Shown here piece after piece: positions 1 to 64,000 of a stretch of 64,000 nt of DNA. The stretch is from Claveliimonas monacensis (GTDB taxonomy: Bacteria; Bacillota; Clostridia; Lachnospirales; Lachnospiraceae). How positions within the stretch are numbered: the first letter of the stretch is position 1; each line of letters begins with the position of its first letter. The DNA lies in contig NZ_JADCKL010000011.1 in the NCBI RefSeq assembly GCF_014982975.1, positions 33,405 to 97,404 on the forward strand, written 5' to 3'. The notes beneath the pieces were generated by a model. It saw nothing but the letters and a program-made list of their open reading frames with translations. It made no database searches and was not told the origin of the DNA. Position numbers and translations under genes: made by a program.

Positions 1-1007
1 CGTTAGAAATCCCGGAGGGCTATGAAAATGCCGGCAAAATTGTAGCGAATAGTAATTCTAAAGATGACACTTATTTTACAGAAGCAGGATTTGAACTGAT
101 AGAGGGAAGAGGTATTACTTCTGATGATAAAAATAAGGTGCTGATTCATGAAGATTTTGCTGCACGTAATAATTTGAGCATTGGCGATACCATAATGCTT
201 GGTGATGTTACAGAAAAAGATAGGATAATTGAAGCAACAGTAATAGGGATTTTTACGAATACAGAGGAACAGGATTCTCTTGGCGTTGCACCATCTTATG
301 ATTTGTATGACAATATTATATTTACCGATCTCTCTACAGCGTCATATTTATTATACGGGACAATTGGTAAAACAAATGTTGAATATGGAGACTTCTATGT
401 AGATGATCCGGATGAGCTTGACCGTATTATGAAAGAGGTACAGGAAATAGAAGATGTGACTTGGGAAAATTGCACATTAACAAGATATGATAATGATTAT
501 CAAAATGCGAAAGAGTCCTTAGCGGGATTACAGAATATTGTATTTATCGCTATTGTTGCAGTATTCCTATTAAGTTTGGCAGTACTATCTTTATTTCTGG
601 TTCTACGCTTACGTGGGCGTATCCATGAGACAGGAATATATCTGGCAATGGGGATTTCAAAGGGAGCAGTGCTTTTGCAGTATTTGCTAGAAGTGGTAAT
701 AATTGCGATTATTGCCCTTGTCCTTTCATATGGCGTAAGTTCAGCTATTGGAAATAAGATTGGGCACAGTTTATTTTCACAGGTGACGACAGAGACATAT
801 GAGACTGTAGAATTAAATGGAAATGAGCTAGAGAAAACGAATGAGCCGGAGGATTTGGGACTTTCCAAAGTGGAAGTGTCCGTATCAGCACAGGATTATC
901 AGATTGTTTGGGGACTGATGATGGGGATTTGTATTGTTTCCATAACATTAGCATCTTATCCGGTCCTGAAAATGAAACCGAAAAATATATTGTCGCAGAT
1001 GAGTTGA
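1..1007 (+). CDS. ABC transporter permease, FtsX/MacB family (5' end outside window)
   Basis: The reading frame is open from base 3 at the window edge, so the start lies upstream. The first ~150 visible residues are an extracellular MacB-like domain with the typical VLIHEDFAARNNLSIGD stretch. Three membrane segments follow: one after LQNIVFIAIVAVF, one around LLQYLLEVVIIAI, and one near the end around VWGLMMGICIVS, as in the FtsX C-terminal permease domain. A second extracellular loop separates the last two. The ATPase gene follows after 16 bases, so the two form a transporter pair. Substrate is unknown; beside an agr locus, peptide export or antimicrobial-peptide resistance is possible but is only inference. 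Confidence 0.9.
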   Translation, partial: LEIPEGYENAGKIVANSNSKDDTYFTEAGFELIEGRGITSDDKNKVLIHEDFAARNNLSIGDTIMLGDVTEKDRIIEATVIGIFTNTEEQDSLGVAPSYDLYDNIIFTDLSTASYLLYGTIGKTNVEYGDFYVDDPDELDRIMKEVQEIEDVTWENCTLTRYDNDYQNAKESLAGLQNIVFIAIVAVFLLSLAVLSLFLVLRLRGRIHETGIYLAMGISKGAVLLQYLLEVVIIAIIALVLSYGVSSAIGNKIGHSLFSQVTTETYETVELNGNELEKTNEPEDLGLSKVEVSVSAQDYQIVWGLMMGICIVSITLASYPVLKMKPKNILSQMS

Positions 1008-1023
1008 ACAGGAGGAATGACTT

Positions 1024-1656
1024 ATGAGCATAATGGAACTGAAAAATATTTGGTATGGATATGACAGTAGAAAGAAAGTCTTAAAAGGTATAAATCTGAT
1101 GCTGGAAGCAGGAAAGATGTATGCTATACTTGGACCATCTGGTTGCGGAAAGACAACACTGCTCTCACTCATGGGAGGATTAGACAGTCCATCTCAGGGG
1201 CAAGTTTTTTATGAAGGGCAGGATATTGAAAAGGAAGGGCTTTCCAACCACCGTAAAAAGAATGTGGCATTTATTTTTCAAAGTTATAACCTGATAGACT
1301 ATCTTACACCGAAAGAAAATGTGGCTCTTACCTGTAAGTTGCCCCCTGGGCCTGTACTTGAAAAGGTGGGGTTAACAGAGGAAGAGAGCAAAAGGAATGT
1401 TCTGAAGCTTTCTGGTGGACAGCAACAACGTGTAGCTATTGCAAGGGCTTTGGCGGCAGATGCCAGGATCATACTTGCCGATGAACCTACGGGAAATCTG
1501 GATGAAGAAACAGCAGAGGAAATCACAAGGATTCTAAAGGAATGTGCCCACCAGATGAATAAATGTGTTGTTGTCGTTACACACTCAAATGAGTTGGCAA
1601 AAGAAGCAGATGAAGTTTTCCGGCTTAAAAAGGGAGTCCTGATTCATGGAAAATAA
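1024..1656 (+). CDS. ABC transporter ATP-binding protein (LolD/MacB type)
   Basis: This 210-residue ATPase is full length for the family. Visible motifs in order are Walker A GPSGCGKTT near residue 38, the Q-loop in FIFQSYN, the ABC signature LSGGQQQR, Walker B ILADEPTGNLD and the switch His in VVTHSNE. It energises the FtsX-type permease that ends 16 bases upstream. The start ATG has AGGAGG about 8 bases before it. Its 3' end overlaps the next gene by 11 bases, suggesting translational coupling to the small ATPase-like protein downstream. Confidence 0.95.
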   Translation: MSIMELKNIWYGYDSRKKVLKGINLMLEAGKMYAILGPSGCGKTTLLSLMGGLDSPSQGQVFYEGQDIEKEGLSNHRKKNVAFIFQSYNLIDYLTPKENVALTCKLPPGPVLEKVGLTEEESKRNVLKLSGGQQQRVAIARALAADARIILADEPTGNLDEETAEEITRILKECAHQMNKCVVVVTHSNELAKEADEVFRLKKGVLIHGK

Positions 1657-2137
1657 GTTTGAGAGAGAGTTAACGAAAGATGTGCTGGTTAGCAATGAAC
1701 ACAACAGAGAAAATATCAATGCGAAGATGAATTATGATTTGTCATTGCTGACGAAAGAAGTTTTTGAGGAATTGGAATACGAAGCGGCAGCTTTGAAAAT
1801 TCCATTCTTAATTGATCGAGAGCAAGCCTTTGAGAAGTTGATCTATGGGAATATAGATATTTTACGAAAGTCAATCACAATTTTTATAAAAGTAGTTTTA
1901 CAGTTAGTAAGCAAGGAAGAAGCGGTCCATATCGCATCGAAAGAAAATTATATCAGTATTAGACTGCCAGAGAATAAGGTATTTTCCTCTCTTCTTCTAC
2001 GGCCAGAGACAGTGATTTCCAATATTCAGGAGTTGGCTGATTTCCGTAAAGCACTAAATTGTATTCGTGCTTCAAAGGGAGCGGTTGAAATGAATGATGG
2101 GAAAGATGAAATTAGGATTATGCTTCCAATATACTAG
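1646..2137 (+). CDS. small protein resembling a degenerate histidine-kinase ATPase domain
   Basis: I do not recognise a named family. The 163 residues can be laid against a GHKL ATPase domain: IYGNIDILRKSITIFIKVV sits where the GD..L..VL.NLL N-box region belongs, and the end, ALNCIRASKGAVEMNDG followed by IRIMLPIY, resembles the final helix and strand (xIxxxHGGxixxxSxxG xxFxxxLP). The N-box Asn and the glycine-rich lid motifs are absent, so ATP binding is unlikely. No dimerisation/phosphoacceptor or membrane segment is present. It overlaps the transporter ATPase gene and is followed after 12 bases by a similar protein. A role as a partner or decoy for the agr sensor kinase is speculation. Confidence 0.6.
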   Translation: MENKFERELTKDVLVSNEHNRENINAKMNYDLSLLTKEVFEELEYEAAALKIPFLIDREQAFEKLIYGNIDILRKSITIFIKVVLQLVSKEEAVHIASKENYISIRLPENKVFSSLLLRPETVISNIQELADFRKALNCIRASKGAVEMNDGKDEIRIMLPIY

Positions 2138-2149
2138 GAAAAGGGGAGA

Positions 2150-2725
2150 ATGAAGATGTATTGTGACAGTGCAAAAGCATTCCCAAATTATAAAAGTTTA
2201 TTAATTGATCAAAAAGGACTTAAATGCGACACATTTATAGGAAATAAAAAAGCAAGAACAGAAGGAATTATGAGCGAGAACTCGAAAATAATTAAATATA
2301 CGAGGAGTAGGCTGATTTGTGAGGACAGTAGCGCAAAGGAGGAAAAAATTGATTTAGATGATTTTAGTTTTGAGGTGGCATATATGTTTTCCGAACGACT
2401 AGAAAAGTCAGGATTATATGTGAAAATAGACTTTACTGACAAGGTTCTGCCAACTGTACGGGGTAATCAGGATCTTCTAAAAAAGATTTTTTCATCGGTT
2501 GCTGATCAATGTGTAAAAGAAGCTAAACCTAAAACGACAATTCATTTGTCTGTACAAAAAGGAAAGACTGGTTGCGTTTATGAAATTTCATACCAAAATA
2601 GAGACCTTAAAATGAAAAATAGTGGACAGATGAAGCAGTTTAAAACGGACTTGGAGAAATTTCAAGGGGTACTTTCAGTAAAGCGGGAAAAAGATACTCA
2701 AATAAGGATCGGTTTGAACGCATAG
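2150..2725 (+). CDS. second degenerate histidine-kinase-like ATPase-domain protein
   Basis: The 191-residue product carries a clearer kinase-like signature than its neighbour: IIKYTRSRL, then IDLDDFSFEVAYMFSERLEK, then VLPTVRGNQDLLKKIFSSVADQC, matching the usual order of a helix, D/DxxxLLxEV and PxxVxGDxxLLxxVLxNLxxNA. The N-box Asn is Asp or Gln and the G boxes are lost. It looks like the C-terminal half of a sensor kinase without kinase activity. It is the last gene of the ABC-transporter operon and is followed by a strong terminator. Confidence 0.6.
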   Translation: MKMYCDSAKAFPNYKSLLIDQKGLKCDTFIGNKKARTEGIMSENSKIIKYTRSRLICEDSSAKEEKIDLDDFSFEVAYMFSERLEKSGLYVKIDFTDKVLPTVRGNQDLLKKIFSSVADQCVKEAKPKTTIHLSVQKGKTGCVYEISYQNRDLKMKNSGQMKQFKTDLEKFQGVLSVKREKDTQIRIGLNA

Positions 2726-2731
2726 ATCGAT

Positions 2732-2777
2732 ATACCGGAGGCTTAGGTAATAAATCTGGACCTCCGGTATTCTTTTA
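2732..2777 (+). terminator. Rho-independent terminator, probably bidirectional
   Basis: ATACCGGAGG at 2732 pairs perfectly with CCTCCGGTAT ending at 2770, with a 19-base loop, followed by TCTTTT. It separates two convergent units, the transporter operon and the XRE gene on the minus strand; on the minus strand a short T-rich stretch also follows the stem. Confidence 0.85.
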
Positions 2778-3101
2778 CTCATTATATGAGTCTACAATTT
2801 TTTTCATAATAACAGCTAAAGCCTCACGTTTTGAGGGAGGACAGTTTTCTATGATGTGACTGAAAACTTGTTCAGATGATTTTTCACCACTTCCGAATAA
2901 GAGGTAATCTGTTGATACTTCTAATATTTGAGCTAGCATCATCAATTTATTTAAAGATACTCCACGTGAACCGCTTTCCACCTCATCCAGGAATCTCAAA
3001 GAGATATTTAACTTTTCTGCTAGATCCTTTTTGGACATAAAGAGTTTCTCTCTTTGTTCACGGATCCGTACTCCTACTGCTAATCGATCTAATGTATGCA
3101 T
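2775..3101 (-). CDS. XRE-family helix-turn-helix transcriptional regulator
   Basis: The 108-residue protein has an N-terminal HTH_3 domain (VGVRIREQREKLFMSKKDLA, then KLNISLRFLDEVESGSRGVS, then LAQILEVSTDYLLFG) and a short helical tail, IIENCPPSKREALAVIMKKI, typical of small Clostridia repressors. It is transcribed away from the agrD-agrB genes, with about 125 bases of shared upstream DNA that contain an inverted repeat (3177-3193). It probably represses itself and the small gene at 3229. Confidence 0.9.
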   Translation of the reverse strand: MHTLDRLAVGVRIREQREKLFMSKKDLAEKLNISLRFLDEVESGSRGVSLNKLMMLAQILEVSTDYLLFGSGEKSSEQVFSHIIENCPPSKREALAVIMKKIVDSYNE

Positions 3102-3176
3102 AAAACGCCTCCAATTTGTTTAATTATATTTAAGGTAGAGACATTCCGAAACGAACTTTAAGCATTGAATTTAAGA

Positions 3177-3193
3177 ACTATAAGAGTTATAGT
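3177..3193. promoter_or_regulatory. candidate operator between divergent XRE gene and gene at 3229
   Basis: ACTATAA-GAG-TTATAGT is a perfect 7-bp inverted repeat with a 3-base centre in the divergent intergenic region, 36 bases upstream of the ATG at 3229. It is a reasonable binding site for the XRE regulator encoded next door; that assignment is inference. Confidence 0.45.
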
Positions 3194-3228
3194 AAATAAA
3201 ATCGAGATTATAAAGGAGGAGGTATATA

Positions 3229-3573
3229 ATGCAAGATCACATGGGCAGTATGTTAGAAACTGAATTTCCCGATCATAAAATCCATTTTTTATATGACATA
3301 GCTAATATGAAAGCTTATCAAGATAAATACAAACAAAGTGCCCGGATAATCAGAACTCTGTTAATGGAGCTTTTAAAAAGCAATAATAGTGATAAAATAT
3401 ATGTTCGTTTGCATGGATATAAATCATGGCTGGTTATAAGGATTGCCTTGGAGGAAAAACCGGAGGAACAAATGGCTGACAAAATACGGGAAAAATGTAA
3501 AGAATTTAACCCCGAAATACTGTTCGATGTTTCGAAAAACAGTTGTGGCTTTGTCATTAAAATCTCCATTTAA
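3229..3573 (+). CDS. small protein with degenerate ATPase-domain look, upstream of agrD
   Basis: No family recognised with confidence. The 114 residues contain SARIIRTLLMELLKSNNSDKI followed by a YVRLHGYKSWLVIRI strand pair and a GFVIKISI end, which is the order seen in a minimal HATPase domain (xxxLLxELLxNxxKHxxA, then strands). Key ATP-binding residues are missing. It has a very strong ribosome site (AAAGGAGGAGG) and sits between the XRE regulator and agrD. With the proteins at 1646 and 2150 it makes three small kinase-like proteins around one agr locus. Confidence 0.55.
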   Translation: MQDHMGSMLETEFPDHKIHFLYDIANMKAYQDKYKQSARIIRTLLMELLKSNNSDKIYVRLHGYKSWLVIRIALEEKPEEQMADKIREKCKEFNPEILFDVSKNSCGFVIKISI

Positions 3574-3685
3574 TCGTCGTTTATACAAGAAACTCGTAGT
3601 TTGTCCATATCTATTGAATTTGTAATTACACATTCATATAATCGTTTTGTAAATATTATTGATGGATTGAAACGGAGGTTATCGT

Positions 3686-3844
3686 ATGAAGGTAAAAAAG
3701 ACAATTGCTGAAATGATTGCAAAGACATCTTATAAGGCAGCGGAAAAAAATGCTAACTCTGCATGTGTTTTTTTACATGGACAGCCGGAAATGCCGGAGT
3801 GTGTTAAAAAATTAAATAGAACAGAGAAAAGAGAGAGTGAGTAA
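3686..3844 (+). CDS. agrD: AgrD-type cyclic lactone autoinducer peptide precursor
   Basis: This 52-residue ORF starts MKVKKTIAEMIAKTSYKAAE and continues with NANSACVFLHGQPEMPECVKK. That is the standard AgrD layout: an amphipathic basic N-terminal helix, a short core with one Cys, then a conserved C-terminal recognition tail with two prolines and acidic/hydrophobic residues. The mature signal is probably a thiolactone closed on Cys27 with ring CVFLH and a short exocyclic tail. An extra Cys39 lies in the tail. GGAGG precedes the ATG. The last 8 bases overlap the GTG start of agrB in another frame, so translation is coupled. The order agrD-agrB is the reverse of staphylococcal agrBD. Confidence 0.9.
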   Translation: MKVKKTIAEMIAKTSYKAAEKNANSACVFLHGQPEMPECVKKLNRTEKRESE

Positions 3845-4406
3845 AAGAATCGCGGGGTTTCTAATTGAAGCAAATGTAATTAAAGAGGATGAGGCTGAGC
3901 TATATGAGTATGGGCTCAGTCTCATTGGTAAGAAAATTTCGCATATGCTTCTTATTTTACTTATCGGATGGATTGGCGGACAGTTATTGGGAATGATTTC
4001 TTTTTTGGCATCCTATATTTGCCTGCGGGAATATGCTGGGGGATATCATGCAAAAACCTCAAGATGCTGCTATTTGTGTACTGGAGTAGTTACACTGTCC
4101 GTATTGGTGATATTCTTTATATTTCGGCAGTTAAATGTTGGATGGATCTGTATATGTATGCTGATTAGTGGAGTCATCATATGGAGACAATCTCCACAGG
4201 AAACTCCTACAAAACCACTATCAGAGAAAGAAAAAGCACTTTACGGAAGAAAAGCTCGGTGCTACCTGATTTGCTTAGGAATCCTGTTCGGAATTAGTGT
4301 ATGCTTTTTTAGGGAAATTGCAGAGGGGATTGCCTGTGCCTGGATAGTTCAAATGTTCATGCTTATAATTGGAAGGTGCTTGGGAAAAAATATACGGAAT
4401 AGTTAA
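3837..4406 (+). CDS. agrB: AgrB family peptide-processing membrane endopeptidase
   Basis: AgrB cleaves AgrD at the membrane and forms the thiolactone ring. The 189-residue protein shows the AgrB signature REYAGGYHAKTSRCC with catalytic His71 and Cys77 or Cys78, flanked by hydrophobic segments (about 38-60, 80-97, 100-115, 140-156 and 160-178). The GTG start overlaps the agrD stop. It is followed by a terminator, so the regulator and kinase genes downstream probably depend on readthrough or their own promoter. Confidence 0.95.
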   Translation: MSKRIAGFLIEANVIKEDEAELYEYGLSLIGKKISHMLLILLIGWIGGQLLGMISFLASYICLREYAGGYHAKTSRCCYLCTGVVTLSVLVIFFIFRQLNVGWICICMLISGVIIWRQSPQETPTKPLSEKEKALYGRKARCYLICLGILFGISVCFFREIAEGIACAWIVQMFMLIIGRCLGKNIRNS

Positions 4407-4408
4407 GA

Positions 4409-4437
4409 AAAGAATCTGCTGAAAGGATTCTTTTTTT
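4409..4437 (+). terminator. Rho-independent terminator after agrB
   Basis: AAAGAATC and GATTCTTT pair around a 9-base loop and run into seven T residues. It lies between agrB and the response regulator gene. Confidence 0.8.
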
Positions 4438-4491
4438 ATTGTATGATTGATTAAGAAACACTAAGCGATAAAGAGATAGGAGGCATGCAGG

Positions 4492-5211
4492 ATGATAAAG
4501 ATTGCTGTATGTGATGATGAGAAACAGGTCCGTCTCAGGTTATTGACGATAATCCAACAATACTTCAATGAAAACAACCGGGAGGTCTGGGTTGCCGGCT
4601 TTAAAAAAGGTGAGGAACTTTTAAATGCAAAGACACGATTTGATATCATATTTTTGGATATTGAAATGCCGGAATTAAATGGCATAGAAACCGCAAAGAT
4701 TCTGCGTAAATGGGATGTTACTAGCAAGATTATATATGTGACCAACTATGATCGATATCAAAGGAAGGCATATGAGGTACATGCTTTTGATTATATAAGT
4801 AAACCGGTAAAAGACAAAAATATATATAAAGTACTGGATGATGCAGTCCGATATTTAGAAAATTCAACAGAAAAACAAAAATGTGTATTTGAAACGGAAG
4901 AGGGGATTGCGACAATAGAAATCGAGGATATCTATTATTTTGAATATTCTTCCAGAAGAGTGATTATCCATACTGCTAAGGGAAATTATAATGCAACTTA
5001 TAGTTTGAAAGAATTGTATGAAAAATTCAGCAAAAATAATTTTGAATCGCCACATAAAAGCTTCATTGTGAATTTGCTTTATGTTAAACGAATTAAAGGC
5101 TTTGATATTCTTCTGGAAAATGGAGATATCGTGCCTTTGGCGCAGAAACGGGCAGTAGAATTCAAAAATAAATTTAACGATTTCTTACAATCTACATTTG
5201 ACAGAATTTAG
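4492..5211 (+). CDS. LytTR-family response regulator (AgrA-like)
   Basis: Residues 1-120 form a receiver: acidic pocket CDDE at 7-10, phosphoacceptor Asp56 in IIFLDIEMP, and the conserved Lys in DYISKPVK. Residues ~135-235 form a LytTR DNA-binding domain (IYYFEYSSRRVIIHTAKG, then FIVNLLYVKRIKGFDI, then VPLAQKRAVEFKNKF). The sensor kinase follows after 11 bases. By analogy with AgrA it should activate agrD-agrB when the peptide accumulates. A good AGGAGG lies upstream of the ATG. Confidence 0.93.
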   Translation: MIKIAVCDDEKQVRLRLLTIIQQYFNENNREVWVAGFKKGEELLNAKTRFDIIFLDIEMPELNGIETAKILRKWDVTSKIIYVTNYDRYQRKAYEVHAFDYISKPVKDKNIYKVLDDAVRYLENSTEKQKCVFETEEGIATIEIEDIYYFEYSSRRVIIHTAKGNYNATYSLKELYEKFSKNNFESPHKSFIVNLLYVKRIKGFDILLENGDIVPLAQKRAVEFKNKFNDFLQSTFDRI

Positions 5212-5222
5212 GAGAGGGGGCA

Positions 5223-6530
5223 TTGTTTGTGGTGCATATGCTTCATTTTATCGGACTAATATGTTCTTGTTTTGTTACGGACTTTGTATTTTTCAGAATT
5301 ATGGATGCATTATATGAAAGGAAATTTCCAGATCGGAAAATAATTTATGTGCTTATTTTTCTAGTCTGTATTCCGATTCACGTGATGATTGCCTGCCTTT
5401 GCATACCAATTTTGAATTTGGGATACTCCATGGTCATTTTATGTGGCTTATCGTTTGCCCTATATAAGCCATGCGGAAAGAATATTTTAGTCAATTCGGC
5501 CGTCGTGATTATCTATTTAGCAATGATTGATATATCTGTAACAGCAGTATTTTCCTTTTTTGTAGACACCAGCACTTTCACTGCTTTAATGCAACCGAAA
5601 TTTTACCTTTTGTCTAGTGTAGGGAATGCCATTGTAGTAATCTGCACGAACAGTCTCCTGATTCAGGTGTTACAACATTATCAGATCAGCCGTATTTCTA
5701 AAGCACTGCATGCATATATGATCTTTTTAATGGTTTTTGAATTTGGGATTTTTCTGATGTTTCTGAAAAATGAGCCATATTCAGGAAGTAATTGGGAACT
5801 CTTACTTTTATGTATTGGCTTTCTTGTTTTGGATGCCGGTATCCTGTATTTATATCGTAAGATATCGGAACAGGCAAAGTATGAAAAAAAGAGTCTTTTA
5901 ATCGAGCAGCAGCAAGAGATGACGGCGAAGTATTATGAGGATCTGCAGGAAAATTATGAAAAGACACAGAAAATCCTCCATGACATGAAAAAACATTTGC
6001 AGACTATAAATGAACTAAAGCAACTTGATGAGGAAACACAAAAAGAATATCGGGAAGAGTTTTTGAAATCCATTGAAGATATTAGGTTACAATTTGTGTG
6101 CAGCGATAGGATCTTGTGCGCAATTATCTGGAATAAAATACAGATGTGCGAACGCAATGGGATTGACTTTGATGTTAGTATGCAAGATATTCTCTTTGAC
6201 TTTATGAATAAAACTGAAGTAACAGCACTTTTTGCAAATTTAATAGATAATGGTATTGAGGCTTGTCTTGCATCTGATAGAGAAAAAAAGGAGATTTTTC
6301 TACGAATACATAGCTTTAAAGAATATGTTGTGATCAAAATGAAAAATACGATTGGAACACCTCCGCAGATGAAAAATAATAGGTTTATTTCAACGAAACT
6401 AGGGCATTTAGGATTGGGAATGTCTATTATGGAAGAGATTGCAGAAAAGTATTGTGGGAATATAAACTGTGATTATTCTGAGGAATATTTTGAAACCAAA
6501 ATTATTTTGTTAGCTGGAAATAAAGAGTAA
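5223..6530 (+). CDS. GHKL sensor histidine kinase (AgrC-like)
   Basis: The first ~220 residues hold about six membrane segments, as in AgrC. The catalytic part has the phosphoacceptor helix QKILHDMKKHLQTINELK, the N box LFANLIDNGIEAC and the G box HLGLGMSIMEEIAEKYCGNI. It should sense the thiolactone peptide and phosphorylate the LytTR regulator encoded just upstream. The start is taken as TTG at 5223 because AGGAG lies 8 bases before it; GTG at 5229 and ATG at 5238 are possible but spaced worse. Confidence 0.92.
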   Translation: MFVVHMLHFIGLICSCFVTDFVFFRIMDALYERKFPDRKIIYVLIFLVCIPIHVMIACLCIPILNLGYSMVILCGLSFALYKPCGKNILVNSAVVIIYLAMIDISVTAVFSFFVDTSTFTALMQPKFYLLSSVGNAIVVICTNSLLIQVLQHYQISRISKALHAYMIFLMVFEFGIFLMFLKNEPYSGSNWELLLLCIGFLVLDAGILYLYRKISEQAKYEKKSLLIEQQQEMTAKYYEDLQENYEKTQKILHDMKKHLQTINELKQLDEETQKEYREEFLKSIEDIRLQFVCSDRILCAIIWNKIQMCERNGIDFDVSMQDILFDFMNKTEVTALFANLIDNGIEACLASDREKKEIFLRIHSFKEYVVIKMKNTIGTPPQMKNNRFISTKLGHLGLGMSIMEEIAEKYCGNINCDYSEEYFETKIILLAGNKE

Positions 6531-6595
6531 ACAGACTTAGGATGATAGGCAGAAAGCCATCTTTTACGGATGAAACATTTTTAGGAAAACATTAT

Positions 6596-7321
6596 ATGAA
6601 TAAAGGAATTTTAATTTTGACAGACCAAGAATCGAATACAAAAGGAACATTTGTATGGCAGCATATAGAGAATCTAAAAGATATAAACGCTTCTATTTTG
6701 GAAGCAAGAGTAGAAAAAGAATTTGATTTTCTTTTATGTATTCTTGAAGTGCCGGCAAGTGTTCAGGAAATACGGTGTTTCGCTCAATCTGTCAAGAAGT
6801 TCTATTCTTTTCCTATTTGTGTTTTTGAGAAGAACATTATTGAGAGTTACCCTGGAGAAAAAGGGGAGATCAAAGGAATGATTGACATTCTGATCAGAAG
6901 ATCATTTACACAAAAAGAATTCTTCCTTTTAATTGATCGGGTTCTTGACCTAGAGGGTGAAAAAGAAACAGTGTCAATAGAAAAAAAGGTAGAAACAATT
7001 GGAGAAAATGAGATCATTAGGATATATCCCTATAAAAGAGAACTATATATTGATGAGAATAGAGTCAATCTTACAAAAAAAGAATTCGATATTTTCTATT
7101 ATCTATTTCAAAAAAAAGGAGATGTAGTATCGCATAAAGAGCTATATGAAAGGGTTTGGAAACGGGAATATATTCATGATGATACAAATATTATGGCTCA
7201 TATCCACCGCTTAAGAGGAAAGGTAGAAAAAGACCCAAAGAAACCGAAATATATTTGCAATCAATATGGTGTAGGATATTATTTCGGCGGTTTATTCCAG
7301 GAAGCACTTCCGACTTTATAG
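6596..7321 (+). CDS. OmpR-type winged-helix regulator with pseudo-receiver half
   Basis: The C-terminal third is a Trans_reg_C winged helix (VNLTKKEFDIFYYLFQKKGD, then VSHKELYERVW, then IMAHIHRLRGKVE, ending in YICNQYGVGYYF). The N-terminal ~115 residues have a receiver-like pattern, but the strand that should end in Asp reads FDFLLCILEVP, with no phosphoacceptor; the acidic pocket is also absent. It may therefore act without phosphorylation. The start at 6596 is preferred because AGGAAAA lies 9 bases upstream; an in-frame ATG at 6542 lacks a usable ribosome site. It follows the AgrC-like kinase gene closely. Confidence 0.85.
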   Translation: MNKGILILTDQESNTKGTFVWQHIENLKDINASILEARVEKEFDFLLCILEVPASVQEIRCFAQSVKKFYSFPICVFEKNIIESYPGEKGEIKGMIDILIRRSFTQKEFFLLIDRVLDLEGEKETVSIEKKVETIGENEIIRIYPYKRELYIDENRVNLTKKEFDIFYYLFQKKGDVVSHKELYERVWKREYIHDDTNIMAHIHRLRGKVEKDPKKPKYICNQYGVGYYFGGLFQEALPTL

Positions 7322-7326
7322 AATGA

Positions 7327-7382
7327 CAAGAAATCTGTCTGAATTTGTATTACAAAATCTGTGTCAGAATTCTTGCTATTTT
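7327..7382 (+). terminator. terminator hairpin closing the signalling locus
   Basis: CAAGAAATCTG at 7327 pairs with CAGAATTCTTG ending at 7375 (one mismatch); an inner TTTGTA/ACAAA stem supports it, and CTATTTTT follows. It divides the agr region from the accessory block. Confidence 0.65.
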
Positions 7383-7467
7383 TAGTACAAGTTGTTATAT
7401 TCTATTTACAACCAATCTATAATAATGCTAAAATGGTGTTCAAATAGAATAAGGAGTGGTGTTTTCT

Positions 7468-8442
7468 ATGGAATCAAATTACAGAACAAGAGTAGTATCT
7501 ACAATACTAAGAGACACAGAGAAAGGAAGGTACGATTTTTCGCATCCACTGCAGAGACAGGAGGGGCAGTGGTCCAGATATATGCAATCATTGGAAATCG
7601 ACTCTCTGCTTAGGGAGTGGTCGATCAACCTGATCTATATCTGGAAAAAGGAAGATAAAAAATATGTGATTGAAGGCAAGCAGAGGATTACGAATCTGCT
7701 CAGATATAAACAGGACAAATTTTCATTATCCAAGAAGTTAAAGCCAGTGGAGATTGATGGAACCGTTTATGAGATTGCTGGAAAGAAGTTTTCTAAGTTG
7801 GATGAGGCTGTTCAGGAAAAATTAATGAATGCAGAGCTGCAGATGTTTGAGATGGCGAATTGTACTGAGGAAGAGGTCAGGGAGATGTTTCTGCGTCTCA
7901 ACAGCGGAAAACCGTTAAATAGAGCACAGAAGCTGGTAGGAATTATGGACTACAGTGTCAGCGAGAGTCTGCAGAAAATTATGCAGCATCCTTTCTGGGC
8001 TAAAACCGGGATTACAGCGGGGGATATTAAAACCGATAATATCCGAAAAGTAGCCTGCCAGATTTTAATGTTGGTTTCAGGATATGAATTTACCGCATTT
8101 GATCAGGGAAATATTGAGAAATATGTGGAAGAACTGAATACAGATGTGGATAGCAGCCTTGATTTGATTGACCATGTGGTTGAGGTTCTGGACCGGATGG
8201 ATGCAAAAATCGAAGGAAAGATTGATAAAATGAAGAAACTTTCCGTTCCAATGGCAGTTGGGGCGATGAATCTGGTCTTTGGAGATGAGGAGAAAGAAGA
8301 TGCTTATTTAGAGCGGATGCAAAATTTCTTCGCAGACTTTGAAAATCAGGAAGCATACCTGCAGTATTGCGGTAGAAGCACGAACACTGGAGAAAATGTC
8401 AAAGGTCGATGGGAAATCTTTACTAAAATGGCTTCTGTTTAA
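7468..8442 (+). CDS. DUF262 domain protein
   Basis: The protein has the DUF262 signature VIEGKQRITNLLRY and the later LRLNSGKPLNRAQK motif. DUF262 is a ParB-like nucleotide-hydrolysing domain that forms the N-terminal part of GmrSD-type modification-dependent restriction enzymes and also occurs alone, as here (324 residues, no HNH/DUF1524 half). A defence role is plausible but the nuclease half is missing. The ATG at 7468 is preceded by AAGGAG at 11 bases. It stands between two terminators and so is a single-gene unit. Confidence 0.8.
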   Translation: MESNYRTRVVSTILRDTEKGRYDFSHPLQRQEGQWSRYMQSLEIDSLLREWSINLIYIWKKEDKKYVIEGKQRITNLLRYKQDKFSLSKKLKPVEIDGTVYEIAGKKFSKLDEAVQEKLMNAELQMFEMANCTEEEVREMFLRLNSGKPLNRAQKLVGIMDYSVSESLQKIMQHPFWAKTGITAGDIKTDNIRKVACQILMLVSGYEFTAFDQGNIEKYVEELNTDVDSSLDLIDHVVEVLDRMDAKIEGKIDKMKKLSVPMAVGAMNLVFGDEEKEDAYLERMQNFFADFENQEAYLQYCGRSTNTGENVKGRWEIFTKMASV

Positions 8443-8463
8443 TAGGGATATGATGAAACATTT

Positions 8464-8499
8464 AAATGTCTTGTTTGCTTGGCAACAAGACATTTTTTT
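8464..8499 (+). terminator. terminator after the DUF262 gene
   Basis: AAATGTCTTG pairs perfectly with CAAGACATTT around a 12-base loop, followed by T residues. The 250 bases between it and the next gene contain no recognisable coding or structure apart from the ribosome site. Confidence 0.85.
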
Positions 8500-8756
8500 G
8501 TAAAATGTTTCCATATTTATGAGAAAGTCAAAAATCGACACTCACTAATGTTTACATCAAGTCTGCTTCATCAGGCAACGCAGAAATGATGGCATTTGAC
8601 TTTGAAAAGCTTTGCTAATTCTATGGATTGAAGTCCTGACCAATCGTTATTTTTTATTCCTTTCATTCTAGTAATCGTCCTTTATTATAGTAAATAATAA
8701 TGAAAAAGATATATACATTAGATGCATCGGAATAATTACGATATGGGAGGACACGT

Positions 8757-9428
8757 ATGGTAAAAAAATGCTTACTTACAATAGGAATCTTCACAATAAT
8801 AGCGATCTGTTTCATATATATATTGGTGAATTTGAAATACCAGAATGAATGGATTACATATAAGCCGAATCTGAAATCCAGACTGGAAAACAACAGAGAT
8901 TGCTTTTTATGTGGTGAAAATTCAAAAAGTCTTATGGGATATTACCGGAATTATGGAGATCTTCTTCTGGTATATCTTCCAACCTGGGATATATGGCCAG
9001 CCCATATTTTTGACGAAAACATTGATGCAGCTGGATCCAGTAGTATAATGGGAACAAGTCAGGATGGTCTATACCGTTATAATACTGATATAATGAAAAG
9101 TCGTGGCATTTCGGAGATTACGATACAGACTACAGAGAAACAAAGTAGCAAATGGGATGTAGAAGTGTTAGAAACAATGCTGTGTTCAAGGTGCCTGGAA
9201 AAAGTAGCAGAAACTTTGGAAATTTCTTCAGCTAGAAAGGACTGCATACCCGAACCTTTCTGCCTTGTTAACGCAGAAGATCTAAGAGTATATTCGTTGC
9301 AAAGAAAGGATAAAACTAAGATGATTGATGATTTCTATGTATCAATAGATTTTAAATCAGAAATCAAAAGTTTATTGGCTGTTTATGCACCTGACAATAA
9401 AATGGCATCCTTAATGGTTAACCAGTGA
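8757..9428 (+). CDS. membrane-anchored protein with paired cysteines, unknown function
   Basis: Residues 5-25 form a single N-terminal membrane anchor (LLTIGIFTIIAICFIYILV), leaving a ~195-residue extracellular part. Cysteines occur as a C-F-L-C pair near residue 50 and a CSRC pair near 143, suggesting a metal site or disulfides. No family recognised. A broken paralogue lies at 57717-58345 with the same landmarks (KSL..YYRN, C..CL.K, P.PF, L..YSLQ). A strong ribosome site (GGGAGG) precedes the ATG. Confidence 0.75.
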   Translation: MVKKCLLTIGIFTIIAICFIYILVNLKYQNEWITYKPNLKSRLENNRDCFLCGENSKSLMGYYRNYGDLLLVYLPTWDIWPAHIFDENIDAAGSSSIMGTSQDGLYRYNTDIMKSRGISEITIQTTEKQSSKWDVEVLETMLCSRCLEKVAETLEISSARKDCIPEPFCLVNAEDLRVYSLQRKDKTKMIDDFYVSIDFKSEIKSLLAVYAPDNKMASLMVNQ

Positions 9429-9681
9429 TTATAATAAAATTTTCTGAGAGTATAGGTAAGAAAAATGAGATAGGAAAATATGAGTGTAATATAACCAGAA
9501 TTCCTATTTTTGTTAAAGTTTAGTATACATCCGATGTGTACTGCCGGCAGCACCTTTTAATGGGATAATAGTACTGAATGTCGTATATTCGGCAGGAGGA
9601 TTTATGCAAAAATATTATGTGGTAAATTAGCAGGAATCATGGAATATTGACTTCTAAAACAGAGGAGGATATGAAACAGGC

Positions 9682-10032
9682 ATGAGGATTTATGATGTAC
9701 TTAGGAGAAAGATTGCTGATTGCGAAAGTATTACAGAATTTGTCAGCCTGATTTATGCTGCAGAGCGTGAGGCGTATGTTATGGCAGGGAATCAAAAATC
9801 ATTGGAGACTGTCCCTATTTATGACTTTGTAGAGTATCTGGATCAGGAGGATAAGTCTAAAGAGTCAGGGTGCCAATGTTGCGAAGGCGATGAAGCATTG
9901 TTTGAATCAGGAGACCTATTAGTTTTTATAAACAGTACTGGTGTCATGTCCTTTTTTAAGAAGAACGATATGGAACCATTCTGTGAGGTGCAGGTAAAAG
10001 ACTGCCCGAAATGCGGGAGAAAGTTCAGATGA
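9682..10032 (+). CDS. small zinc-ribbon-like protein, unknown function
   Basis: The 116 residues end in KDCPKCGRKFR and contain an earlier CQCCEGDEALF segment, giving two cysteine pairs that could hold one zinc. Between them is LLVFINSTGVMSFFKK. Similar small proteins are common on Lachnospiraceae mobile elements; the role is unknown. The best ribosome site serves a 4-codon ORF (ATG 9671) whose TGA overlaps this ATG as ATGA, suggesting coupled re-initiation. Confidence 0.7.
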   Translation: MRIYDVLRRKIADCESITEFVSLIYAAEREAYVMAGNQKSLETVPIYDFVEYLDQEDKSKESGCQCCEGDEALFESGDLLVFINSTGVMSFFKKNDMEPFCEVQVKDCPKCGRKFR

Positions 10033-10068
10033 TTTACTGGGTTTATTACAAGATGTAGTAGCAAATTG

Positions 10069-10265
10069 TTGACACATACCATATCCTGTGTTAATGTATA
10101 GTTGAATATAATTTTATGCTCTTAGAATTAGAATCTATGAGTAAATGAATTTCCTTCCAGATCCATTCTGGAAGCACATTTTTAAGAAGCAGTGGCAGCT
10201 TCTATCAAACTGAATAGAAATAAAATTATGGCATTTAGAATGAAAGATTCTAAGTGCCCTTTTTT
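10069..10265 (+). ncRNA. leader element L1 (promoter, hairpin, terminator) before gene 10345
   Basis: TTGACA at 10069, a 17-base spacer containing ATATCCTGTG, and TAATGT at 10092 form the promoter. A hairpin (TTCCAG/CTGGAA) followed by GC and a T-rich stretch lies mid-leader. GGCATTTAGAAT at 10230 pairs with ATTCTAAGTGCC and runs into TTTTTT. The layout matches L2, L3 and L4 elsewhere in the window. A roughly 160-base terminated RNA or an attenuated leader is expected. Confidence 0.7.
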
Positions 10266-10344
10266 ATTCAGAAAAAAGGAAAAGGAGGATTGAAAATTGC
10301 CATAGTATCAGAAACGCTAGAGAAAAGAAATGGAGGATGATGGA

Positions 10345-11106
10345 ATGAATCAGCAGTATTTGAAAGGAATCAGCAGCATCATGGGATCAGGAGAGAGTGT
10401 GATCTTCCCGGCAACAGAAGGAAATATTATTAGTTTTCTTAAAATGAACCAGATGGCAGAACGCTCAGAAATCAGGACATTAGATGGAAAGAAATTCCTG
10501 ACAGCGCTAAAAGATGCAGTGATTGACATCTGCCCGGATAAAGCATTTTTGGAAGATAAAATCCGGCCGCTTTTAGGACGGGTAAAAAAAGGGATGGAAA
10601 AGGTCCCGAAACTTCAGGTGATCGAAGAAAATGTGCTGGATAAATATGAACCGCCTATGCCGGACTGGAACTGTCTGTACTGGGAGGGAGTCAGCGATGA
10701 GGAATATGAAGAACTCAGAATCATGAAGAAACCAGTAATGCTTGAGTATGAAGCTTTTGGCAGAAAATACCCGATCCAGCTGAAAGTGACCAGCTATCTG
10801 AATAACGGAAATCTTGCAATCCAGATGTATGATTGGATCGAAGGATATCCAGAGCCTTGGGCTATGCTTACCGTCAATCTTTGGGACATGTGTGAAAAAG
10901 ACTGTGCCTATGTGGATACCAATAATAATGGGAAAAAGATTCTTGATTGGATCAAAACAAATAATCTTGGAAGAGTTACTGGGAGAGAAAGATGCAGCGG
11001 ATATTGCAAGTATCCGGAGGTACATTTCAATGAAGAAAGGCTGCGGGAATTAGATCCGGACGGATACGAAAAATACGAAGAACAATTCCGTCAGGCCGCA
11101 GCATAA
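10345..11106 (+). CDS. DUF4313-like protein
   Basis: The C-terminal ~120 residues match the pattern I associate with DUF4313 of mobile elements: GNLAIQMYDWIEGYPEPWAM, LTVNLW, CAYVDTNN, ILDWI, CSGYCKYPEVHFNEERLREL and DPDGYEKYEEQ. The N-terminal half is not recognised. No enzymatic motif is evident; function unknown. The ATG at 10345 is chosen because GGAGG at 10332 is spaced 8 bases; an in-frame ATG at 10330 overlaps that site. It is the first gene after leader L1 and begins a run of replication/processing genes. Confidence 0.75.
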   Translation: MNQQYLKGISSIMGSGESVIFPATEGNIISFLKMNQMAERSEIRTLDGKKFLTALKDAVIDICPDKAFLEDKIRPLLGRVKKGMEKVPKLQVIEENVLDKYEPPMPDWNCLYWEGVSDEEYEELRIMKKPVMLEYEAFGRKYPIQLKVTSYLNNGNLAIQMYDWIEGYPEPWAMLTVNLWDMCEKDCAYVDTNNNGKKILDWIKTNNLGRVTGRERCSGYCKYPEVHFNEERLRELDPDGYEKYEEQFRQAAA

Positions 11107-11155
11107 TCAGTTAGAAAATAAGCCCGAACAATGAAAAGAAATGGAGGAATACAGG

Positions 11156-11701
11156 ATGAAAAGCAGTGCAAAAGATAGAAATTATGAAAAGACGACAAGG
11201 CTTATGGAACGCTGCCGGCAGGAAGTAGGCAGAAAGGGAATACACAGACAGAGAACAGGAATACCGGTTTCAGATTATATACGTTTTCAGGATATTCCGG
11301 AAAAAAGTATCTGTGTGACATCACAGTTTGAAAATGGTCTGTGCGGAGAGATTTTCTGGTATCGCAGCGGTAATGATATTTATCTGGTGCATGGCAATAT
11401 CCGCCCGATTGAGCAGACAGTATGGTTAAAGATGAATCGAGAAGGATTTGGTGAAGTCCTTCATTTAAAATTATCTGAGGACGGTACGTGCGGACAGTCC
11501 GAAATGATCGGAAAAGAGCCGAATGCGGTATCACCCTTTGCCAGTGTAGAACAGTTTTATGATGATTCGATCTGGCCGGAGTATTTGAAAGGAAAACAGC
11601 CCGATGATGGAGGAGCAAAATTCCGTGAAATTATTCGGGAAATCATACGGCTGATCGGAACAGATTTTAGATATGACCTGGAATCAATGCAGGCAGGATA
11701 A
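11156..11701 (+). CDS. hypothetical protein between DUF4313 and ssb
   Basis: I do not recognise this 181-residue protein. It has a basic N-terminal stretch, a strand-rich middle (CVTSQFENGLCGEIFWYRSG, IYLVHGNIRPI) and a helical end. No membrane or signal segment. GGAGG is spaced 8 bases before the ATG at 11156. Its position in the DUF4313-ssb-recD2 run suggests a role in element maintenance. Confidence 0.65.
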   Translation: MKSSAKDRNYEKTTRLMERCRQEVGRKGIHRQRTGIPVSDYIRFQDIPEKSICVTSQFENGLCGEIFWYRSGNDIYLVHGNIRPIEQTVWLKMNREGFGEVLHLKLSEDGTCGQSEMIGKEPNAVSPFASVEQFYDDSIWPEYLKGKQPDDGGAKFREIIREIIRLIGTDFRYDLESMQAG

Positions 11702-11724
11702 GGCATTTAGGAGGAAATCTTACA

Positions 11725-11838
11725 ATGTCTTTTTTTATGTTCTCTGGCAGGCTGTTTGAGCCTGCCGGAGATGACAAGGAGGTACAGCATGAACGTTACA
11801 TTGATGTCTGGCTATATAGCAACAGAGCCGACGTTTAA
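11725..11838 (+). CDS. 37-codon upstream ORF overlapping the ssb start
   Basis: An ideal ribosome site (AGGAGG, 8-9 bases) precedes ATG 11725. The product begins MSFFMFSGRLFEPAGDDKEV and the ORF ends inside ssb in another frame, 50 bases past its ATG. A 10-bp hairpin (11744-11768) lies within it, just before the ssb ribosome site. It may be a leader peptide coupling or adjusting ssb translation rather than a functional protein. Confidence 0.45.
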   Translation: MSFFMFSGRLFEPAGDDKEVQHERYIDVWLYSNRADV

Positions 11839-12526
11839 TACGTTCCCCAAAAAGAAGAAAAGAAGAGGGGACACCCTGAAAAAGGGTATGGCTGCTAATT
11901 TCCGTATTTCCGTTAAACGAGGATATATGGGAAAAGACGGTCAGAAATATGACTATTTTTCCTGTTCCGCCTATGATGATAGTGCAAAATATATCAGAAG
12001 ATATATTCAGGAAGGAGACTATGTTCTGATCCGTGCAGTTTTAAAGAATAATAATTATGAAGATGAAGACGGAGAAATGGTATATAGAGATGTCCTTGTT
12101 ATTGAGCGGATAGAACTCATACGAGAACGTAACGATGAAGAGGATTCTGATTATGATGAAGACGAATTCTATGATGATTATGAAGAGGATGACGAAGAGG
12201 AAGACTATGATGAGGACTACGACGAAGAGGATGATGAAGAGGAAGAAGAGGATGAAGAAGAATATGAAGAAGATCTACCAAAATCCAGGAAGAGAGGCGG
12301 CACTTCTACCCGTAGGCGTCGGCGCCCGGCAGAACGGAAAACTGCGGATCGGAATAAAAGAAAAAGCGGCAGTGTGAAGCAAAAAGAAGTAAAGAGAAAT
12401 GTGTCGAGGAAGAAGCCTTCGTCCAAACGAGAAAAAGTGGTGGGACTAAATGAGAGAAAGTCCAGGGAAATAGACGATGAGTTCGAGACACTTGGCGAAG
12501 AAGAAGACAATTTTGGATTTGATTAA
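11789..12526 (+). CDS. ssb: single-stranded DNA-binding protein with long acidic and basic tail
   Basis: The first ~110 residues are an OB fold of SSB type (MNVTLMSGYIATEPTFNTF, FRISVKRGYMGKDGQKYDYF, then IQEGDYVLIRAVLKNNNYED). An exceptionally acidic run of Asp/Glu and Tyr follows (~113-165), then a Lys/Arg-rich stretch (~167-220), and an acidic end ...EEEDNFGFD that resembles the partner-binding tip of SSB. It should coat single-stranded DNA during element transfer or replication. The ATG at 11789 has AAGGAGG 6 bases upstream. The helicase gene lies two genes downstream. Confidence 0.85.
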   Translation: MNVTLMSGYIATEPTFNTFPKKKKRRGDTLKKGMAANFRISVKRGYMGKDGQKYDYFSCSAYDDSAKYIRRYIQEGDYVLIRAVLKNNNYEDEDGEMVYRDVLVIERIELIRERNDEEDSDYDEDEFYDDYEEDDEEEDYDEDYDEEDDEEEEEDEEEYEEDLPKSRKRGGTSTRRRRRPAERKTADRNKRKSGSVKQKEVKRNVSRKKPSSKREKVVGLNERKSREIDDEFETLGEEEDNFGFD

Positions 12527-12567
12527 CAGCAGGGAAGTACTTCTTCCCTGAGAAAGGGAGAAGTTCA

Positions 12568-13293
12568 ATGGAGAAAAAATGGAAAGCATTTATCATGAAA
12601 TATCGGGATTTTTGTATTGCGGCTGGTATCGTAGGTTTTCTTTTAGGACCATTTTTATGGCCCTTTTTTCTTGCGATTATCTTAAATACCCTGTCGCTTA
12701 CAGTGCCGATTCTGCTGGTATATAGTTTGATCAAACAGCCATGGAAAAAGAAAGGAACGGAAGATGGAAATAAAGACAAAAAAGCACAGAGTGAATCGTG
12801 CAAGAAAGAAACAAAGAAACCGCATGATTTTTCACAGCACTCAAAAAAGGAAACAAAGGAGTCAGAGAAACGTCCGACTCCTTCGCAGACTGCAGAGCAT
12901 GAGGTAAAAAAAGCGGATGAACAGCTTACCCCACAGGAAAAGCCTAAGACAGTATCGGGAGAGAATCCGCTAGGAAAGGGGACAGAACATAGAAAGAATA
13001 AGACGGTAAAAGTGCCGCAGGAAGTAGAAGACTGGTATGAGTTAACAGGTAAAAACCGTATCTTACATATTTCCCGAAGCCTTTTAAACAAGCGTGTATT
13101 TTCCTTTTCGGTTGCTCAAGATGGGATGTGCAGCATGAAATCAAAGGAAGGTTTCGCAAGAGTTGCTGCAATCCGTGATTTCCCAGGAAAGGAGATGCAA
13201 GCGCTTTGTGCAATTATCAACAGAGAGGGAGAGATTCAGGCAAAGGTAAATGGAAAATATCTGTGGATCAGCAGAAGAAGGAGGCAGCCATAA
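12568..13293 (+). CDS. membrane protein with charged linker, unknown
   Basis: Residues ~15-55 form one or two membrane segments (IAAGIVGFLLGPFLWPFFLA then ILNTLSLTVPILLVYSLI). A ~90-residue Lys/Glu/Ser-rich, probably disordered linker follows, then a ~90-residue C-terminal domain (WYELTGKNRILHISRSLLNK to LWISRRRRQP) that is strand-rich and basic. No family recognised. It ends directly before the RecD2-like gene, whose GTG follows the stop. A 7-bp hairpin (AGGGAAG/CTTCCCT, 12531-12549) without a T run precedes it. Confidence 0.7.
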   Translation: MEKKWKAFIMKYRDFCIAAGIVGFLLGPFLWPFFLAIILNTLSLTVPILLVYSLIKQPWKKKGTEDGNKDKKAQSESCKKETKKPHDFSQHSKKETKESEKRPTPSQTAEHEVKKADEQLTPQEKPKTVSGENPLGKGTEHRKNKTVKVPQEVEDWYELTGKNRILHISRSLLNKRVFSFSVAQDGMCSMKSKEGFARVAAIRDFPGKEMQALCAIINREGEIQAKVNGKYLWISRRRRQP

Positions 13294-15486
13294 GTGGAAT
13301 GCAGATTTTGTGGCACGGTTTTTTATAATAGTGAGAACGGATATACTGTTGCAACCTATGCGACAGATGAATTGCTTCCTGAAAAAGCTCAGAAAGAAAA
13401 CGGTCAGTTTGTCGCTGTAGGATATGAGCTGCCACAGGAATCCGGGCTAAACTATTCTTTTTCCGGTAAATGGAAGGACTCTGCAAAATATGGGGAACAA
13501 TTCCATGTAGAGTCTGTGCAGATACATCTGCCAACGACTGGTGAAGGGGTAAAAGCATATTTAAGCTCAGGACTGATCAAAGGGATTGGACCGGTACTTG
13601 CAGAACGGATCGTAGAAAAATTTGGAAAGCATACTTTTTATGTTTTTGAGCAATGCCCGCAGAGACTATTAGAAATCCCGGGGATTTCAGAACGAAAATT
13701 AGAAGAGATCAAGGAAAGTTACCGAAAAAGCGAAAGCCTTCGGAAACTTTCCCTTTTTCTTTCGTCAGCAGGAGTAACACCGAAAAAGCTGCAGAAGATA
13801 CAGAAACATTTCGGGGACGCTGCGGTCAGTATTGTAAGAAAAGATCCATTTCGCTTATGTGAAATTGAGGGTTTTGGATTTCAAACTGTAGATCCAATAG
13901 CGAGAAAGGTGAAAAATTTTAAACCGGATAACCCACTCCGCCTTCGTGCAGCAATTCTTTATGTTCTGCAGGCTGCAGAGAGTGAAGGACACCTTTATCT
14001 GGAAGTGCCCGAAATTTTGCAAAAAGTCCGTACTTTAATCCGCCAAAAAGGAAAAGATCCCATAGTAACAGAGCGGAAAATACGGGATGCAGGAAATTCT
14101 CTGTTAGGAAAGAATGAACCATTAGTATGCAGTTACCGGAGAATCTATCTTCGGAAAAATTATGAAGATGAGCAGGGAGCAGCTCTCCAGTTAGCCATGC
14201 TTTGTAAATGCAAGGTGCCACAGAGAAATGTAAAGGAAAAGATACACCAGTTAGAAAAAAAAGAAGGGATCTGCTTGACGCCTAAGCAGAGAAAAGGCAT
14301 TGAAAACGCTTTTAACAATCCAGTTTCCATTATCACCGGCGGGCCGGGAAGCGGGAAAACGATGATCCTTCGATTTATCGTTATGATTCAGGAAATGCTA
14401 GATATGGACAGCATGACTTTACTGGCGGCACCCACTGGCAGAGCACGGCAGAGAATGTACGAAACTACAGGTTATCCTGCGATGACGATCCATAGAAGTA
14501 TCGGCCTGACCGGAGAAGCAGGCGAAGATGCATGGAATCCTGGGCAGAGCCTTCCGGATGATCTAATTATTGTGGATGAATGCAGTATGGTGGATATGCA
14601 TTTGTTTGCAAAATTCGTTAAACAGATCAAAAAGGGAAGCAGAATACTCTTTGTAGGAGATAAGGATCAGCTGGAGTCAGTTGGTCCGGGAGACGTGTTC
14701 CGGGAACTGATCCTTTCTGGAGTCATTCCGGTTACAGTGCTTGATCAATGTTTCCGTCAGGAAAACCAGACAATTCTGGAGAATGCCAGGAAGATTAATT
14801 TTGGAAAAACAAATTTGGTATATAATGACTGCTTCTGCTTTGTACCGGCGCAGAACCAGGAAGTGGCAGGTCAGAAAATAGAAAAATTGTTTTGCTCAGA
14901 GTGGAAAGGAAGGAAGAGATCAGCAAATGCAGTACAGGTATTAACTGCTCGAAAAGAAGATGCAGAGATTTTAAACCAAAAGATTCGTGATCGGATTAAT
15001 CCGGCTGCACCGGGTAAAAGAGAAATCAAAAATGGAGGCAGGACTTTTCGAATCCAAGATAAGGTCATGCAGACCAAGAATATAGATGAAATTTCTAACG
15101 GAGATATTGGCGTAGTAGACCGGATTTGGCAAAAAGATGGGATTTGGCAGATGGATGTAGATTTCGGTGATGAGCGAATTAAGACCTATGCAGAAAATGA
15201 GCACTGGAATCTTGAACTTGCTTACGCAATTACCGTTTATAAAGGGCAAGGCTCGGAATATGAAATCGTGATCATTCCGGTTTTATCTTGTTATTGGAGA
15301 GCATTAAGGAGAAATCTTTATTATACTGCAGTTACAAGAGCAAAAAGAAAAGTGATTTTAGTCGGAAGTAAACAAGCGCTGGCTCAGGCAATCCGTACCG
15401 GCAAAGGAAAAGGAAGAAACACGATTCTTGGAGCCAGACTGCGGAAAGTTTATCGCTATTTAGAATCTGAAGAGAAAATAGCATAG
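13294..15486 (+). CDS. RecD2-like SF1B DNA helicase
   Basis: The 730 residues have the RecD2 layout: N-terminal OB-like domain, helix-hairpin-helix region (LIKGIGPVLAERIVEKFG, LLEIPGISERKLEEI), then the helicase core with Walker A TGGPGSGKT near residue 350, LAAPTGRARQRM (Ia), IVDECSMVD (II), GDKDQLESVGPGDV (III), LDQCFRQ (IV), YAITVYKGQGSEYEIVIIP (V) and YTAVTRAKRKV (VI). RecD2 enzymes unwind DNA 5'-3' without RecBC. The GTG start is supported by GGAGG 8 bases upstream. Encoded with SSB, it probably serves element replication or transfer. Confidence 0.92.
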   Translation: MECRFCGTVFYNSENGYTVATYATDELLPEKAQKENGQFVAVGYELPQESGLNYSFSGKWKDSAKYGEQFHVESVQIHLPTTGEGVKAYLSSGLIKGIGPVLAERIVEKFGKHTFYVFEQCPQRLLEIPGISERKLEEIKESYRKSESLRKLSLFLSSAGVTPKKLQKIQKHFGDAAVSIVRKDPFRLCEIEGFGFQTVDPIARKVKNFKPDNPLRLRAAILYVLQAAESEGHLYLEVPEILQKVRTLIRQKGKDPIVTERKIRDAGNSLLGKNEPLVCSYRRIYLRKNYEDEQGAALQLAMLCKCKVPQRNVKEKIHQLEKKEGICLTPKQRKGIENAFNNPVSIITGGPGSGKTMILRFIVMIQEMLDMDSMTLLAAPTGRARQRMYETTGYPAMTIHRSIGLTGEAGEDAWNPGQSLPDDLIIVDECSMVDMHLFAKFVKQIKKGSRILFVGDKDQLESVGPGDVFRELILSGVIPVTVLDQCFRQENQTILENARKINFGKTNLVYNDCFCFVPAQNQEVAGQKIEKLFCSEWKGRKRSANAVQVLTARKEDAEILNQKIRDRINPAAPGKREIKNGGRTFRIQDKVMQTKNIDEISNGDIGVVDRIWQKDGIWQMDVDFGDERIKTYAENEHWNLELAYAITVYKGQGSEYEIVIIPVLSCYWRALRRNLYYTAVTRAKRKVILVGSKQALAQAIRTGKGKGRNTILGARLRKVYRYLESEEKIA

Positions 15487-15602
15487 AGATGCTGCCGTGT
15501 CACTTGGTTTGTGCCTGAGATGCGGCGGCTCTTCTTGTAATAGTAGAGAAATTCCAGTATAATAATATAGAATTTGAATATGGAAAAGCAGGTGATGATG
15601 AT

Positions 15603-17324
15603 ATGGCACGTGTCGTAGGAATTGGATTACAGGATTTTTCTAAAATTCAGAAAGAAAAAGTATTCTATATAGATAAAACAAAATTCATTAAGGAGTGGTG
15701 GGACTCAAAAGATGAAGTGGTCTTGATTACCAGACCAAGGCGCTTTGGTAAGACTTTGACTATGAGTATGGTTGAACAGTTCTTTTCCATTGCGTATGCG
15801 GAAAACAATTATTTTGAAGAAATGGAGATCTGGAAAGAAGAACGTTTTCGAAATCTGCAAGGGACCTATCCTGTTGTTTCATTAAGTTTTTCATCAGTTA
15901 AGGAACGAAATTATGAAGATGCCAGAAAAAAAATATGTGCAACAATCCAAATGCTCTATCAAAAATATTGGTTCCTTTTAGACGGGAACACACTAAATGA
16001 GCAGGAGAAGGAAGAGTTTTTAGAAGTCACTGCAGATATGCCAGAATATGAGGCTACCTTGACTCTAAAGAAGTTATCCTGTTATTTGAAGCGGTATTAT
16101 GGAAAAAACGTAATCATACTGTTGGATGAATATGATACGCCGATGCAGGAAGCTTATGTGAAGGGATACTGGCAGGAACTTGCAGACTTCATAAGAAACT
16201 TGTTAAATGCAACCTTTAAAGATAATCCGGACTTAGAGCGTGGAATTATGACCGGAATCACCAGAGTCAGTAAGGAATCTATCTTCTCAGGACTGAATCA
16301 TTTGAAAGTTATAACAACAACATCTAACGAATATGCGGACTGCTTCGGGTTTACTAAGGAAGAGGTATTAAATGCCCTAAAAGAATATGGGTTGGAAGAT
16401 CGACAAAATGAAGTGAAAAAATGGTATGATGGGTTTTGCTTTGGGGATATAAAAGATATTTATAATCCATGGTCGATCATCAACTATTTAGATAATAAAG
16501 TGGCAGCACCGTATTGGGTGAATACCAGCAGCAATGATTTGATTGGGAAAGTTTTGCAGGAAGGGAATGTCCAGATTAAAGAGTCTTTTGAAAGGCTGTT
16601 GCGTCAGGAGGCTATATATACAGAAATTGATGAACAGATTATTTATGGTCAATTAGATATTGATGAAAATGCGATTTGGAGTCTTATGCTGGCAAGCGGT
16701 TATTTGAAAGTAAATAGCAGTTATGTCAAGGAAACCAGTAGAGGCTGGAATCAGATTTACGAATTGAGTATTACGAATTTTGAAGTACTTATTATGTTAA
16801 AGAAGATGGTTCGCAGCTGGTTTTCGCCATCAGCTTCAAATTATAATGAATTTATGAAGGCACTCTTACAAGATGATATCAAAGCAATGAACGTATATAT
16901 GAACCGGGTTGCAACTTCGGTGTTCAGTTTCTTTGATACTGGGAAAATGCCGTCAGAAGCTACAGAACCGGAAAGATTTTATCACGGGTTTGTTTTAGGG
17001 CTAATTGTTGATCTTGAAGAACGCTATTCTATTACATCAAACCGGGAAAGTGGTTTCGGACGTTATGATGTAATGTTAGAGCCTAAAAATAAAAAAGATC
17101 CAGCAATACTCATGGAGTTTAAAATTCAGGATCCTGATGATGAGAAAGACTTATCTCAAACAGTTGAAGCAGCCTTAGATCAGATTGACCAGAAAAAGTA
17201 TGCTACCGAATTGATCAAAAAAGGAATCTCTCCTGAGCAGATTAGAAAATATGGATTTGCATTTTGTGGTAAAAAGATATTGATAGGAAAAAGAAGTGCA
17301 GGAATGGAGAACCATTCAGAATAA
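15603..17324 (+). CDS. AAA-ATPase-like / DUF1703 (PD-(D/E)XK) protein, copy 1
   Basis: This 573-residue protein belongs to the family with an N-terminal AAA-ATPase_like domain (FYIDKTKFIKEWW, then LITRPRRFGKTLTMSM as P-loop, IILLDEYDTPMQEAY as Walker B) and a C-terminal DUF1703 PD-(D/E)XK nuclease-like domain (SNRESGFGRYDVMLEP, ILMEFKIQ). The nuclease signature D-x(n)-ExK is intact. These proteins are very abundant in gut Firmicutes and Bacteroidetes; their role is not established. A second copy follows at 17668, and the downstream 200 bases are repeated after it, so gene plus downstream leader form a tandem duplication. Confidence 0.88.
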   Translation: MARVVGIGLQDFSKIQKEKVFYIDKTKFIKEWWDSKDEVVLITRPRRFGKTLTMSMVEQFFSIAYAENNYFEEMEIWKEERFRNLQGTYPVVSLSFSSVKERNYEDARKKICATIQMLYQKYWFLLDGNTLNEQEKEEFLEVTADMPEYEATLTLKKLSCYLKRYYGKNVIILLDEYDTPMQEAYVKGYWQELADFIRNLLNATFKDNPDLERGIMTGITRVSKESIFSGLNHLKVITTTSNEYADCFGFTKEEVLNALKEYGLEDRQNEVKKWYDGFCFGDIKDIYNPWSIINYLDNKVAAPYWVNTSSNDLIGKVLQEGNVQIKESFERLLRQEAIYTEIDEQIIYGQLDIDENAIWSLMLASGYLKVNSSYVKETSRGWNQIYELSITNFEVLIMLKKMVRSWFSPSASNYNEFMKALLQDDIKAMNVYMNRVATSVFSFFDTGKMPSEATEPERFYHGFVLGLIVDLEERYSITSNRESGFGRYDVMLEPKNKKDPAILMEFKIQDPDDEKDLSQTVEAALDQIDQKKYATELIKKGISPEQIRKYGFAFCGKKILIGKRSAGMENHSE

Positions 17325-17522
17325 GATGGAGAAATTGATAGTAGCGGATAGTACAAGGATATGATTTGTCTGCAATTATTTTTGTGCTGGATAGAGAATC
17401 CTTGGTAGATATTAATTTTATTCTGTATAAGCAGAAGAAAAATCATTGCAGATTCTGTGACTCTGATAAAAATAAGATGAAGGAGACAAGATATAGAAGG
17501 AATTTTATATCTTGTCTTTTTT
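17325..17522 (+). repeat. repeated leader element R1 with terminator hairpin
   Basis: The segment from about 17380 resembles 19440-19599 over ~150 bases (shared GTCTGCAAT/GTTTGTAAT, TATTGATTTT-like, CTGTATAAGCAGAAG/CTGCATATGCAGAAG, GGCAGATTCTG-like blocks). It ends with GACAAGATATA pairing perfectly with TATATCTTGTC (17485-17516) and TTTTTT. It lies upstream of AAA copy 2 and downstream of copy 1. Confidence 0.6.
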
Positions 17523-17667
17523 AGAGGATAAACGCTATTGCCAGGAAAACAATGTCGCTTTCAAAATATGCAGGGAGAAACTAATTGTTCGGTATAAGAT
17601 ACTTCATCTGTATTCTATGAAACAAGTTAATTATGGCAGAGATTTAAAAATGATATGGAGTGTAAAA

Positions 17668-19374
17668 ATGGAATTTTTAAAAAGAAAACTCCCGACAGGA
17701 ATAGACGATTTTGAAAAATTGAGAAAAAATGATTTCTACTACATTGATAAGACAGGATTGATCAAAGACCTGCTTGATAACTGGGGAGAAGTAAATCTTT
17801 TTACCAGACCAAGAAGATTTGGCAAATCATTAAATATGAGTATGCTTCAATCCTTCTTTTCCATTGATAGTGATCCTTCGGTCTTTAAAGGACTGAAGAT
17901 AATGAATCAAGAAGCACTATGCGAGAAATATATGGGGCAGTATCCGGTAATCTCTATTTCGTTAAAGGGAATCAACGGACAAACTTATGAAACTGCTTTT
18001 AAGATGGCAATCCGGGTGATAAATGAAGCTGCTTCGGGAATGGAATACTTATTGGAAAGCACACGATTATCTGAAAACGATAAGAACAGTTTCAGAGAAC
18101 TGTTAAAAAGAGATATGGATGAAACAGCTCTTTTTGGAAGCCTTCGTGAATTATCCCGTTTATTAGAAAAACATTATGAGAAAAACACGATCATTCTTAT
18201 CGATGAATATGACGTTCCCCTTGCAAAAGCATTTGAGAATGGCTATTATGAGCAGATGACCTTCCTAATCCGAAATCTGTTTGAGCAGGCCCTTAAATCT
18301 AATAGGAGCCTGAAGTTTGCAGTGCTTGTCGGCTGCATGAGGATTCCGAACGAGAGTATTTTTACTGGATTAAATAATCTAAAAATACGATCTGTTGTAG
18401 ATGTGGAATTTGATGAGTACTTTGGATTTACAGATGCAGAGGTTCGAAATCTTTTGCAATATTATGAACTTATGGACCATTATGACATCGTAAAAGAGTG
18501 GTATGATGGGTATCGGTTTGGGAATATTGATGTCTACTGTCCGTGGGATGTGCTGAATTACTGCGATACACTTAGGAGCAATCCGGACGCAATGCCACAG
18601 AATTATTGGATAAATACCAGTAGTAATGACGCAGTGAGAGTGTTTATTGAACAATCCGATAATGGAACAACAAAAAGAGAGATTGAACGTTTAGTGGCAG
18701 GTGAGGAAATTAAAAAAGAAATCAGGCAGGAACTGACGTATAAAGATATGTACCGCAGTATTGATAATCTGTGGAGCGTATTGTTTACAACGGGTTATTT
18801 AACACAAAAGGGCAGACCGGAAGGAAATGAAATTTCTCTGGCAATCCCTAATGTGGAGATTCGAAATATTTTCACCAGTCAGATCATGGAATTCTTTAAG
18901 GAACAGGTAAAAGAGGATGGACATACTTTGAACCTATTCTGTGATGCACTGGAAAGAGGGGATGCCAGGGAAGTAGAACAATGTTTTACCGGGTATCTTA
19001 AGAAGACGATCAGTATTCGTGATACTTTTGTGAAAAAGCCAATGAAGGAAAACTTCTATCATGGTATTTTACTGGGAATATTAGGTGTAAAAGATAAATG
19101 GGGAATTTCCTCTAACCGGGAAACTGGAGATGGTTATAGTGATATCGTTGTGGAAACAGAAAATAGTGCAACAGGAATCATATTGGAAATAAAGTATGCA
19201 CATGATGGGAACCTGGAAGAAAGTTGTAAAAATGCCCTTGAACAGATCGTAAATACCCATTATGAAGAGGAATTGAAAAATGAAGGGGTTGACAGAATCC
19301 TGAAATACGGTATTGCTTGTTATAAGAAACGCTGTAAAGTTCAGCTCATTGGCGAGGAAGAAGGTATATTATAG
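17668..19374 (+). CDS. AAA-ATPase-like / DUF1703 (PD-(D/E)XK) protein, copy 2
   Basis: Same architecture as copy 1: FYYIDKTGLIKDLL, P-loop region LFTRPRRFGKSLNMSM, Walker B IILIDEYDVPLAKAF, the WYDGYRFG and YWINTSSND motifs, and the C-terminal nuclease SNRETGDGYSDIVVE, ILEIKYA. The ATG at 17668 is chosen because the family starts a few residues before LPTGIDDFEKLR; upstream in-frame codons back to 17512 run into leader R1. The two copies are clearly diverged, so the duplication is old. Confidence 0.88.
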   Translation: MEFLKRKLPTGIDDFEKLRKNDFYYIDKTGLIKDLLDNWGEVNLFTRPRRFGKSLNMSMLQSFFSIDSDPSVFKGLKIMNQEALCEKYMGQYPVISISLKGINGQTYETAFKMAIRVINEAASGMEYLLESTRLSENDKNSFRELLKRDMDETALFGSLRELSRLLEKHYEKNTIILIDEYDVPLAKAFENGYYEQMTFLIRNLFEQALKSNRSLKFAVLVGCMRIPNESIFTGLNNLKIRSVVDVEFDEYFGFTDAEVRNLLQYYELMDHYDIVKEWYDGYRFGNIDVYCPWDVLNYCDTLRSNPDAMPQNYWINTSSNDAVRVFIEQSDNGTTKREIERLVAGEEIKKEIRQELTYKDMYRSIDNLWSVLFTTGYLTQKGRPEGNEISLAIPNVEIRNIFTSQIMEFFKEQVKEDGHTLNLFCDALERGDAREVEQCFTGYLKKTISIRDTFVKKPMKENFYHGILLGILGVKDKWGISSNRETGDGYSDIVVETENSATGIILEIKYAHDGNLEESCKNALEQIVNTHYEEELKNEGVDRILKYGIACYKKRCKVQLIGEEEGIL

Positions 19375-19429
19375 TATTTTCGAATATACATTTGAATACT
19401 GTTTGCGCAGGATATATAGACAGAAGATG

Positions 19430-19599
19430 GAGGGAATGCTATAATCAGTTTGTAATCATTTTTATGTCGGATAAAAATTCCAGGCATATATTGATTTTGT
19501 TCTGCATATGCAGAAGTTAAATTATGGCAGATTCTGCAAAAAAATATATAGGATGAAGAAGACAAGGTATAGAAAGAATTTTATATCTTGTCTTTTTTT
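19430..19599 (+). repeat. repeated leader element R2 with terminator hairpin
   Basis: Second copy of the element at 17325-17522. The terminator stem is GACAAGGTATA/TATATCTTGTC (19561-19592), where one base pair of R1 becomes a G-U wobble, followed by TTTTTTT. A CTGCATATGCAG palindrome lies upstream. It precedes the MoxR-like gene by about 40 bases, so it may act as an attenuator for that operon. Confidence 0.6.
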
Positions 19600-19640
19600 A
19601 TGCCTAAAATCTATTGCCAGAAAAGAAAGGAGAAAAAACA

Positions 19641-21431
19641 ATGGCACAGATTAAATTATTTGATACATGGACGTATGCAAAAGAAATACCGGAGCCATTT
19701 TCTAAATTTATGAAAGAATTAAAAATTCGGAAAACCACATTTGAAGCAGGATGGCTTTCACAGTACAACGATGGGAAACAGGCTACTTTACACCCAGCTA
19801 CTTTGTATGCGGTATTGGCGGTCGCAAAAATATATTTGCGGCAATCTTCCGGAGCAATCGGAATTCAAAGAGGGAATAATGGCCTTTTGAATTTTTATTG
19901 TATGGAGTACCCAAAAGGCGGGGACACCTATGCGCTCATTTATAATCCCATAAGCGCACGCATGCATGGATCTGTCGTATCCGATCAGAAAGAGTTTTTA
20001 GCTCTTCCGGCAGTCAGCCAGAAAGAAAGCGATGGGCAGGAAATCTTGGCAATGTTGGTTTATGTAAGCCTGGAGAAAGAGGAAGCATTTTATAATCTGG
20101 AATTTGCCCAGAATTTTGTTACGCTTGCCAAAGAAATGCAGGATGGATGGCCAGATCCCAAGAACGCATTAAAAGCTGCTTTCCTCTGCTGTGATAACCT
20201 GTACCGAAGAATGGAAAATGTCAGTGCGTATCCCAACGAAGAAATTCCGTTCGACAAATCTCAGCTTGACCAGGATGGGATCGAAATGCTGTCCCCATTA
20301 GCTGTACGAAGTCAGTTGTATGCACCGAATACGGCGATAAAAGGAAAGTTTGAGATCCTGGGTGAAGAAGAAAAGGCAAGGAGCTGGACTTTAAAAGAGC
20401 TGAAAGAAGTGTACGGACAAAATTGGGATGTCCCCAGTCAGTATAGGAACAAAATCCCTGCACTTCCAGAAGATATGAGAGTAGGAGAATATGCACAGGA
20501 TATCCTTTCTGCAATCGTGGAGTCGCCATTCCGGAAATTTATGGTTACAGGCGACGCCGGTACAGGGAAAACGACAGATGCACAGATTATTGCACAAATC
20601 TTAGGGGTTCCCTATTTCGCATTAAACTGCGGCCCGGATACAGATGAAAACAAGCTGGTAGTGAGTATCTATCCAAATTCCAGAAAGCAGTTTCGGGAGA
20701 AGATAGAAATGCCAACATTAAAGGAATTTGTAAATGCTCCAGGAAAAGCAGTTGAAAAATTGGGTGGTTATTTAAATGAAAATGCGACGCAAAGTGAAGC
20801 ATTTCGGACACTTTTAGAAAGAGCGGCCCAGGCAGGCTATCAGAAGGCAAAAGCTGAAGGTAATTATGTGATGCAGGAATCGGAGATCATAACAGGCTGC
20901 CGGATGCCGGCTGTTATCGAAATCATGGAGGCTTCTCTGATTACAGAACCAGGAACATTAGGTGCATTGAACCGTCTGTTGGATGATTCAAAACAGATTG
21001 ACCTCATCTATGGAGAAACGATTGTAAGGGATCCTAACGCAATTATCTTTATTACAACAAATTTAAATTATGTGGCTAATCGGGAAATGGACTTTTCTGT
21101 TATCTCACGGATGAACAAAGTGCAGCATAGAAAACCGCTGACTGCAGAAGAATTGGTGGATCGTGTGATGTATCGGACCGGCTGCAGGGAAAAGGATATG
21201 CTGCGGAAAATGGCAGAGATGTTTATCAAGATGGGCGAGCTTATGAAAACGGAATTTGGCAAGAAAGGGGTATGCGGATACCGTGAGTTTGAAAACTGGA
21301 CCATTGAGTATATGCGCCTGAACAATGTGATAAAGGCAGCCGAGGATACGGTTCTTGCGAAACTTTCTGCGGATGAAGAGGATCGTGCATTGATCCGGGC
21401 TTCCTGTATGAGCCTGTTCCAAGCTGCGTGA
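19641..21431 (+). CDS. MoxR-like AAA+ ATPase
   Basis: Residues ~285-540 form an AAA+ core: Walker A VTGDAGTGKTTDAQI, an intervening insert, a Walker B-like strand AVIEIMEASLI, LGALNRLLDDS, and sensor 1 IIFITTNLN. The Walker B aspartate appears to be Met (EIMEA instead of hhDEA), though the glutamate is kept. The N-terminal ~280 residues are an unrecognised domain. The next gene encodes a vWA protein starting 11 bases later; MoxR-vWA pairs are a recurrent chaperone-like module that remodels or loads partner proteins. Confidence 0.8.
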   Translation: MAQIKLFDTWTYAKEIPEPFSKFMKELKIRKTTFEAGWLSQYNDGKQATLHPATLYAVLAVAKIYLRQSSGAIGIQRGNNGLLNFYCMEYPKGGDTYALIYNPISARMHGSVVSDQKEFLALPAVSQKESDGQEILAMLVYVSLEKEEAFYNLEFAQNFVTLAKEMQDGWPDPKNALKAAFLCCDNLYRRMENVSAYPNEEIPFDKSQLDQDGIEMLSPLAVRSQLYAPNTAIKGKFEILGEEEKARSWTLKELKEVYGQNWDVPSQYRNKIPALPEDMRVGEYAQDILSAIVESPFRKFMVTGDAGTGKTTDAQIIAQILGVPYFALNCGPDTDENKLVVSIYPNSRKQFREKIEMPTLKEFVNAPGKAVEKLGGYLNENATQSEAFRTLLERAAQAGYQKAKAEGNYVMQESEIITGCRMPAVIEIMEASLITEPGTLGALNRLLDDSKQIDLIYGETIVRDPNAIIFITTNLNYVANREMDFSVISRMNKVQHRKPLTAEELVDRVMYRTGCREKDMLRKMAEMFIKMGELMKTEFGKKGVCGYREFENWTIEYMRLNNVIKAAEDTVLAKLSADEEDRALIRASCMSLFQAA

Positions 21432-21442
21432 AAGGATTAATT

Positions 21443-23530
21443 ATGGAAGGAAAAGAAAGATTCTTGCTCGAAGCGGAAAAAATGCTTTCCGATTATGAGT
21501 TTTTTACGTCCCCTCGTTTTATGCGTCTGCTACATCACGTGGGAAAAGAGATTACAGACCGTCATAATGCAAAAGTCCGGACTTATGGAGCGCCGGATGA
21601 AAACCGGGCGGGCTATTTTGAAGGCACTTATACTTATATCAATGTGCTCAATGAAATCACACAGAGTTTTCCATCATTGGAACTGCGTGGAGAAAGTATT
21701 TTGGGTGTACTGGGACATGAATGTGGACATCAAAATTATTCCAGTATTTATCTGCGGAAAAAATATGTCGAAGGGATAAGTAACGGGATCCTATATCCTT
21801 ATTTTCCTAAGCCACGTTCAGAAAAAGAGCGGCTGTATGCAGAGCAGATGAAGGAACTATTTGTACGGAAAGACAGAATTGCAATCGAACTCTATCTGAC
21901 CATGGCTGCACCCCTTCACGGATTGCTGGAAGACGTCTATATCGAAGAACGTATGATGAAAAGGTTCCCGGGAAGTATCCGGAGAGGGATACAGGGGAAT
22001 CGAAAACGTATTATGGAACGTTACGACAGCGTAAAAAAGCTGGATAAAGGCGGTGATAAGCTGGGAACTATGGCCTCTGTACTTACGGAATATATGTTTA
22101 CGAAGCGTGTGAATGCATGGGATGGAGAAATACAATTATATGCAGATTTTCTAAGAGAATGTATACCGCTGATCCATCAGGCGGCCCATGATGTAAGAGA
22201 GAGCAGCCGTTTTATTGCTACGAACCAGATTTTGCTTGCTATCTGGCCGTTGCTCTTAGAAAAAATTGAGGAATTACAAGAAATGATGGAGCAGACGCCG
22301 CCAGAGAAGCAGGAGGATCTGATAAAGAAAACCGCAGAAAAGATCCAGACGCAAATGCCTCAGTATTCAGAAGAGCCTATCTGCCGGGAGCACCGCATGG
22401 AAGAAATGAATGCCTCTGATGTGAAATGGACCGGAGCGGATAGGAAAGAGGAAACCGGAGAAGAAAGACCGGATGGACAAAACGGGGATATAAAAGATTT
22501 TACAGAAGCCGGAAAGATAAAAGAAGCACATCCGGAGGACAAAAAACCATTGGAAGAACTATCCGTAGATTTTCCAAAGGAAATTGATATCAGCCGGGAG
22601 TTAAGGAAGATCCGCCATGAGCTTGCAGAAGAAAAAACAGAGAAGATGATGACCGATGCAATGCGGGAAGCGTTGAAAAATTTCCTGGAAGGTGTCAAAT
22701 TCCATCCGGTAAATGAAGCAATTCCAAAGGAAGTCATACGAAAGGATAAGCCATCCAAAAAGGCAGAATTGATGTATGAGCAAATAAAGCCGGAAATTCA
22801 AAGGGTACTTAGTGAATTCCTCGTATTGGTTCAGCCGATCCTGATGACCAGAAAATCCAGAATACGAAGGAAGCAATTCTTTGGAAAATCATTGGATATG
22901 AAAAACTTGTGGGATCCTCAGGACCGGGTTTTTAAAACGAAAATTTCGGATAAAAATAATTTTAATACGGCAATTGCAGTCCTTATGGATCAGTCCGCAT
23001 CCATTGATGAGAGAAGAAGACTTGCCTCTATATTGGCTACACTTTGTATTGTAGAATTCGCACAGTATTTGAAAATACCAGTATGCGTATATGGGCACTG
23101 CACAGACTTTCGAAGACCTGAGCATTTTGGAAAAGAGACGGTTTGCCTTCATTCTTACATGGAATTTGAGGACAGGAATCATGAAAAATTAAGGATCCTT
23201 GACATGAAACCAGGCGGAGCCAACCGGGACGGAGTGGCTTTGCAGTATATGGAGGAAAAACTAAAAAGAAGAAAGGAAAGGCAGAAGCTTTTATTCTTTA
23301 CTTGTGACGGGTTACCGAATGCAAGCGATTATGGAGGCGAAGTAGCAAGAGATGATTTAAAACAGATCCAGAAGGAACTTCACAGAGATGGGATCCATCT
23401 TCTTGTGGCGGCGATTGGAGAAGACCAGGAAGAAATCCATAAAATTTATGGGAATTCTTGTATCAATACAAGCGATCTATCAGCTCTTCCTGGAGAAATC
23501 TGCAAAAGATTATTGCAGATGATCCTGTAA
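21443..23530 (+). CDS. HEXXH metallopeptidase-like plus vWA domain protein
   Basis: The N-terminal half contains GVLGHECGHQNYSS, an HEXXH motif (about residues 92-96), and HGLLEDVYIEERM further on, as in putative metallopeptidase domains of vWA-linked proteins. A charged linker follows. The C-terminal ~200 residues are a vWA domain with MIDAS DQSAS (AVLMDQSASIDERR), GGANRDG and FTCDGLPNASDY. Together with the MoxR-like ATPase upstream it forms a MoxR-vWA module. The ATG at 21443 (AAGGA, 7 bases) is preferred to GTG at 21428. Confidence 0.8.
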   Translation: MEGKERFLLEAEKMLSDYEFFTSPRFMRLLHHVGKEITDRHNAKVRTYGAPDENRAGYFEGTYTYINVLNEITQSFPSLELRGESILGVLGHECGHQNYSSIYLRKKYVEGISNGILYPYFPKPRSEKERLYAEQMKELFVRKDRIAIELYLTMAAPLHGLLEDVYIEERMMKRFPGSIRRGIQGNRKRIMERYDSVKKLDKGGDKLGTMASVLTEYMFTKRVNAWDGEIQLYADFLRECIPLIHQAAHDVRESSRFIATNQILLAIWPLLLEKIEELQEMMEQTPPEKQEDLIKKTAEKIQTQMPQYSEEPICREHRMEEMNASDVKWTGADRKEETGEERPDGQNGDIKDFTEAGKIKEAHPEDKKPLEELSVDFPKEIDISRELRKIRHELAEEKTEKMMTDAMREALKNFLEGVKFHPVNEAIPKEVIRKDKPSKKAELMYEQIKPEIQRVLSEFLVLVQPILMTRKSRIRRKQFFGKSLDMKNLWDPQDRVFKTKISDKNNFNTAIAVLMDQSASIDERRRLASILATLCIVEFAQYLKIPVCVYGHCTDFRRPEHFGKETVCLHSYMEFEDRNHEKLRILDMKPGGANRDGVALQYMEEKLKRRKERQKLLFFTCDGLPNASDYGGEVARDDLKQIQKELHRDGIHLLVAAIGEDQEEIHKIYGNSCINTSDLSALPGEICKRLLQMIL

Positions 23531-23580
23531 CAGAAAATAGGAAACTGAAGGAGAAGAAACTTTTATATGGAGAGAGTACT

Positions 23581-23991
23581 ATGGAAAATAATGTAATCAG
23601 AGGATTTTTTCAAGTAGGATATTTGATCAAATTGGGGGAAAATCTTTATTTTCGCCAGATTTTAAAAGGAAGGATCCAGTATGGAAAGGAGTGGGAAGCA
23701 CGATTTTTTGGCAGCTTCAGAGAGGCAGAAAGCTTTGCCTTGAAACATCTTTGGTATACCGGAATGGATCCTAAAATCTGCAGAAGGGCATGGGCAATTC
23801 TGTCTGCAGATTGTGAGGAAGGAAAAGAAAAATTCTGGGATGGGAGAGTATTTACTTCTGATGGGAGGAGAGCAAAACTGTTTCATAATCCAAAAGAAAT
23901 GAGAAATTACATAAAAAGGCATGGAATGTCGCAAAAGGTATATGATGATCTGCTGGTAGTAGAGGAAAAGCAGATCCGTAATGCAGCATAA
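23581..23991 (+). CDS. small hypothetical protein downstream of the vWA gene
   Basis: The 136-residue protein is not recognised. It reads FFGSFREAESFALKHLWYTG and later FHNPKEMRNYIKRHGMSQKV; it is soluble, mixed alpha/beta, and without a catalytic motif I can name. The ATG at 23581 is favoured by GGAGAG 6 bases upstream. Confidence 0.65.
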   Translation: MENNVIRGFFQVGYLIKLGENLYFRQILKGRIQYGKEWEARFFGSFREAESFALKHLWYTGMDPKICRRAWAILSADCEEGKEKFWDGRVFTSDGRRAKLFHNPKEMRNYIKRHGMSQKVYDDLLVVEEKQIRNAA

Positions 23992-24008
23992 GAGAAAGGA
24001 AGAACAGG

Positions 24009-24332
24009 ATGAAAAATATGAATTTATCAAGAGTGAAAAGAGCAGTGCAAAAGAAAAAGCGTTTTATGATCAAAGACCATCATAAGAAAGTGTATGTTGG
24101 GCAGATCCGGGAACCTCATATTATTCAGAGTAATGGTTTTTACTCTGTGATCGCTGATCAGCCGGAGCATGAGATTTCTCGTGTGAATAATGGTAAGGGC
24201 TCCTGGTTTGCTTACGGAAAGGCTTCCGATTGGGATTTTACAGAAAAAGGAGGACGCTATTACCGAAACGGTTTGGCGCATATCCCTGAAAATCTGATCT
24301 GGGAAATCGAATTTCTTGAGGTGTGCATATGA
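24009..24332 (+). CDS. small basic hypothetical protein
   Basis: The 107-residue product starts with a strongly basic segment (SRVKRAVQKKKRFMIKDHHK) followed by strand-rich sequence (FYSVIADQPEHEIS, GSWFAYGKASDWDF). Not recognised. It follows the previous gene by 17 bases and overlaps the next by 4, so it is part of the same operon. Confidence 0.6.
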   Translation: MKNMNLSRVKRAVQKKKRFMIKDHHKKVYVGQIREPHIIQSNGFYSVIADQPEHEISRVNNGKGSWFAYGKASDWDFTEKGGRYYRNGLAHIPENLIWEIEFLEVCI

Positions 24333-25288
24333 AGATCTTAGCTTGTACCGTATATTGTTCGGCCTATTATCAATCTTCTCTTCAGCTTCCGGAAGCAATC
24401 AAAGATCTTCCGGAAGCAATCCGGTATGCAGAGGAGCATGTCAATGAAATACCTCTCGGAACTTTAAAATACATACCAGACAGTGATGAAATAAGTGAAA
24501 TAGGGTGTGAGATCCTGGAGTTTGATGAGACAGATACTGCAGAAACCAGAGAGAACATAAGAGAGGAACTTCTCGGCAGAGCAATCTTTGATTTTATCGA
24601 CGGCATAAAAGATTTGGAATCACAGGCAGAGACATGGGAGGACCAGGAACTTGCAAATTCCCTGACACGGTTTGCGGATCAGTATTATCCGGCAGATGCC
24701 GTGAGAGAAATCCTTGAAGACGGGGAAGGGATTCTTTCGGGTGCGCAAAAGCTGGATGAAAAGAAAAATCCATACTATTACCTGGAAGGATTCGATGTAG
24801 ATGGATTCCCCTATGTGTTTCGCACAATTGCAGCCGATGACTTAGCTGAGATCTTACATTTTATTGAAAGAACCGAAGTGTTTCACTATTTACTTCCAAA
24901 GTATTCTGATTTTCAGTTCGAATGGGTATGGCAGATACAAGAAGAGGAAACTTCACACCCAGTTTATTTTTATCCCATGGTGTATGGAGACACAGAATTG
25001 ACAGCTTTTTTGGATAAGCTGCAGGATTGGTATTTGAGCGGTACAAATGAGAAAAGCAGTGTATCAGAATTCATTCAGATTATCAATGGGCTTCTGCATG
25101 GATATGTGGTATTAAATCCCCAGTATCTGGATCTGTTCATGCATTTCGAGGAATGGAAAGCTCTCCTGCCAAAAGACGGGAAAAAGCGGTATCTGGAAAC
25201 CTATGAGAAAATAAAAAAAGGAAGCACGCCGGCGGTTCGAAGTGAGTATCGTGGAAGTTTTAAGAAGGACGCTATGAAAGAACTATAG
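24329..25288 (+). CDS. hypothetical acidic protein in the MoxR-vWA operon
   Basis: No family recognised for these ~319 residues. The N-terminal third has IPLGTLKYIPDSDEISEIGC and LLGRAIFDFIDGIKDLE, a style seen in small accessory proteins of Lachnospiraceae elements; the rest includes FEWVWQIQEEETSHPVYFYP. Very acidic overall. The ATG at 24329 overlaps the upstream stop and has GAGGTG before it. Confidence 0.6.
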   Translation: MKILACTVYCSAYYQSSLQLPEAIKDLPEAIRYAEEHVNEIPLGTLKYIPDSDEISEIGCEILEFDETDTAETRENIREELLGRAIFDFIDGIKDLESQAETWEDQELANSLTRFADQYYPADAVREILEDGEGILSGAQKLDEKKNPYYYLEGFDVDGFPYVFRTIAADDLAEILHFIERTEVFHYLLPKYSDFQFEWVWQIQEEETSHPVYFYPMVYGDTELTAFLDKLQDWYLSGTNEKSSVSEFIQIINGLLHGYVVLNPQYLDLFMHFEEWKALLPKDGKKRYLETYEKIKKGSTPAVRSEYRGSFKKDAMKEL

Positions 25289-25316
25289 TATAAAAAATGA
25301 ATCACAGTGAATAAAA

Positions 25317-25341
25317 GGGGGAGGCTTTTGCTTCCTCCTTT
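25317..25341 (+). terminator. terminator or attenuator hairpin before gene 25364
   Basis: GGGGGAGGC pairs with GCTTCCTCC (two G-U) around a TTTT tetraloop, followed by TTTAT. It lies 23 bases before the next start codon, so it may regulate readthrough into the two large genes that follow. Confidence 0.6.
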
Positions 25342-25363
25342 ATCTTTCAGGAAAGGAAAGAAT

Positions 25364-27514
25364 ATGGAAAGATTATACGAAGGTATCCTTGATCTAAGAT
25401 TATGTTCTGATTATGCACGGATGATTTTAAATGCGGTAAAGACAGAAAATAGAAGTATAACCTATAAGGAGTTGCCTTTACGCTATCCCTTCCTATTAGA
25501 AAACAAACAATCTTCGGAAGGAATATATGGGCTTTTATATCCCGGTGAAGTATTGGAACGATACAGGGATAAAACGGAAGACACACTTCAAAAAAGAAGG
25601 GCACTATTACTTGCTCTTGCGATCTGCAGGGATGTATTTGAAAAAGAGATGTTCCATGGAGATCAGTATGCAAGCTTTATAATTCGGTGCAAAAAGGAAG
25701 CTGTCAAGGATCTTTACCTGAAGAGTGCTTTATATATATTGACAGACAACAGAAATGAAAAGGAGACATTACGCAATGAGCTATTCGAATATCCGTACCA
25801 GAAACCGGAAGAGTTGTTTTATGTTTTGGTATTGATGAAAGAAGAGGTACCGGAAGCCTGGGAAAGATGGAAAAATTGTCTTAATGATCTTCTAGGAGTG
25901 AAAAGAGAAAAAAATGCATATATGTATGTGCCGATTTACGAATGGATTATTCGGAATTGCATCGAACAAATCCGCACTTCCAGAGGGAGAAAACTGGCCC
26001 TTTTAAAGGCAATCATAAAACTTCCGAATACTTTTGCCCATGAGAAGAACCGAGTTTACGAGATACTTTCCCAAAATGGGTATAAGAAAGAAGAGATTTT
26101 TTATTTAAATGTCTGGATGCTCCGATATGGGATCGGATCTTATAGTGCAGGACGCCGTTCTATTACAACAGTACGGGCAGTCGAAAAATTCTGTATTTGG
26201 GTATGCAGTCAGGAAGAAGAGTATCCTGACGATGTGTATCGACTATGCAAAGAATTGATACAAGATTTTAAAGAATATCCAGTACATATCGGAGGCCAGG
26301 AAGGAATTCTTGAAGCAATGCACTGCCAGGTGCAGGTGAAAAATGTAAAGGTATATTTATTATTATATGAGCTGCGTAATATCAGAAATTTTAACTGGTC
26401 ATGGCTGCATATTGACCTGCGGGCAGCGAAATATGAGCCGTTGCTTGAAAAACTTGGACAAAAAGAGTTCCAGCATTATGTAGAGAAAACTCTGGCTGGT
26501 GATAATTTTACAAAAGAAGAGCTGCTGACCTACTTGGAGAGATACCGGAGATTAATGGGGACAGATTATCGAACAGTGATGTTTCAAAAATATGATGATA
26601 AATATAACCGTATTTTTCAGAAACTCTGCGATAGACATCTGCTGGACCCGGTTCGCCTGACAAAAAGTATTTTATTGGAAGGAGCAATACGTCCTGACAG
26701 GAAAGAGATCTATGAACGGTATTTGGGTGAATATGTAAGAAAGGCAGATTCACCGCAAAAAATGAGGGTCTTAAGTTTATTTTCGAAAAAGTATTCTGCC
26801 GCCAAGCTAAAGGATATCTTTCAGATCCCGGATTTTTGGATTCAGACAGTCAATATTAGGAAAGGAAGTTGGCGGAAATTTGAAGACATGAATTTTTTAA
26901 AAGGAAAGTTAAATGTTGGAATGATCCGGCAGTTATTTCGCTGGGTTGAAGAAGCCGTGTTCCGGGAAATGACGGAATCCTATATGGAGTTTCTTCTTTA
27001 TCTTTTGGCAAATAAAGAGAATAAGATATGGATACCGCAAGATGTTGGTAGAGAGATGTGTAAGGAATTGGAAAAATATGAGGGGGATGCCTCTTTCATG
27101 AATTATGCACGGAAATTATATTTTAACCAGGAAGAGATAGCCGCCTATAACAGGAGAGTTGAAGAAGAACGGAAAAGCGTAGCCGAAAAGATAAAGCGAG
27201 AAGAACAGCAAAAAGTTCAGAATACGATTGCCAATTTAGCCTGCCTGGACGAAGCGAAGTTTTTAGGTAAGATCAGATGGGAAATTTTGGGGCTTGGTTC
27301 ATCTCGCAATAATGCTGCAGTGGTGAAGCAATTTGTACAGAAACATTATATTATGGAACGGCATGTGTTAACAGCGTGCAGTGAATATTTGACGCTGATC
27401 ATGAAACTAAGAGATTTAGGAACGATAAATGCAAAAGAAGCAATAGAAATCATTAAAAATACGGAGGTAGAACAAAATGATTCAGAAAATAGTGCAGCAT
27501 TTGCAAATTTATAA
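25364..27514 (+). CDS. large helical protein, unknown (possible MoxR-vWA partner)
   Basis: The 716-residue protein is mostly predicted helical, with repeated aromatic and charged helices resembling HEAT/TPR-like scaffolds, and a coiled-coil segment near 600 (RRVEEERKSVAEKIKREEQQ). No enzymatic motif seen. The ATG at 25364 follows GGAAAGGAAAG. Its last 38 bases overlap the next gene. Large helical proteins often accompany MoxR-vWA pairs as the acted-on component; that link is inference. Confidence 0.65.
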   Translation: MERLYEGILDLRLCSDYARMILNAVKTENRSITYKELPLRYPFLLENKQSSEGIYGLLYPGEVLERYRDKTEDTLQKRRALLLALAICRDVFEKEMFHGDQYASFIIRCKKEAVKDLYLKSALYILTDNRNEKETLRNELFEYPYQKPEELFYVLVLMKEEVPEAWERWKNCLNDLLGVKREKNAYMYVPIYEWIIRNCIEQIRTSRGRKLALLKAIIKLPNTFAHEKNRVYEILSQNGYKKEEIFYLNVWMLRYGIGSYSAGRRSITTVRAVEKFCIWVCSQEEEYPDDVYRLCKELIQDFKEYPVHIGGQEGILEAMHCQVQVKNVKVYLLLYELRNIRNFNWSWLHIDLRAAKYEPLLEKLGQKEFQHYVEKTLAGDNFTKEELLTYLERYRRLMGTDYRTVMFQKYDDKYNRIFQKLCDRHLLDPVRLTKSILLEGAIRPDRKEIYERYLGEYVRKADSPQKMRVLSLFSKKYSAAKLKDIFQIPDFWIQTVNIRKGSWRKFEDMNFLKGKLNVGMIRQLFRWVEEAVFREMTESYMEFLLYLLANKENKIWIPQDVGREMCKELEKYEGDASFMNYARKLYFNQEEIAAYNRRVEEERKSVAEKIKREEQQKVQNTIANLACLDEAKFLGKIRWEILGLGSSRNNAAVVKQFVQKHYIMERHVLTACSEYLTLIMKLRDLGTINAKEAIEIIKNTEVEQNDSENSAAFANL

Positions 27515-29888
27515 GGGAATGCAGCCAATCGGATGGATATATGTAGGAAAATATAAGGAGCATTTCTTATGTAATTTTATCCATGCAATACAGAAAAGAA
27601 ATAGAACAAGCATGGTAAAGAAATACAACCAGAAAACCATCTGCCGATTCATTGAAAATCCAGAACTGATCGACCTTGCAGAAAGACTGGAAGAAGATGC
27701 GGTTCCTTATGAGCGTGTGGAAGCGCTTTTGGAAGTAGCAAATCGTGATGAGCTATCTAGACATTCCTATGAAGTCATTCGTGATGTACTGCAGAGTACG
27801 GAAATAGACAAAGGAAATGAATATTCTTTTTTAAAGTATTATGGAGAAATAGGACTCAATCAAGAGGACAAGGTGAGAGTGAATAGAGGGATTTCCTTTA
27901 CTCAGGAATATGTACAGGGCGGAGTAGACGCTATTCCGGAAGATGCCAGGTATATTTTAAATGATGAATTATTTTTGTTTGATTTCCTTTGCGTTTCTGC
28001 GTCAAAACCAGAGGTTTTTGTAGATCTAAAGGATCAAAAACTTAGGGATATATTGAGGACACTCTCAAACTATGTGAAAGATACAATGCGGCTTTCTGAG
28101 GAAAATTATCGACAGTTAAAAGAAGCTCCTGAAGAAATTGGGACATTGTTATGCGAATGCTTGGAGCCGCTTGAAGAGCAGCAAAAAAACAGGGTAATAC
28201 AATACTGGCTGGAAGATGAGAAGCTGCTTTATGAACTGAAAAAATGGCACAATAAGCATAGCTGGACAATAGAGGAAAGGGAACAGCTCGGGATGTCTAA
28301 AATGAGATATGTTGCAACCGTGTATGGTGAGGATATCCGCATGATTCCGAATATGTATAGAAATATGAATGAACTGCTTATATACGCAATCAAAAATAGA
28401 AAAAAAGCTTTTTTGCGGTTATGCAGGGAAAATCCGGAAATTCTGAGTAAGATGCCATATAAATCCGCTTTAGCAGATGAGGATTTTTACAAAAACTACG
28501 TGAATCTAAATTCAATAAATAGAAAGGATTTGCAGGGCTGTTTAAGTTTGAAATGGCAGTGTGAATACAAAAAATATATGTGCCGAAATAATTATACATT
28601 TGCTGAGGTGAAAACACTGATGGAACTGCCTTCAGAGGAATATGTTTCCCTGTACCATTTTCTTACATATGAAAGGGTAGATGACCGGCTGCGTGTAATC
28701 CGGGAATGCGGAAATAGTGAATTCCTTATTTCCGATTTATCGGAAGAAGACCTGAAGAAATTGGCCGGCTTTCTTTCAAAGATGTCCCTTTCCAGATGGA
28801 AAAAAGAAGTATTTGGGAATATCTCAGGAGTCAGTGCAGAAGATATTTGTAGAACATTTTTAATTTGGGAAAAAATGGAGCACTTTTTAAAAGAGATTCG
28901 GGACCATTTTCAACTGAGGTATTTTTACAAGAATATAGAGCAATTGGAAAGCTGTAAGAATGTGGAAGAAGCCAAGATAAAGATGTTGGAGGCTGATCGG
29001 CATTGGGATTGGCTCAAGGATTTCTTTTCTATATCAAATGAGTTTATTCAGGAGAATAAAGAACAGATTCTGTCTTTCCTGTGTGAGGGTGGAGCGGAAA
29101 TACTCTATGAATACCACAAAGACTACAATCGTAATGTGGAAAGTATGAGAAGGCTTCTTGTGGCTGAACTTTTAGGACGATTTAGAGAGGTGAAATATCA
29201 TGAGAATGATTTGGAAAGGGAACTCTCCTGGAATATATCGCTTCCTGCCCAGAAGACATGGCAGGAAAATATGGAAAAGAAACAAGGACACTTCCATCTT
29301 TGGGAGGAAGACCGTTTTCTTCCCGTCATGCAGATTGGCGAAGTACCAGAAAGTACGTGCCTAAGCTATAAGAATGGGATGTACAAAGAGTGTCTGTTAG
29401 CAACGTTTGATTCGAATAAGAAGGTTCTTTATCTTGCCTATAAGCAGCGAACAGTACTACGAGCGATTCTGCGGCTGACGAAAGGCTCTAAAGTATGGAA
29501 GGAGCAGGAGAACCATCGTATTCAGTTCGCAGATCTGACACCGGATGCCGCTGGAGACAGCTCTGATGAAAAGCTGGTGCTGTTTCTGGAAAGAGCATAT
29601 ATAAAAAGACTTCCAGGGAAGGAGAGAAAAAACGCAATCTCCTTATTGCTTAGACTGGTAAAAGAAAAGGCAGACCGCTTAGGGGCATTCCCTATGATTA
29701 GTTTTGAATATTCCAATATGATCGATCAGGAGCAGCTTGTACGAAAAGATTATTATCTCTATATATCTGCAACAAAAGGGAATACACAGTATCTGGATTC
29801 CTTGGATGGGAGTAATTCCATTACAGACACAGGAAAGTATAAAAAAGCTACAATTTATACCTGGAAAGAATATTTGAGTGCCATCTGA
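27477..29888 (+). CDS. large two-part hypothetical protein (possible effector or scaffold)
   Basis: 803 residues with GGAGG 9 bases before the ATG. The first ~580 residues are helical (FIENPELIDLAERLEEDAVP and similar). The C-terminal ~220 residues appear to be a separate alpha/beta domain: CLLATFDSNKKVLYLAYKQR, FLERAYIKRLPGKERKNAIS, YLYISATKGNTQYLDSLDGS and IYTWKEYL. I do not recognise this domain. It is translationally coupled to the preceding gene and ends the operon at a strong terminator. Confidence 0.65.
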   Translation: MIQKIVQHLQIYKGMQPIGWIYVGKYKEHFLCNFIHAIQKRNRTSMVKKYNQKTICRFIENPELIDLAERLEEDAVPYERVEALLEVANRDELSRHSYEVIRDVLQSTEIDKGNEYSFLKYYGEIGLNQEDKVRVNRGISFTQEYVQGGVDAIPEDARYILNDELFLFDFLCVSASKPEVFVDLKDQKLRDILRTLSNYVKDTMRLSEENYRQLKEAPEEIGTLLCECLEPLEEQQKNRVIQYWLEDEKLLYELKKWHNKHSWTIEEREQLGMSKMRYVATVYGEDIRMIPNMYRNMNELLIYAIKNRKKAFLRLCRENPEILSKMPYKSALADEDFYKNYVNLNSINRKDLQGCLSLKWQCEYKKYMCRNNYTFAEVKTLMELPSEEYVSLYHFLTYERVDDRLRVIRECGNSEFLISDLSEEDLKKLAGFLSKMSLSRWKKEVFGNISGVSAEDICRTFLIWEKMEHFLKEIRDHFQLRYFYKNIEQLESCKNVEEAKIKMLEADRHWDWLKDFFSISNEFIQENKEQILSFLCEGGAEILYEYHKDYNRNVESMRRLLVAELLGRFREVKYHENDLERELSWNISLPAQKTWQENMEKKQGHFHLWEEDRFLPVMQIGEVPESTCLSYKNGMYKECLLATFDSNKKVLYLAYKQRTVLRAILRLTKGSKVWKEQENHRIQFADLTPDAAGDSSDEKLVLFLERAYIKRLPGKERKNAISLLLRLVKEKADRLGAFPMISFEYSNMIDQEQLVRKDYYLYISATKGNTQYLDSLDGSNSITDTGKYKKATIYTWKEYLSAI

Positions 29889-30017
29889 GGACTTCAATAA
29901 GCTATGTTTGAAGCGGTATGAATCTGTAGTGAGGATTATAATCTTCAAAGGGCCGATATATGGGTAGGATGGATATATAAATAAAATATAGGATACAAGA
30001 ATAGATCGTAGATTAAG

Positions 30018-30064
30018 AAAAACGGACACGGTATCAGGAAAATCTCTGGTATTGTGTCCGTTTT
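30018..30064 (+). terminator. strong terminator ending the MoxR-vWA operon
   Basis: AAAACGGACAC with TATCAG pairs with CTGGTA and GTGTCCGTTTT around an 8-base loop, giving a stem of about 17 bp with one small internal mismatch. Confidence 0.85.
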
Positions 30065-30142
30065 ATTCGCTCAAAAAGTGTTATACAGCATGATCATGAT
30101 CTGGAACATCAAGTTTTTCTGGAAGTGACGGTAAACGTGTTC

Positions 30143-30227
30143 TTCAATATTGCGATATTGAAACATCCGAATTGTATAATTCTTTAGCGTCAATGCTTCT
30201 GGCTATTACATTGGATCCGCCAATGTA
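30143..30227. promoter_or_regulatory. two palindromes upstream of leader L2
   Basis: TTCAATAT-TGCG-ATATTGAA (30143-30162) and TACATTGG-(5)-CCAATGTA (30207-30227) are perfect 8-bp inverted repeats, 49-130 bases upstream of the L2 promoter. They could be operators; no coding sequence is seen in the 210 bases between the terminator and L2. Confidence 0.35.
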
Positions 30228-30275
30228 CTGACACGGTAGAGACGTAGAACAGCGGCTTTATAAACGAAATATGGA

Positions 30276-30443
30276 TTGACACTCCTGGAAACCTGTGATA
30301 CGGTTTATATGAAATATTTTTGCAATAAAGTGTTGCAGACATATTTTGTTCCAGTAAACGCTGGAAGAGAAATTTCATTCAAACTAATTTTGAATAATAT
30401 CTATAGAAAGACATCAAAACGTTTGTTTTTGGTGTCTTTTTTT
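30276..30443 (+). ncRNA. leader element L2 before gene 30465
   Basis: TTGACA at 30276, 17-base spacer containing ACCTGTG, TACGGT at 30299. A TTCCAG/CTGGAA hairpin lies at 30349-30366. GACATCAAAAC at 30410 pairs with GTTTTTGGTGTC, followed by seven T residues, 22 bases before the ATG. Same design as L1, L3 and L4. Confidence 0.7.
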
Positions 30444-30464
30444 CGTAAAAAAGGAGGTGCAGTA

Positions 30465-30731
30465 ATGGAAATTGATAGGATGCTGACACTGTCAACAGCA
30501 CATATTTGCCAGGATACAGCAGAAAAAATGGGAAATCACTTACTGGATTTGACAATCTATGAAAAAGGGAAATACGGATGGTTCATTTATGTTGATCCTG
30601 AAATTGCAGGGGAGAAGATTCCGCAGGATCTTTCTAGCATATTAAAAACTGCAGAGAAAGCCGGATGCACATGGCTTTGCCTGGACTGCGATGGAGAGAA
30701 GATTAAGAATCTTCCGACCTACGAATGGTAA
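30465..30731 (+). CDS. DUF5983-like protein
   Basis: The 88-residue protein reads RMLTLSTAHICQDTAEKM, YGWFIYVDPE, GCTWLCLDCDGEKI and ends LPTYEW, the pattern I associate with DUF5983 of Clostridia mobile elements. Function unknown. GGAGG precedes ATG 30465; the next ORF could start inside its last codons, but a better start lies at 30758. It is the first gene behind leader L2. Confidence 0.8.
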   Translation: MEIDRMLTLSTAHICQDTAEKMGNHLLDLTIYEKGKYGWFIYVDPEIAGEKIPQDLSSILKTAEKAGCTWLCLDCDGEKIKNLPTYEW

Positions 30732-30757
30732 GAACAGATAGAAGGGAGAAAATATTC

Positions 30758-31459
30758 ATGAGAGAAAGTATCATAGACGCCGACCGTACAAAACGAGAGA
30801 AGGCGAAAAAGCTGCGTTACAAAAAACCAATCGTAAAAGAATTGAATTTAATGACTATTCAAATGGAACTTTCAGACATTCAGGAAGCATGTGAAGATGT
30901 ACACTGGTACTTTGATTCTGATGACGATACTCTGCTCAATGCCTTGGATGGAAATCAGGATGAGGAGTACGAATTTAAGATGATGTTTGCCGATTTATGT
31001 ACGGAATGTGACCGGCTTATTATAGATTTACAGGAAGAATGGGTGCCAAAGTGCTTCGACCATTTCTTTGTTTCAATTGAAGCGGGAGAAGATTTTGGGG
31101 GTCTTTTAGGATACGATTCCTATGAGCAGGATTACTTTGGGCTTTCATGCTCTGATGTATGGGCAGAGGATGAAAGTAAAAAGGCGCTAAAACGGCTGAC
31201 GAAAGACGAGCTTATTGCGTCTGCCCGGCAATGCTTTCGGGTTTACCAATCATTTATTGCCCTGCGGTACCGATATGACTGTTTAAAAGCTGCTATGGAT
31301 ATCTTGCGTGACGAAAATACTGCATATCTTCAAATGGTGAAAGAAATTGAAGAATTATACGAGCAGGCTGATAAAGAAAAGTTTTATGAGTATGGCGACG
31401 CAACAATGAAATTGGATTCTTTTTTCGAATGCCTGCCACAAGAAGCGTGGATTTACTGA
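30758..31459 (+). CDS. hypothetical acidic protein
   Basis: 233 residues, helical and acidic (LSDIQEACEDVHWYFDSDDD, CDRLIIDLQEEWVPKCFDHF, GLLGYDSYEQDYFGLSCSDV). Not recognised. GAAGGGAG before ATG 30758 supports this start rather than ATG 30725, which overlaps the previous stop. Followed after 12 bases by another small gene. Confidence 0.65.
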   Translation: MRESIIDADRTKREKAKKLRYKKPIVKELNLMTIQMELSDIQEACEDVHWYFDSDDDTLLNALDGNQDEEYEFKMMFADLCTECDRLIIDLQEEWVPKCFDHFFVSIEAGEDFGGLLGYDSYEQDYFGLSCSDVWAEDESKKALKRLTKDELIASARQCFRVYQSFIALRYRYDCLKAAMDILRDENTAYLQMVKEIEELYEQADKEKFYEYGDATMKLDSFFECLPQEAWIY

Positions 31460-31471
31460 TGGAGGTATGTT

Positions 31472-31723
31472 ATGGCAAAGAAATATGTAATTTATCTTGA
31501 CTCAAGATACCCAGGGTCAGCAGGTAATAATTCCTACGGTTATTGGAGTGGAAAAACTTATACAGTGAATGGAGAAATATTTCCAGTACATTCAAGGGAT
31601 TCTATTACTTGTGATACAAAAAAGTATACGTCATATAAACGAGCGCAGCAAGGTGCAGAAGCAGTGCTTGAAAAATGTGCTTATGTGTGGAAATACCAGA
31701 TAGAAGAAATTGATGACGGGTAA
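31472..31723 (+). CDS. small hypothetical protein
   Basis: The 83-residue product (KKYVIYLDSRYPGSAGNNSY, YWSGKTYTVNGEIFP) is strand-rich and soluble. GGAGG lies 6 bases before the ATG. Not recognised. Confidence 0.6.
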   Translation: MAKKYVIYLDSRYPGSAGNNSYGYWSGKTYTVNGEIFPVHSRDSITCDTKKYTSYKRAQQGAEAVLEKCAYVWKYQIEEIDDG

Positions 31724-31817
31724 TTTGAAACAGAATGATGAGACTATAACCGACTAATAAGGGACAGTTCTTCCTATATCAATTTAGTTGGGATTCATAA
31801 TATAGGAGACGAAAGAT

Positions 31818-32012
31818 ATGAATGACGAAGAAAGAATCGAATGCTGTCATATAGAGATTCGAAGATTGAGGAATGTTATACGCTTATATGATACACAGCG
31901 TAATGATTTTTATCAATGGCTTCAAACGGAAAAAATGAAGCCGGACGGAAAGCAACCAGAGTTCAACGAAGTGTGTCGCCAGTTTGAAGAACTGTTTGAG
32001 TATTCCGAATGA
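31818..32012 (+). CDS. small hypothetical protein, helical
   Basis: 64 residues, helical (CCHIEIRRLRNVIRLYDTQR), preceded by TAGGAGAC. Coding potential is supported by its ribosome site and operon position between two real genes; function unknown. Confidence 0.5.
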   Translation: MNDEERIECCHIEIRRLRNVIRLYDTQRNDFYQWLQTEKMKPDGKQPEFNEVCRQFEELFEYSE

Positions 32013-32025
32013 AGAGGAGAAATTT

Positions 32026-32973
32026 ATGACACGAGGATATTTTGTATTGGAACAATCAGGTACAGTTGTGAAAGCCGCTTATTTACCAGCTGATGCCTAT
32101 TTGCAATATGGGCATGGGCAGGAAATCATAAAAGCCTATGCAGAAGGAAATGAAATGGAATTGCTGGAAAAATTTCATGAAAGGACGGATAAAAGAGATA
32201 TCGACCATATCCGGCCAGGATGGTACCGGGAAACGGTATATTCAGGAAAAGATGATTTTATCGAAGAATTTGGCTATGTCCTGACAAATAGCAGTCTTTC
32301 GATATATAATTTTGGAAAATTCCTATTTCGCACAAAGAAAGAACATGCGAAGACATGGCTGGAGGTGATTAACAGCCTGGACCGATTTGAATTAGCCTAT
32401 TTATATTCTGAAGATAAATTATGTTATCAGTGGAACCAGTACCACGCATTGTTCCGGGATATAGCGAGAAAAATCAATAAGGGAAAAAGTTTCATGGACT
32501 TGGAACAACTACTGAAAGATAAAAATTATATTCCCAGTCTCTTACGAGACGATCATATGATGGATGTCTTTCATATGCCAGACAGACCTGCCTATCAAAA
32601 GCCTTGGAATAAAGGAAACGCCTCAGCGACATTTATTGTCATGCGGGAATATGGAAAATGGAAGGTCTTTTTGCAGCTTCCCTTTTGCAGGATCCCAATC
32701 CTTTCAGTTTACACCAGTGAAAAGAAGGCAGTTGAAGAAATACGTCAATTACTAATAAGCAAGGAACCGGAGATGGAAAGTTTTTCTGAGGTAGTTCAGT
32801 TGATTGAAAAATATAAAACGGATCCTATTATACAGGAGAAAGATTTGATCGGACTTAGGAAACTGTTAGAAAACAAAGAACAGCAGAGGCCCTGGTTTGC
32901 ACATCAGAGCAGATTTACAATCGACTGGATTATAGAGGAATTACTTCAGAGAATGAGAAGGAGGACCGATTAA
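32026..32973 (+). CDS. hypothetical protein
   Basis: 315 residues, not recognised. It has FVLEQSGTVVKAAYLPADAY at the start and a strand-turn-strand unit near 200-230 (SATFIVMREYGKWKVFLQLP). GAGGAGA precedes ATG 32026. Its stop overlaps the next ATG (TAATGG), so the two are translationally coupled. Confidence 0.65.
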   Translation: MTRGYFVLEQSGTVVKAAYLPADAYLQYGHGQEIIKAYAEGNEMELLEKFHERTDKRDIDHIRPGWYRETVYSGKDDFIEEFGYVLTNSSLSIYNFGKFLFRTKKEHAKTWLEVINSLDRFELAYLYSEDKLCYQWNQYHALFRDIARKINKGKSFMDLEQLLKDKNYIPSLLRDDHMMDVFHMPDRPAYQKPWNKGNASATFIVMREYGKWKVFLQLPFCRIPILSVYTSEKKAVEEIRQLLISKEPEMESFSEVVQLIEKYKTDPIIQEKDLIGLRKLLENKEQQRPWFAHQSRFTIDWIIEELLQRMRRRTD

Positions 32974-33548
32974 TGGAATATTTATTTGTACTTTCCGATA
33001 AAGGAGGATGGTGGTTAAAGATTGATTCCGTAAAGCAATTGGAAGACTATCATAAGAAGACAGATGAAGCACGTTATGAAGCAACTCTTGATCGAATCCT
33101 TCATGGTGAAGACCCATATGAATTGCTGGAAAAGGCTCCTGATATAAAAGAAAGAATCCGCCTAATGGAAGATCCAAGCTTTAAATTCCTTCAGGCGGCA
33201 TATCTTAAAGCCGGGCAGCTTAATTGCTCTGTATTAGACGGCGTGCGGGCATTTAAGATTGAAGCCGGGATGCATGAATTGCGTTTGATCAAGCAAAGCG
33301 GTGCTGTATACTTCAATTCTTCTGGCGGCTGTACCAGTGATCTCTCTTATACGCAGTTTTGCAGAAGAAAGGAACTGATATTTCCGGATTTTACAGAAAA
33401 AGATTTACGGCATGTGCGCTATCCAAATGGAGGAAGGCACTGGTATGTCTTTATTGGGGATATGCAGGTAAAAGACGGCATGCGCTCTAAGTGGAATACA
33501 AGGGAAGAAGCAGAAAGGATTGCCAAGAAAGTGCTGAACGCACAATGA
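32973..33548 (+). CDS. hypothetical protein coupled to the upstream gene
   Basis: 191 residues, not recognised; visible blocks are FVLSDKGGWWLKIDSVKQLE, FKIEAGMHELRLIKQSGAVY and YPNGGRHWYVFIGDMQVKDG. The start overlaps the upstream stop. No membrane segment. About 185 bases without a gene follow before the Rpn-like gene. Confidence 0.65.
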   Translation: MEYLFVLSDKGGWWLKIDSVKQLEDYHKKTDEARYEATLDRILHGEDPYELLEKAPDIKERIRLMEDPSFKFLQAAYLKAGQLNCSVLDGVRAFKIEAGMHELRLIKQSGAVYFNSSGGCTSDLSYTQFCRRKELIFPDFTEKDLRHVRYPNGGRHWYVFIGDMQVKDGMRSKWNTREEAERIAKKVLNAQ

Positions 33549-33734
33549 CCGGTGAAGCATAATATATTTAAAATGGAAGTATGTGTGATTGACCATGAGT
33601 CCATAGAGTAGATTCAAGGCCAAGAATAGCAGAGACAGACGGGAACCAGCAGGCAGGCTAACACTGTTGTTGAAGATCCTGAAAAATCTGTTATAATAAT
33701 CTATAGATAGAAACAGCATAAGAGAGGAGTCAAC

Positions 33735-34715
33735 TTGAAAAATCCGAAGATAAAACCCGACATAATCTTTAAAGAGTTTTGGAGGCAAAATGACCGTTTT
33801 GCCAGTCTTTTCAATACCGTAGTATTTGAAGGAGAAGAGGTCATAAAGCCTGAAGAACTAAGCGAACTGGATACAGACGTATCCACCATGGTGGAATTTA
33901 ATGAATATAAAGAAACCCTGAGCAGAGCCAGGGATGTTGTGAAAAAAGCCGCACATGGTGTTGATTTTGTAATTATGGGAATTGAAAATCAGCGTAAGAC
34001 CCATTATGGCATGCCGCTTAGAGTAATGATCTATGACGCACTTGGCTATTTAAAAGAGTATCAGGAGATTTCCAGAAAGCACAGGGAAGCTGGAGATAAA
34101 GCAAGTGCAGAAGAATTCCTTTCCGGCCTGCATAAAGAGGATCGTCTGCATCCTATAATAAGTATTGTTATCTATTATAATGAAAAACCATGGGATGGGC
34201 CGAAAAGCTTGAGAGACATGATCGTAGATATGCCGGAAAAACTTGGCAGAGTATTTTCTGATTACCGGATGAATTTGCTGCAGGTAGGAGAGAGCGGAAA
34301 GTATCGTTTTGGTAATGAAGAAGTTCAGATCATATTTGAAACTGCCAGATATATTTACGGCGGAGAGTTTGATAAAGTCCGCACACTTTTAAAAGAAAAA
34401 ATCGTAGCCCCGGATGTGGGAGCAATGATCGGTGTGATGACGGACAGTGATTTGTTGGTTCAAGAAGCACTTGAAAGCAAAGGAGGTATGAACATGTGTA
34501 CTGCATTGGAACGTTTGGAAGAAAGAGGCCGTGAAGCGGGCAGAATAGAGGGAAGAGAAGAAGGGCGCAAAGAAGGAAGAGCAGAAGGGATAGCAGAGGG
34601 AAAGCGAGAAATACTTTTTGCGTTACTAAAAGCTGGAGCAGAAATTAAGCTGCTCAAAGAAGTCAGCGGATTAAGCGAGGAAGAAATTAAGACACTTCGC
34701 AAAGAAATAGAATAA
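33735..34715 (+). CDS. Rpn-family recombination-promoting nuclease-like protein
   Basis: The 326-residue protein has a PD-(D/E)XK-type core of the Rpn/transposase_31 group: RARDVVKK, then DFVIMGIENQRKTHYGMPLR (E-x-Q active-site style) and VMIYDALGYLKEYQE, followed by HPIISIVIYYNEKPWDGP. The C-terminus has the Gly-Arg-Glu repeat region (GREAGRIEGREEGRKEG) typical of these proteins. Start is TTG 33735, with GAGGAG 5 bases before it. Rpn proteins are toxic DNA nucleases in E. coli, where some are held in check by a small protein made from an internal start; a strong internal start exists here too (34494). Confidence 0.8.
   Translation: MKNPKIKPDIIFKEFWRQNDRFASLFNTVVFEGEEVIKPEELSELDTDVSTMVEFNEYKETLSRARDVVKKAAHGVDFVIMGIENQRKTHYGMPLRVMIYDALGYLKEYQEISRKHREAGDKASAEEFLSGLHKEDRLHPIISIVIYYNEKPWDGPKSLRDMIVDMPEKLGRVFSDYRMNLLQVGESGKYRFGNEEVQIIFETARYIYGGEFDKVRTLLKEKIVAPDVGAMIGVMTDSDLLVQEALESKGGMNMCTALERLEERGREAGRIEGREEGRKEGRAEGIAEGKREILFALLKAGAEIKLLKEVSGLSEEEIKTLRKEIE
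34494..34715 (+). CDS. internal in-frame start in the Rpn gene (RpnS-like small protein)
   Basis: AAAGGAGG at 34479-34486 is followed 7 bases later by ATG 34494, in the same frame as the Rpn gene. It would make a 73-residue protein starting MCTALERLEERGREAGRIEG and ending SEEEIKTLRKEIE. By analogy with E. coli rpnS, which is made from within rpnL and inhibits the nuclease, this may be an intragenic antitoxin. Confidence 0.55.
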   Translation: MCTALERLEERGREAGRIEGREEGRKEGRAEGIAEGKREILFALLKAGAEIKLLKEVSGLSEEEIKTLRKEIE

Positions 34716-34964
34716 TCATTCTACAGGCAAATCTGAATTTCTATTTTTGCAGGGCTGAGGATGATATAATATGGAGTATCATGTTTTTGCAAAAGTGTAG
34801 AAATTTCATTATGCTTATGCTTTTTGGGGGAAAACTAGGTGTTTCCCCCAATCTGCTATTCTAACAATGTAAAGATTAAGGGAAATGTGAATGCGATGAT
34901 ATGAGTGATTACGGGCAGCAATTCGCTTATTCAAGTTCAAGAGTCATCCGAAGGAGATATGAAC

Positions 34965-35198
34965 ATGTGTACTGCATTGGAACGTTTGGAAGAGAGAGGC
35001 CGTGAAGCGGGCAGAATAGAGGGAAGAGAAGAAGGGCGCAAAGAAGGAAGAACAGAGGGAATAGCAGAGGGAAGAGCAGAAGGAATACGAGAAATACTTT
35101 TTGCGTTGCTGAAAGCAGGAGCAGAAGTCAGATTGCTCAAAGAAGTCAGCGGATTAAGTGAGGAGGAAATTGTAGCTCTTCGTAAAGAAATTAAATAA
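34965..35198 (+). CDS. free-standing duplicate of the RpnS-like C-terminal protein
   Basis: AAGGAG at 34951 lies 8 bases before ATG 34965. The 77-residue product starts with the same MCTALERLEERGREAGRIEG and continues nearly identically, with one extra AEG-type repeat unit, to the same end. Only the part from the internal start of the Rpn gene is duplicated, not the nuclease domain; upstream homology stops a few codons before the ATG. It looks like a separated antitoxin copy, not a random fragment, although a decaying duplicate cannot be excluded. Confidence 0.6.
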   Translation: MCTALERLEERGREAGRIEGREEGRKEGRTEGIAEGRAEGIREILFALLKAGAEVRLLKEVSGLSEEEIVALRKEIK

Positions 35199-35416
35199 CT
35201 GATATGAAACGGTAAAAATGCAGATTGGACTGCTATCTTCCATTTAGAGGGGATGCCTTCAGCTGAAAAATAGAAAAGGTAGTCATCCTGGACTTTGAAC
35301 CGGGGGAAGGTGGTTTTGCCTCCTTGCTCCATGTTATGCGGTTTATTCAAGCATAAAGATATCCTAAATAAGATATTATAAATAATTAATAAGGTGAGAA
35401 AAGGAGAATTTCTTTT

Positions 35417-35725
35417 ATGAATTTCATGGAAATAAAAAATTTGAAAGACTGTAAAAGGGTCTTAATTGATTTCACGGTGATGAGATTTGAAATAAATTTT
35501 GAAGAAAAGATAATACGCCCCATAAAGGCAGAAGACGATGAAAGAAAACAAAATTACTATGATGAATGTAAAGAAGTCTGGGAAAGAAGAACCATAAAAG
35601 AAATCAATGAACATGCAGCATACAATATGGGACAGTTTTTATATCGATTTGCGAACCGTAATTTTTCAGGGATGCAAATGCGGCCATGGTATAAGATGAT
35701 AGATGGTGCTCAAATTATTGAATGA
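35417..35725 (+). CDS. small hypothetical protein
   Basis: 102 residues with AAAGGAG before the ATG. Contains RVLIDFTVMRFEINFEEKII and FLYRFANRNFSGMQMRPWYK. Unrecognised. Located after about 220 non-coding bases behind the RpnS-like copy. Confidence 0.55.
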   Translation: MNFMEIKNLKDCKRVLIDFTVMRFEINFEEKIIRPIKAEDDERKQNYYDECKEVWERRTIKEINEHAAYNMGQFLYRFANRNFSGMQMRPWYKMIDGAQIIE

Positions 35726-35774
35726 GGAAATATGCACATCAAAATGTTCAATGTGAAATTGATGGCTGCATATA

Positions 35775-35972
35775 ATGTCACAATGGAAAACGGAGGCAGA
35801 AATCAGAACGATTCCGGATTCCAGTGGAATAAATGGAAAAGAAATTGAAAAAAATGGAACGAATATTATCGTCCTGATCACTGCGAATCATATTTCCTGC
35901 TTTAGTAAGCGGAGGATAGAATTGGAAGAATGCTATAAGAAGTTTTTGGCTTCAGCCTGGCAGGACAGGTAA
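35775..35972 (+). CDS. doubtful small ORF
   Basis: The 65-codon ORF lacks a convincing ribosome site and its product (starts MSQWKTEAEIRTIPDSSG) is not recognised. It may be a remnant; a terminator follows. Confidence 0.3.
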   Translation: MSQWKTEAEIRTIPDSSGINGKEIEKNGTNIIVLITANHISCFSKRRIELEECYKKFLASAWQDR

Positions 35973-36005
35973 AATGAAAAAATCATATAGAGATCTTAAA
36001 TTTTA

Positions 36006-36031
36006 GGGAAACAAGTAGGTTTCCCTTTTTT
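36006..36031 (+). terminator. terminator or attenuator before gene 36108
   Basis: GGGAAAC pairs with GTTTCCC around a 6-base loop, followed by TTTTTT. It lies about 75 bases upstream of the next start. Confidence 0.75.
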
Positions 36032-36107
36032 GTATACAAAAATTTAGTAGACACATTTTGTGATACTTGCAAATAAAAAGCAAATTATATGGAAAGGAAG
36101 CGGAAAA

Positions 36108-37259
36108 ATGGAACAGAGTTATAATCTCTTAACGAAACATCTTTTGCGTGAAGGATATCATGTCCATCATTATCCTCAGTATGTTAAAATTCCAGCGGTC
36201 TATCCGGTAACTTTGGAAAATGTATATGGCGGTTTTCAATATCGTTCTGATTATATACAGGAGAAAAACTATCAGACGGGATGCGGCCTGTACGTCAAAG
36301 GGAAACATTGCCTAAATGACCTGGGGTACATGGGAATTGACTGGTGCTTTGAAAATGATAATCCAGTGGTTTTGTGTCCGTTTGGCGCTATTTCATGTAA
36401 AAGAAATCATCCTCTTTTAGAAAATAAGGAAGGAACACGATCTTTTCATTTCTGCAGATGTCGTATGACCTATGGATATGTATATGACATGAGCATAGAA
36501 AAGTTACAGAAGTTACAAAAATCAGATAAAGACAGGCTCCTAAAGAAGTTTTTTGAAATACATTCTGAAAATATGTGCCAGCATCATATGTTTTTTGATG
36601 AACGAAAAATGGAGTGGTACTTTAAGTATCAGCCTTTGATGTGTGCAAAAACCTGTACAGGAGGCGAATTCTGCCCATTACGTGGGCGGAACCTGACAAA
36701 GAAAAAAGGAAACCTCTTTTATGATTTGAAAGTATCTACAGTCCGTAAGGATGATACATTTTTTGCAGGGGAGCCAATCATATCAATCATCAAAGGAAAA
36801 CGATTTTTGGATCACTCCGTATCGCTGGATATTTGTGCAGCACTGCGGAACATTGCTGCAAATGAAATCTACTGGAAAGAATGGTGGAATCAATATTCCA
36901 TGCTGCATATATATGACCCGGATATTAAAATTGAAATTTTAAATATTCGGGAAGGAAAATCAGAAGGCAGGGATTTAGAACAGGATCTTCAAGATATTCA
37001 AAAAGGTATCCATGTAGTTCATGCTTCTGATTTAGCAACCGCTAAGAAGCAGAAGAAAAAAGAGGAGAAAAAGAAGCGGGAACAGACAAAAATCATAAAA
37101 TTGGAAGAAAAAGCGGCGCAATACGGACTGCAAGCACTAGATCCGAGAGAACAGGAGTTTTTAAGAAAAAGATTGGGTACAGAAGAGCTAAATAGAGTAT
37201 GCACAAGAGAGGCAGAAAGCGGTGTTCAAATGGATCTTACAGACTATTTTGAAATGTAA
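36108..37259 (+). CDS. cysteine-rich hypothetical protein, probable zinc binder
   Basis: 383 residues. Cys/His-rich segments (QTGCGLYVKGKHCLNDLGYM, VLCPFGAISCKRNHPLL, HFCRCRMTY, KTCTGGEFCPLRGRNL) suggest one or more structural zinc or Fe-S sites. A Lys/Glu coiled-coil follows (~315-345) and a short C-terminal domain (LDPREQEFLRKRLGTEELNR). Not recognised. The ATG at 36108 has AAGGAAG 9 bases before it. Confidence 0.65.
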   Translation: MEQSYNLLTKHLLREGYHVHHYPQYVKIPAVYPVTLENVYGGFQYRSDYIQEKNYQTGCGLYVKGKHCLNDLGYMGIDWCFENDNPVVLCPFGAISCKRNHPLLENKEGTRSFHFCRCRMTYGYVYDMSIEKLQKLQKSDKDRLLKKFFEIHSENMCQHHMFFDERKMEWYFKYQPLMCAKTCTGGEFCPLRGRNLTKKKGNLFYDLKVSTVRKDDTFFAGEPIISIIKGKRFLDHSVSLDICAALRNIAANEIYWKEWWNQYSMLHIYDPDIKIEILNIREGKSEGRDLEQDLQDIQKGIHVVHASDLATAKKQKKKEEKKKREQTKIIKLEEKAAQYGLQALDPREQEFLRKRLGTEELNRVCTREAESGVQMDLTDYFEM

Positions 37260-37321
37260 AAAAGGAAAAGTGGAGAGTGACACAAAGGGAGCGAAATTAT
37301 GGCTTAAAATCAAATCCTTTA

Positions 37322-37497
37322 TTGACAATACACTATATCTTGTGTTAGTGTGTAAATGAAGATTTGTATTTTGTGTATTTAACCATAAATACAGTTTGCT
37401 TTGATCTCCAGGACAAACTTGGAGAGCGATTTTTTGACAGGATAAAAAGTAAAAATGACATCAAAATTCAGTAAATGGATTTTGGTGTCTTTTTTTG
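37322..37497 (+). ncRNA. leader element L3 before gene 37588
   Basis: TTGACA at 37322, 18-base spacer containing CTATATCTTGTG, TAGTGT at 37346. Mid-leader hairpin TCTCCA/TGGAGA (37405-37425) followed by GC and TTTTTT. GACATCAAAATTCA at 37457 pairs with TGGATTTTGGTGTC (14 bp, two G-U) and is followed by eight T residues. About 90 bases separate it from the ATG. Confidence 0.75.
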
Positions 37498-37587
37498 TTT
37501 CAGCATACGGAAAGGAGGAAGAAAGAAGCTTGTTTCCAGAGAAGGATTAGGAACAGAAAATTTTTCTGTTGATTGGAGGAGAAAAAT

Positions 37588-37887
37588 ATGCAGAAGGATC
37601 TGATAGCAGGTTATTATCAGCTTTTGATTGCAATCTTCTGCGGATTAAATGCGACAGAAGCGAAGTTCATGTATGAATACGGACCTAGCCACCCTATTTG
37701 TAAAAGGTTTCTGAAGAAAAAACTTCAGAGACAGGACACGGAGCTGTCAAGGGAAGACAGGGCACAGATCATTAGCTGTATGCGAAAAGAAGGATATACC
37801 TGGGAAAGGATTGCTGAGGCAATGGATTGTGAGGTCGCAACAGCAAAAGCCTGGCTTGGTGAAACAGAGAAAAGAAAAACAGCATAA
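37588..37887 (+). CDS. small HTH-like protein
   Basis: 99 residues. The C-terminal half reads QIISCMRKEGYTWERIAEAM then CEVATAKAWL, a good helix-turn-helix of sigma-70 region 4/resolvase type. The N-terminal half (YYQLLIAIFCGLNATEAKFM) is helical. GGAGGAG precedes ATG 37588. It is the first gene after leader L3 and could regulate element genes, which is inference. Confidence 0.6.
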   Translation: MQKDLIAGYYQLLIAIFCGLNATEAKFMYEYGPSHPICKRFLKKKLQRQDTELSREDRAQIISCMRKEGYTWERIAEAMDCEVATAKAWLGETEKRKTA

Positions 37888-37901
37888 GGAGGAAGATATA
37901 T

Positions 37902-38267
37902 GTGCATTTACACAAAATAGCAGATTTTATGAATTTCAGGGAGGCTGCAATCGGCGGCACGATTCCGGAGACAGCAAAGTATAGAGAGATGCTAAAGAAA
38001 ATGCACCCGTTACAGATGCTGTCCTCGAATATCGTAATCCCTCTATTTGAGATTTCCTATTCCTATACAACCATAAGGGGAAATCATAAGAATGCTAAAA
38101 AATATGTATTTCTTCAGGAGCATGAAGAAATCGACATAGAAATCGAACTGCTCATGAAAGATTGGGTAGAAGATTATAACCGACAGAGGCCATACCGGAA
38201 AATCTCCAATGTTCAAATCCTGGAAATCCGGATCATCTCTTTTGGTTCGATTTCTATTGACCATTAG
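37902..38267 (+). CDS. hypothetical protein
   Basis: 121 residues from GTG 37902, with AAGGAGGAAG upstream; ATG 37929 is an alternative. Contains FMNFREAAIGGTIPETAKYR and MLKKMHPLQMLSSNIVIPLF. Not recognised. It is the second gene of the L3 unit. Confidence 0.55.
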   Translation: MHLHKIADFMNFREAAIGGTIPETAKYREMLKKMHPLQMLSSNIVIPLFEISYSYTTIRGNHKNAKKYVFLQEHEEIDIEIELLMKDWVEDYNRQRPYRKISNVQILEIRIISFGSISIDH

Positions 38268-38402
38268 TATTGTTCTGTTTTTTCGTATCCCGGATGATTC
38301 GGGTTGCTGCTTAGAGCACACGGTAATTGCGTACTGTGTTCTTGAAAATGCTCAGAGGAAGTGAAGGTCAGGCAGCGTAAAAAGACACACCGGTAAGAAT
38401 GG

Positions 38403-38440
38403 CTTTTCCGTTCCAGCAAAATAAAAAAGGAACGGGGAAG
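38403..38440 (+). promoter_or_regulatory. hairpin that covers the ribosome site of gene 38443
   Basis: CTTTTCCGTTCC pairs with GGAACGGGGAAG (12 bp, two G-U) around a 14-base A-rich loop. The 3' arm is the ribosome site and ends 2 bases before ATG 38443, so folding would block translation. The preceding 130 bases of leader show further short inverted repeats. Confidence 0.5.
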
Positions 38441-38442
38441 AG

Positions 38443-39324
38443 ATGGAACAATATACAATTTTTATTGATATCAACGCTAAGATTAAGCGTTCAGTCGAAG
38501 CGCTAAGATCATTTGAGAGAAAGGCTCTCCAGATGCACCCTGAAGGATATTACTTGTGTTTTAGTGGAGGAAAAGACAGCCAGGTGATTTATGCTCTTGC
38601 GAAAATGGCAGGGGTAAAATTCCATGCGTATTATAATATTACTACGGTGGATCCGCCAGAGCTTGTTTATTTTATCCGGAAAGAATACCCGGAAGTAACG
38701 ATGGTTCCACCAAGAATCAGTATGTGGAAATTGATCCCGCAAAAAAAATATCCTCCAACAAGAAAAGTGAGGTATTGCTGTTCTGAATTGAAGGAAAGAG
38801 GCGGTCAGGGCCGTTTTGTTATTACCGGGGTACGCTGGCAGGAAAGCAATAACAGGAAAAACAGGGGGCTTGCCGAAGTTTTAGGACCGAAAGAACCTAA
38901 AATAATTTACCTGAATAATGATAATGATGAGAAGCGCAGAATGTTAGAATCATGCCAGTTAAAGGGCAAGTATGCGCTGAATCCAATTATTGATTGGTCA
39001 GAGGATGAAGTTTGGCTGTTTATCCATCAGTATGTTAAGAAGTACTGTCAGCTGTATGATAAAGGCTTTCGGAGGCTGGGATGCATTGGATGCCCTCTGG
39101 CTTCGGTGAAGCAGAGAAAGTGGGAGCTTTCGCTTTATCCGCAGTATCGGAGAGCGTATCTTAGGGCATTTGAAAAAATACTGAAAGACAGAGAAGAAGA
39201 TGGAAACTGCAATAGGGCAGAACAGTGGAAAACCCCGGAAGATATTTACAAGTGGTGGCTTTATGGGAGTGAGAAGCCGATGAAGCAGATCGAGGGGCAG
39301 ATAGAAATGGAATTAGCCTCTTAG
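38443..39324 (+). CDS. PP-loop PAPS-reductase-like protein
   Basis: The 293-residue protein has the PP-loop YYLCFSGGKDSQVIYALAKM and the rest of the phosphoadenosine phosphosulfate reductase-like fold (YYNITTVDPPELVYFIRKEY, RYCCSELKERGG, VITGVRWQESNNRKNRGLAE), plus a C-terminal cysteine cluster RRLGCIGCPLAS that could bind Fe-S or zinc. It is of the type found on phages and mobile elements (IbrA/DndC-like), not the cysteine-biosynthesis enzyme. A role in nucleic-acid modification is possible. Its ribosome site is in a hairpin. Confidence 0.85.
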   Translation: MEQYTIFIDINAKIKRSVEALRSFERKALQMHPEGYYLCFSGGKDSQVIYALAKMAGVKFHAYYNITTVDPPELVYFIRKEYPEVTMVPPRISMWKLIPQKKYPPTRKVRYCCSELKERGGQGRFVITGVRWQESNNRKNRGLAEVLGPKEPKIIYLNNDNDEKRRMLESCQLKGKYALNPIIDWSEDEVWLFIHQYVKKYCQLYDKGFRRLGCIGCPLASVKQRKWELSLYPQYRRAYLRAFEKILKDREEDGNCNRAEQWKTPEDIYKWWLYGSEKPMKQIEGQIEMELAS

Positions 39325-39341
39325 CTGAGAAAGGAGAAAAA

Positions 39342-39743
39342 ATGATAGAAAGAAAATTGGTTGCTCAGATCACAAGAGACTTTTATGCACTGTATTTGGG
39401 AAAATCAATGATGGGAATCAAGGATCTGTTGAAAAAATATGAGCCATATAAAGAAAGTGCTCCAGTACTTTATAAGCTAGTTACTACATTGATTTCAAAT
39501 TTAGATACAACCAGTGATGTAGATATGGACAGAGCGATGCACGAAATTTATGCATTCTTTAAAAAATACTATGAAAAGCGGCCGAAAGATGATAAGGAGT
39601 GGGAGTGTGTCATTGAAGACGCCCAGAAAATCGGGAAACGGTATAAGGACAGCGAGTGGTGTCGTCAGTATCTGATCGAATTAATGAGTATTATTGAGCT
39701 GGCTGATAAGGAACTGCAGAAAACAGAGAAAACGGCTGCATAA
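39342..39743 (+). CDS. hypothetical helical protein
   Basis: 133 residues, helical, with RKLVAQITRDFYALYLGKSM and FFKKYYEKRPKDDKEWECVI. Not recognised. Ribosome site AAAGGAG. Lies between the PP-loop gene and the PcfK-like gene and is probably co-transcribed with them. Confidence 0.6.
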   Translation: MIERKLVAQITRDFYALYLGKSMMGIKDLLKKYEPYKESAPVLYKLVTTLISNLDTTSDVDMDRAMHEIYAFFKKYYEKRPKDDKEWECVIEDAQKIGKRYKDSEWCRQYLIELMSIIELADKELQKTEKTAA

Positions 39744-39789
39744 GTCAGGATGAGGGTCTTGCCCTCTTTCTGAAAGAAAGGAGAAGAAC

Positions 39790-40527
39790 ATGATCGAAAA
39801 CTTTGTGAAAAATACGTCGGAATTAAATCTGTTTGCACAAAATCTGAGGGATAATGGGGAGATTGATAGGCTAAATCAGCTTGCGGATCAGTGGTTGATT
39901 CCGGACGAAGATGTGCAGGCGTTTATCAAGGGGACAAGAATCCGGCTTGCGGAGATTCCATTGGATGAAAAATCATTTACAAATGCATCCGAAAAACTCA
40001 CTGCAGAACAATATCAGTTCTCTGATGACCGTGTGATCCATGCAATCGGGCGTTACCTGATGCAGCATTTGAATGAGAACGGGTTGGAAGAACAGGTTCT
40101 TCAGGAACATAAGTCTTTAGAAAAGTGCATGAACTATATTTTAACCCAGGCATATGAGGAAGCAGAAGACCTGATTAAAAAGGAACAGGAAGCAGATTGT
40201 AAACGCCCAAAAGATCAGCGAAGAAGGGGCGTTGGACGGATTTTAGAAGAAGAAAAGGTATACCGATGGGCGGTAGAATATTACCGTTTAGATGATAAAA
40301 AGGAGGAACGAAAAAAGAAGAAAAAATGGGAGAAAGAGGAGCGGGAACGAAGAGAGAGAAAGAAAGCAGCCTCTGTCCAGCCAATGAAGAGCAGTACGAT
40401 ATCTAAGGTAACGAAGCCGGAAGATGGTCAGTTGTCGCTCTTTGACCTCGGGAAGCAGACGGATGACAGTATAGTTTCAGAAAACCCGGATAGTGGAAAG
40501 GGAGTAAAAGAGGATGCTTGCGTATAA
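39790..40527 (+). CDS. PcfK-like protein (possible AcrIIA9-type relative)
   Basis: The N-terminal ~150 residues match the PcfK-like pattern: NGEIDRLNQLADQWLIPDED, KLTAEQYQFSDDRVIHAIGR, YLMQHLNEN and CMNYILTQAYEEAEDLIKKE. PcfK-like proteins occur in conjugation-gene clusters, and a subset (AcrIIA9 family) is reported as inhibitors of Cas9; whether this one inhibits Cas9 cannot be told from sequence. A Lys/Glu/Arg helix (~175-205) and a C-terminal motif GQLSLFDLG, resembling a beta-clamp-binding motif, complete it. A DnaN homologue is encoded at 45165. Confidence 0.75.
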   Translation: MIENFVKNTSELNLFAQNLRDNGEIDRLNQLADQWLIPDEDVQAFIKGTRIRLAEIPLDEKSFTNASEKLTAEQYQFSDDRVIHAIGRYLMQHLNENGLEEQVLQEHKSLEKCMNYILTQAYEEAEDLIKKEQEADCKRPKDQRRRGVGRILEEEKVYRWAVEYYRLDDKKEERKKKKKWEKEERERRERKKAASVQPMKSSTISKVTKPEDGQLSLFDLGKQTDDSIVSENPDSGKGVKEDACV

Positions 40528-41059
40528 AGGTTTCCAAAAAGATTTGACATGTTTGGGGTACCAGTTTGTAGAAAAGCAATGGAACCGTACAGAAAAGGCG
40601 AACTGTCGTGCAAACGGATTCCACTGTGCAGAAAACCCACTGGACTGTCTGGTCTATTATCCAGCATGGAAAACATCAGTTTACTATCAAGTGAAAGCAA
40701 ATGGTGATTTGGATGAGGATGCTGTTGACAGTAAGATTTCCTGCACAGAACTATTTTTGGAACGGAAATTAGAGTTTGTACAGCTTTTATTTGCAGGATT
40801 AAAATTTATGGTGGTTAATCCCAAACGGCGATGGAGTAAGATTGTAAGAGCAGAAGAAGGAGATGCAGATCAAGGATATGCGGTAGTCCGAGGAAAAAAT
40901 CCGAGAGTATGCGGAAAAAAAGAAGGAGATATCTTAGTAATTGCCAGAGAAAAAGCGGATTCTGTGGATATTGAAAGGGGAGCTGTTTATATTATTGACG
41001 GCGTGAATTTTCATCCGGGCATCTGGTATGATGTGAATGGGAAAATTGTAATGGAATAA
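40514..41059 (+). CDS. DUF7666-like protein
   Basis: 181 residues; the start AYKGFQKDLTCLGYQFVEKQ and ANGFHCAENPLDCLVYYP follow the pattern of a phage/mobile-element family (AYKGF..DLTC...GFHACENPLDVL.YY) that I believe is DUF7666. Function unknown. The start overlaps the PcfK-like gene by 14 bases. Confidence 0.7.
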   Translation: MLAYKGFQKDLTCLGYQFVEKQWNRTEKANCRANGFHCAENPLDCLVYYPAWKTSVYYQVKANGDLDEDAVDSKISCTELFLERKLEFVQLLFAGLKFMVVNPKRRWSKIVRAEEGDADQGYAVVRGKNPRVCGKKEGDILVIAREKADSVDIERGAVYIIDGVNFHPGIWYDVNGKIVME

Positions 41060-41070
41060 AAGTAGAAAAT

Positions 41071-41117
41071 AGGTCACAGGATATGTTCAAGAGTATGAAC
41101 GTCCCGTGACCTGTTTT
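41071..41117 (+). terminator. terminator or attenuator between 41059 and pcfJ-like gene
   Basis: AGGTCAC pairs with GTGACCT; an inner GTTCA/TGAAC stem supports the fold; GTTTTCG follows. It ends 20 bases before the next ATG. Confidence 0.6.
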
Positions 41118-41136
41118 CGTAAAGGCGGGAGGAAAT

Positions 41137-43317
41137 ATGAATTATAGAGATAAATTACTTAAAATCAGAGCGTTAAAGCCAACGGAAGAAATGGTTGCAG
41201 TGGCTAGAGAAAAAAGAAAGAGATCTAGCAATATGGGGCTCAGCACGGAACCTCAAAACTATATTTTTTACCGTTCCTGTCTGGAGGATGGGATCCTAAA
41301 AATATCTCTGTTTTTATCAGAAGAGCTAAATAATGGAAAGTATACCCCATTCTATAATGTCTTTTTAGACTATGAGAAACGTAGAGATTTAGTTTATGAC
41401 TGCAGGAATCAAAAGTGGAAGCATTCCATCCTGTATAATCTGTCCTTTCCTGAAAATACTAGTTACGCAAAAGAATATGCAGAGGAATATACATATGAAG
41501 ACTATAGGGATCAGATTCAGGAGTATGTCTTTAGGGAACGCAATCCTTTGTGTGCGCAAGATACTTGGGACAGCATTGTACATTTTCAGGAAGAAAATCG
41601 GGAAACAGCAAGGTTGCGCAAGGAAGAGAAGCTGTCAGCACAGATAAATAGAAAAATGGAACTTGTACCGGCCCTTCCTGGTGACTGGGAAAAATGGGTT
41701 GAGAAAGTTGGAGCAGATAAAAACTATATTTTTTATGATTCGGGGAAAAATGTACGAACAGGGTACTGTACTTATTGTGAGAGAGAAGTACCTATTATAA
41801 AACCAAAATATAATAAAGCGGGCAGATGCTCCCGCTGTAAAAAGAAGGTTCAGTATAAATCCAATGGAAAAAGAGGAACCGTTTTCAATAAATATGAAGT
41901 ATACCTGATACAAAAGTGTGGAGATGGATTTGTATTAAGATGCTTTAATGTTCAAAAAAGATATACGATGCGGAACAACGCACCTGATATAAATTGTCTG
42001 GAGAGACGCAGACTGTTTTATAGCAGTGATTTCACAATGGAAGAATATCATTACGGGTGGGAAAATTGGTGTATGAAATGGAAAAAAGGCAGATTACGTG
42101 TGGGCGGTTTATTGTTCAGCCATCCGATCGAATACCCAGAAGGTAGAATTTATGGGAAAACAATCCCATCCCTTTCAAAGCATTTTTTTAGACATACAGG
42201 ATTTATAGAATTTTTCAGAAAGGAGAAAAGTTTCTGCCCTGAGAAGTATTTCGAAACATATGTGGACATGCCATCTCTGGAGCAGCTTGTGAAAGCTGAT
42301 CTGCTGGGAATTGTAAGAGATGTTTTGAAAGGTAAGAGCATAGCGCTGGATGAAACAAAAACAGATCTGCTTGGAAAACTTCAGATTAACCATGCTCAGC
42401 TAAGCAGGTTGAGAAATGGAGACTGTGTAGAGCGTTTGAAGTGGCTGCGCTATGAAAACGAGACGGGAAAGTCTCTGGACGATGACTTGATTTCGTGGTA
42501 TATCATGCGGAATATGGGTCCTAATAGTATCTCATTTATAAAAGATCGAATGTCAGAAATTCAGGTGAAAAATTATCTTAGCAGGCAGGCATTTGAAAAT
42601 GAGGAACAGGTGAAGGATATTTTGCACATTTGGAGAGACTATCTTTACATGGCAGAAAAATTGGGATGGGATACACAAGATGCAATTATATACAGAGCAA
42701 GGAAATTGATACAACGACACGAGGAGGCAACCCGATGTCTGCGGAGAAAGGGGTTAAAAGCACTTACAGCTGAAAAGGAAGCCGCTTTTCCGACAATTAG
42801 ACAGATTTACAATAGTATTAGGAAAAAGTATGAATACTGTGATGAAAAAGAAACATATGCTGTTTTAGTTCCAAGCGGGATTGAAGATCTTTTGGAAGAA
42901 GGAAAGTGTTTAAACCACTGCATAGATGTAAATGATATCTATTTAAATCGAATTGCAGACCGGGAAACCTATATTCTGTTTTTAAGAAAAAGGGAAAATC
43001 CTTTACAGCCGTATTATACGTTGGAAGTGGAACCGAACGGAACTGTAAGACAAAAGCGTACCTATTATAACCGACAAGAAAATGATATAGATGAAATTAA
43101 CAAGTTTTTAAAGCGTTGGCAGAAGATTATAGCTAAGAGGCTGTCTGATCAGGATGAATTGTGGGCAAAGGAAAGCAAGAAAAAGAGAGAAGAAGAGTTT
43201 TTTAAGCTGAGAAGAGAGGAAAAAATGATTTTTGCAGGAAACTATAAGGGGAGACTTCTTGCTGACATCTTAAAAGAGGATCTGATGGAGGTTGATGAGG
43301 AAAATCCGGCAGCCTGA
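41137..43317 (+). CDS. PcfJ-like protein, copy 1
   Basis: 726 residues. A zinc-ribbon with two CxxC pairs lies near 210-245 (GYCTYCEREVPIIKPKYN, GRCSRCKKKV). The C-terminal third carries the PcfJ domain: VPSGIEDLLEEGKCLNHCID, YILFLRKRENPLQPYYTLEV and RQKRTYYNRQEND. PcfJ is named from the pCF10 conjugation region; its biochemical role is not known. A second copy lies at 46509, sharing the zinc-ribbon and the HC...PYYT pattern. GGGAGG precedes the ATG. Confidence 0.85.
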   Translation: MNYRDKLLKIRALKPTEEMVAVAREKRKRSSNMGLSTEPQNYIFYRSCLEDGILKISLFLSEELNNGKYTPFYNVFLDYEKRRDLVYDCRNQKWKHSILYNLSFPENTSYAKEYAEEYTYEDYRDQIQEYVFRERNPLCAQDTWDSIVHFQEENRETARLRKEEKLSAQINRKMELVPALPGDWEKWVEKVGADKNYIFYDSGKNVRTGYCTYCEREVPIIKPKYNKAGRCSRCKKKVQYKSNGKRGTVFNKYEVYLIQKCGDGFVLRCFNVQKRYTMRNNAPDINCLERRRLFYSSDFTMEEYHYGWENWCMKWKKGRLRVGGLLFSHPIEYPEGRIYGKTIPSLSKHFFRHTGFIEFFRKEKSFCPEKYFETYVDMPSLEQLVKADLLGIVRDVLKGKSIALDETKTDLLGKLQINHAQLSRLRNGDCVERLKWLRYENETGKSLDDDLISWYIMRNMGPNSISFIKDRMSEIQVKNYLSRQAFENEEQVKDILHIWRDYLYMAEKLGWDTQDAIIYRARKLIQRHEEATRCLRRKGLKALTAEKEAAFPTIRQIYNSIRKKYEYCDEKETYAVLVPSGIEDLLEEGKCLNHCIDVNDIYLNRIADRETYILFLRKRENPLQPYYTLEVEPNGTVRQKRTYYNRQENDIDEINKFLKRWQKIIAKRLSDQDELWAKESKKKREEEFFKLRREEKMIFAGNYKGRLLADILKEDLMEVDEENPAA

Positions 43318-43367
43318 TGTAGCCTTTGTCTGCAATGGGACAAAACACAATAAATAGTTAAAAAATA

Positions 43368-43534
43368 TTGACTCGTGCTATATCTTGTGGTAGTGTAAAA
43401 ATGAATCCTATTTTATGCAATACATCAATTGCAATGATTTTTAGTTTCGGGGAGACCGAAAGCAAACTTTTTAATTTGATATTTATAAAAGAATGGGACA
43501 TCATAATTTGTTTTGGATTATGATGTCTTTTTTT
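43368..43534 (+). ncRNA. leader element L4 before the DUF5688 gene
   Basis: TTGACT at 43368, 17-base spacer containing CTATATCTTGTG, TAGTGT at 43391. Mid-leader hairpin TTTCGG/CCGAAA (43445-43461) followed by GC and TTTTT. GACATCATAAT at 43497 pairs with ATTATGATGTC, followed by seven T residues, 27 bases before the ATG at 43561. Confidence 0.75.
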
Positions 43535-43560
43535 GTGGCTACAAAAGAAAGGAGAACTCT

Positions 43561-44861
43561 ATGGATAAAAATTTTATGAATCAGGTGAAGAATCAGATTA
43601 GAGAATACCTTCCTAAAAATTTTGAGGATGCAGAGGTAGGGATTGAAGAAACGATAAAAAACAATGACTGCATTAAGCAGGGGCTTATGGTTTATAGAAA
43701 AGGAGAATATATCACTCCTAAGATTTATTTGGAAGGTTATGAAAAAAGATACAAAAACGGAGAGTCACTCGAAAATCTTTTGCGTGAAATTGCTGATTTG
43801 AGAGTACTGTTGGATCGAGGAGATAAAAGCATTATGCCGGATTTAATGGACTATGCCTCCTTAAAGAAGAATCTGTTTTTTTCTATGTGTGATCCTGAAA
43901 TGAATCAGAGACAGTTTAAATACTATGTACATACAAGACGTGGGCGTTATGCTACCATGTATCGCTTATTTTTGGAACAGAACGAGAATGGTACAGCAAG
44001 TATGCTGATCACAGAAAATCATTTGAAAATGTGGAAAATTACGGAAGAACAGCTTTATGAAGATACTATAAAAGCAGAAAATATGCGTGGTTTTGAGTTG
44101 AAATGTATGAGGGATTTGCTGTGTGAACAACGAAGAACAGATGATAATACATGTTTGCCAATTAAAGCAGTTGCAGATTGTCATCCAAAACGGCCACCTG
44201 TGCCATATTATCCGGCCAGCGTGAGTCATATTATCCGGCCGGCCATTAACCATTATTCCACGGTACTCTTGACATGAGCCTCCATCACACATGATATTCT
44301 GGCAAAGCCGGCAAACCAGCACCACAGGCGGATTTGCCAAGGCAGAGAGCCTATCATGTGCTACTCATGTAAAGAGCCTTTCGCGGCATAACGGTTAATG
44401 GCCGGGGATGTCCCGGTCTGGCCGGATAATATGGCCCTGATGACCGTTAAAGGTGGCTGTCTGCAGCAGTTAATCTATTAGAAGTGTCTGAAATGAAAAG
44501 GTGGGATAACATGTATGTTTTATCAAATCGCATAGGAAATTATGGAGCGGGAGCCATAATGCATACTGAGATATTGGAGAAAATCGGCAATATCTTAGAA
44601 AGCGACTTCTTTATTTTACCATCTTCGATTCATGAGCTCGTTATAACTCCGGATTTTGGTAATTTATCACAACAGGAATTGGAAGAGATGGTAGCAGAAA
44701 TAAATACAACACAGGTTGAGCCGGAGGAAATTTTTTCAAATTACGTCTCTTTCTATGATAACACGCAGCATCTCCTACTGCCTGAAAAGCCGGAGCAGAA
44801 ATGGAGTGAAATTCCAGATATGCTAGGAGAAAATTTAGGTTATCTTCCTGCTCCAGACTAA
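43561..44861 (+). pseudogene. DUF5688-like gene interrupted by a MITE-like insertion
   Basis: The 5' part (to 44172) reads like the DUF5688 start (NQIREYLPKNFEDAEVGIEE, TPKIYLEGYEKRYKNGESLE, IADLRV). The 3' part (from 44472) reads like its end (DNMYVLSNRIGNYGAGAIMH, FFILPSSIHELVITPDFGNL, LEEMVAEINTTQVEPEEIFS). Between them lies a 292-bp element. Removing it and one copy of the 7-bp target repeat joins the halves in one frame (...IKAV + NLLEVSEMKRW...), so a single ORF was broken. Two truncated products could still be made: the 5' half reads to a stop at 44277, and the 3' half has a GTG at 44484. Confidence 0.85.
44173..44464. mobile_element. 292-bp MITE-like element with 7-bp target duplication
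   Basis: AGCAGTT flanks it on both sides (44166-44172 and 44465-44471). Its ends are inverted (GCAGA...TCTGC), and about 50-75 bases at each end are an imperfect inverted repeat including GCCATATTATCCGGCCAG and GGCCATTAACC. It encodes nothing and would fold into a long hairpin. A full-size partner transposase is not present in the window. Confidence 0.85.
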
Positions 44862-44910
44862 CATGAGGGAATAGAATGGCGTCTACTATGAAGTGTTGGA
44901 AAGATAGTGT

Positions 44911-45099
44911 ATGAAAAGGAAAAAATACATTGGAAAAATGAATTCGAGATATGCTTGCTATGAACAGGGGATTTCCGGAATATATACAGAAGAGGAGATG
45001 GAACGCCTCTATATGAAGGCTGTCGATAAGACAGAATATCCCGATTATATAGGCTGGAAATGGGATATGATTCGATCAGGAGTTTTTGAGAAGATTTAA
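44911..45099 (+). CDS. small hypothetical protein
   Basis: 62 residues (starts MKRKKYIGKMNSRYACYE, contains GISGIYTEEEMERLYMKAVD). The upstream ribosome site is weak (GGAAAG). Not recognised. Confidence 0.4.
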   Translation: MKRKKYIGKMNSRYACYEQGISGIYTEEEMERLYMKAVDKTEYPDYIGWKWDMIRSGVFEKI

Positions 45100-45164
45100 G
45101 AGTAAGATGGAAGATTGATACACTTAGAGGAGAATAAAAATAATTTAAATGAAAGGAGAAACGG

Positions 45165-46274
45165 ATGAAAATTAGTTGTAAGAAAGCAGACCTTGCAAAG
45201 GGAGTACAGATTGTTTCAAAAGCGGTACCTGCAAAATCAAGCATTAAGATCCAGGAGTGTATTTTGATTGAAGCTAAAGGTGGTACAATTCATCTGACTG
45301 GAAATGACCTGGAACTAGGAATTAGAACGGAGATTAGTGGAACTGTTGTGCAGGAAGGTGCAATTGCAGTCGAAGCAAAATTTTTTTCGGAGCTTGTGCG
45401 TAAATTGCCTGAGGGTGAAGTCGTAATCGATACAGAAGATGATGTACAGGCAACGGTTAAGTGTAAGAAAGTCAAATTTGATATTGCCGTAAAGTCTGGT
45501 GATGAGTATAGCCGTATTCCGGCAATTGAAAAGAAAGAGAGTATCATTCTTTCAGAATTTGATTTGAAGGAAGCAGTCCGGCAGACTATTTTTTCTATCT
45601 CGGATAGCGAGAGTAATAAAATGATGACGGGAGAGCTTTTTGAAATTTCAAAAAACAAGTTAAGGGTCGCTTCTTTGGATGGTCACAGAATTTCAATCAG
45701 GAATCTTACCCTGGATGAAGAATATGAGGAAAGAAAAGTAATTGTTCCGGGAAAAACACTGACAGAGATTGCTAAAATTATTGGGAATGATCCGGATATA
45801 GATATCGAGATTTATTTCACCAAAGATCACATTTTGTTTGATCTGGATGAAACAGTAGCGGTATCCCGGTTGATCGATGGAGACTATTTCGATATTAATC
45901 GGATGATTTCTGGGGACTATGAAATCAAACTTGAGGTTAATAAAAAAGAACTTCAGGAGTGTATTGACCGTGCTACGCTCTTACTGAAGGATAAGACAAA
46001 TCATCCGATCCTGATGGATATCGGAGAAAAAGATGTTGAGTTTAAGGTGAAAACTGGTGTTGGCTCGATGAACGAACGTCTGGAAATTACGAAAGAAGGG
46101 AAAGAAATGGTGATCGGATTTAATCCCCGTTATCTATTAGATATGTTGCGGGTGATTGATGAAGAGAAGATTTCACTTTATCTGACAAATCCGAAGGCAC
46201 CATGCGTGGTTAAGGATGAGAAAAAATCCTATCTTTATTTAGTTTTGCCGGTCAATATTTCAAAAGCAGCATAG
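45165..46274 (+). CDS. dnaN: DNA polymerase III beta clamp (element-borne)
   Basis: 369 residues, full-length DnaN: starts KISCKKADLAKGVQIVSKAV, has LTGNDLELGIRTEISGTVVQ, EAKFFSELVRKLPEGEV, the domain II/III features VASLDGHRISIR and VPGKTLTEIAKIIG, and ends LYLVLPVNI. It is well diverged from chromosomal DnaN (for example CVVKDEKKSYLYLVLPV instead of the usual MPMR ending). Strong ribosome site AAAGGAG. It lies between PcfJ-like genes, not near dnaA, so it is probably a second clamp for the element's own replication. Confidence 0.92.
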   Translation: MKISCKKADLAKGVQIVSKAVPAKSSIKIQECILIEAKGGTIHLTGNDLELGIRTEISGTVVQEGAIAVEAKFFSELVRKLPEGEVVIDTEDDVQATVKCKKVKFDIAVKSGDEYSRIPAIEKKESIILSEFDLKEAVRQTIFSISDSESNKMMTGELFEISKNKLRVASLDGHRISIRNLTLDEEYEERKVIVPGKTLTEIAKIIGNDPDIDIEIYFTKDHILFDLDETVAVSRLIDGDYFDINRMISGDYEIKLEVNKKELQECIDRATLLLKDKTNHPILMDIGEKDVEFKVKTGVGSMNERLEITKEGKEMVIGFNPRYLLDMLRVIDEEKISLYLTNPKAPCVVKDEKKSYLYLVLPVNISKAA

Positions 46275-46285
46275 TGAATGACGAC

Positions 46286-46324
46286 GAGCGCTAAGATCCT
46301 TGCGGTGGATTTTAGCGCTCTTTT
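46286..46324 (+). terminator. strong terminator after dnaN
   Basis: GAGCGCTAAGATCC pairs with GGATTTTAGCGCTC (14 bp, one G-U) around a 7-base loop, followed by TTTT. Confidence 0.85.
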
Positions 46325-46462
46325 GGAACGGGACAAGTATATGAGAAAATACATTGTTGTATTAAAGGAAGAATTTATACGTGATAAATGGATACACAGA
46401 ACCGGCAAATATTGCAATTTTTTTAGGAAATGAACTGATGTGGGACTTTAGGAGAGATGAAT

Positions 46463-46555
46463 ATGGGTAAAACTGCGATGAATGCAGACATGTTTAGGAG
46501 GCGATTTGTTGAGAAAAAAAGAATTAGGGAATTTGCCAGCATTAAAGGCTGGTAA
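46463..46555 (+). CDS. 30-codon upstream ORF overlapping the second pcfJ-like gene
   Basis: AGGAG lies 8 bases before ATG 46463; product MGKTAMNADMFRRRFVEK and so on, ending ...FASIKGW. It contains the ribosome site and start of the PcfJ-like gene in a different frame. Basic; may be a leader peptide or the true start region of a short gene. Confidence 0.4.
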   Translation: MGKTAMNADMFRRRFVEKKRIREFASIKGW

Positions 46556-48587
46556 TAGAGATAAAATTTTTTTAAAAATGCATGATTTTGAGTTTTTGGT
46601 AAAACCGGAAAGAAAAATAATCCATGGCGACAAAATTCTCATATTAAACTTCTATACAAGATATAAACTGTTAGAGAATGATTTTTCACCGGTTTATCGT
46701 ATATTCCATACCCCAAATGCATTTGTAACGCAGAATATCATAGATGGCAGCTGGACAGAACAATCTATGGAATTTATGTTTCAGATCAATGCTTTTAGCC
46801 GGAATGCAGCAATTCGTACAGCTTATGAAGAAAAAATGATAAGAGGATTTTTCCGGTGTGGGAGAAGTGAGATCCGTTGGTTTCAGGTCATAAATGAAAG
46901 ACAGAAAGAGATCCGGGAAAACAAACAGAAAAAAAGAAGAAGACGGATGAATGCGAAGACGGACCAGATCTTTAGACGAGCAAAGCCTCCAACTGCTGCA
47001 TTTCTGAATTGGGCAGAAGAAGAGGCAATGTATAGGAGCAGATATGTATTCTATGACTATGAAAAGAAGAAATACTTGAAATGCTTCTGCAGCCATTGCA
47101 AAACAGAATTTGAGATGGAGCAAAAGAAACTCAGACATAATAGAGAGGGGATTTGTTCGATTTGTAAGAGCCCTGTGACTTTTAAGGCAAAAGGGAAAAC
47201 TGGAAGGTTTTTGGACACTGGATACGCCGTGAAAATAGAACGGGGAAACGGGAATATTATTCTTCGGCATTTTATACTAACGAAAAGATATGATGCATCT
47301 GATGTTAAAGAAAATAATTTTGAGTGGAATGAAAGGTATCGATCAGTAGTATCAAAAGGAGATGTAAAGGACTATATATATCGTTATTCCGGTAGCGATG
47401 AGCGAATGGGGTGGTATCAGCGGCCTCTCGATCCTCATTTTTATTATTACTGTTATCACTTAAATTCTACAATAAATGAATATGAGACTCGGAACAGATT
47501 ACCTGGATGTTTGTATTTGAAAAATCTGAAGCAGGTATTGAAAGGAACGGAGATACAGTACTCCGCAATTGAATATTTTGGGAGATATAATATGCATGAG
47601 TGTTTCCCTGTGAGGCGTTATATTTTAAAGTATCTTGCTTTCCCGCAGTTAGAATATTTTGTGAAAGCCAAATTGTATCATTTGGTAGAGAATATTATTG
47701 CAACATCATCGGGGACCTTTGGTAGTGAGTCAAAGGATATGAGAAAGACGCTGGGCATCTCAAAAGAAAAAATCTTAATTATGCAACAGTATAACTGGGG
47801 CCTTAGAGAATTAGATATCCTTCGTGGGCTTGAGGAAGGAAAGGTAAAACTGAATGAAAAAGAAATTTACAATTTTCAGTTTCTGTATGATAGCAGGGTT
47901 TCAAACTTGATTCAATATAATGAATATGCACCGCTAAAGAAAATTGTCAATTATTTGTTAAAACAGCTTGCAAATGATTACGGAGTTCCTGTTTACACAT
48001 TAGGCAGCAATCTGGAAGTGTTATCAGGTGAACAAATCCGACGTTTCTGGCATTATTCGAAAGACTGGGGTGACTACATGGAGTGGTCAAAAGAATTAAA
48101 ACACGAAATAAGGAGCAAGTATGTTTTATTCCCGAAAAATCTGAAATTAGCGCATGACAGGGTCATGGAGGAGCATCGGCTTTACCAAAAAAAGAGAAAG
48201 CATGCGGAAGTGCAACGGGAGAGAAGACGGGTAAACCGGATTCTTAAGGAAGAGCGGAGCCTGTTAGAAGATAAAATCAAAAAAGAGGACTACTTCTTAA
48301 AAGTACCTGACGATTGGAAAGAGATAAAAAGAGAAAGTGATTTACTTGGTCATTGTGTCAGGGATTATATACCTAAGATTGCAAGAGGAGAATGCCAAAT
48401 TTATTTTATTCGAAAAGCGAAAGCCCCTGATGAGCCGTTTTATACAATGGAATGGGGAGCGGGAAAAATTAAGCAATGCAGAGGAAATGGAAATTGCGAT
48501 TATGGAGAAAAAGTCGCCAGTTTTGTTGATTATGTGGAGCAGGAATTAGAGAAGCTAAAAGAAAAGCATCCAGAAAGAGTGGCGTAG
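46509..48587 (+). CDS. PcfJ-like protein, copy 2
   Basis: About 692 residues. It shares with copy 1 a zinc-ribbon (CFCSHCKTEFEMEQKK, then GICSICKSPVTFKAKGKTGR) and the PcfJ C-terminal domain: ESDLLGHCVRDYIPKIARGE, CQIYFIRKAKAPDEPFYTME. The start is uncertain: TTG 46509 has AGGAGG at 7 bases; an in-frame ATG at 46482 has no good ribosome site. Only weakly similar to copy 1 outside these motifs. Confidence 0.8.
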   Translation: MRKKELGNLPALKAGNRDKIFLKMHDFEFLVKPERKIIHGDKILILNFYTRYKLLENDFSPVYRIFHTPNAFVTQNIIDGSWTEQSMEFMFQINAFSRNAAIRTAYEEKMIRGFFRCGRSEIRWFQVINERQKEIRENKQKKRRRRMNAKTDQIFRRAKPPTAAFLNWAEEEAMYRSRYVFYDYEKKKYLKCFCSHCKTEFEMEQKKLRHNREGICSICKSPVTFKAKGKTGRFLDTGYAVKIERGNGNIILRHFILTKRYDASDVKENNFEWNERYRSVVSKGDVKDYIYRYSGSDERMGWYQRPLDPHFYYYCYHLNSTINEYETRNRLPGCLYLKNLKQVLKGTEIQYSAIEYFGRYNMHECFPVRRYILKYLAFPQLEYFVKAKLYHLVENIIATSSGTFGSESKDMRKTLGISKEKILIMQQYNWGLRELDILRGLEEGKVKLNEKEIYNFQFLYDSRVSNLIQYNEYAPLKKIVNYLLKQLANDYGVPVYTLGSNLEVLSGEQIRRFWHYSKDWGDYMEWSKELKHEIRSKYVLFPKNLKLAHDRVMEEHRLYQKKRKHAEVQRERRRVNRILKEERSLLEDKIKKEDYFLKVPDDWKEIKRESDLLGHCVRDYIPKIARGECQIYFIRKAKAPDEPFYTMEWGAGKIKQCRGNGNCDYGEKVASFVDYVEQELEKLKEKHPERVA

Positions 48588-48676
48588 GTGGTAAAATAAA
48601 GTGCAGGTCATAGAAACGGATTTTATAGATGCGTGTATCAATTTTATATAATGAAGAAGTATGAGTTATAAATATA

Positions 48677-48712
48677 TTTACTTGATACAAAAAGAATGAT
48701 ATAATTATATCA
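48677..48712 (+). promoter_or_regulatory. promoter and operator of the toxin-antitoxin pair
   Basis: TTTACT (48677), a 17-base spacer and TATAAT (48700) form a promoter. The perfect 16-base palindrome TGATATAATTATATCA (48697-48712) covers the -10, as expected for autorepression by the antitoxin. Confidence 0.7.
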
Positions 48713-48742
48713 AAATAAAGATATGAAAGGGAGGGCTATTAC

Positions 48743-49009
48743 ATGATTATTAAAGCATCTGCTTCTTTAAGGAATGATTATGTCGCTATTTCTAACCTTG
48801 CGAAAGAGACAAAAGAACCTATCTATATTACAAAAAATGGAGAAGGAGATATTGTGTTAATGGATATTAATGCTTTTGAAAAGAGAGAGCAGGTTTTAAA
48901 ACTTCGGGCCAGAGTTTTGCAGGCGGAAGAAGAGCGGATTAACGGGGCGAACACAATCAGTGTTGCAGAAGCAAGAAAAAGATTAAGGGAGAGGATTGAT
49001 GAAATGTAA
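48743..49009 (+). CDS. Phd/YefM-family antitoxin
   Basis: 88 residues. The N-terminal fold reads IIKASASLRNDYVAISNLAK, PIYITKNGEGDIVLMDINAF, the Phd/YefM pattern, and a charged helical tail follows (EEERINGANTISVAEARKRL). It should bind its operator and neutralise the RelE/ParE toxin encoded next, whose start overlaps its stop. Confidence 0.9.
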   Translation: MIIKASASLRNDYVAISNLAKETKEPIYITKNGEGDIVLMDINAFEKREQVLKLRARVLQAEEERINGANTISVAEARKRLRERIDEM

Positions 49010-49304
49010 GGTGGAGATACTTCCCTCGGCATGGGAAGACCTGAAAGCAATTGAAGATTATTATCTGATTCAGTTCGATGTACAGACTTCAATCAAAGTA
49101 AGTAATCATATTTTAGATGTGATTGAAAGGCTGGAAGAGTTTCCGGATTCAGGTTCCATGACACCAGATGAATGGTTAAACCAACAAGGATATCGTATGG
49201 TCATATGTAAAAAACACATAGTTATATTTAAACAGGTAAATTCAGTGATTTATGTGTACCACATTGCAGACACGCAAACAGAATATACAAAGTTGTTTTA
49301 TTGA
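48999..49304 (+). CDS. RelE/ParE-family toxin
   Basis: 101 residues: VEILPSAWEDLKAIEDYYL, KVSNHILDVIERLEEFPDSG, GYRMVICKKHIVIFKQVNSV, IYVYHIADTQTEYTKLFY; a typical RelE/ParE fold. The ATG at 48999 overlaps the antitoxin stop by 11 bases, with GGAGAGG upstream. Whether it cleaves mRNA (RelE) or acts on gyrase (ParE) cannot be told. Confidence 0.88.
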   Translation: MKCKVEILPSAWEDLKAIEDYYLIQFDVQTSIKVSNHILDVIERLEEFPDSGSMTPDEWLNQQGYRMVICKKHIVIFKQVNSVIYVYHIADTQTEYTKLFY

Positions 49305-49399
49305 TTTATTAAAAACCGCTTTAAATATAAGGGCTTATGTGTGGAGGAAGCGAGATATATAACAGTTATTACAATAATTTTAATATTTATATTTACTAA

Positions 49400-49840
49400 T
49401 ACAGTAATATTGAAAGCGCTGTATAATTAAGGGGAATAAAGAAATAGATTTGTTTTATGTATTCGAGATAGAAGCACTTATTGGGGAGAGTGAAATTTAT
49501 GGAAGATAAATTAAAAGAATTTTTTATATATACTACTTTATAAGAATTATTGCTTCTGTTGTTATTCCAGTCATTTCTTTGGCATCTAAGATTGGTCGGA
49601 GTACGGTTTGCGTATCTTTGCTTGTTTATTACAATTTCAGAAACCTATGTTAATTGTTGCAAGAGTATATGAAAAGTGGACGAAATACAGAGATACATGG
49701 TAACGTAAGTTCATATTATTGGAACAAAAGCAAGATCAAGAAGTACCAGAGCAGGATATGTCAGAAGAAAAATGGTGGCAGTTCTGGAAACAGTTAAAAA
49801 TACAATATTGTTATATGCAAGAATTTTAATATCAGAATTA
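49400..49840 (+). pseudogene. decayed small membrane-protein gene
   Basis: A promoter-like TTGAAA...TGTATAAT is followed by ATG 49500 with a good upstream GGGGAG, but the frame stops after 14 codons (MEDKLKEFFIYTTL). Shifted frames then continue with RIIASVVIPVISLASKIG and LLEQKQDQEVPEQDMSEEKW. Frameshifts and stops make it a remnant. The following 300 bases to 50140 show nothing clear. Confidence 0.5.
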
Positions 49841-50151
49841 TGTCCCTTTGTGATTTGGTTTGCAAAAAAACGAAAACCAGTATACAATTGTTATATATCA
49901 ATAAGCCTTGATAAAATATGCTTTTTGGAGCGCAAACCGAAAAACTGAAGTCTCTGATTTGATTTACGTTCTGCAGGTCACCATTGATGGAGTTTAATAG
50001 ACAAGTGGTAGCCTCTTCATGCGAGAACATTGAAGCAATGGCTTATTTCCGGGAATATTGAAGAGGGGAGAAAGAGCCAGTAAACAGAGAAAAGAATTAG
50101 TCGGATCAGAAGGGTGCTCGGTAAATAATAAATAAAAGGAGGTTTAGATTT

Positions 50152-50367
50152 ATGAAAAAAGCCAGTTTATTGCTGATTGGATTGGCAATATTGTTGTCGG
50201 ATGTAATGTGTGCTGTGGTAGCTTTTAATTATGGAAAAATGCTTTGGGGAATAGAAAATGCGGGATATAGCGCACCTGCAAACATTGCATTTTTGTGGGC
50301 GATTCCATTTTTGGTTGCAATTGCTATATGTATAGGTTTAGCAGTAATTATACAAAAGAAAAGATAG
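50152..50367 (+). CDS. small two-helix membrane protein
   Basis: 71 residues with two hydrophobic segments (LLLIGLAILLSDVMCAVVAF; IAFLWAIPFLVAIAICIGLA) and a basic end. AAAAGGAGG precedes the ATG. Function unknown; it may be the only intact gene left of the decayed unit. Confidence 0.65.
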   Translation: MKKASLLLIGLAILLSDVMCAVVAFNYGKMLWGIENAGYSAPANIAFLWAIPFLVAIAICIGLAVIIQKKR

Positions 50368-50471
50368 TGAAAGGGGCTGCCGATTATGGTGTGTGGTGTG
50401 CTACCCGTCAAGTAGACAGTGATAAAAATGTAAAGTTTTTGGTTACCCAGTTTTGCTGGAGTGCGTGAAAC

Positions 50472-51945
50472 TTTGGACCTGTTGACAAACTAAAGAGAAA
50501 TGGCTTTCTGTATAGTATATTTATTACATCAATTGCAGGAGGTCATTTTTTATGATGGAAAAACAAAGCGGACAAATCCAGATGGTAATCCTTGACATAG
50601 ATTCTATGATTCCGGAGGATCATCTCCTGAGACGGATTAAAAACTGTGTAAATTTTGATTTTATATACGAAAAGGCAGCCCCGTATTATTCCCATGTTGG
50701 CAGAAATCTATTGACCTCGTTGTTCTGATAAAAATGCTGCTGATTGGTTATCTTTATGGGATCAAATCAGAGCGGCGTCTTGAGGAGAAAGTATCTCTTA
50801 ACCTTGCTTACCGCTGGTTTTGTGGAATTGATCTTATGGATAGAGTATCGGATCACTCAACTTTTAGCCAGAATAGAAGAAGACGTTTCAAGTGGCCGGC
50901 ATATTCCGGGAAATTTTTAATGAGATCGTACTGAAGTGTATAGGTCTGGGGATCGTATCGGGAAAAATCGATGTTGCTGATGGCTCATTCCTTCCGTCCA
51001 ATGTATCCTGGGACAGCCGCTATGAGGCAGTTGAGACGGTCCAACACTCCACTGTAAAATATATGGAAGAATTGGAAGCAGAGTTTTCGTCCATTCCTGG
51101 TTATAAAGAATCGGAGAATGTAAAAAAAAGAAAGAATCTTAAAAAAGCCGGACAGATCCAGAGTGTGGTTATATCCATCAGGCTCGTAAAAAGGGGCTGG
51201 GCTATCTGACGGAGATGACGGTGGATACCAGTCATGGCATTATTACCCGGGGGACTGTTATCCTGCTAACCAGAGGGAAAGTGATATTATCCTGGAACAT
51301 TTGAAAAGACAGCCTTGTAAATATCAGGAAATTGGATTCGATGGCGGATATGATATAGGCGCGGTACACAGAGGGCTGGAGTTATTAGGAGTCCAAGGTT
51401 ATACAGCTATCCGTGAATATCAGAACAATGCAATGAAAAAAGGATTCTGTTACGATGACGAAACAGATCGTTTTGTATGTTGACAGGGAGAATATTTAGC
51501 ATTTCAGAAATTAATTTATAAAAGGTTAACGCAGAACTATTATCGTCTATATAGCCGTTCAAAAAAACAATGTAAAAACTGCCCGGATTTTTTAGCTTGT
51601 GCCACAGATTTTGGTACAGTCAGGATCAATGCGAGTGCTTATTATCCCTCTTTTATCGAAAGAGCAAGAAAGTAGGGACCAGTGATTATATGAAGGTCAT
51701 GCGGCTTAGGAAGATATGGGCAGAAGGAACATTCGCAGTTTTAAAACGAGAACATAAATTGAATAAAATCCAAAACAGAGACCTTCAGAAAGCGACAGAA
51801 GAATGCCTCTTATCAGCAAAGGCATTAAATCTAAAAAGACTGGTAAAAGCGGTTTGAATAACCGAATTTACCAGCCGTTTTATGGCATTTCAAAAAAATA
51901 TGCAGAAATAAACACTGAAAAAGTGAGTTTGACAACAGGTCCAAA
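50472..51945 (+). mobile_element. decayed IS1182-like insertion sequence
   Basis: Ends are 20-bp inverted repeats (TTTGGACCTGTTGACAAACT at 50472; its near-complement at 51926-51945, 19 of 20). About 1.47 kb. Confidence 0.75.
50552..51857 (+). pseudogene. IS1182-family transposase pseudogene
   Basis: It starts MMEKQSGQIQMVILDIDSMI, loses frame near 50705 (a missing base before VVLIKMLL), continues with YLYGIKSERRLEEKVSLNLA, YRWFCGIDLMDRVSDHSTFS, then shifts again near 50900 and 51200, has a TGA at 51481 in place of a coding codon, and ends ILKREHKLNKIQNRDLQKAT-like sequence. At least four disruptions make it non-functional. Confidence 0.85.
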
Positions 51946-52016
51946 TTTATCTGTAAATATATAACTTAAAGGTTCTTCTATGATAAACTCTAATTCATGG
52001 GAGGACCTTTTATTAT

Positions 52017-53260
52017 GGAAAAACAAAAGAAATCTGTACATCGAGTACAAATGACAGAGAGTAAACGCAAGATTATCCATCAGTTACTGTAAGAATACGA
52101 TATCCAGATGGTTGGCGACATTCAGGAAGCCCTGAAAGATCTGCTTGGCGGAAATATTAAAGAAATGATAGAAGCTGAAATGAATGATCATCTCGGGTAT
52201 GAAAAATCTGAACGTTCTGAAAATGGTGCTTACCGCAATAGTTATAAACGCAAACGTGTGAACAACAGTTATGGATTCGTGGAGATTGAAGTGACTTAGG
52301 ACCGCATATCAACATTCAATCCTAAAGTGATCAAAGAACGGCAGAAAGACATTTCAGATATTGATCAGAAGATTATTTCTATGTACGCAAAGGGAATGGC
52401 TTCCCGGCAGATTTCTGAAACTATTGAAGATATTTATGGGTTTGAAACCTCTGAGGGCTTTATTTCTGATATAACCAACAAGAGTCTTCCTCAGATTGAA
52501 GAGTGGCAAAACCGACCTCTGGATGAAGTCTATCCTACTATTTTCATCTATGCGATCCACTATTCTGTACGTGATAATGGTGTGATTAAAAAACTGGCAG
52601 CATATGTGATCCTTGGAATCAATGTGGAGGGAAAGAAAGAAGTTCTTACCATTCAGGGGGAGATAATGAAAGTTCTAAATATTGGCTTCCCGTATTAAAT
52701 GAACTGAAAAACCATAGCGTAAAAGATATCCTGCTCCTTTGTGCAGACGGCCTGACAGGGAACGAAGAAGCCATTGTAGCCGCGTTTCCTAAAATGGAAT
52801 ATCAGCGCTGCATTGTACATCAGGTGAGGAATACCTTGAAATGTGTCCCTGATAAAGATCGGAAGGCTTTCGCCGCGGAACTGAAATCCTCTATCAGGCT
52901 CCGGATGAGAAGAAATCTCTGGCTGCCCTTGACCGCGTAACTGAAAAATGGACTCCAAAATATCCGAATTCTATGAAACGCTGGAAAGACAACTGGGATG
53001 CGATCTCCCCAATCTTTAAATTTTCAGCAACTGTCAGGAAAGTCATATACACGACCAACGCTATAGAATCGCTGAATTCTACCTACCGGAAACTAAACCG
53101 TCAGAGGAGCGTTTTCCCCAGCGATACAGCACTGCTGAAGGCACTGTATCTGGCTACATTTTAGGCTACAAAAAAATAGACAATGCCGATTCGGAACTGG
53201 GCTCAGGTCTATGGTGAACTATGTATCATGTATGAAGGTAGGCTGATTGATTGAAATGGA
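52017..53260 (+). pseudogene. IS256-family (mutator) transposase pseudogene
   Basis: Starts MEKQKKSVHRVQMTESKRKI; stops at 52090 (TAA) and 52297 (TAG); IS256 hallmarks follow: EMIEAEMNDHLGYEKSERSE, YRNSYKRKRVNNSYGFVEIE, ISMYAKGMASRQISETIEDI, then frameshifts near 52670 and 52900, LLLCADGLTGNEEAIVAAFP, CIVHQVRNTLK and VIYTTNAIESLNSTYRKLNR. Ends were not resolved. Confidence 0.88.
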
Positions 53261-53466
53261 TACTCTGGCTAAGATATGCGGGAAAGCTGACTGTTATTGA
53301 GATGCCATCGGACAGATGGTATATATAGAACAAGGGTGAAAAGCTCTGCATTTAAGCCTTTCACCCCATTTTATCATAGAAGAATCCTATTTACAGACTT
53401 TTCGTTACAGCCTCCCGCCGCCTACTCGATTTTTTTTCTTGACAATCTCTTTCATAAATTCTCAAA

Positions 53467-54216
53467 TTATTCAGCAGTATAACTGTATGGGTTCATGTCA
53501 ATAGGTGTAATAAATTCAGCATTTCCAATAACTGTGTCCATAACAGGTGTTTCATTAGCTACAGATACGTTATTGAGCTGAGATGCAGTAACGGATACAA
53601 ACGAGCCATTACTTACATAACCAATAGGAGTAGTGTTTCTTATAGAACGTCCTGTTTGATGTGCTGATTTAGCTTTTATACTTGACATAAGAGCAGTCGG
53701 CGTATTGGGAATGCCACCACTTAATATTGCATTTGATACATTATTCCATACTTTTATAGCAAACGAAGTACAGTTGTTTGTTAAAGACCATTTATCATTG
53801 TTACTGATAATATTATTAATTGTATTTATATCACTTTGGGTTACAGACATTGATAAAGATACTCGGTTGCTATATGCACCGGTATTATTAACAAAGTAAG
53901 ATTCAAGATTATACCAAATTCCGGTGTGCTGAGATTTATTCCCCCATGTTCCTATTGTAATTTCGTGTCCAGATCCAACATTCAATCCCCCTACCCGAAT
54001 TGAACTGGAAGAAGTATTTTTAAATGCAATAAAAGAATGGCCAGATGTATTCCAAGAGGAACTTCCGCCGTCATTTGCCGAAAAAATTGTTAAAGTTCCT
54101 ACTGTGGAACTGGCATCGGTTGATTGTGCTTCTGCAGCTAAAGCAGTTGTGTTGACTGTAAAAACCATAATAAAAGCAAAGATTAATGACAGTAACTTTT
54201 TCCATTGTCTCATCAT
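53467..54216 (-). CDS. secreted protein with GHSF...NC motifs, unknown
   Basis: 249 residues. An N-terminal signal peptide (RQWKKLLSLIFAFIMVFTVN then TTALA|AEAQS) is followed by a ~150-residue domain: LTIFSANDGGSSSWNTSGHS, FIAFKN, HEITIGTW, then WSLTNNCTSFAIKVWN. A His in GHSF and a Cys in NNCTSF suggest a permuted papain-like (NlpC/LRAT-like) site; this is a pattern match, not a family identification. GTGGGGG lies 7 bases before the ATG. No partner nearby. Confidence 0.8.
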   Translation of the reverse strand: MMRQWKKLLSLIFAFIMVFTVNTTALAAEAQSTDASSTVGTLTIFSANDGGSSSWNTSGHSFIAFKNTSSSSIRVGGLNVGSGHEITIGTWGNKSQHTGIWYNLESYFVNNTGAYSNRVSLSMSVTQSDINTINNIISNNDKWSLTNNCTSFAIKVWNNVSNAILSGGIPNTPTALMSSIKAKSAHQTGRSIRNTTPIGYVSNGSFVSVTASQLNNVSVANETPVMDTVIGNAEFITPIDMNPYSYTAE

Positions 54217-54287
54217 ACTTTTACCCCCACTTTCTGAAATATAGTAAATTGATGAAATTGTATCATATTGCACATTTATTTTTTAGG

Positions 54288-54720
54288 TTACATAAACCAT
54301 CCCATATCGGCTTTTGGTACTTTGTGGCTCGTAGTCCAACTAGATCTACCTCTTTTCATATGAGTGGCTCCTTCGCCCCAAATACTGTAAACTATACCGC
54401 CTGATATACATTCAAGTTTTGGTCTATTTACTGTCACAGTGTTAGATATTCCAACTTTTTAAGTACCAAGATGAGGTATGCTTAGCAAGTCTTCTTAATA
54501 TCATAATTTACAACAGTATATTCGTTGATGTCTCCTGGGATTAGTTATTGTATTTGTAATAGTAAAAGTTTCAGTGTCATCTTTGGAAAGCAAGGCTTTA
54601 ATTCTATTACACACATCAAGATTTTTATTGACACGTATTTCTTTCTTTAAAATAAGAATTTTGCTGTACTCCTAAATACAAATTTTTGTTGACATTAGAT
54701 TAGATTTATGCCATGGGATT
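54288..54720 (-). pseudogene. decayed secreted-protein remnant
   Basis: On the minus strand, ATGGCATAA at about 54715 follows a strong GGAGGAG site but stops at codon 3. Protein-like stretches remain in shifted frames: RVNKNLDVCNRIKALLSKDD, TITNPGDINEYTVVNYD, and VGISNTVTVNRPKLECISGG, IVYSIWGEGATHMKRGRSSW ending KADMGWFM. Several frame breaks. Confidence 0.5.
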
Positions 54721-54914
54721 CTCCTCCTCTCAATAATTGAGAAACCTGTATGAGTTTATAATGCAATCAGCGGGCTCAAACAGACGGTTTTGCGGAGCAA
54801 AACGGACGCGATGCGGAGCGAGCGGACTTAACCTGTAGATATTGAAATCTGCGGGTACCTTATAATGATTAAGGCCATTGGAAAATGGTACGAATCATTT
54901 AAGGAGGATGCCTT

Positions 54915-56528
54915 ATGTTAGATTACAAGAGCATCATTATCAAACGGTACGCACTGGGCCTGAGCTACAAGGAACTGGCTGAAGAATTCAGTGCAAGCAA
55001 ATCCGGAATCAACGACTTCATCCGCGCTTTTGAAAGGTGTGAGAAGCTGTCGTATCCGCTTCCGGAAGGGATCACGAATTATGCAATCTATGAGTTGGTA
55101 TACGGCCATGAGCCAGGTACCAACAGACGGAATGACAGTTATGAACAACCCGATTTCCCAACTATCTTTAAACAGATGAATGAGCGGAAGAACATGACGC
55201 TCGTTTATTTGTGGAGCCGCTACCAGAAAGACTGTATAGCAAAAGCGGCAAAGCCATACCAGTATCGACAGTTCTGTGAACTGTATGGTCGCTGGTGCAG
55301 AGAGAACTGTGAAACCCTGCATATCCAGGCTGTAATCGGTCAGAAGATGGAAGTTGATTTTGCAGGTAAAACCTTTGAGTTGATCGATAAACTTACTGGC
55401 GAGATTACGACCATTGTTGTATTTGTAGCTGTTCTGCCCTATTCGCAGTACATCTATGCAGAAGGGATGGTATCTTCCTGTGAACCGCAATGGATTGAGG
55501 TCAATAACCACGCTCTCGCCTATTTTGGCGGCGTGCCTACGATTGTTGTTTGTGATAATTGTAAACAGGCAGTTTCCGCCAATAAAGACTGGATCGATCC
55601 GGATTTGAATAAGGATTATGCTGCATGGGCTGATCATAACCACACCGTGATACTGCCAGCCAAAGTCCGTAAACCGAAGTGGAAAAGCAGTGTGGAAAAC
55701 GCTGTAGGCATTCTTGAAAAAGGCTTTTTCCATGATTTAGAAGAAAACCGCTACTTTTCTCTGGAGCAGTTCAACAAAGATCTCTGGGAGAAACTGGATG
55801 CTTTGAACCATGAAAACTTCAAAAAGAAGGATTACAGCAGATACGATCAATGGCTGGAAGAACGCAGTGAGCTGCTTCCTCTTCCGGCTGTCCCCTACGA
55901 ATACATGGAAAGACGGACTGCAAAAGTATCTGCGGATTTTCATGTGCGCTTCGATAATGCTTATTACAGTGTGGATAAAGCATATCTGCACAAGAGTGTT
56001 CTGATTGCTGCCTCTGCAACAACAGTTAATATCTATTCCATGAAAGGCAAACTCATCGTCAGCTGGCGAAGGGCTTCCCGCAGGGGTGAATGGCTGACAG
56101 ATCCTGCACATCTGCCCGAAAGCTACAAACAGATGTCAGAATGGAATGCTACTTATTTTACCAGGAAAGCCATGACAGTAGGTCCGAATACGGTCAAAGT
56201 CATAGAACACATACTGAGAAGCCGTGAACATGAAGTTCAGACGTACCGCCTGTGTATAGGTATCCTCAACTACACAAAGAAGTACAGCAAGCTTGCTTTG
56301 GAAGATTGCTGCAAGCTGGCAATTGATACGAATCATATCTCGTATTCCTTTATTAAGAATTCAATTGCTGCCGTTGCTGAAGAAATCGGAAGTGCCGGTT
56401 TCAATACAAAGCTCAACGAAGAACGTAACAAAGGGGCGTTTGTCATGAGCCCGCATGCCGGGGACATTGACCGGCTTCTTTCCAAGAGCAGTAAACTTGC
56501 CGGGGAGGTGCGCGATGAAGAAGCTTGA
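54915..56528 (+). CDS. istA: IS21-family transposase IstA
   Basis: 537 residues: N-terminal HTH (YALGLSYKELAEEFSASKSG), integrase core VIGQKMEVDFAGKTFELIDK (first Asp), VVCDNCKQAV (second Asp) and WKSSVENAVGILEKGFFHDL (Glu), then the DUF4158-like end LPAVPYEYMERRTAKVSADF. All catalytic residues appear present. AAGGAGG precedes the ATG. Confidence 0.93.
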   Translation: MLDYKSIIIKRYALGLSYKELAEEFSASKSGINDFIRAFERCEKLSYPLPEGITNYAIYELVYGHEPGTNRRNDSYEQPDFPTIFKQMNERKNMTLVYLWSRYQKDCIAKAAKPYQYRQFCELYGRWCRENCETLHIQAVIGQKMEVDFAGKTFELIDKLTGEITTIVVFVAVLPYSQYIYAEGMVSSCEPQWIEVNNHALAYFGGVPTIVVCDNCKQAVSANKDWIDPDLNKDYAAWADHNHTVILPAKVRKPKWKSSVENAVGILEKGFFHDLEENRYFSLEQFNKDLWEKLDALNHENFKKKDYSRYDQWLEERSELLPLPAVPYEYMERRTAKVSADFHVRFDNAYYSVDKAYLHKSVLIAASATTVNIYSMKGKLIVSWRRASRRGEWLTDPAHLPESYKQMSEWNATYFTRKAMTVGPNTVKVIEHILRSREHEVQTYRLCIGILNYTKKYSKLALEDCCKLAIDTNHISYSFIKNSIAAVAEEIGSAGFNTKLNEERNKGAFVMSPHAGDIDRLLSKSSKLAGEVRDEEA

Positions 56529-57252
56529 TCGAATCAATGAACTTGTAGATGAGCTCAATGAACTGAAGCTTGGATGTATGGCCGCTTCGCTTGATTCGCT
56601 GTATCACTCGAAATCCTTTGATGAGTTGGATGCCGTGTCATTGCTAGAGCAGGTGATCGGACCGGAATACCAGAACAAAACATCGCAGAGATTTCAGAAC
56701 AGACTGAAACGGGCGCATCTTGCAGGAGGACCTCAATCATTGGATAAGTGTAAAGATTCTACAGAAAGGGTCTACCTACCTTCCGATATCAACGCTACGC
56801 TGTCATCGCTGGATTTTATCCGTGAAGGTCTCAACGTCTGTATTCTCGGCCCCTCCGACAGCGGAAAATCGTATCTGGCCAAAGCACTTGGAATACAGGC
56901 CTGCCTGAATTACAGAGCAATGTATCACCACTGTGAAGAATTCCTTGAAACGATGGTTGCCCTGAAACAGGCTGACTATTCGAAATATCAGAAGAAGGTA
57001 CGCTTCTACTTGAAGCTGGATCTGCTGATACTGGATGATTTCCTGCTTCACACCATAACAGATGAACGCGAGATCAAAGTTCTCTTTGAAGTCATGGAAA
57101 AACGCAGTGAATTGTCAAGGTGCACGATTGTATGCTCTCAGAGAGAGCCGAACAGCTGGGCATCGATGATCCTCAATGACGAGGTATCAGCCAATGCGAT
57201 ACTGAAACGGGCAACGAAGCACTATACCGTAGTGATCCAGCCCAGGAACTAA
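56515..57252 (+). CDS. istB: IS21-family helper ATPase IstB
   Basis: 245 residues: Walker A ILGPSDSGKSYLAKALG, Walker B LLILDDFLLHTI, and sensor TIVCSQREPNSW. It is a DnaA/DnaC-like AAA+ regulator of transposition. ATG 56515 overlaps istA by 14 bases in another frame. Confidence 0.93.
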   Translation: MKKLDRINELVDELNELKLGCMAASLDSLYHSKSFDELDAVSLLEQVIGPEYQNKTSQRFQNRLKRAHLAGGPQSLDKCKDSTERVYLPSDINATLSSLDFIREGLNVCILGPSDSGKSYLAKALGIQACLNYRAMYHHCEEFLETMVALKQADYSKYQKKVRFYLKLDLLILDDFLLHTITDEREIKVLFEVMEKRSELSRCTIVCSQREPNSWASMILNDEVSANAILKRATKHYTVVIQPRN

Positions 57253-57716
57253 TTTATAATAGCAAGTGTTTCAGGGCGTCCGTTATGTGCCGCACAGCGT
57301 CCGCTCTGAAACGCATCGGAGTCCGCTAGGCTCCGCAGAATGCATTTATAATAATATATAAACTAAAAAAAAGCAATAATCGCACAAAAAAACTGAAAAT
57401 AATTGATGAAAAATAGAAAAGTGTTACAAATTTAAAATTAAGTTTGCGGCATCTGGAGGCGAGGTATACTTAAAACGCCTAATGGCATATCTGCAGGAAG
57501 ATTTCTTGCGGCTTAATATGTATATTTACTAATTGGCTTCGAGGAAGAAGCTATCTAAATAATACCTTATATCTATCTAATAAGTACTGAAATTAGGAGG
57601 ATAAAATAATGGAACGGATCTGAAACCAAGTGTCCTGAAAAGAATTATATGTATGATTATAGTAGGCTTGCTATTCTTAAATTTTCATTTACTTTTATCA
57701 GTTCAAGCTACAACTA

Positions 57717-58345
57717 GTGAAGCAAGTTTTTTTGATTTGTAATGTATTTCTGAGTCAATCCATAACCCTATATGTTTTTCTTTATTTTTTTACGTATAAG
57801 ATTCTTTTCCATAAGTACAAAATGAGATTTTATCAAGTCTATTTTAAGTACAAATCTTTAGCGCGTGGTTTAAAAGTACTTGTTGACGAAAACTGCTGAT
57901 ATTTATACGGTAGTAGCAACAAAAGCTTGATTGTATATTATCGTAATACAGGTTCAATAGGAATTATCTCTCTAAAAAATTGGTGTGTAACAGACTTCAG
58001 AATTGAAAAATCGGAAGAGAGGATGGACTCAGGAACCTCGTCCACTCTAACGAGTGCCGATGGTATTGCAATACCTACAGAGGGAATATCGGACCGGGGA
58101 ACAGCCTCAATAGAAGTTGATTTATCTGAGGACTGTGAGGTGGAGTACAAAATGCTGAAAGCGAATTTATGTCAATCCTGCTTGGATAAAATAATATCAG
58201 GGCTAGAGTATAGTAAATGGTAAGTGGAGGATAAGAATCCAGTTCCCTTTGGTTGATGTTGAGACATTGGATATATATTCGTTACAAAATAAATTGCATA
58301 GGTATTCTGTACATGATTATTGGGGCGTATCCTCTTGTAAAAAAC
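57717..58345 (+). pseudogene. broken paralogue of the membrane protein at 8757
   Basis: One frame reads from a hydrophobic N-terminus (FLSQSITLYVFLYFFTYKIL) through KYKSLARGLKVLVDENC, a TGA at 57897, then YLYGSSNKSLIVYYRNTGSI and ANLCQSCLDKIISGLEYSKW, a TAA, and after a +1 shift near 58250 VDVETLDIYSLQNKLHRYSV. Matching parts of the 8757 protein are KSLMGYYRN, MLCSRCLEKV, PEPF and LRVYSLQRKD. One internal stop, one terminal stop and one frameshift make it non-functional. Confidence 0.75.
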
Positions 58346-58631
58346 CAGAGTATTAGGCAATGTGTATGATCTGCTATAATAAATATTATGATAGTAAATT
58401 AAGTCTGATATTTTCTGTTTGACAGCTATAGGGTCTATGTTTGAGAAAATGCTGTTACCATATAAAAATGTATGGATTTAAGAAAAATATAAAATTTTTG
58501 TAAATTAGCGTGAGTTTTTTTGCTTTTAATTGTTTACTTAAACAGGAGAGTAGCCGATTGGTGGTTCAAGTCATATTTAGGAAAAAGAGTTTTCCTTTCT
58601 CTTATTTGTCGTTACAGAAGGAGACGGTGAA

Positions 58632-58712
58632 ATGATAGAACAAATCATGATCATAGAAGATCGCAGGGCTTTTTTTCGTGCAAATGCTAGAACTATAGCA
58701 AAGAAGTATTAA
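58632..58712 (+). CDS. 26-codon ORF just outside the left inverted repeat
   Basis: AAGGAGAC precedes ATG 58632; the product is MIEQIMIIEDRRAFFRANAR then TIAKKY. It ends 23 bases before the left repeat and overlaps nothing else. It may be a leader peptide or a gene fragment; a GGAAAA/TTTTCC hairpin lies upstream. Confidence 0.35.
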   Translation: MIEQIMIIEDRRAFFRANARTIAKKY

Positions 58713-58715
58713 ATA

Positions 58716-58724
58716 TGGTATACT
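58716..58724 (+). promoter_or_regulatory. extended -10 promoter element pointing into the cassette
   Basis: TGGTATACT is a consensus-like extended -10; the -35 (TAGCAA, 17 bases upstream) is weak. Transcription would start near 58731 and cross the left 17-bp repeat into whichever gene lies inside. Confidence 0.45.
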
Positions 58725-58734
58725 ATGCAATAAA

Positions 58735-58751
58735 GATAATACCCTATTATC
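58735..58751 (+). repeat. left 17-bp inverted repeat (GATAATACCCTATTATC)
   Basis: Exact reverse complement of 62643-62659. Each copy is itself a 7-bp palindrome (GATAATA/TATTATC) around a 3-base centre, CCC here and GGG on the right, the shape of a small tyrosine-recombinase crossover site. Alternatively an operator for a shared regulator. Confidence 0.85.
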
Positions 58752-58846
58752 TATATAAAACTACTAGTGTTATAACTTGTTTGCCATCCTTTTTAATTAT
58801 TGGATAAAAATCAAAAGTCTGTAACGATTTAGAAAGGAGCATTAGC

Positions 58847-59938
58847 GTGGAACGTTTAGATATATATGAATATGCAAATAAGAATCTTCTAGATTATTCA
58901 GGGCAGGATAGTACCTCTAATTTAATTAAAGAATATGCTATTTATGGTCTCTACAATTTGCTATCTGCAATAAATGAAATTGGTGGGTCTGTAGAAAACA
59001 CAAGATTAATAGCACTTCCAGATTTCACATTCTCGCGAAATGAGCATCGATGGCGAGATGGTTATCCATATGGTAGTATTATATCCATGGATACAAACAA
59101 TATTCCTTTTATGCCTTTAGGGTTCCGTCCTAACTGTTGTGGTATTACTATGTGTAAACTCTCAGGAGGAAAAATAAATCCAAATGAGATTTTAGAAAAG
59201 AGAGAAAGGCTTTCCACGCTCTTCCCAGATTTAAGCAAAGATGATTTGAACAGAGGGAATCATTTTATAGGAATATATTATGATAAAGAGAATTCCGAAT
59301 ATTATTCTATAATCCATGGTTCATTTAGTTTTGTAAAATCTGGTTATCAATCTCTACCAGGCCTGTATACTGATAAAACAAAGTATTGGGATAATAAAAA
59401 GCATACATATCGTACTCCATATACAAAGTTTGAGTATCTAATAGATGATGCAGCCATCGAATATTATAATGCTTTTAAAGCATATGATAAAATAACAAAG
59501 AAGAATCGTGAAAAAATAGCTGAATTCCTTTTTGAAGGATGCAATATTATTTTTAATGAAACCCATGAAGGATTGTTCAATGAACATACTATTATTTTAG
59601 GAGCCTATGTAATGAACCATCCTTTTTCTTGCCCCATAATGCTTTCATCTGAAACGAACTTACCTATTGTAGAAATAAATAAGATTATAAGTGATTTAGG
59701 TTTTTATGCCTGTCCGCATGGAGGTGGCTATTATCTGACTAATATGAAGGATGGTCATTACAATAGTCAAAAATCAGTATACGAAATTACATACACAAAT
59801 AATGCAAAGCTGATAACAACAGATATCAGAAATCTAATTTATACATATCGCACTAACACTGATAATGTATGGATAAACACTTTTAATTTGGGACGATATA
59901 CAAAAAAATTACAAACTATTTACAATTTTAAATTATAA
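58847..59938 (+). CDS. divergent RtcB-like protein (putative RNA ligase-fold)
   Basis: 363 residues from GTG 58847 (AAAGGAG, 7 bases). Motifs follow RtcB order: IALPDFT (57-61; RtcB MPDVH), YPYGSIISMD (pIGtVia), IPFMPLGFRPNCCGITM (IPxxVGxDIxCGM; the Asp is lost, Cys97/98 kept), NRGNHFIGIYYDKE (GGGNHFIE; His139), SIIHGSF (HSGSR; His157), FNETHEG (HN; Asn237/His240), HTIILGAY (HRKGA) and CPHGGGYY (SHGAGR, the guanylylated His; His291). At least one metal ligand and the KGA/GR basic residues are missing, so ligase activity is uncertain. It converges on the STAND gene, sharing TTATAA at the ends. Confidence 0.5.
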   Translation: MERLDIYEYANKNLLDYSGQDSTSNLIKEYAIYGLYNLLSAINEIGGSVENTRLIALPDFTFSRNEHRWRDGYPYGSIISMDTNNIPFMPLGFRPNCCGITMCKLSGGKINPNEILEKRERLSTLFPDLSKDDLNRGNHFIGIYYDKENSEYYSIIHGSFSFVKSGYQSLPGLYTDKTKYWDNKKHTYRTPYTKFEYLIDDAAIEYYNAFKAYDKITKKNREKIAEFLFEGCNIIFNETHEGLFNEHTIILGAYVMNHPFSCPIMLSSETNLPIVEINKIISDLGFYACPHGGGYYLTNMKDGHYNSQKSVYEITYTNNAKLITTDIRNLIYTYRTNTDNVWINTFNLGRYTKKLQTIYNFKL

Positions 59939-62575
59939 GAGCAATAGCAATTCTTGCGACAGCGATTCACCTTCGCTAAAAAATCGATCAAGTCTGTTTT
60001 TATTGATTCTAGAAAAAACAATAGGTTCTAAATTCCTTTTATAATCGGTTTGCTCTTCAGATAATTTGAGAGCAGCCGATTCATATGCACTCGAGATGGA
60101 ATTATACAACAATGTCAGTCCATATTCCATGCATAGTTTTTTTAATACTTTTAACCGGTGAACCAATGTATACGTTTTAGCAGGATAAATGCATTTTTTA
60201 ATAATATCCGTTGCTTTGTCTGGCTGTTTTTGTATAAGATAAACTTTAGATAGAACCAGACCTGTTGCAATAATTTCTTTATCAAGGCCGAGCTCTTTTG
60301 CTAAAGCGAAAGATTTTTCAGCCCATATTATAGCTTCATCATATTGATCCTCATTCATATAAATTTGAGCACGCAACTTGTATGAAAAAACAAGCCCTCT
60401 TTGTGCATTTAACGATTCTTTTATTTCTATGCTCTTATTATTTTCTTCATGAGCCAACGCTGTGTTTCCCAGACCGTTATAGCATTTAGCCATCCGAAAA
60501 TGTGCGAAGGCTTGTCTCTTAGCACTTACAAAGTATTTACTCTTTAATAGCTGTTCTAGAGATTTTTGAGCCGATTTATACATCCCTAATTTTTCTTCTA
60601 TAATACATATGCGATGAAGTGCTTTAATACAGAGATCAGATAATGAATTACTAAAAGCCATATTATAGATAAAATAATAAATTTCTGTAGCAGTTTTTAA
60701 GTCGCCCTGAATATAGTACGTTCTTCCTATTATGAATAAAATTTGCAAATATATTTTCAACGGATATGCTTGGATATCCTCAAAGTTGTTCCAAAACATA
60801 TTGAAAATTTTATCAAACATACATTTAAAATATAAATATCTGTATTTTAAATATTCCCTTAAGTAGAAATACTCGCTTTGCGAATTCACCTTCATTTCTG
60901 TAATATCTAAATACATCCCCAACAAATCATAATCTGCCCTTCGCTCCACAAGCACCATTTTTTTAATAATAAAGTCCATTTGGCCAAAAGATTCGTTCTC
61001 TTCTGCTTTTTTTATAAACTCAAAAAGCATTACATCGAATCCCTGCTTTATTAAATAATCAAAATATTGATTTAACTTTTCATGAATTTGGTCATGCATT
61101 CCATAGGATAGATAGGCATAGAGAAGATCAATAATTAATATTGGTTCCTGGGAAGAACATTCTTCTATAATCAAAAACGCTTTTGCATTCTTAAGAGAAA
61201 ACGATTTTTTTATTATGTCTTTAAATCTATCGTGGAGCGCTAAAGTTTCCCCTTCACTTTTTGCAATTCTTCTGCGCTCTAATTGCTTAGATGCCTCATA
61301 ATAATTATTATATATTATTTTTTTGGGTAATGGGATTCGGCTAATAACCAATGCAATAAGTAATTCTTTCTCTGTTTCAGATAAATAATCTAGTAACCTC
61401 TCAAATGTTTGCTCAATATTATTGACATAAATCAAATCCTCTGATTTTGGCATCACCTCAGCTAATGCAGGAAATCCTTGACTTTTTTGAACTATAATAT
61501 CAAGTAATTCATCAGAAATCTTCGCATTAGAATGCTTAGCAATTTGTTTTATATACTTATCTTCAAGTGGCGTGATTTCCACATACTCAATTTTGCTACG
61601 AATTTTAACTTTTGAAATGTCAAATATATTAAACCAACCTAAAAAATAGCACCGGCAGTTATCGTTTTGAATAAGATGATACAGCAACTCTAAGTAAGTG
61701 TCGTTATCTAAACGGCACTTATGAATGTCGTCAATAAAAAAAATGGGGTTATATATATTAATTATTGAAGTTAGTATGTTAATCAATTGATTAGTAATAT
61801 AATTCCCGTGATTTTCCAGATAATCGTTTAAATAACAGTCATTAAAATTGGCTTTAAAAAACATACCTAATGATTCTAAAAAGCATCTCGTTTGATACTG
61901 ATTTTCATTTTCTGAAATTATTCTATGCCAAAAAATTTTATATCCTTTTTCATAATAAAATTTTGCTGTAACTTTCGCTAATTGTGTTTTCCCTAATCCA
62001 GAGGCCCCAGTTATATAATAATTGAAAATCGATTTGTTTTTTAATTCTTTGCGCTCTTTTGATCGATCTAACATATAATGACTTGATAACAAAATTTTCG
62101 AATCATACTCTAAATTTTTGAAAATTTCACTGTTTTTATGTATAGAATATTCAATTTTTGCTTTAAGTAATGCAAAAACAGAATCATCACCAGATTTAAG
62201 AGCATTCTTATATTTTGTAATACTTTCCTTTTCCTCGTAAAGTACACACAAATTATATTGGGTAGCTATTTTATCAATATAATCTTTTGCAGAAGGGGTT
62301 AAATGACTTGATACCCATAAATAATATAAATCAGGTCTATTCGCTACTGCCCAATTAATTGAACTAACTATATCTTTTTGAGATACTGCTGAATCATAAT
62401 TTTTACATTCCACAATTACTTGCTTACTTTGCCCATGAATATTGTATTGAACCATAATATCCCGTCCGCGATCGCTGCCGCCATAATAAAATTCTAAGGA
62501 ATGTGGTATTGTATGATATAGAATTTCATATACAAGCATTTCAAAATCATTGCCTTTTGATAAATTGTTGTTCAT
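59933..62575 (-). CDS. Mrr-like nuclease / STAND NTPase / TPR protein (defence-type)
   Basis: About 880 residues from ATG 62575 (GGAGG at 5 bases). Residues ~8-110 are an Mrr-like PD-(D/E)XK nuclease: GNDFEMLVYEIL, SDRGRDI (Asp39), VIVECKN (Glu56, Lys58). A STAND-type NTPase follows: Walker A YITGASGLGKTQLAKVT (190-197), Walker B PIFFIDDIHKC, and winged-helix region. The C-terminal ~350 residues are TPR-like (AFAHFRMAKCYNGLGNTALA, YDEAIIWAEKSFALAKELGL). This is the layout of Avs-type antiphage sensors: TPR recognises, NTPase oligomerises, nuclease acts. All catalytic residues appear intact. Confidence 0.8.
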   Translation of the reverse strand: MNNNLSKGNDFEMLVYEILYHTIPHSLEFYYGGSDRGRDIMVQYNIHGQSKQVIVECKNYDSAVSQKDIVSSINWAVANRPDLYYLWVSSHLTPSAKDYIDKIATQYNLCVLYEEKESITKYKNALKSGDDSVFALLKAKIEYSIHKNSEIFKNLEYDSKILLSSHYMLDRSKERKELKNKSIFNYYITGASGLGKTQLAKVTAKFYYEKGYKIFWHRIISENENQYQTRCFLESLGMFFKANFNDCYLNDYLENHGNYITNQLINILTSIINIYNPIFFIDDIHKCRLDNDTYLELLYHLIQNDNCRCYFLGWFNIFDISKVKIRSKIEYVEITPLEDKYIKQIAKHSNAKISDELLDIIVQKSQGFPALAEVMPKSEDLIYVNNIEQTFERLLDYLSETEKELLIALVISRIPLPKKIIYNNYYEASKQLERRRIAKSEGETLALHDRFKDIIKKSFSLKNAKAFLIIEECSSQEPILIIDLLYAYLSYGMHDQIHEKLNQYFDYLIKQGFDVMLFEFIKKAEENESFGQMDFIIKKMVLVERRADYDLLGMYLDITEMKVNSQSEYFYLREYLKYRYLYFKCMFDKIFNMFWNNFEDIQAYPLKIYLQILFIIGRTYYIQGDLKTATEIYYFIYNMAFSNSLSDLCIKALHRICIIEEKLGMYKSAQKSLEQLLKSKYFVSAKRQAFAHFRMAKCYNGLGNTALAHEENNKSIEIKESLNAQRGLVFSYKLRAQIYMNEDQYDEAIIWAEKSFALAKELGLDKEIIATGLVLSKVYLIQKQPDKATDIIKKCIYPAKTYTLVHRLKVLKKLCMEYGLTLLYNSISSAYESAALKLSEEQTDYKRNLEPIVFSRINKNRLDRFFSEGESLSQELLLLL

Positions 62576-62642
62576 CTTTTCCTCCATGGGCATTGAGTAA
62601 GTCACAATAGTATAGTACATCATTTGTAATCTAATGCTAAAG

Positions 62643-62659
62643 GATAATAGGGTATTATC
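62643..62659 (-). repeat. right 17-bp inverted repeat (GATAATAGGGTATTATC)
   Basis: Exact reverse complement of the left repeat, extended palindromically to AGGATAATA/TATTATCCT. It lies 68 bases upstream of the STAND start codon and 70 bases upstream of the recombinase ATG. Confidence 0.85.
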
Positions 62660-62728
62660 CTGAAGACGAGGTGAGATCCGTATGGAAATGTGCTACACTA
62701 CCGAAAAAAAGGTGTGGAGGACAAAACT

Positions 62729-63655
62729 ATGAATTATAAGGAACAGGTGAAGAAATATCTTGATTATTGTGAATTTAGAAAAGAGTTGGACTGGAATACC
62801 TTGAAGGCCTACAGAATTGATTTAAAACAATTCTTTGACTATACCCAGGAAGACGTGCCAGACAAAAAGAAAATAGAAGAGTACATAACAGAATTGCATA
62901 AAAAATATAAGCAAAAAACGATAAAGCGTAAAATAGCGTCTATCAAAGCGTATTACAATTATTTAGAAGAGTGTGAGATCATTGACGATAGCCCCTTTAG
63001 AAAAATAAGAGTAAAATTTAAGGAAACGACAGTTTTACCTAGAGTAATCCCGCGAGAAGAAATTGAACTTCTCTTGAATTATATGTATTCGCGTGAAAAT
63101 GTAAATAGTGATAAAACTTACAAATACTGGCTGCGAGATATAGCTGTAGTAGAAACGTTGTTTGCTACCGGAGCCAGAGTATATGAAATATCGCATATAA
63201 AATTAGACTGCATAAATTTAAACACAGGTTTAATAAAAATTATGGGTAAAGGGGGAAAAGAAAGATACATTCAAGTTGCAGCTCCGGAAATTTTGGATAT
63301 TCTAAAAAAATATTATGAATATAATTCTGAGGCAATCAAAACAAGTGGATTTTTCTTTGTGAATAGTCGCGGGAATAGGTATACAGAACAATCAATTAGG
63401 TTAATGTTAAAAAAATATACTAAATTGGCTGGCATTAAAAGAAATATTACTCCACATATGTTTCGACATTCGTTCGCAACATATTTGATTGAAGAGGAGG
63501 TGGATGTGACTTACGTACAACGGATCTTGGGACATAGCTCGATTAAAACTACCCAGATATATATACATATTGCAGCCAAAAAGCAAGCAGAAATTTTAAG
63601 AGAAAAGCATCCTAGAAAACTAATGAATATAGTTCGTATGGCTCGAGCTGCATAG
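62729..63655 (+). CDS. tyrosine recombinase (XerC/D-like)
   Basis: 308 residues from ATG 62729 (GGAGG at 8 bases). N-terminal SAM-like core-binding domain (YLDYCEFRKELDWNTLKAYR) and catalytic domain with Arg150 (ATGARVYEI), Lys174 (GKGGKERY), His243 and Arg246 (PHMFRHSFATY), His269 (LGHSSIKTTQ) and Tyr278. All six catalytic residues are present. Size and motifs fit the Xer-like recombinases that invert promoters or swap gene segments. A TGCTACACT extended -10 lies just inside the 5' non-coding DNA. It starts next to the right inverted repeat and probably acts on that pair. Confidence 0.9.
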   Translation: MNYKEQVKKYLDYCEFRKELDWNTLKAYRIDLKQFFDYTQEDVPDKKKIEEYITELHKKYKQKTIKRKIASIKAYYNYLEECEIIDDSPFRKIRVKFKETTVLPRVIPREEIELLLNYMYSRENVNSDKTYKYWLRDIAVVETLFATGARVYEISHIKLDCINLNTGLIKIMGKGGKERYIQVAAPEILDILKKYYEYNSEAIKTSGFFFVNSRGNRYTEQSIRLMLKKYTKLAGIKRNITPHMFRHSFATYLIEEEVDVTYVQRILGHSSIKTTQIYIHIAAKKQAEILREKHPRKLMNIVRMARAA

Positions 63656-63691
63656 TTTTTCATTATTTTATTATTCTACGATTGCAAAGTG

Positions 63692-63719
63692 GACCGGCTT
63701 AATCAGGGGCGGTCTTTTT
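63692..63719 (+). terminator. weak terminator after the recombinase
   Basis: GACCG pairs with CGGTC around a 13-base loop, followed by TTTTT. The remaining 230 bases to the next gene show only A/T-rich sequence. Confidence 0.5.
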
Positions 63720-63946
63720 GGCGTATGAAAAAGAAAAAATATGGGAAGAAGTAGTAGTGGAGAAACTGAGAAAATCAGTCGACTGTTGCTTTTTATAAAC
63801 GAAATATAAGGATTTTTGGAATGTAAGCATAATATGTGGAAAAATATAGCGATTTTTGATATAATTTATTTGGTAATTAGCAGTTATCCATAGATATTTA
63901 TATTCTCAGACGCAAATTCCATGATTTTTAGGTGGAAGGAGATAAA

Positions 63947-64000
63947 ATGGCAGAAATTCAGAAAAAAAGCAAAAATTTATTAATTATATCCCTACATGCG
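63947..64000 (+). CDS. start of a gene cut by the window edge
   Basis: GGAAGGAG lies 6 bases before ATG 63947; 18 codons (MAEIQKKSKNLLIISLHA) run off the end. Not identifiable. Confidence 0.55.
   Translation, partial: MAEIQKKSKNLLIISLHA

Follow-up and report, generated by a model that had tools for sequence, protein, structure and literature searches.

The G segment of phage Mu and the C segment of phage P1, inverted by Gin and Cin, are about 3 kb long and are framed by inverted sites, with two sets of genes facing each other inside; one set at a time is read from a promoter outside the segment, and the invertase gene adjoins it. In integrons, a tyrosine recombinase sits beside a promoter and exchangeable gene cassettes. 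Here, we describe a locus within a 64,000-nucleotide stretch of Claveliimonas monacensis DNA (the window), which resembles the Mu and P1 segments in having convergent genes between inverted sites with a recombinase gene alongside. In contrast to those systems, which use serine recombinases and whose tail-fibre genes are alternative versions of each other, the window encodes a tyrosine recombinase (PF00589) and two unrelated genes that resemble partners. It differs from integrons in that its sites form an inverted pair around one cassette of two convergent units, whose orientation matters.

Two further systems have tyrosine recombinases. The PsrA switch of S. pneumoniae likewise combines such an enzyme with inverted repeats and an immune-type locus, but PsrA inverts DNA inside hsdS genes that belong to a type I restriction-modification locus (PMC7096588), whereas here whole genes are turned and replaced. 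The invertons of gut Clostridia also have linked tyrosine recombinases and bring about phase variation in gut Clostridia; those given with coordinates in the accessible text of PMC11892184 measure about 0.2-0.6 kb, and that text describes no exchangeable gene pairs.

The cassette, its sites and the recombinase

A sequence-only reading of the window had described two convergent genes between exact 17-bp inverted repeats, beside an intact tyrosine recombinase, and re-reading of the sequence bears this out. The features are as follows.

58716 to 58724, plus strand: extended -10 element, TGG-TATACT, of a predicted outside promoter aimed into the cassette (read in the sequence)
58735 to 58751, plus strand: left recombination site, GATAA-TACCCTA-TTATC (read in the sequence; exact repeat match)
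58847 to 59938, plus strand: protein with a predicted RtcB fold, 363 aa, adjoining the outside promoter in this assembly
59933 to 62623, minus strand: Mrr nuclease - STAND-like NTPase - TPR protein, 896 aa counted from the first ATG
62643 to 62659, minus strand: right recombination site, identical to the left one in inverted orientation, 7-bp centre included
62691 to 62699, plus strand: TGC-TACACT, a possible extended -10 element of the recombinase gene (by eye)
62732 to 63655, plus strand: tyrosine recombinase bearing the R-K-H-R-H-Y residues, 307 aa when counted from ATG

The Mrr-STAND gene likely starts at 62575, where a GGAGG precedes the start codon. Motifs resembling TGC-TACACT were also seen by eye in loci L014, L021 and L023. 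The two repeats are exact inverted copies with no third copy in the genome, and the window has two inverted sites with an identical crossover region, as expected of a tyrosine-recombinase inversion switch.

The recombinase gene is intact, and its product contains R149, K176, H242, R245, H268 and Y277, which we take to be the catalytic residues. As a member of the Phage_integrase family (PF00589), the protein is not a serine invertase. XerC and XerD were rejected because its equivalog scores lie under the curated cut-offs (227.2 against 335.15 for XerC, 232.1 against 329.6 for XerD), as was an integron integrase (TIGR02249, 89.9 against a cut-off of 265). A phage origin was dismissed: a viral collection contained the 17-mer in two stretches and no close relative of the recombinase, the one match being a 34% fragment. 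The tree of recombinase relatives leaves out L040, whose frame breaks, and places L061 and L062 on long branches.

Comparison with these relatives defines the repeat as GATAA-N7-TTATC, two GATAA arms flanking a 7-bp centre that is probably the crossover spacer. When the centre is disregarded, 14 of 32 recombinase loci have exactly two perfect sites, and in 13 of these 14 the two N7 agree with each other in inverted register; L013, whose two sites have different centres, is the exception. Because both sites of one locus share the centre while different loci differ, it would serve as an address. As a control, each of the 1024 possible five-base arms was used to search the 32 loci for pairs that share a centre and lie 300-8000 bp from each other. 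With GATAA, 13 loci had inverted pairs and no locus had a direct pair, while the remaining 1023 arms together gave inverted pairs in a single locus; a chance origin of the site pairs was rejected on this ground. We collected 20 pairs, with 12 different N7; since they were chosen for matching centres, 13/14 is the unselected count. The contigs of two of them, L088 and L090, show no recombinase, and six of 31 recombinase relatives, including L022, the nearest on the tree, have no site beside the recombinase gene. The adjacent recombinase presumably acts on the sites.

Inversion and exchange in related genomes

One related cassette lies in opposite orientations in two genomes. L029 and L030 are 99.93% identical over 1365 bp of flank, recombinase and site; beyond the shared site, the next 215 bp of L030 match the far end of the L029 cassette at 100% identity, on the minus strand, and the junction is clean to the base. 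L028 has the orientation of L029. Assembly breaks point the same way. In Blautia schinkii DSM 10518 (G435), a 5204-bp contig stretches from one site to the other, and the contig carrying the flank extends past its own site by just four bases, precisely those common to both cassette ends. Moreover, of 12 contigs with a site lacking a matching partner, five end within 60 bp of it on the cassette side (0.047 expected), and contigs that stop exactly where two orientations would diverge agree with inversion. A search of related genomes for flipped cassettes, proposed with the sequence-only reading, thus succeeded for the L029/L030 cassette and returned the window's own in one orientation only, on a contig unbroken through both sites. 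The proposal that the segment inverts gains its support from the relatives, namely the matching centres, the lack of direct pairs, the L029/L030 flip and the breaks, and it is from these that we infer inversion of the window's own copy.

The cassettes are also replaced. Three locus pairs (L015/L052, L035/L037 and L027/L042) have different cassettes between matching flanks, and in two of the three the similarity ends exactly at the sites. Relatives have other gene pairs in this frame, probably brought in by recombination at the same sites. Neither the exchange of cassette content nor the recurrence of the frame in Lachnospiraceae was visible to the earlier, sequence-only reading.

Promoters and cassette content

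By a simple promoter score devised in this analysis, the outside promoter that points inward on the recombinase's strand outscored the one on the opposite side in 18 of 21 loci (Wilcoxon P 0.009) and in 16 of 19 (P 0.02) without two flank-sharing loci; the rule fails in L021, L023 and L062. It held in all five loci outside the rule-forming set, G431 being nearly a tie. The single inward-pointing outside promoter put forward earlier is therefore favoured by the comparison, whereas a plain scan of the window alone found it no better than chance. With start codons chosen automatically, the leader from site to start codon is at most 46 nt at 21 of the 37 ends where a gene points inward, and 8 of 20 cassettes have leaders this short on both sides, which leaves little room for promoters of the genes' own; the automatic values of 231 and 201 nt for L029 are probably wrong, as starts are seen at 45 and 36 nt. 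The window's leaders, 95 and 67 nt long, could hold weak promoters. It is from the promoter asymmetry that we infer either/or expression, with orientation deciding which gene is transcribed.

The framed segments of the 20 pairs are 2.0-6.5 kb long and normally consist of two convergent units; L021 and L023 depart from this, as an inward gene of the expected length is missing at three of their four cassette ends. Next to the RtcB-fold/Mrr-STAND pair of the window, contents include Thoeris ThsA/TIR, ATP-grasp/STAND-like, glycosyltransferase/Mrr-STAND and radical-SAM/pentapeptide pairs, among others, and these genes presumably act in defence. The 363-aa protein is predicted to have an RtcB fold, and its 62 aligned sequences share invariant Cys 97, Cys 98 and His 139, 157, 240 and 291, which may correspond to the metal and guanylate ligands of RtcB. 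None of the 62 matched the Pfam RtcB family at E 0.1, and an accompanying sequence search of solved structures gave no match (best E 0.65). Among 397 genomes of the family, the protein occurs in two, the window's own and one with a weak match (E 5e-9) within a longer frame, and the window's gene pair was not found outside the window genome.

PADLOC was run on 22 cassette proteins, the window's two and two sets of ten. The L039 pair alone matched a named system well, with a ThsA match (E 4e-182) and a ThsB-type TIR partner (E 1.6e-15, PDC-S66 scoring higher); in contrast to Thoeris (ThsA/ThsB) as known, the L039 genes face each other and have an inverted recombination site on either side. Five proteins gave weak or partial matches: the window's Mrr-STAND protein (PDC-M58A), both L043 proteins, the L021 STAND-like protein (DpdH, E 2.6e-4) and the L015 STAND protein (mad8, E 1.3e-4). 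Fifteen of the 22 matched no model. Neither window protein matched Ths, and the window pair is not Thoeris.

Proposed mechanism, alternatives and meaning

We propose, with a probability of about 0.8, that the locus is a two-gene cassette flipped by its recombinase, in which an outside promoter reads either gene, and that the frame also exchanges gene pairs. The tyrosine recombinase would turn the whole segment between the two inverted 17-bp sites, and depending on orientation the RtcB-fold or the Mrr-STAND gene would be read from what is likely the only promoter, placed outside the left site. The frame would be a switch and at the same time a platform on which immune-type gene pairs are exchanged as cassettes. 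The closest competing account shares the sites, the recombinase and inversion with this mechanism but departs from it over the expression of the genes, and the odds of the two overlap: the sites would serve mainly for exchange, inversion would be a by-product, and weak promoters located at the two sites or beyond them would drive both genes of a pair, working together as one defence system, whichever way the cassette points. The three flank-matched locus pairs fit it, as do convergent genes that start at both edges and are indifferent to orientation, the -10-like GATAAT within the site, and the Thoeris-like pair of L039, a system needing both proteins. We nevertheless consider it on balance doubtful, given the one-sided promoter strength in 18/21 loci and an identical cassette in both orientations, which exchange alone does not call for.

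The remaining accounts fare worse. Strain mixtures or binning errors, in place of inversion, are an improbable source of the assembly breaks and the opposing orientations. L028 and L030 are metagenome-assembled genomes, as are the broken-contig loci L013, L016, L018, L019 and L038, and one orientation of the L029/L030 cassette depends on such a genome; yet L029 and L024/G435 are named-strain records, G435 has its site-to-site contig, the L030 junction is exact, and a mixture containing both orientations would itself mean that inversion had happened. Inverted repeats bracketing genes beside a recombinase, with cassettes varying at the same place, might also be the ends of a two-gene transposon, but the repeats do not enclose the recombinase, the site persists in similar flanks whose cassettes differ, and the same cassette is flipped in place, which makes this very improbable. 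The suggestion, made together with the inversion proposal, that the repeats are operators of a regulator common to both genes draws on a layout that is common for operators, in which each of two genes is preceded by a palindrome. It found no support and is the least probable of all: at the cassette ends the site forms inverted pairs, and never direct pairs in the 32 control loci, the centre differs between loci yet matches within 13 of the 14 that have two sites, and the DNA between sites is flipped (L029/L030) or differs between matching flanks.

Under the proposed mechanism, L039 raises the question of why a two-protein system sits where a flip would decide which half is read. Thoeris requires both its proteins (PMC7272460), so that strictly exclusive expression of ThsA and TIR would leave neither state able to defend, a point against the proposed mechanism. 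As a tentative idea, with less than even odds, the frame may be a new kind of gene-capture platform, in which a tyrosine recombinase with address-coded double sites swaps and flips convergent immune-gene pairs; two-part suicide-type systems, Thoeris included, would stay split, with one half transcribed at a time, and be armed only just after a flip or when sister chromosomes carry both orientations. An open-licence paper library yielded no report of defence gene pairs inverted or exchanged by a tyrosine recombinase. Gut Lachnospiraceae thus have a recurring, recognisable frame of 17-bp inverted sites and a recombinase around immune-type gene pairs, which would allow new defence pairs to be found by their frame and not by their sequence.

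The inverted sites and their framed genes

Two convergent genes, one coding for a protein with a predicted RtcB fold (left, plus strand) and one for an Mrr-STAND protein (right, minus strand), are framed by inverted repeats beside a tyrosine recombinase, as the sequence-only reading had claimed. The repeats are exact over 17 bp.

58716-58724: TGG-TATACT, predicted outside promoter
58735-58751: left site, 17 bp, with an exact inverted partner at the right
62643-62659: right site, 17 bp, exact inverted copy of the left site

A whole-genome scan gave two exact copies of this 17-mer, both at the cassette ends; it is also found, unchanged, in two viral contigs (L101, L102). The recombinase, described as intact, carries all six catalytic residues. 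The left product is without a Pfam match, and its confident structure model (pLDDT 93, from a 62-sequence alignment) finds its best matches among solved structures in RtcB RNA ligases. In the supposed STAND nuclease at the right, an Mrr nuclease domain is present together with TPR repeats, but STAND appears only as a weak match below the cut-off. An IS21-type transposase gene and its IstB helper lie at 54915-57252, about 1.5 kb left of the cassette.

The comparison set comprised 32 loci, the window and 31 recombinase relatives, 25 of the latter being titled Lachnospiraceae or genera of that family. Many relatives have a site of the form GATAA-N7-TTATC near the recombinase and an inverted copy some kilobases off. 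Exactly two perfect sites are present in 14 of the 32 loci, and their N7 centres match in inverted register in 13, the lone mismatch being L013. With GATAA as the arm, 13 loci show an inverted pair with matching centres and no locus shows a direct one, and the remaining 1023 five-base arms combined give a matching inverted pair in one locus of the same 32. With L021 (one arm mismatch), L052, L062, L081, L083, L088 and L090, the 13 loci make up a set of 20 pairs, chosen for matching centres, which holds twelve different centres; the recombinase is on the same stretch in 16, on an adjoining contig for L081 and L083, and not shown for L088 and L090. Tyrosine recombinases need both features for strand exchange: arms to which they bind, and centres that agree between the two sites. 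The alternative that the repeats are operators is disfavoured, because an operator would not need this combination.

L013 (L089) has two perfect sites with different centres, one on either side of the recombinase, and L088, another contig of the same bin, is a site-to-site cassette with a third centre. In a second locus of genome G005 (L084-L087) the sites have another centre and the stretches read contain no recombinase; these sites may be served in trans.

Within the stretches retrieved for the 31 relatives, a matching pair is present in 13, a site beside the recombinase without a matching partner in 12, and no site beside it in six. In 11 of the 12 unpartnered loci the contig runs no further than 3.8 kb on the side of the cassette; in the twelfth, L034, the inverted partner is 62 kb away (L034/L100, genome G440, contig 1), a spacing that may reflect a prophage having entered a cassette. 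By eye, genes near one end there look phage-like. Three of the six site-less relatives (L025, L026 and L041, the last with a site 1.4 kb away) belong to a supported recombinase clade found beside flagellin-type genes, and in L040 the recombinase frame is broken. The other two are L022 and L036. L022 is the nearest recombinase relative on the tree (84% over 254 residues); no GATAA-N7-TTATC site was found at its locus, where ketosynthase-type genes adjoin the recombinase. The flagellin clade (L025, L026, L041, L055 and L057) shows the motif NLEKLSSG in four of five loci and a nearby gene bearing SQCMIV-EE in four of five; no matching GATAA pair was found in these loci, half of the L025 stretch being masked so that its sites cannot be judged. 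These loci probably form a flagellin switch that works with recombinases of this same family.

Evidence for inversion and probable exchange of cassettes

Direct evidence for inversion comes from one related cassette. The loci L029, from Blautia sp. An81, and L030, from a MAG, are 99.93% identical over a 1365-bp stretch that takes in the recombinase and closes with the site. Past this point L030 runs into what is the opposite end of the cassette in L029, to which it is identical on the minus strand over 215 bp, site included; L028 has the L029 orientation. Both orientations thus occur for this related cassette, and we infer that the window's own cassette inverts likewise. The recombinase locus is 99.9% identical in L028, L029 and L030, from genomes labelled as three genera, with identity to L029 setting in some 262 bp upstream of the recombinase gene, a pattern that would fit movement of the entire locus. 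In L015 and L052, from one genus, distantly homologous cassette proteins (39% and 26%) stand in opposite order within the same flanks.

Assembly breaks at the sites are indirect evidence for inversion. The cassette of Blautia schinkii DSM 10518 forms a separate contig, 5204 bp from site to site, and the flank contig extends beyond its site by precisely four bases, those common to both cassette ends. In G005, contigs end at the same kind of divergence point, after three shared bases in one locus and none in the other. Of the 12 contigs whose site lacks a partner, five break off no more than 60 bp from that site, where 0.047 would be expected; in metagenome bins, such breaks could also reflect strain mixtures.

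Between the sites, gene content differs from locus to locus. An inward-reading gene starts inside the site at 37 of 40 ends in 20 cassettes, and the usual layout is two convergent units of one or two genes each (exceptions: L021, L023).

Gene content of the cassettes (the two sides separated by a slash)
Window: RtcB fold / Mrr-STAND
L021, L027, L033 (L090 homologous to L033): D-Ala-ligase-type ATP-grasp / STAND-like NTPase
L083: two ATP-grasps / 818-aa protein without match
L015 (similar: L037, L052, L088, broken second locus of G005): glycosyltransferase / Mrr-STAND
L014, L042: ATP-grasp-radical SAM / pentapeptide
L035 (L023 similar, second gene in pieces): pentapeptide / aminotransferase
L017, L029: ATP-grasp-like / TPR-like (both weak)
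L039: SIR2-STALD / TIR
L043: kinase-like / TIR
L081 (L062 by homology): GNAT-SHMT + dehydrogenase / STAND-like

At L023:4704-5862 the aminotransferase-type gene is spread over several reading frames and looks broken.

Different cassettes occupy similar flanks. In L035 and L037, unrelated cassettes sit between flanks of 96.4% and 91.7% identity, and this similarity reaches precisely to the sites; the flanks of L015 and L052 are likewise shared up to the sites (100% over 268 bp, 93.8% over 2273 bp), and inside them the sole common stretch is 203 bp on the minus strand with 66.5% identity. L027 and L042, whose cassettes differ, are 72.8% and 82.6% identical on the stretches nearest the cassette, a similarity that gives out between 18 and about 230 bp before the sites are reached. 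L081 and L062 present the converse case: their centres differ, yet the cassettes share 70.8% identity across 5.1 kb. Exchange could have come about by recombination at the sites or by homologous recombination in the flanks.

Probable reading from an outside promoter

Depending on the locus, the recombinase reads away from the cassette, as in the window, or towards it. On the recombinase tree this difference needs 7 to 8 changes, and at least two of them are required by well-supported branches. Inspection of 14 loci by eye showed, in several and in both layouts, a promoter that lies outside one site on the recombinase strand and points inward. Scored with a simple custom sigma-A measure of promoter strength, that side was the stronger in 13 of 16 loci (P 0.049). 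Five loci outside the first set all agreed (G431 nearly tied), which brings the count to 18 of 21 (P 0.009); with shared flanks removed it is 16 of 19 (P 0.02). The exceptions are L021, L023 and L062. The inward outside promoter of the sequence-only reading is supported by comparison, but TGG-TATACT in the window alone is not above chance by plain scan. Leaders between site and start codon are at most 46 nt at 21 of 37 ends, and 95 and 67 nt in the window. The likely arrangement is one outside promoter and two genes largely without promoters of their own; in the orientation assembled here, a promoter at 58716-58724 would drive the RtcB-fold gene and leave the Mrr-STAND gene silent.

Distribution and a possible role in defence

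The recombinase was found at E 1e-95 in 10 of 397 family genomes (one per species, many of them drafts, the window's own included); the frame is recurrent but not common in the family. Phages Mu and P1 have inversion switches in which the alternatives are convergent. In an immune-type locus, a tyrosine-recombinase switch has been described for hsdS genes (PMC7096588). No description of immune gene pairs that are both flipped and exchanged was found in the open-licence literature searched.

The L039 pair matches ThsA (E 4e-182) and a ThsB-type TIR; at least one of the framed cassettes is thus of a known anti-phage type. Thoeris requires both proteins (PMC7272460), and L039 with one half expressed at a time would therefore defend in neither state. 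The strongest rival to this reading is that some expression of the silent half persists; alternatively, the split may act as a safety catch, released in just-flipped cells or in cells with both orientations. We infer that the other cassettes, too, act in defence.
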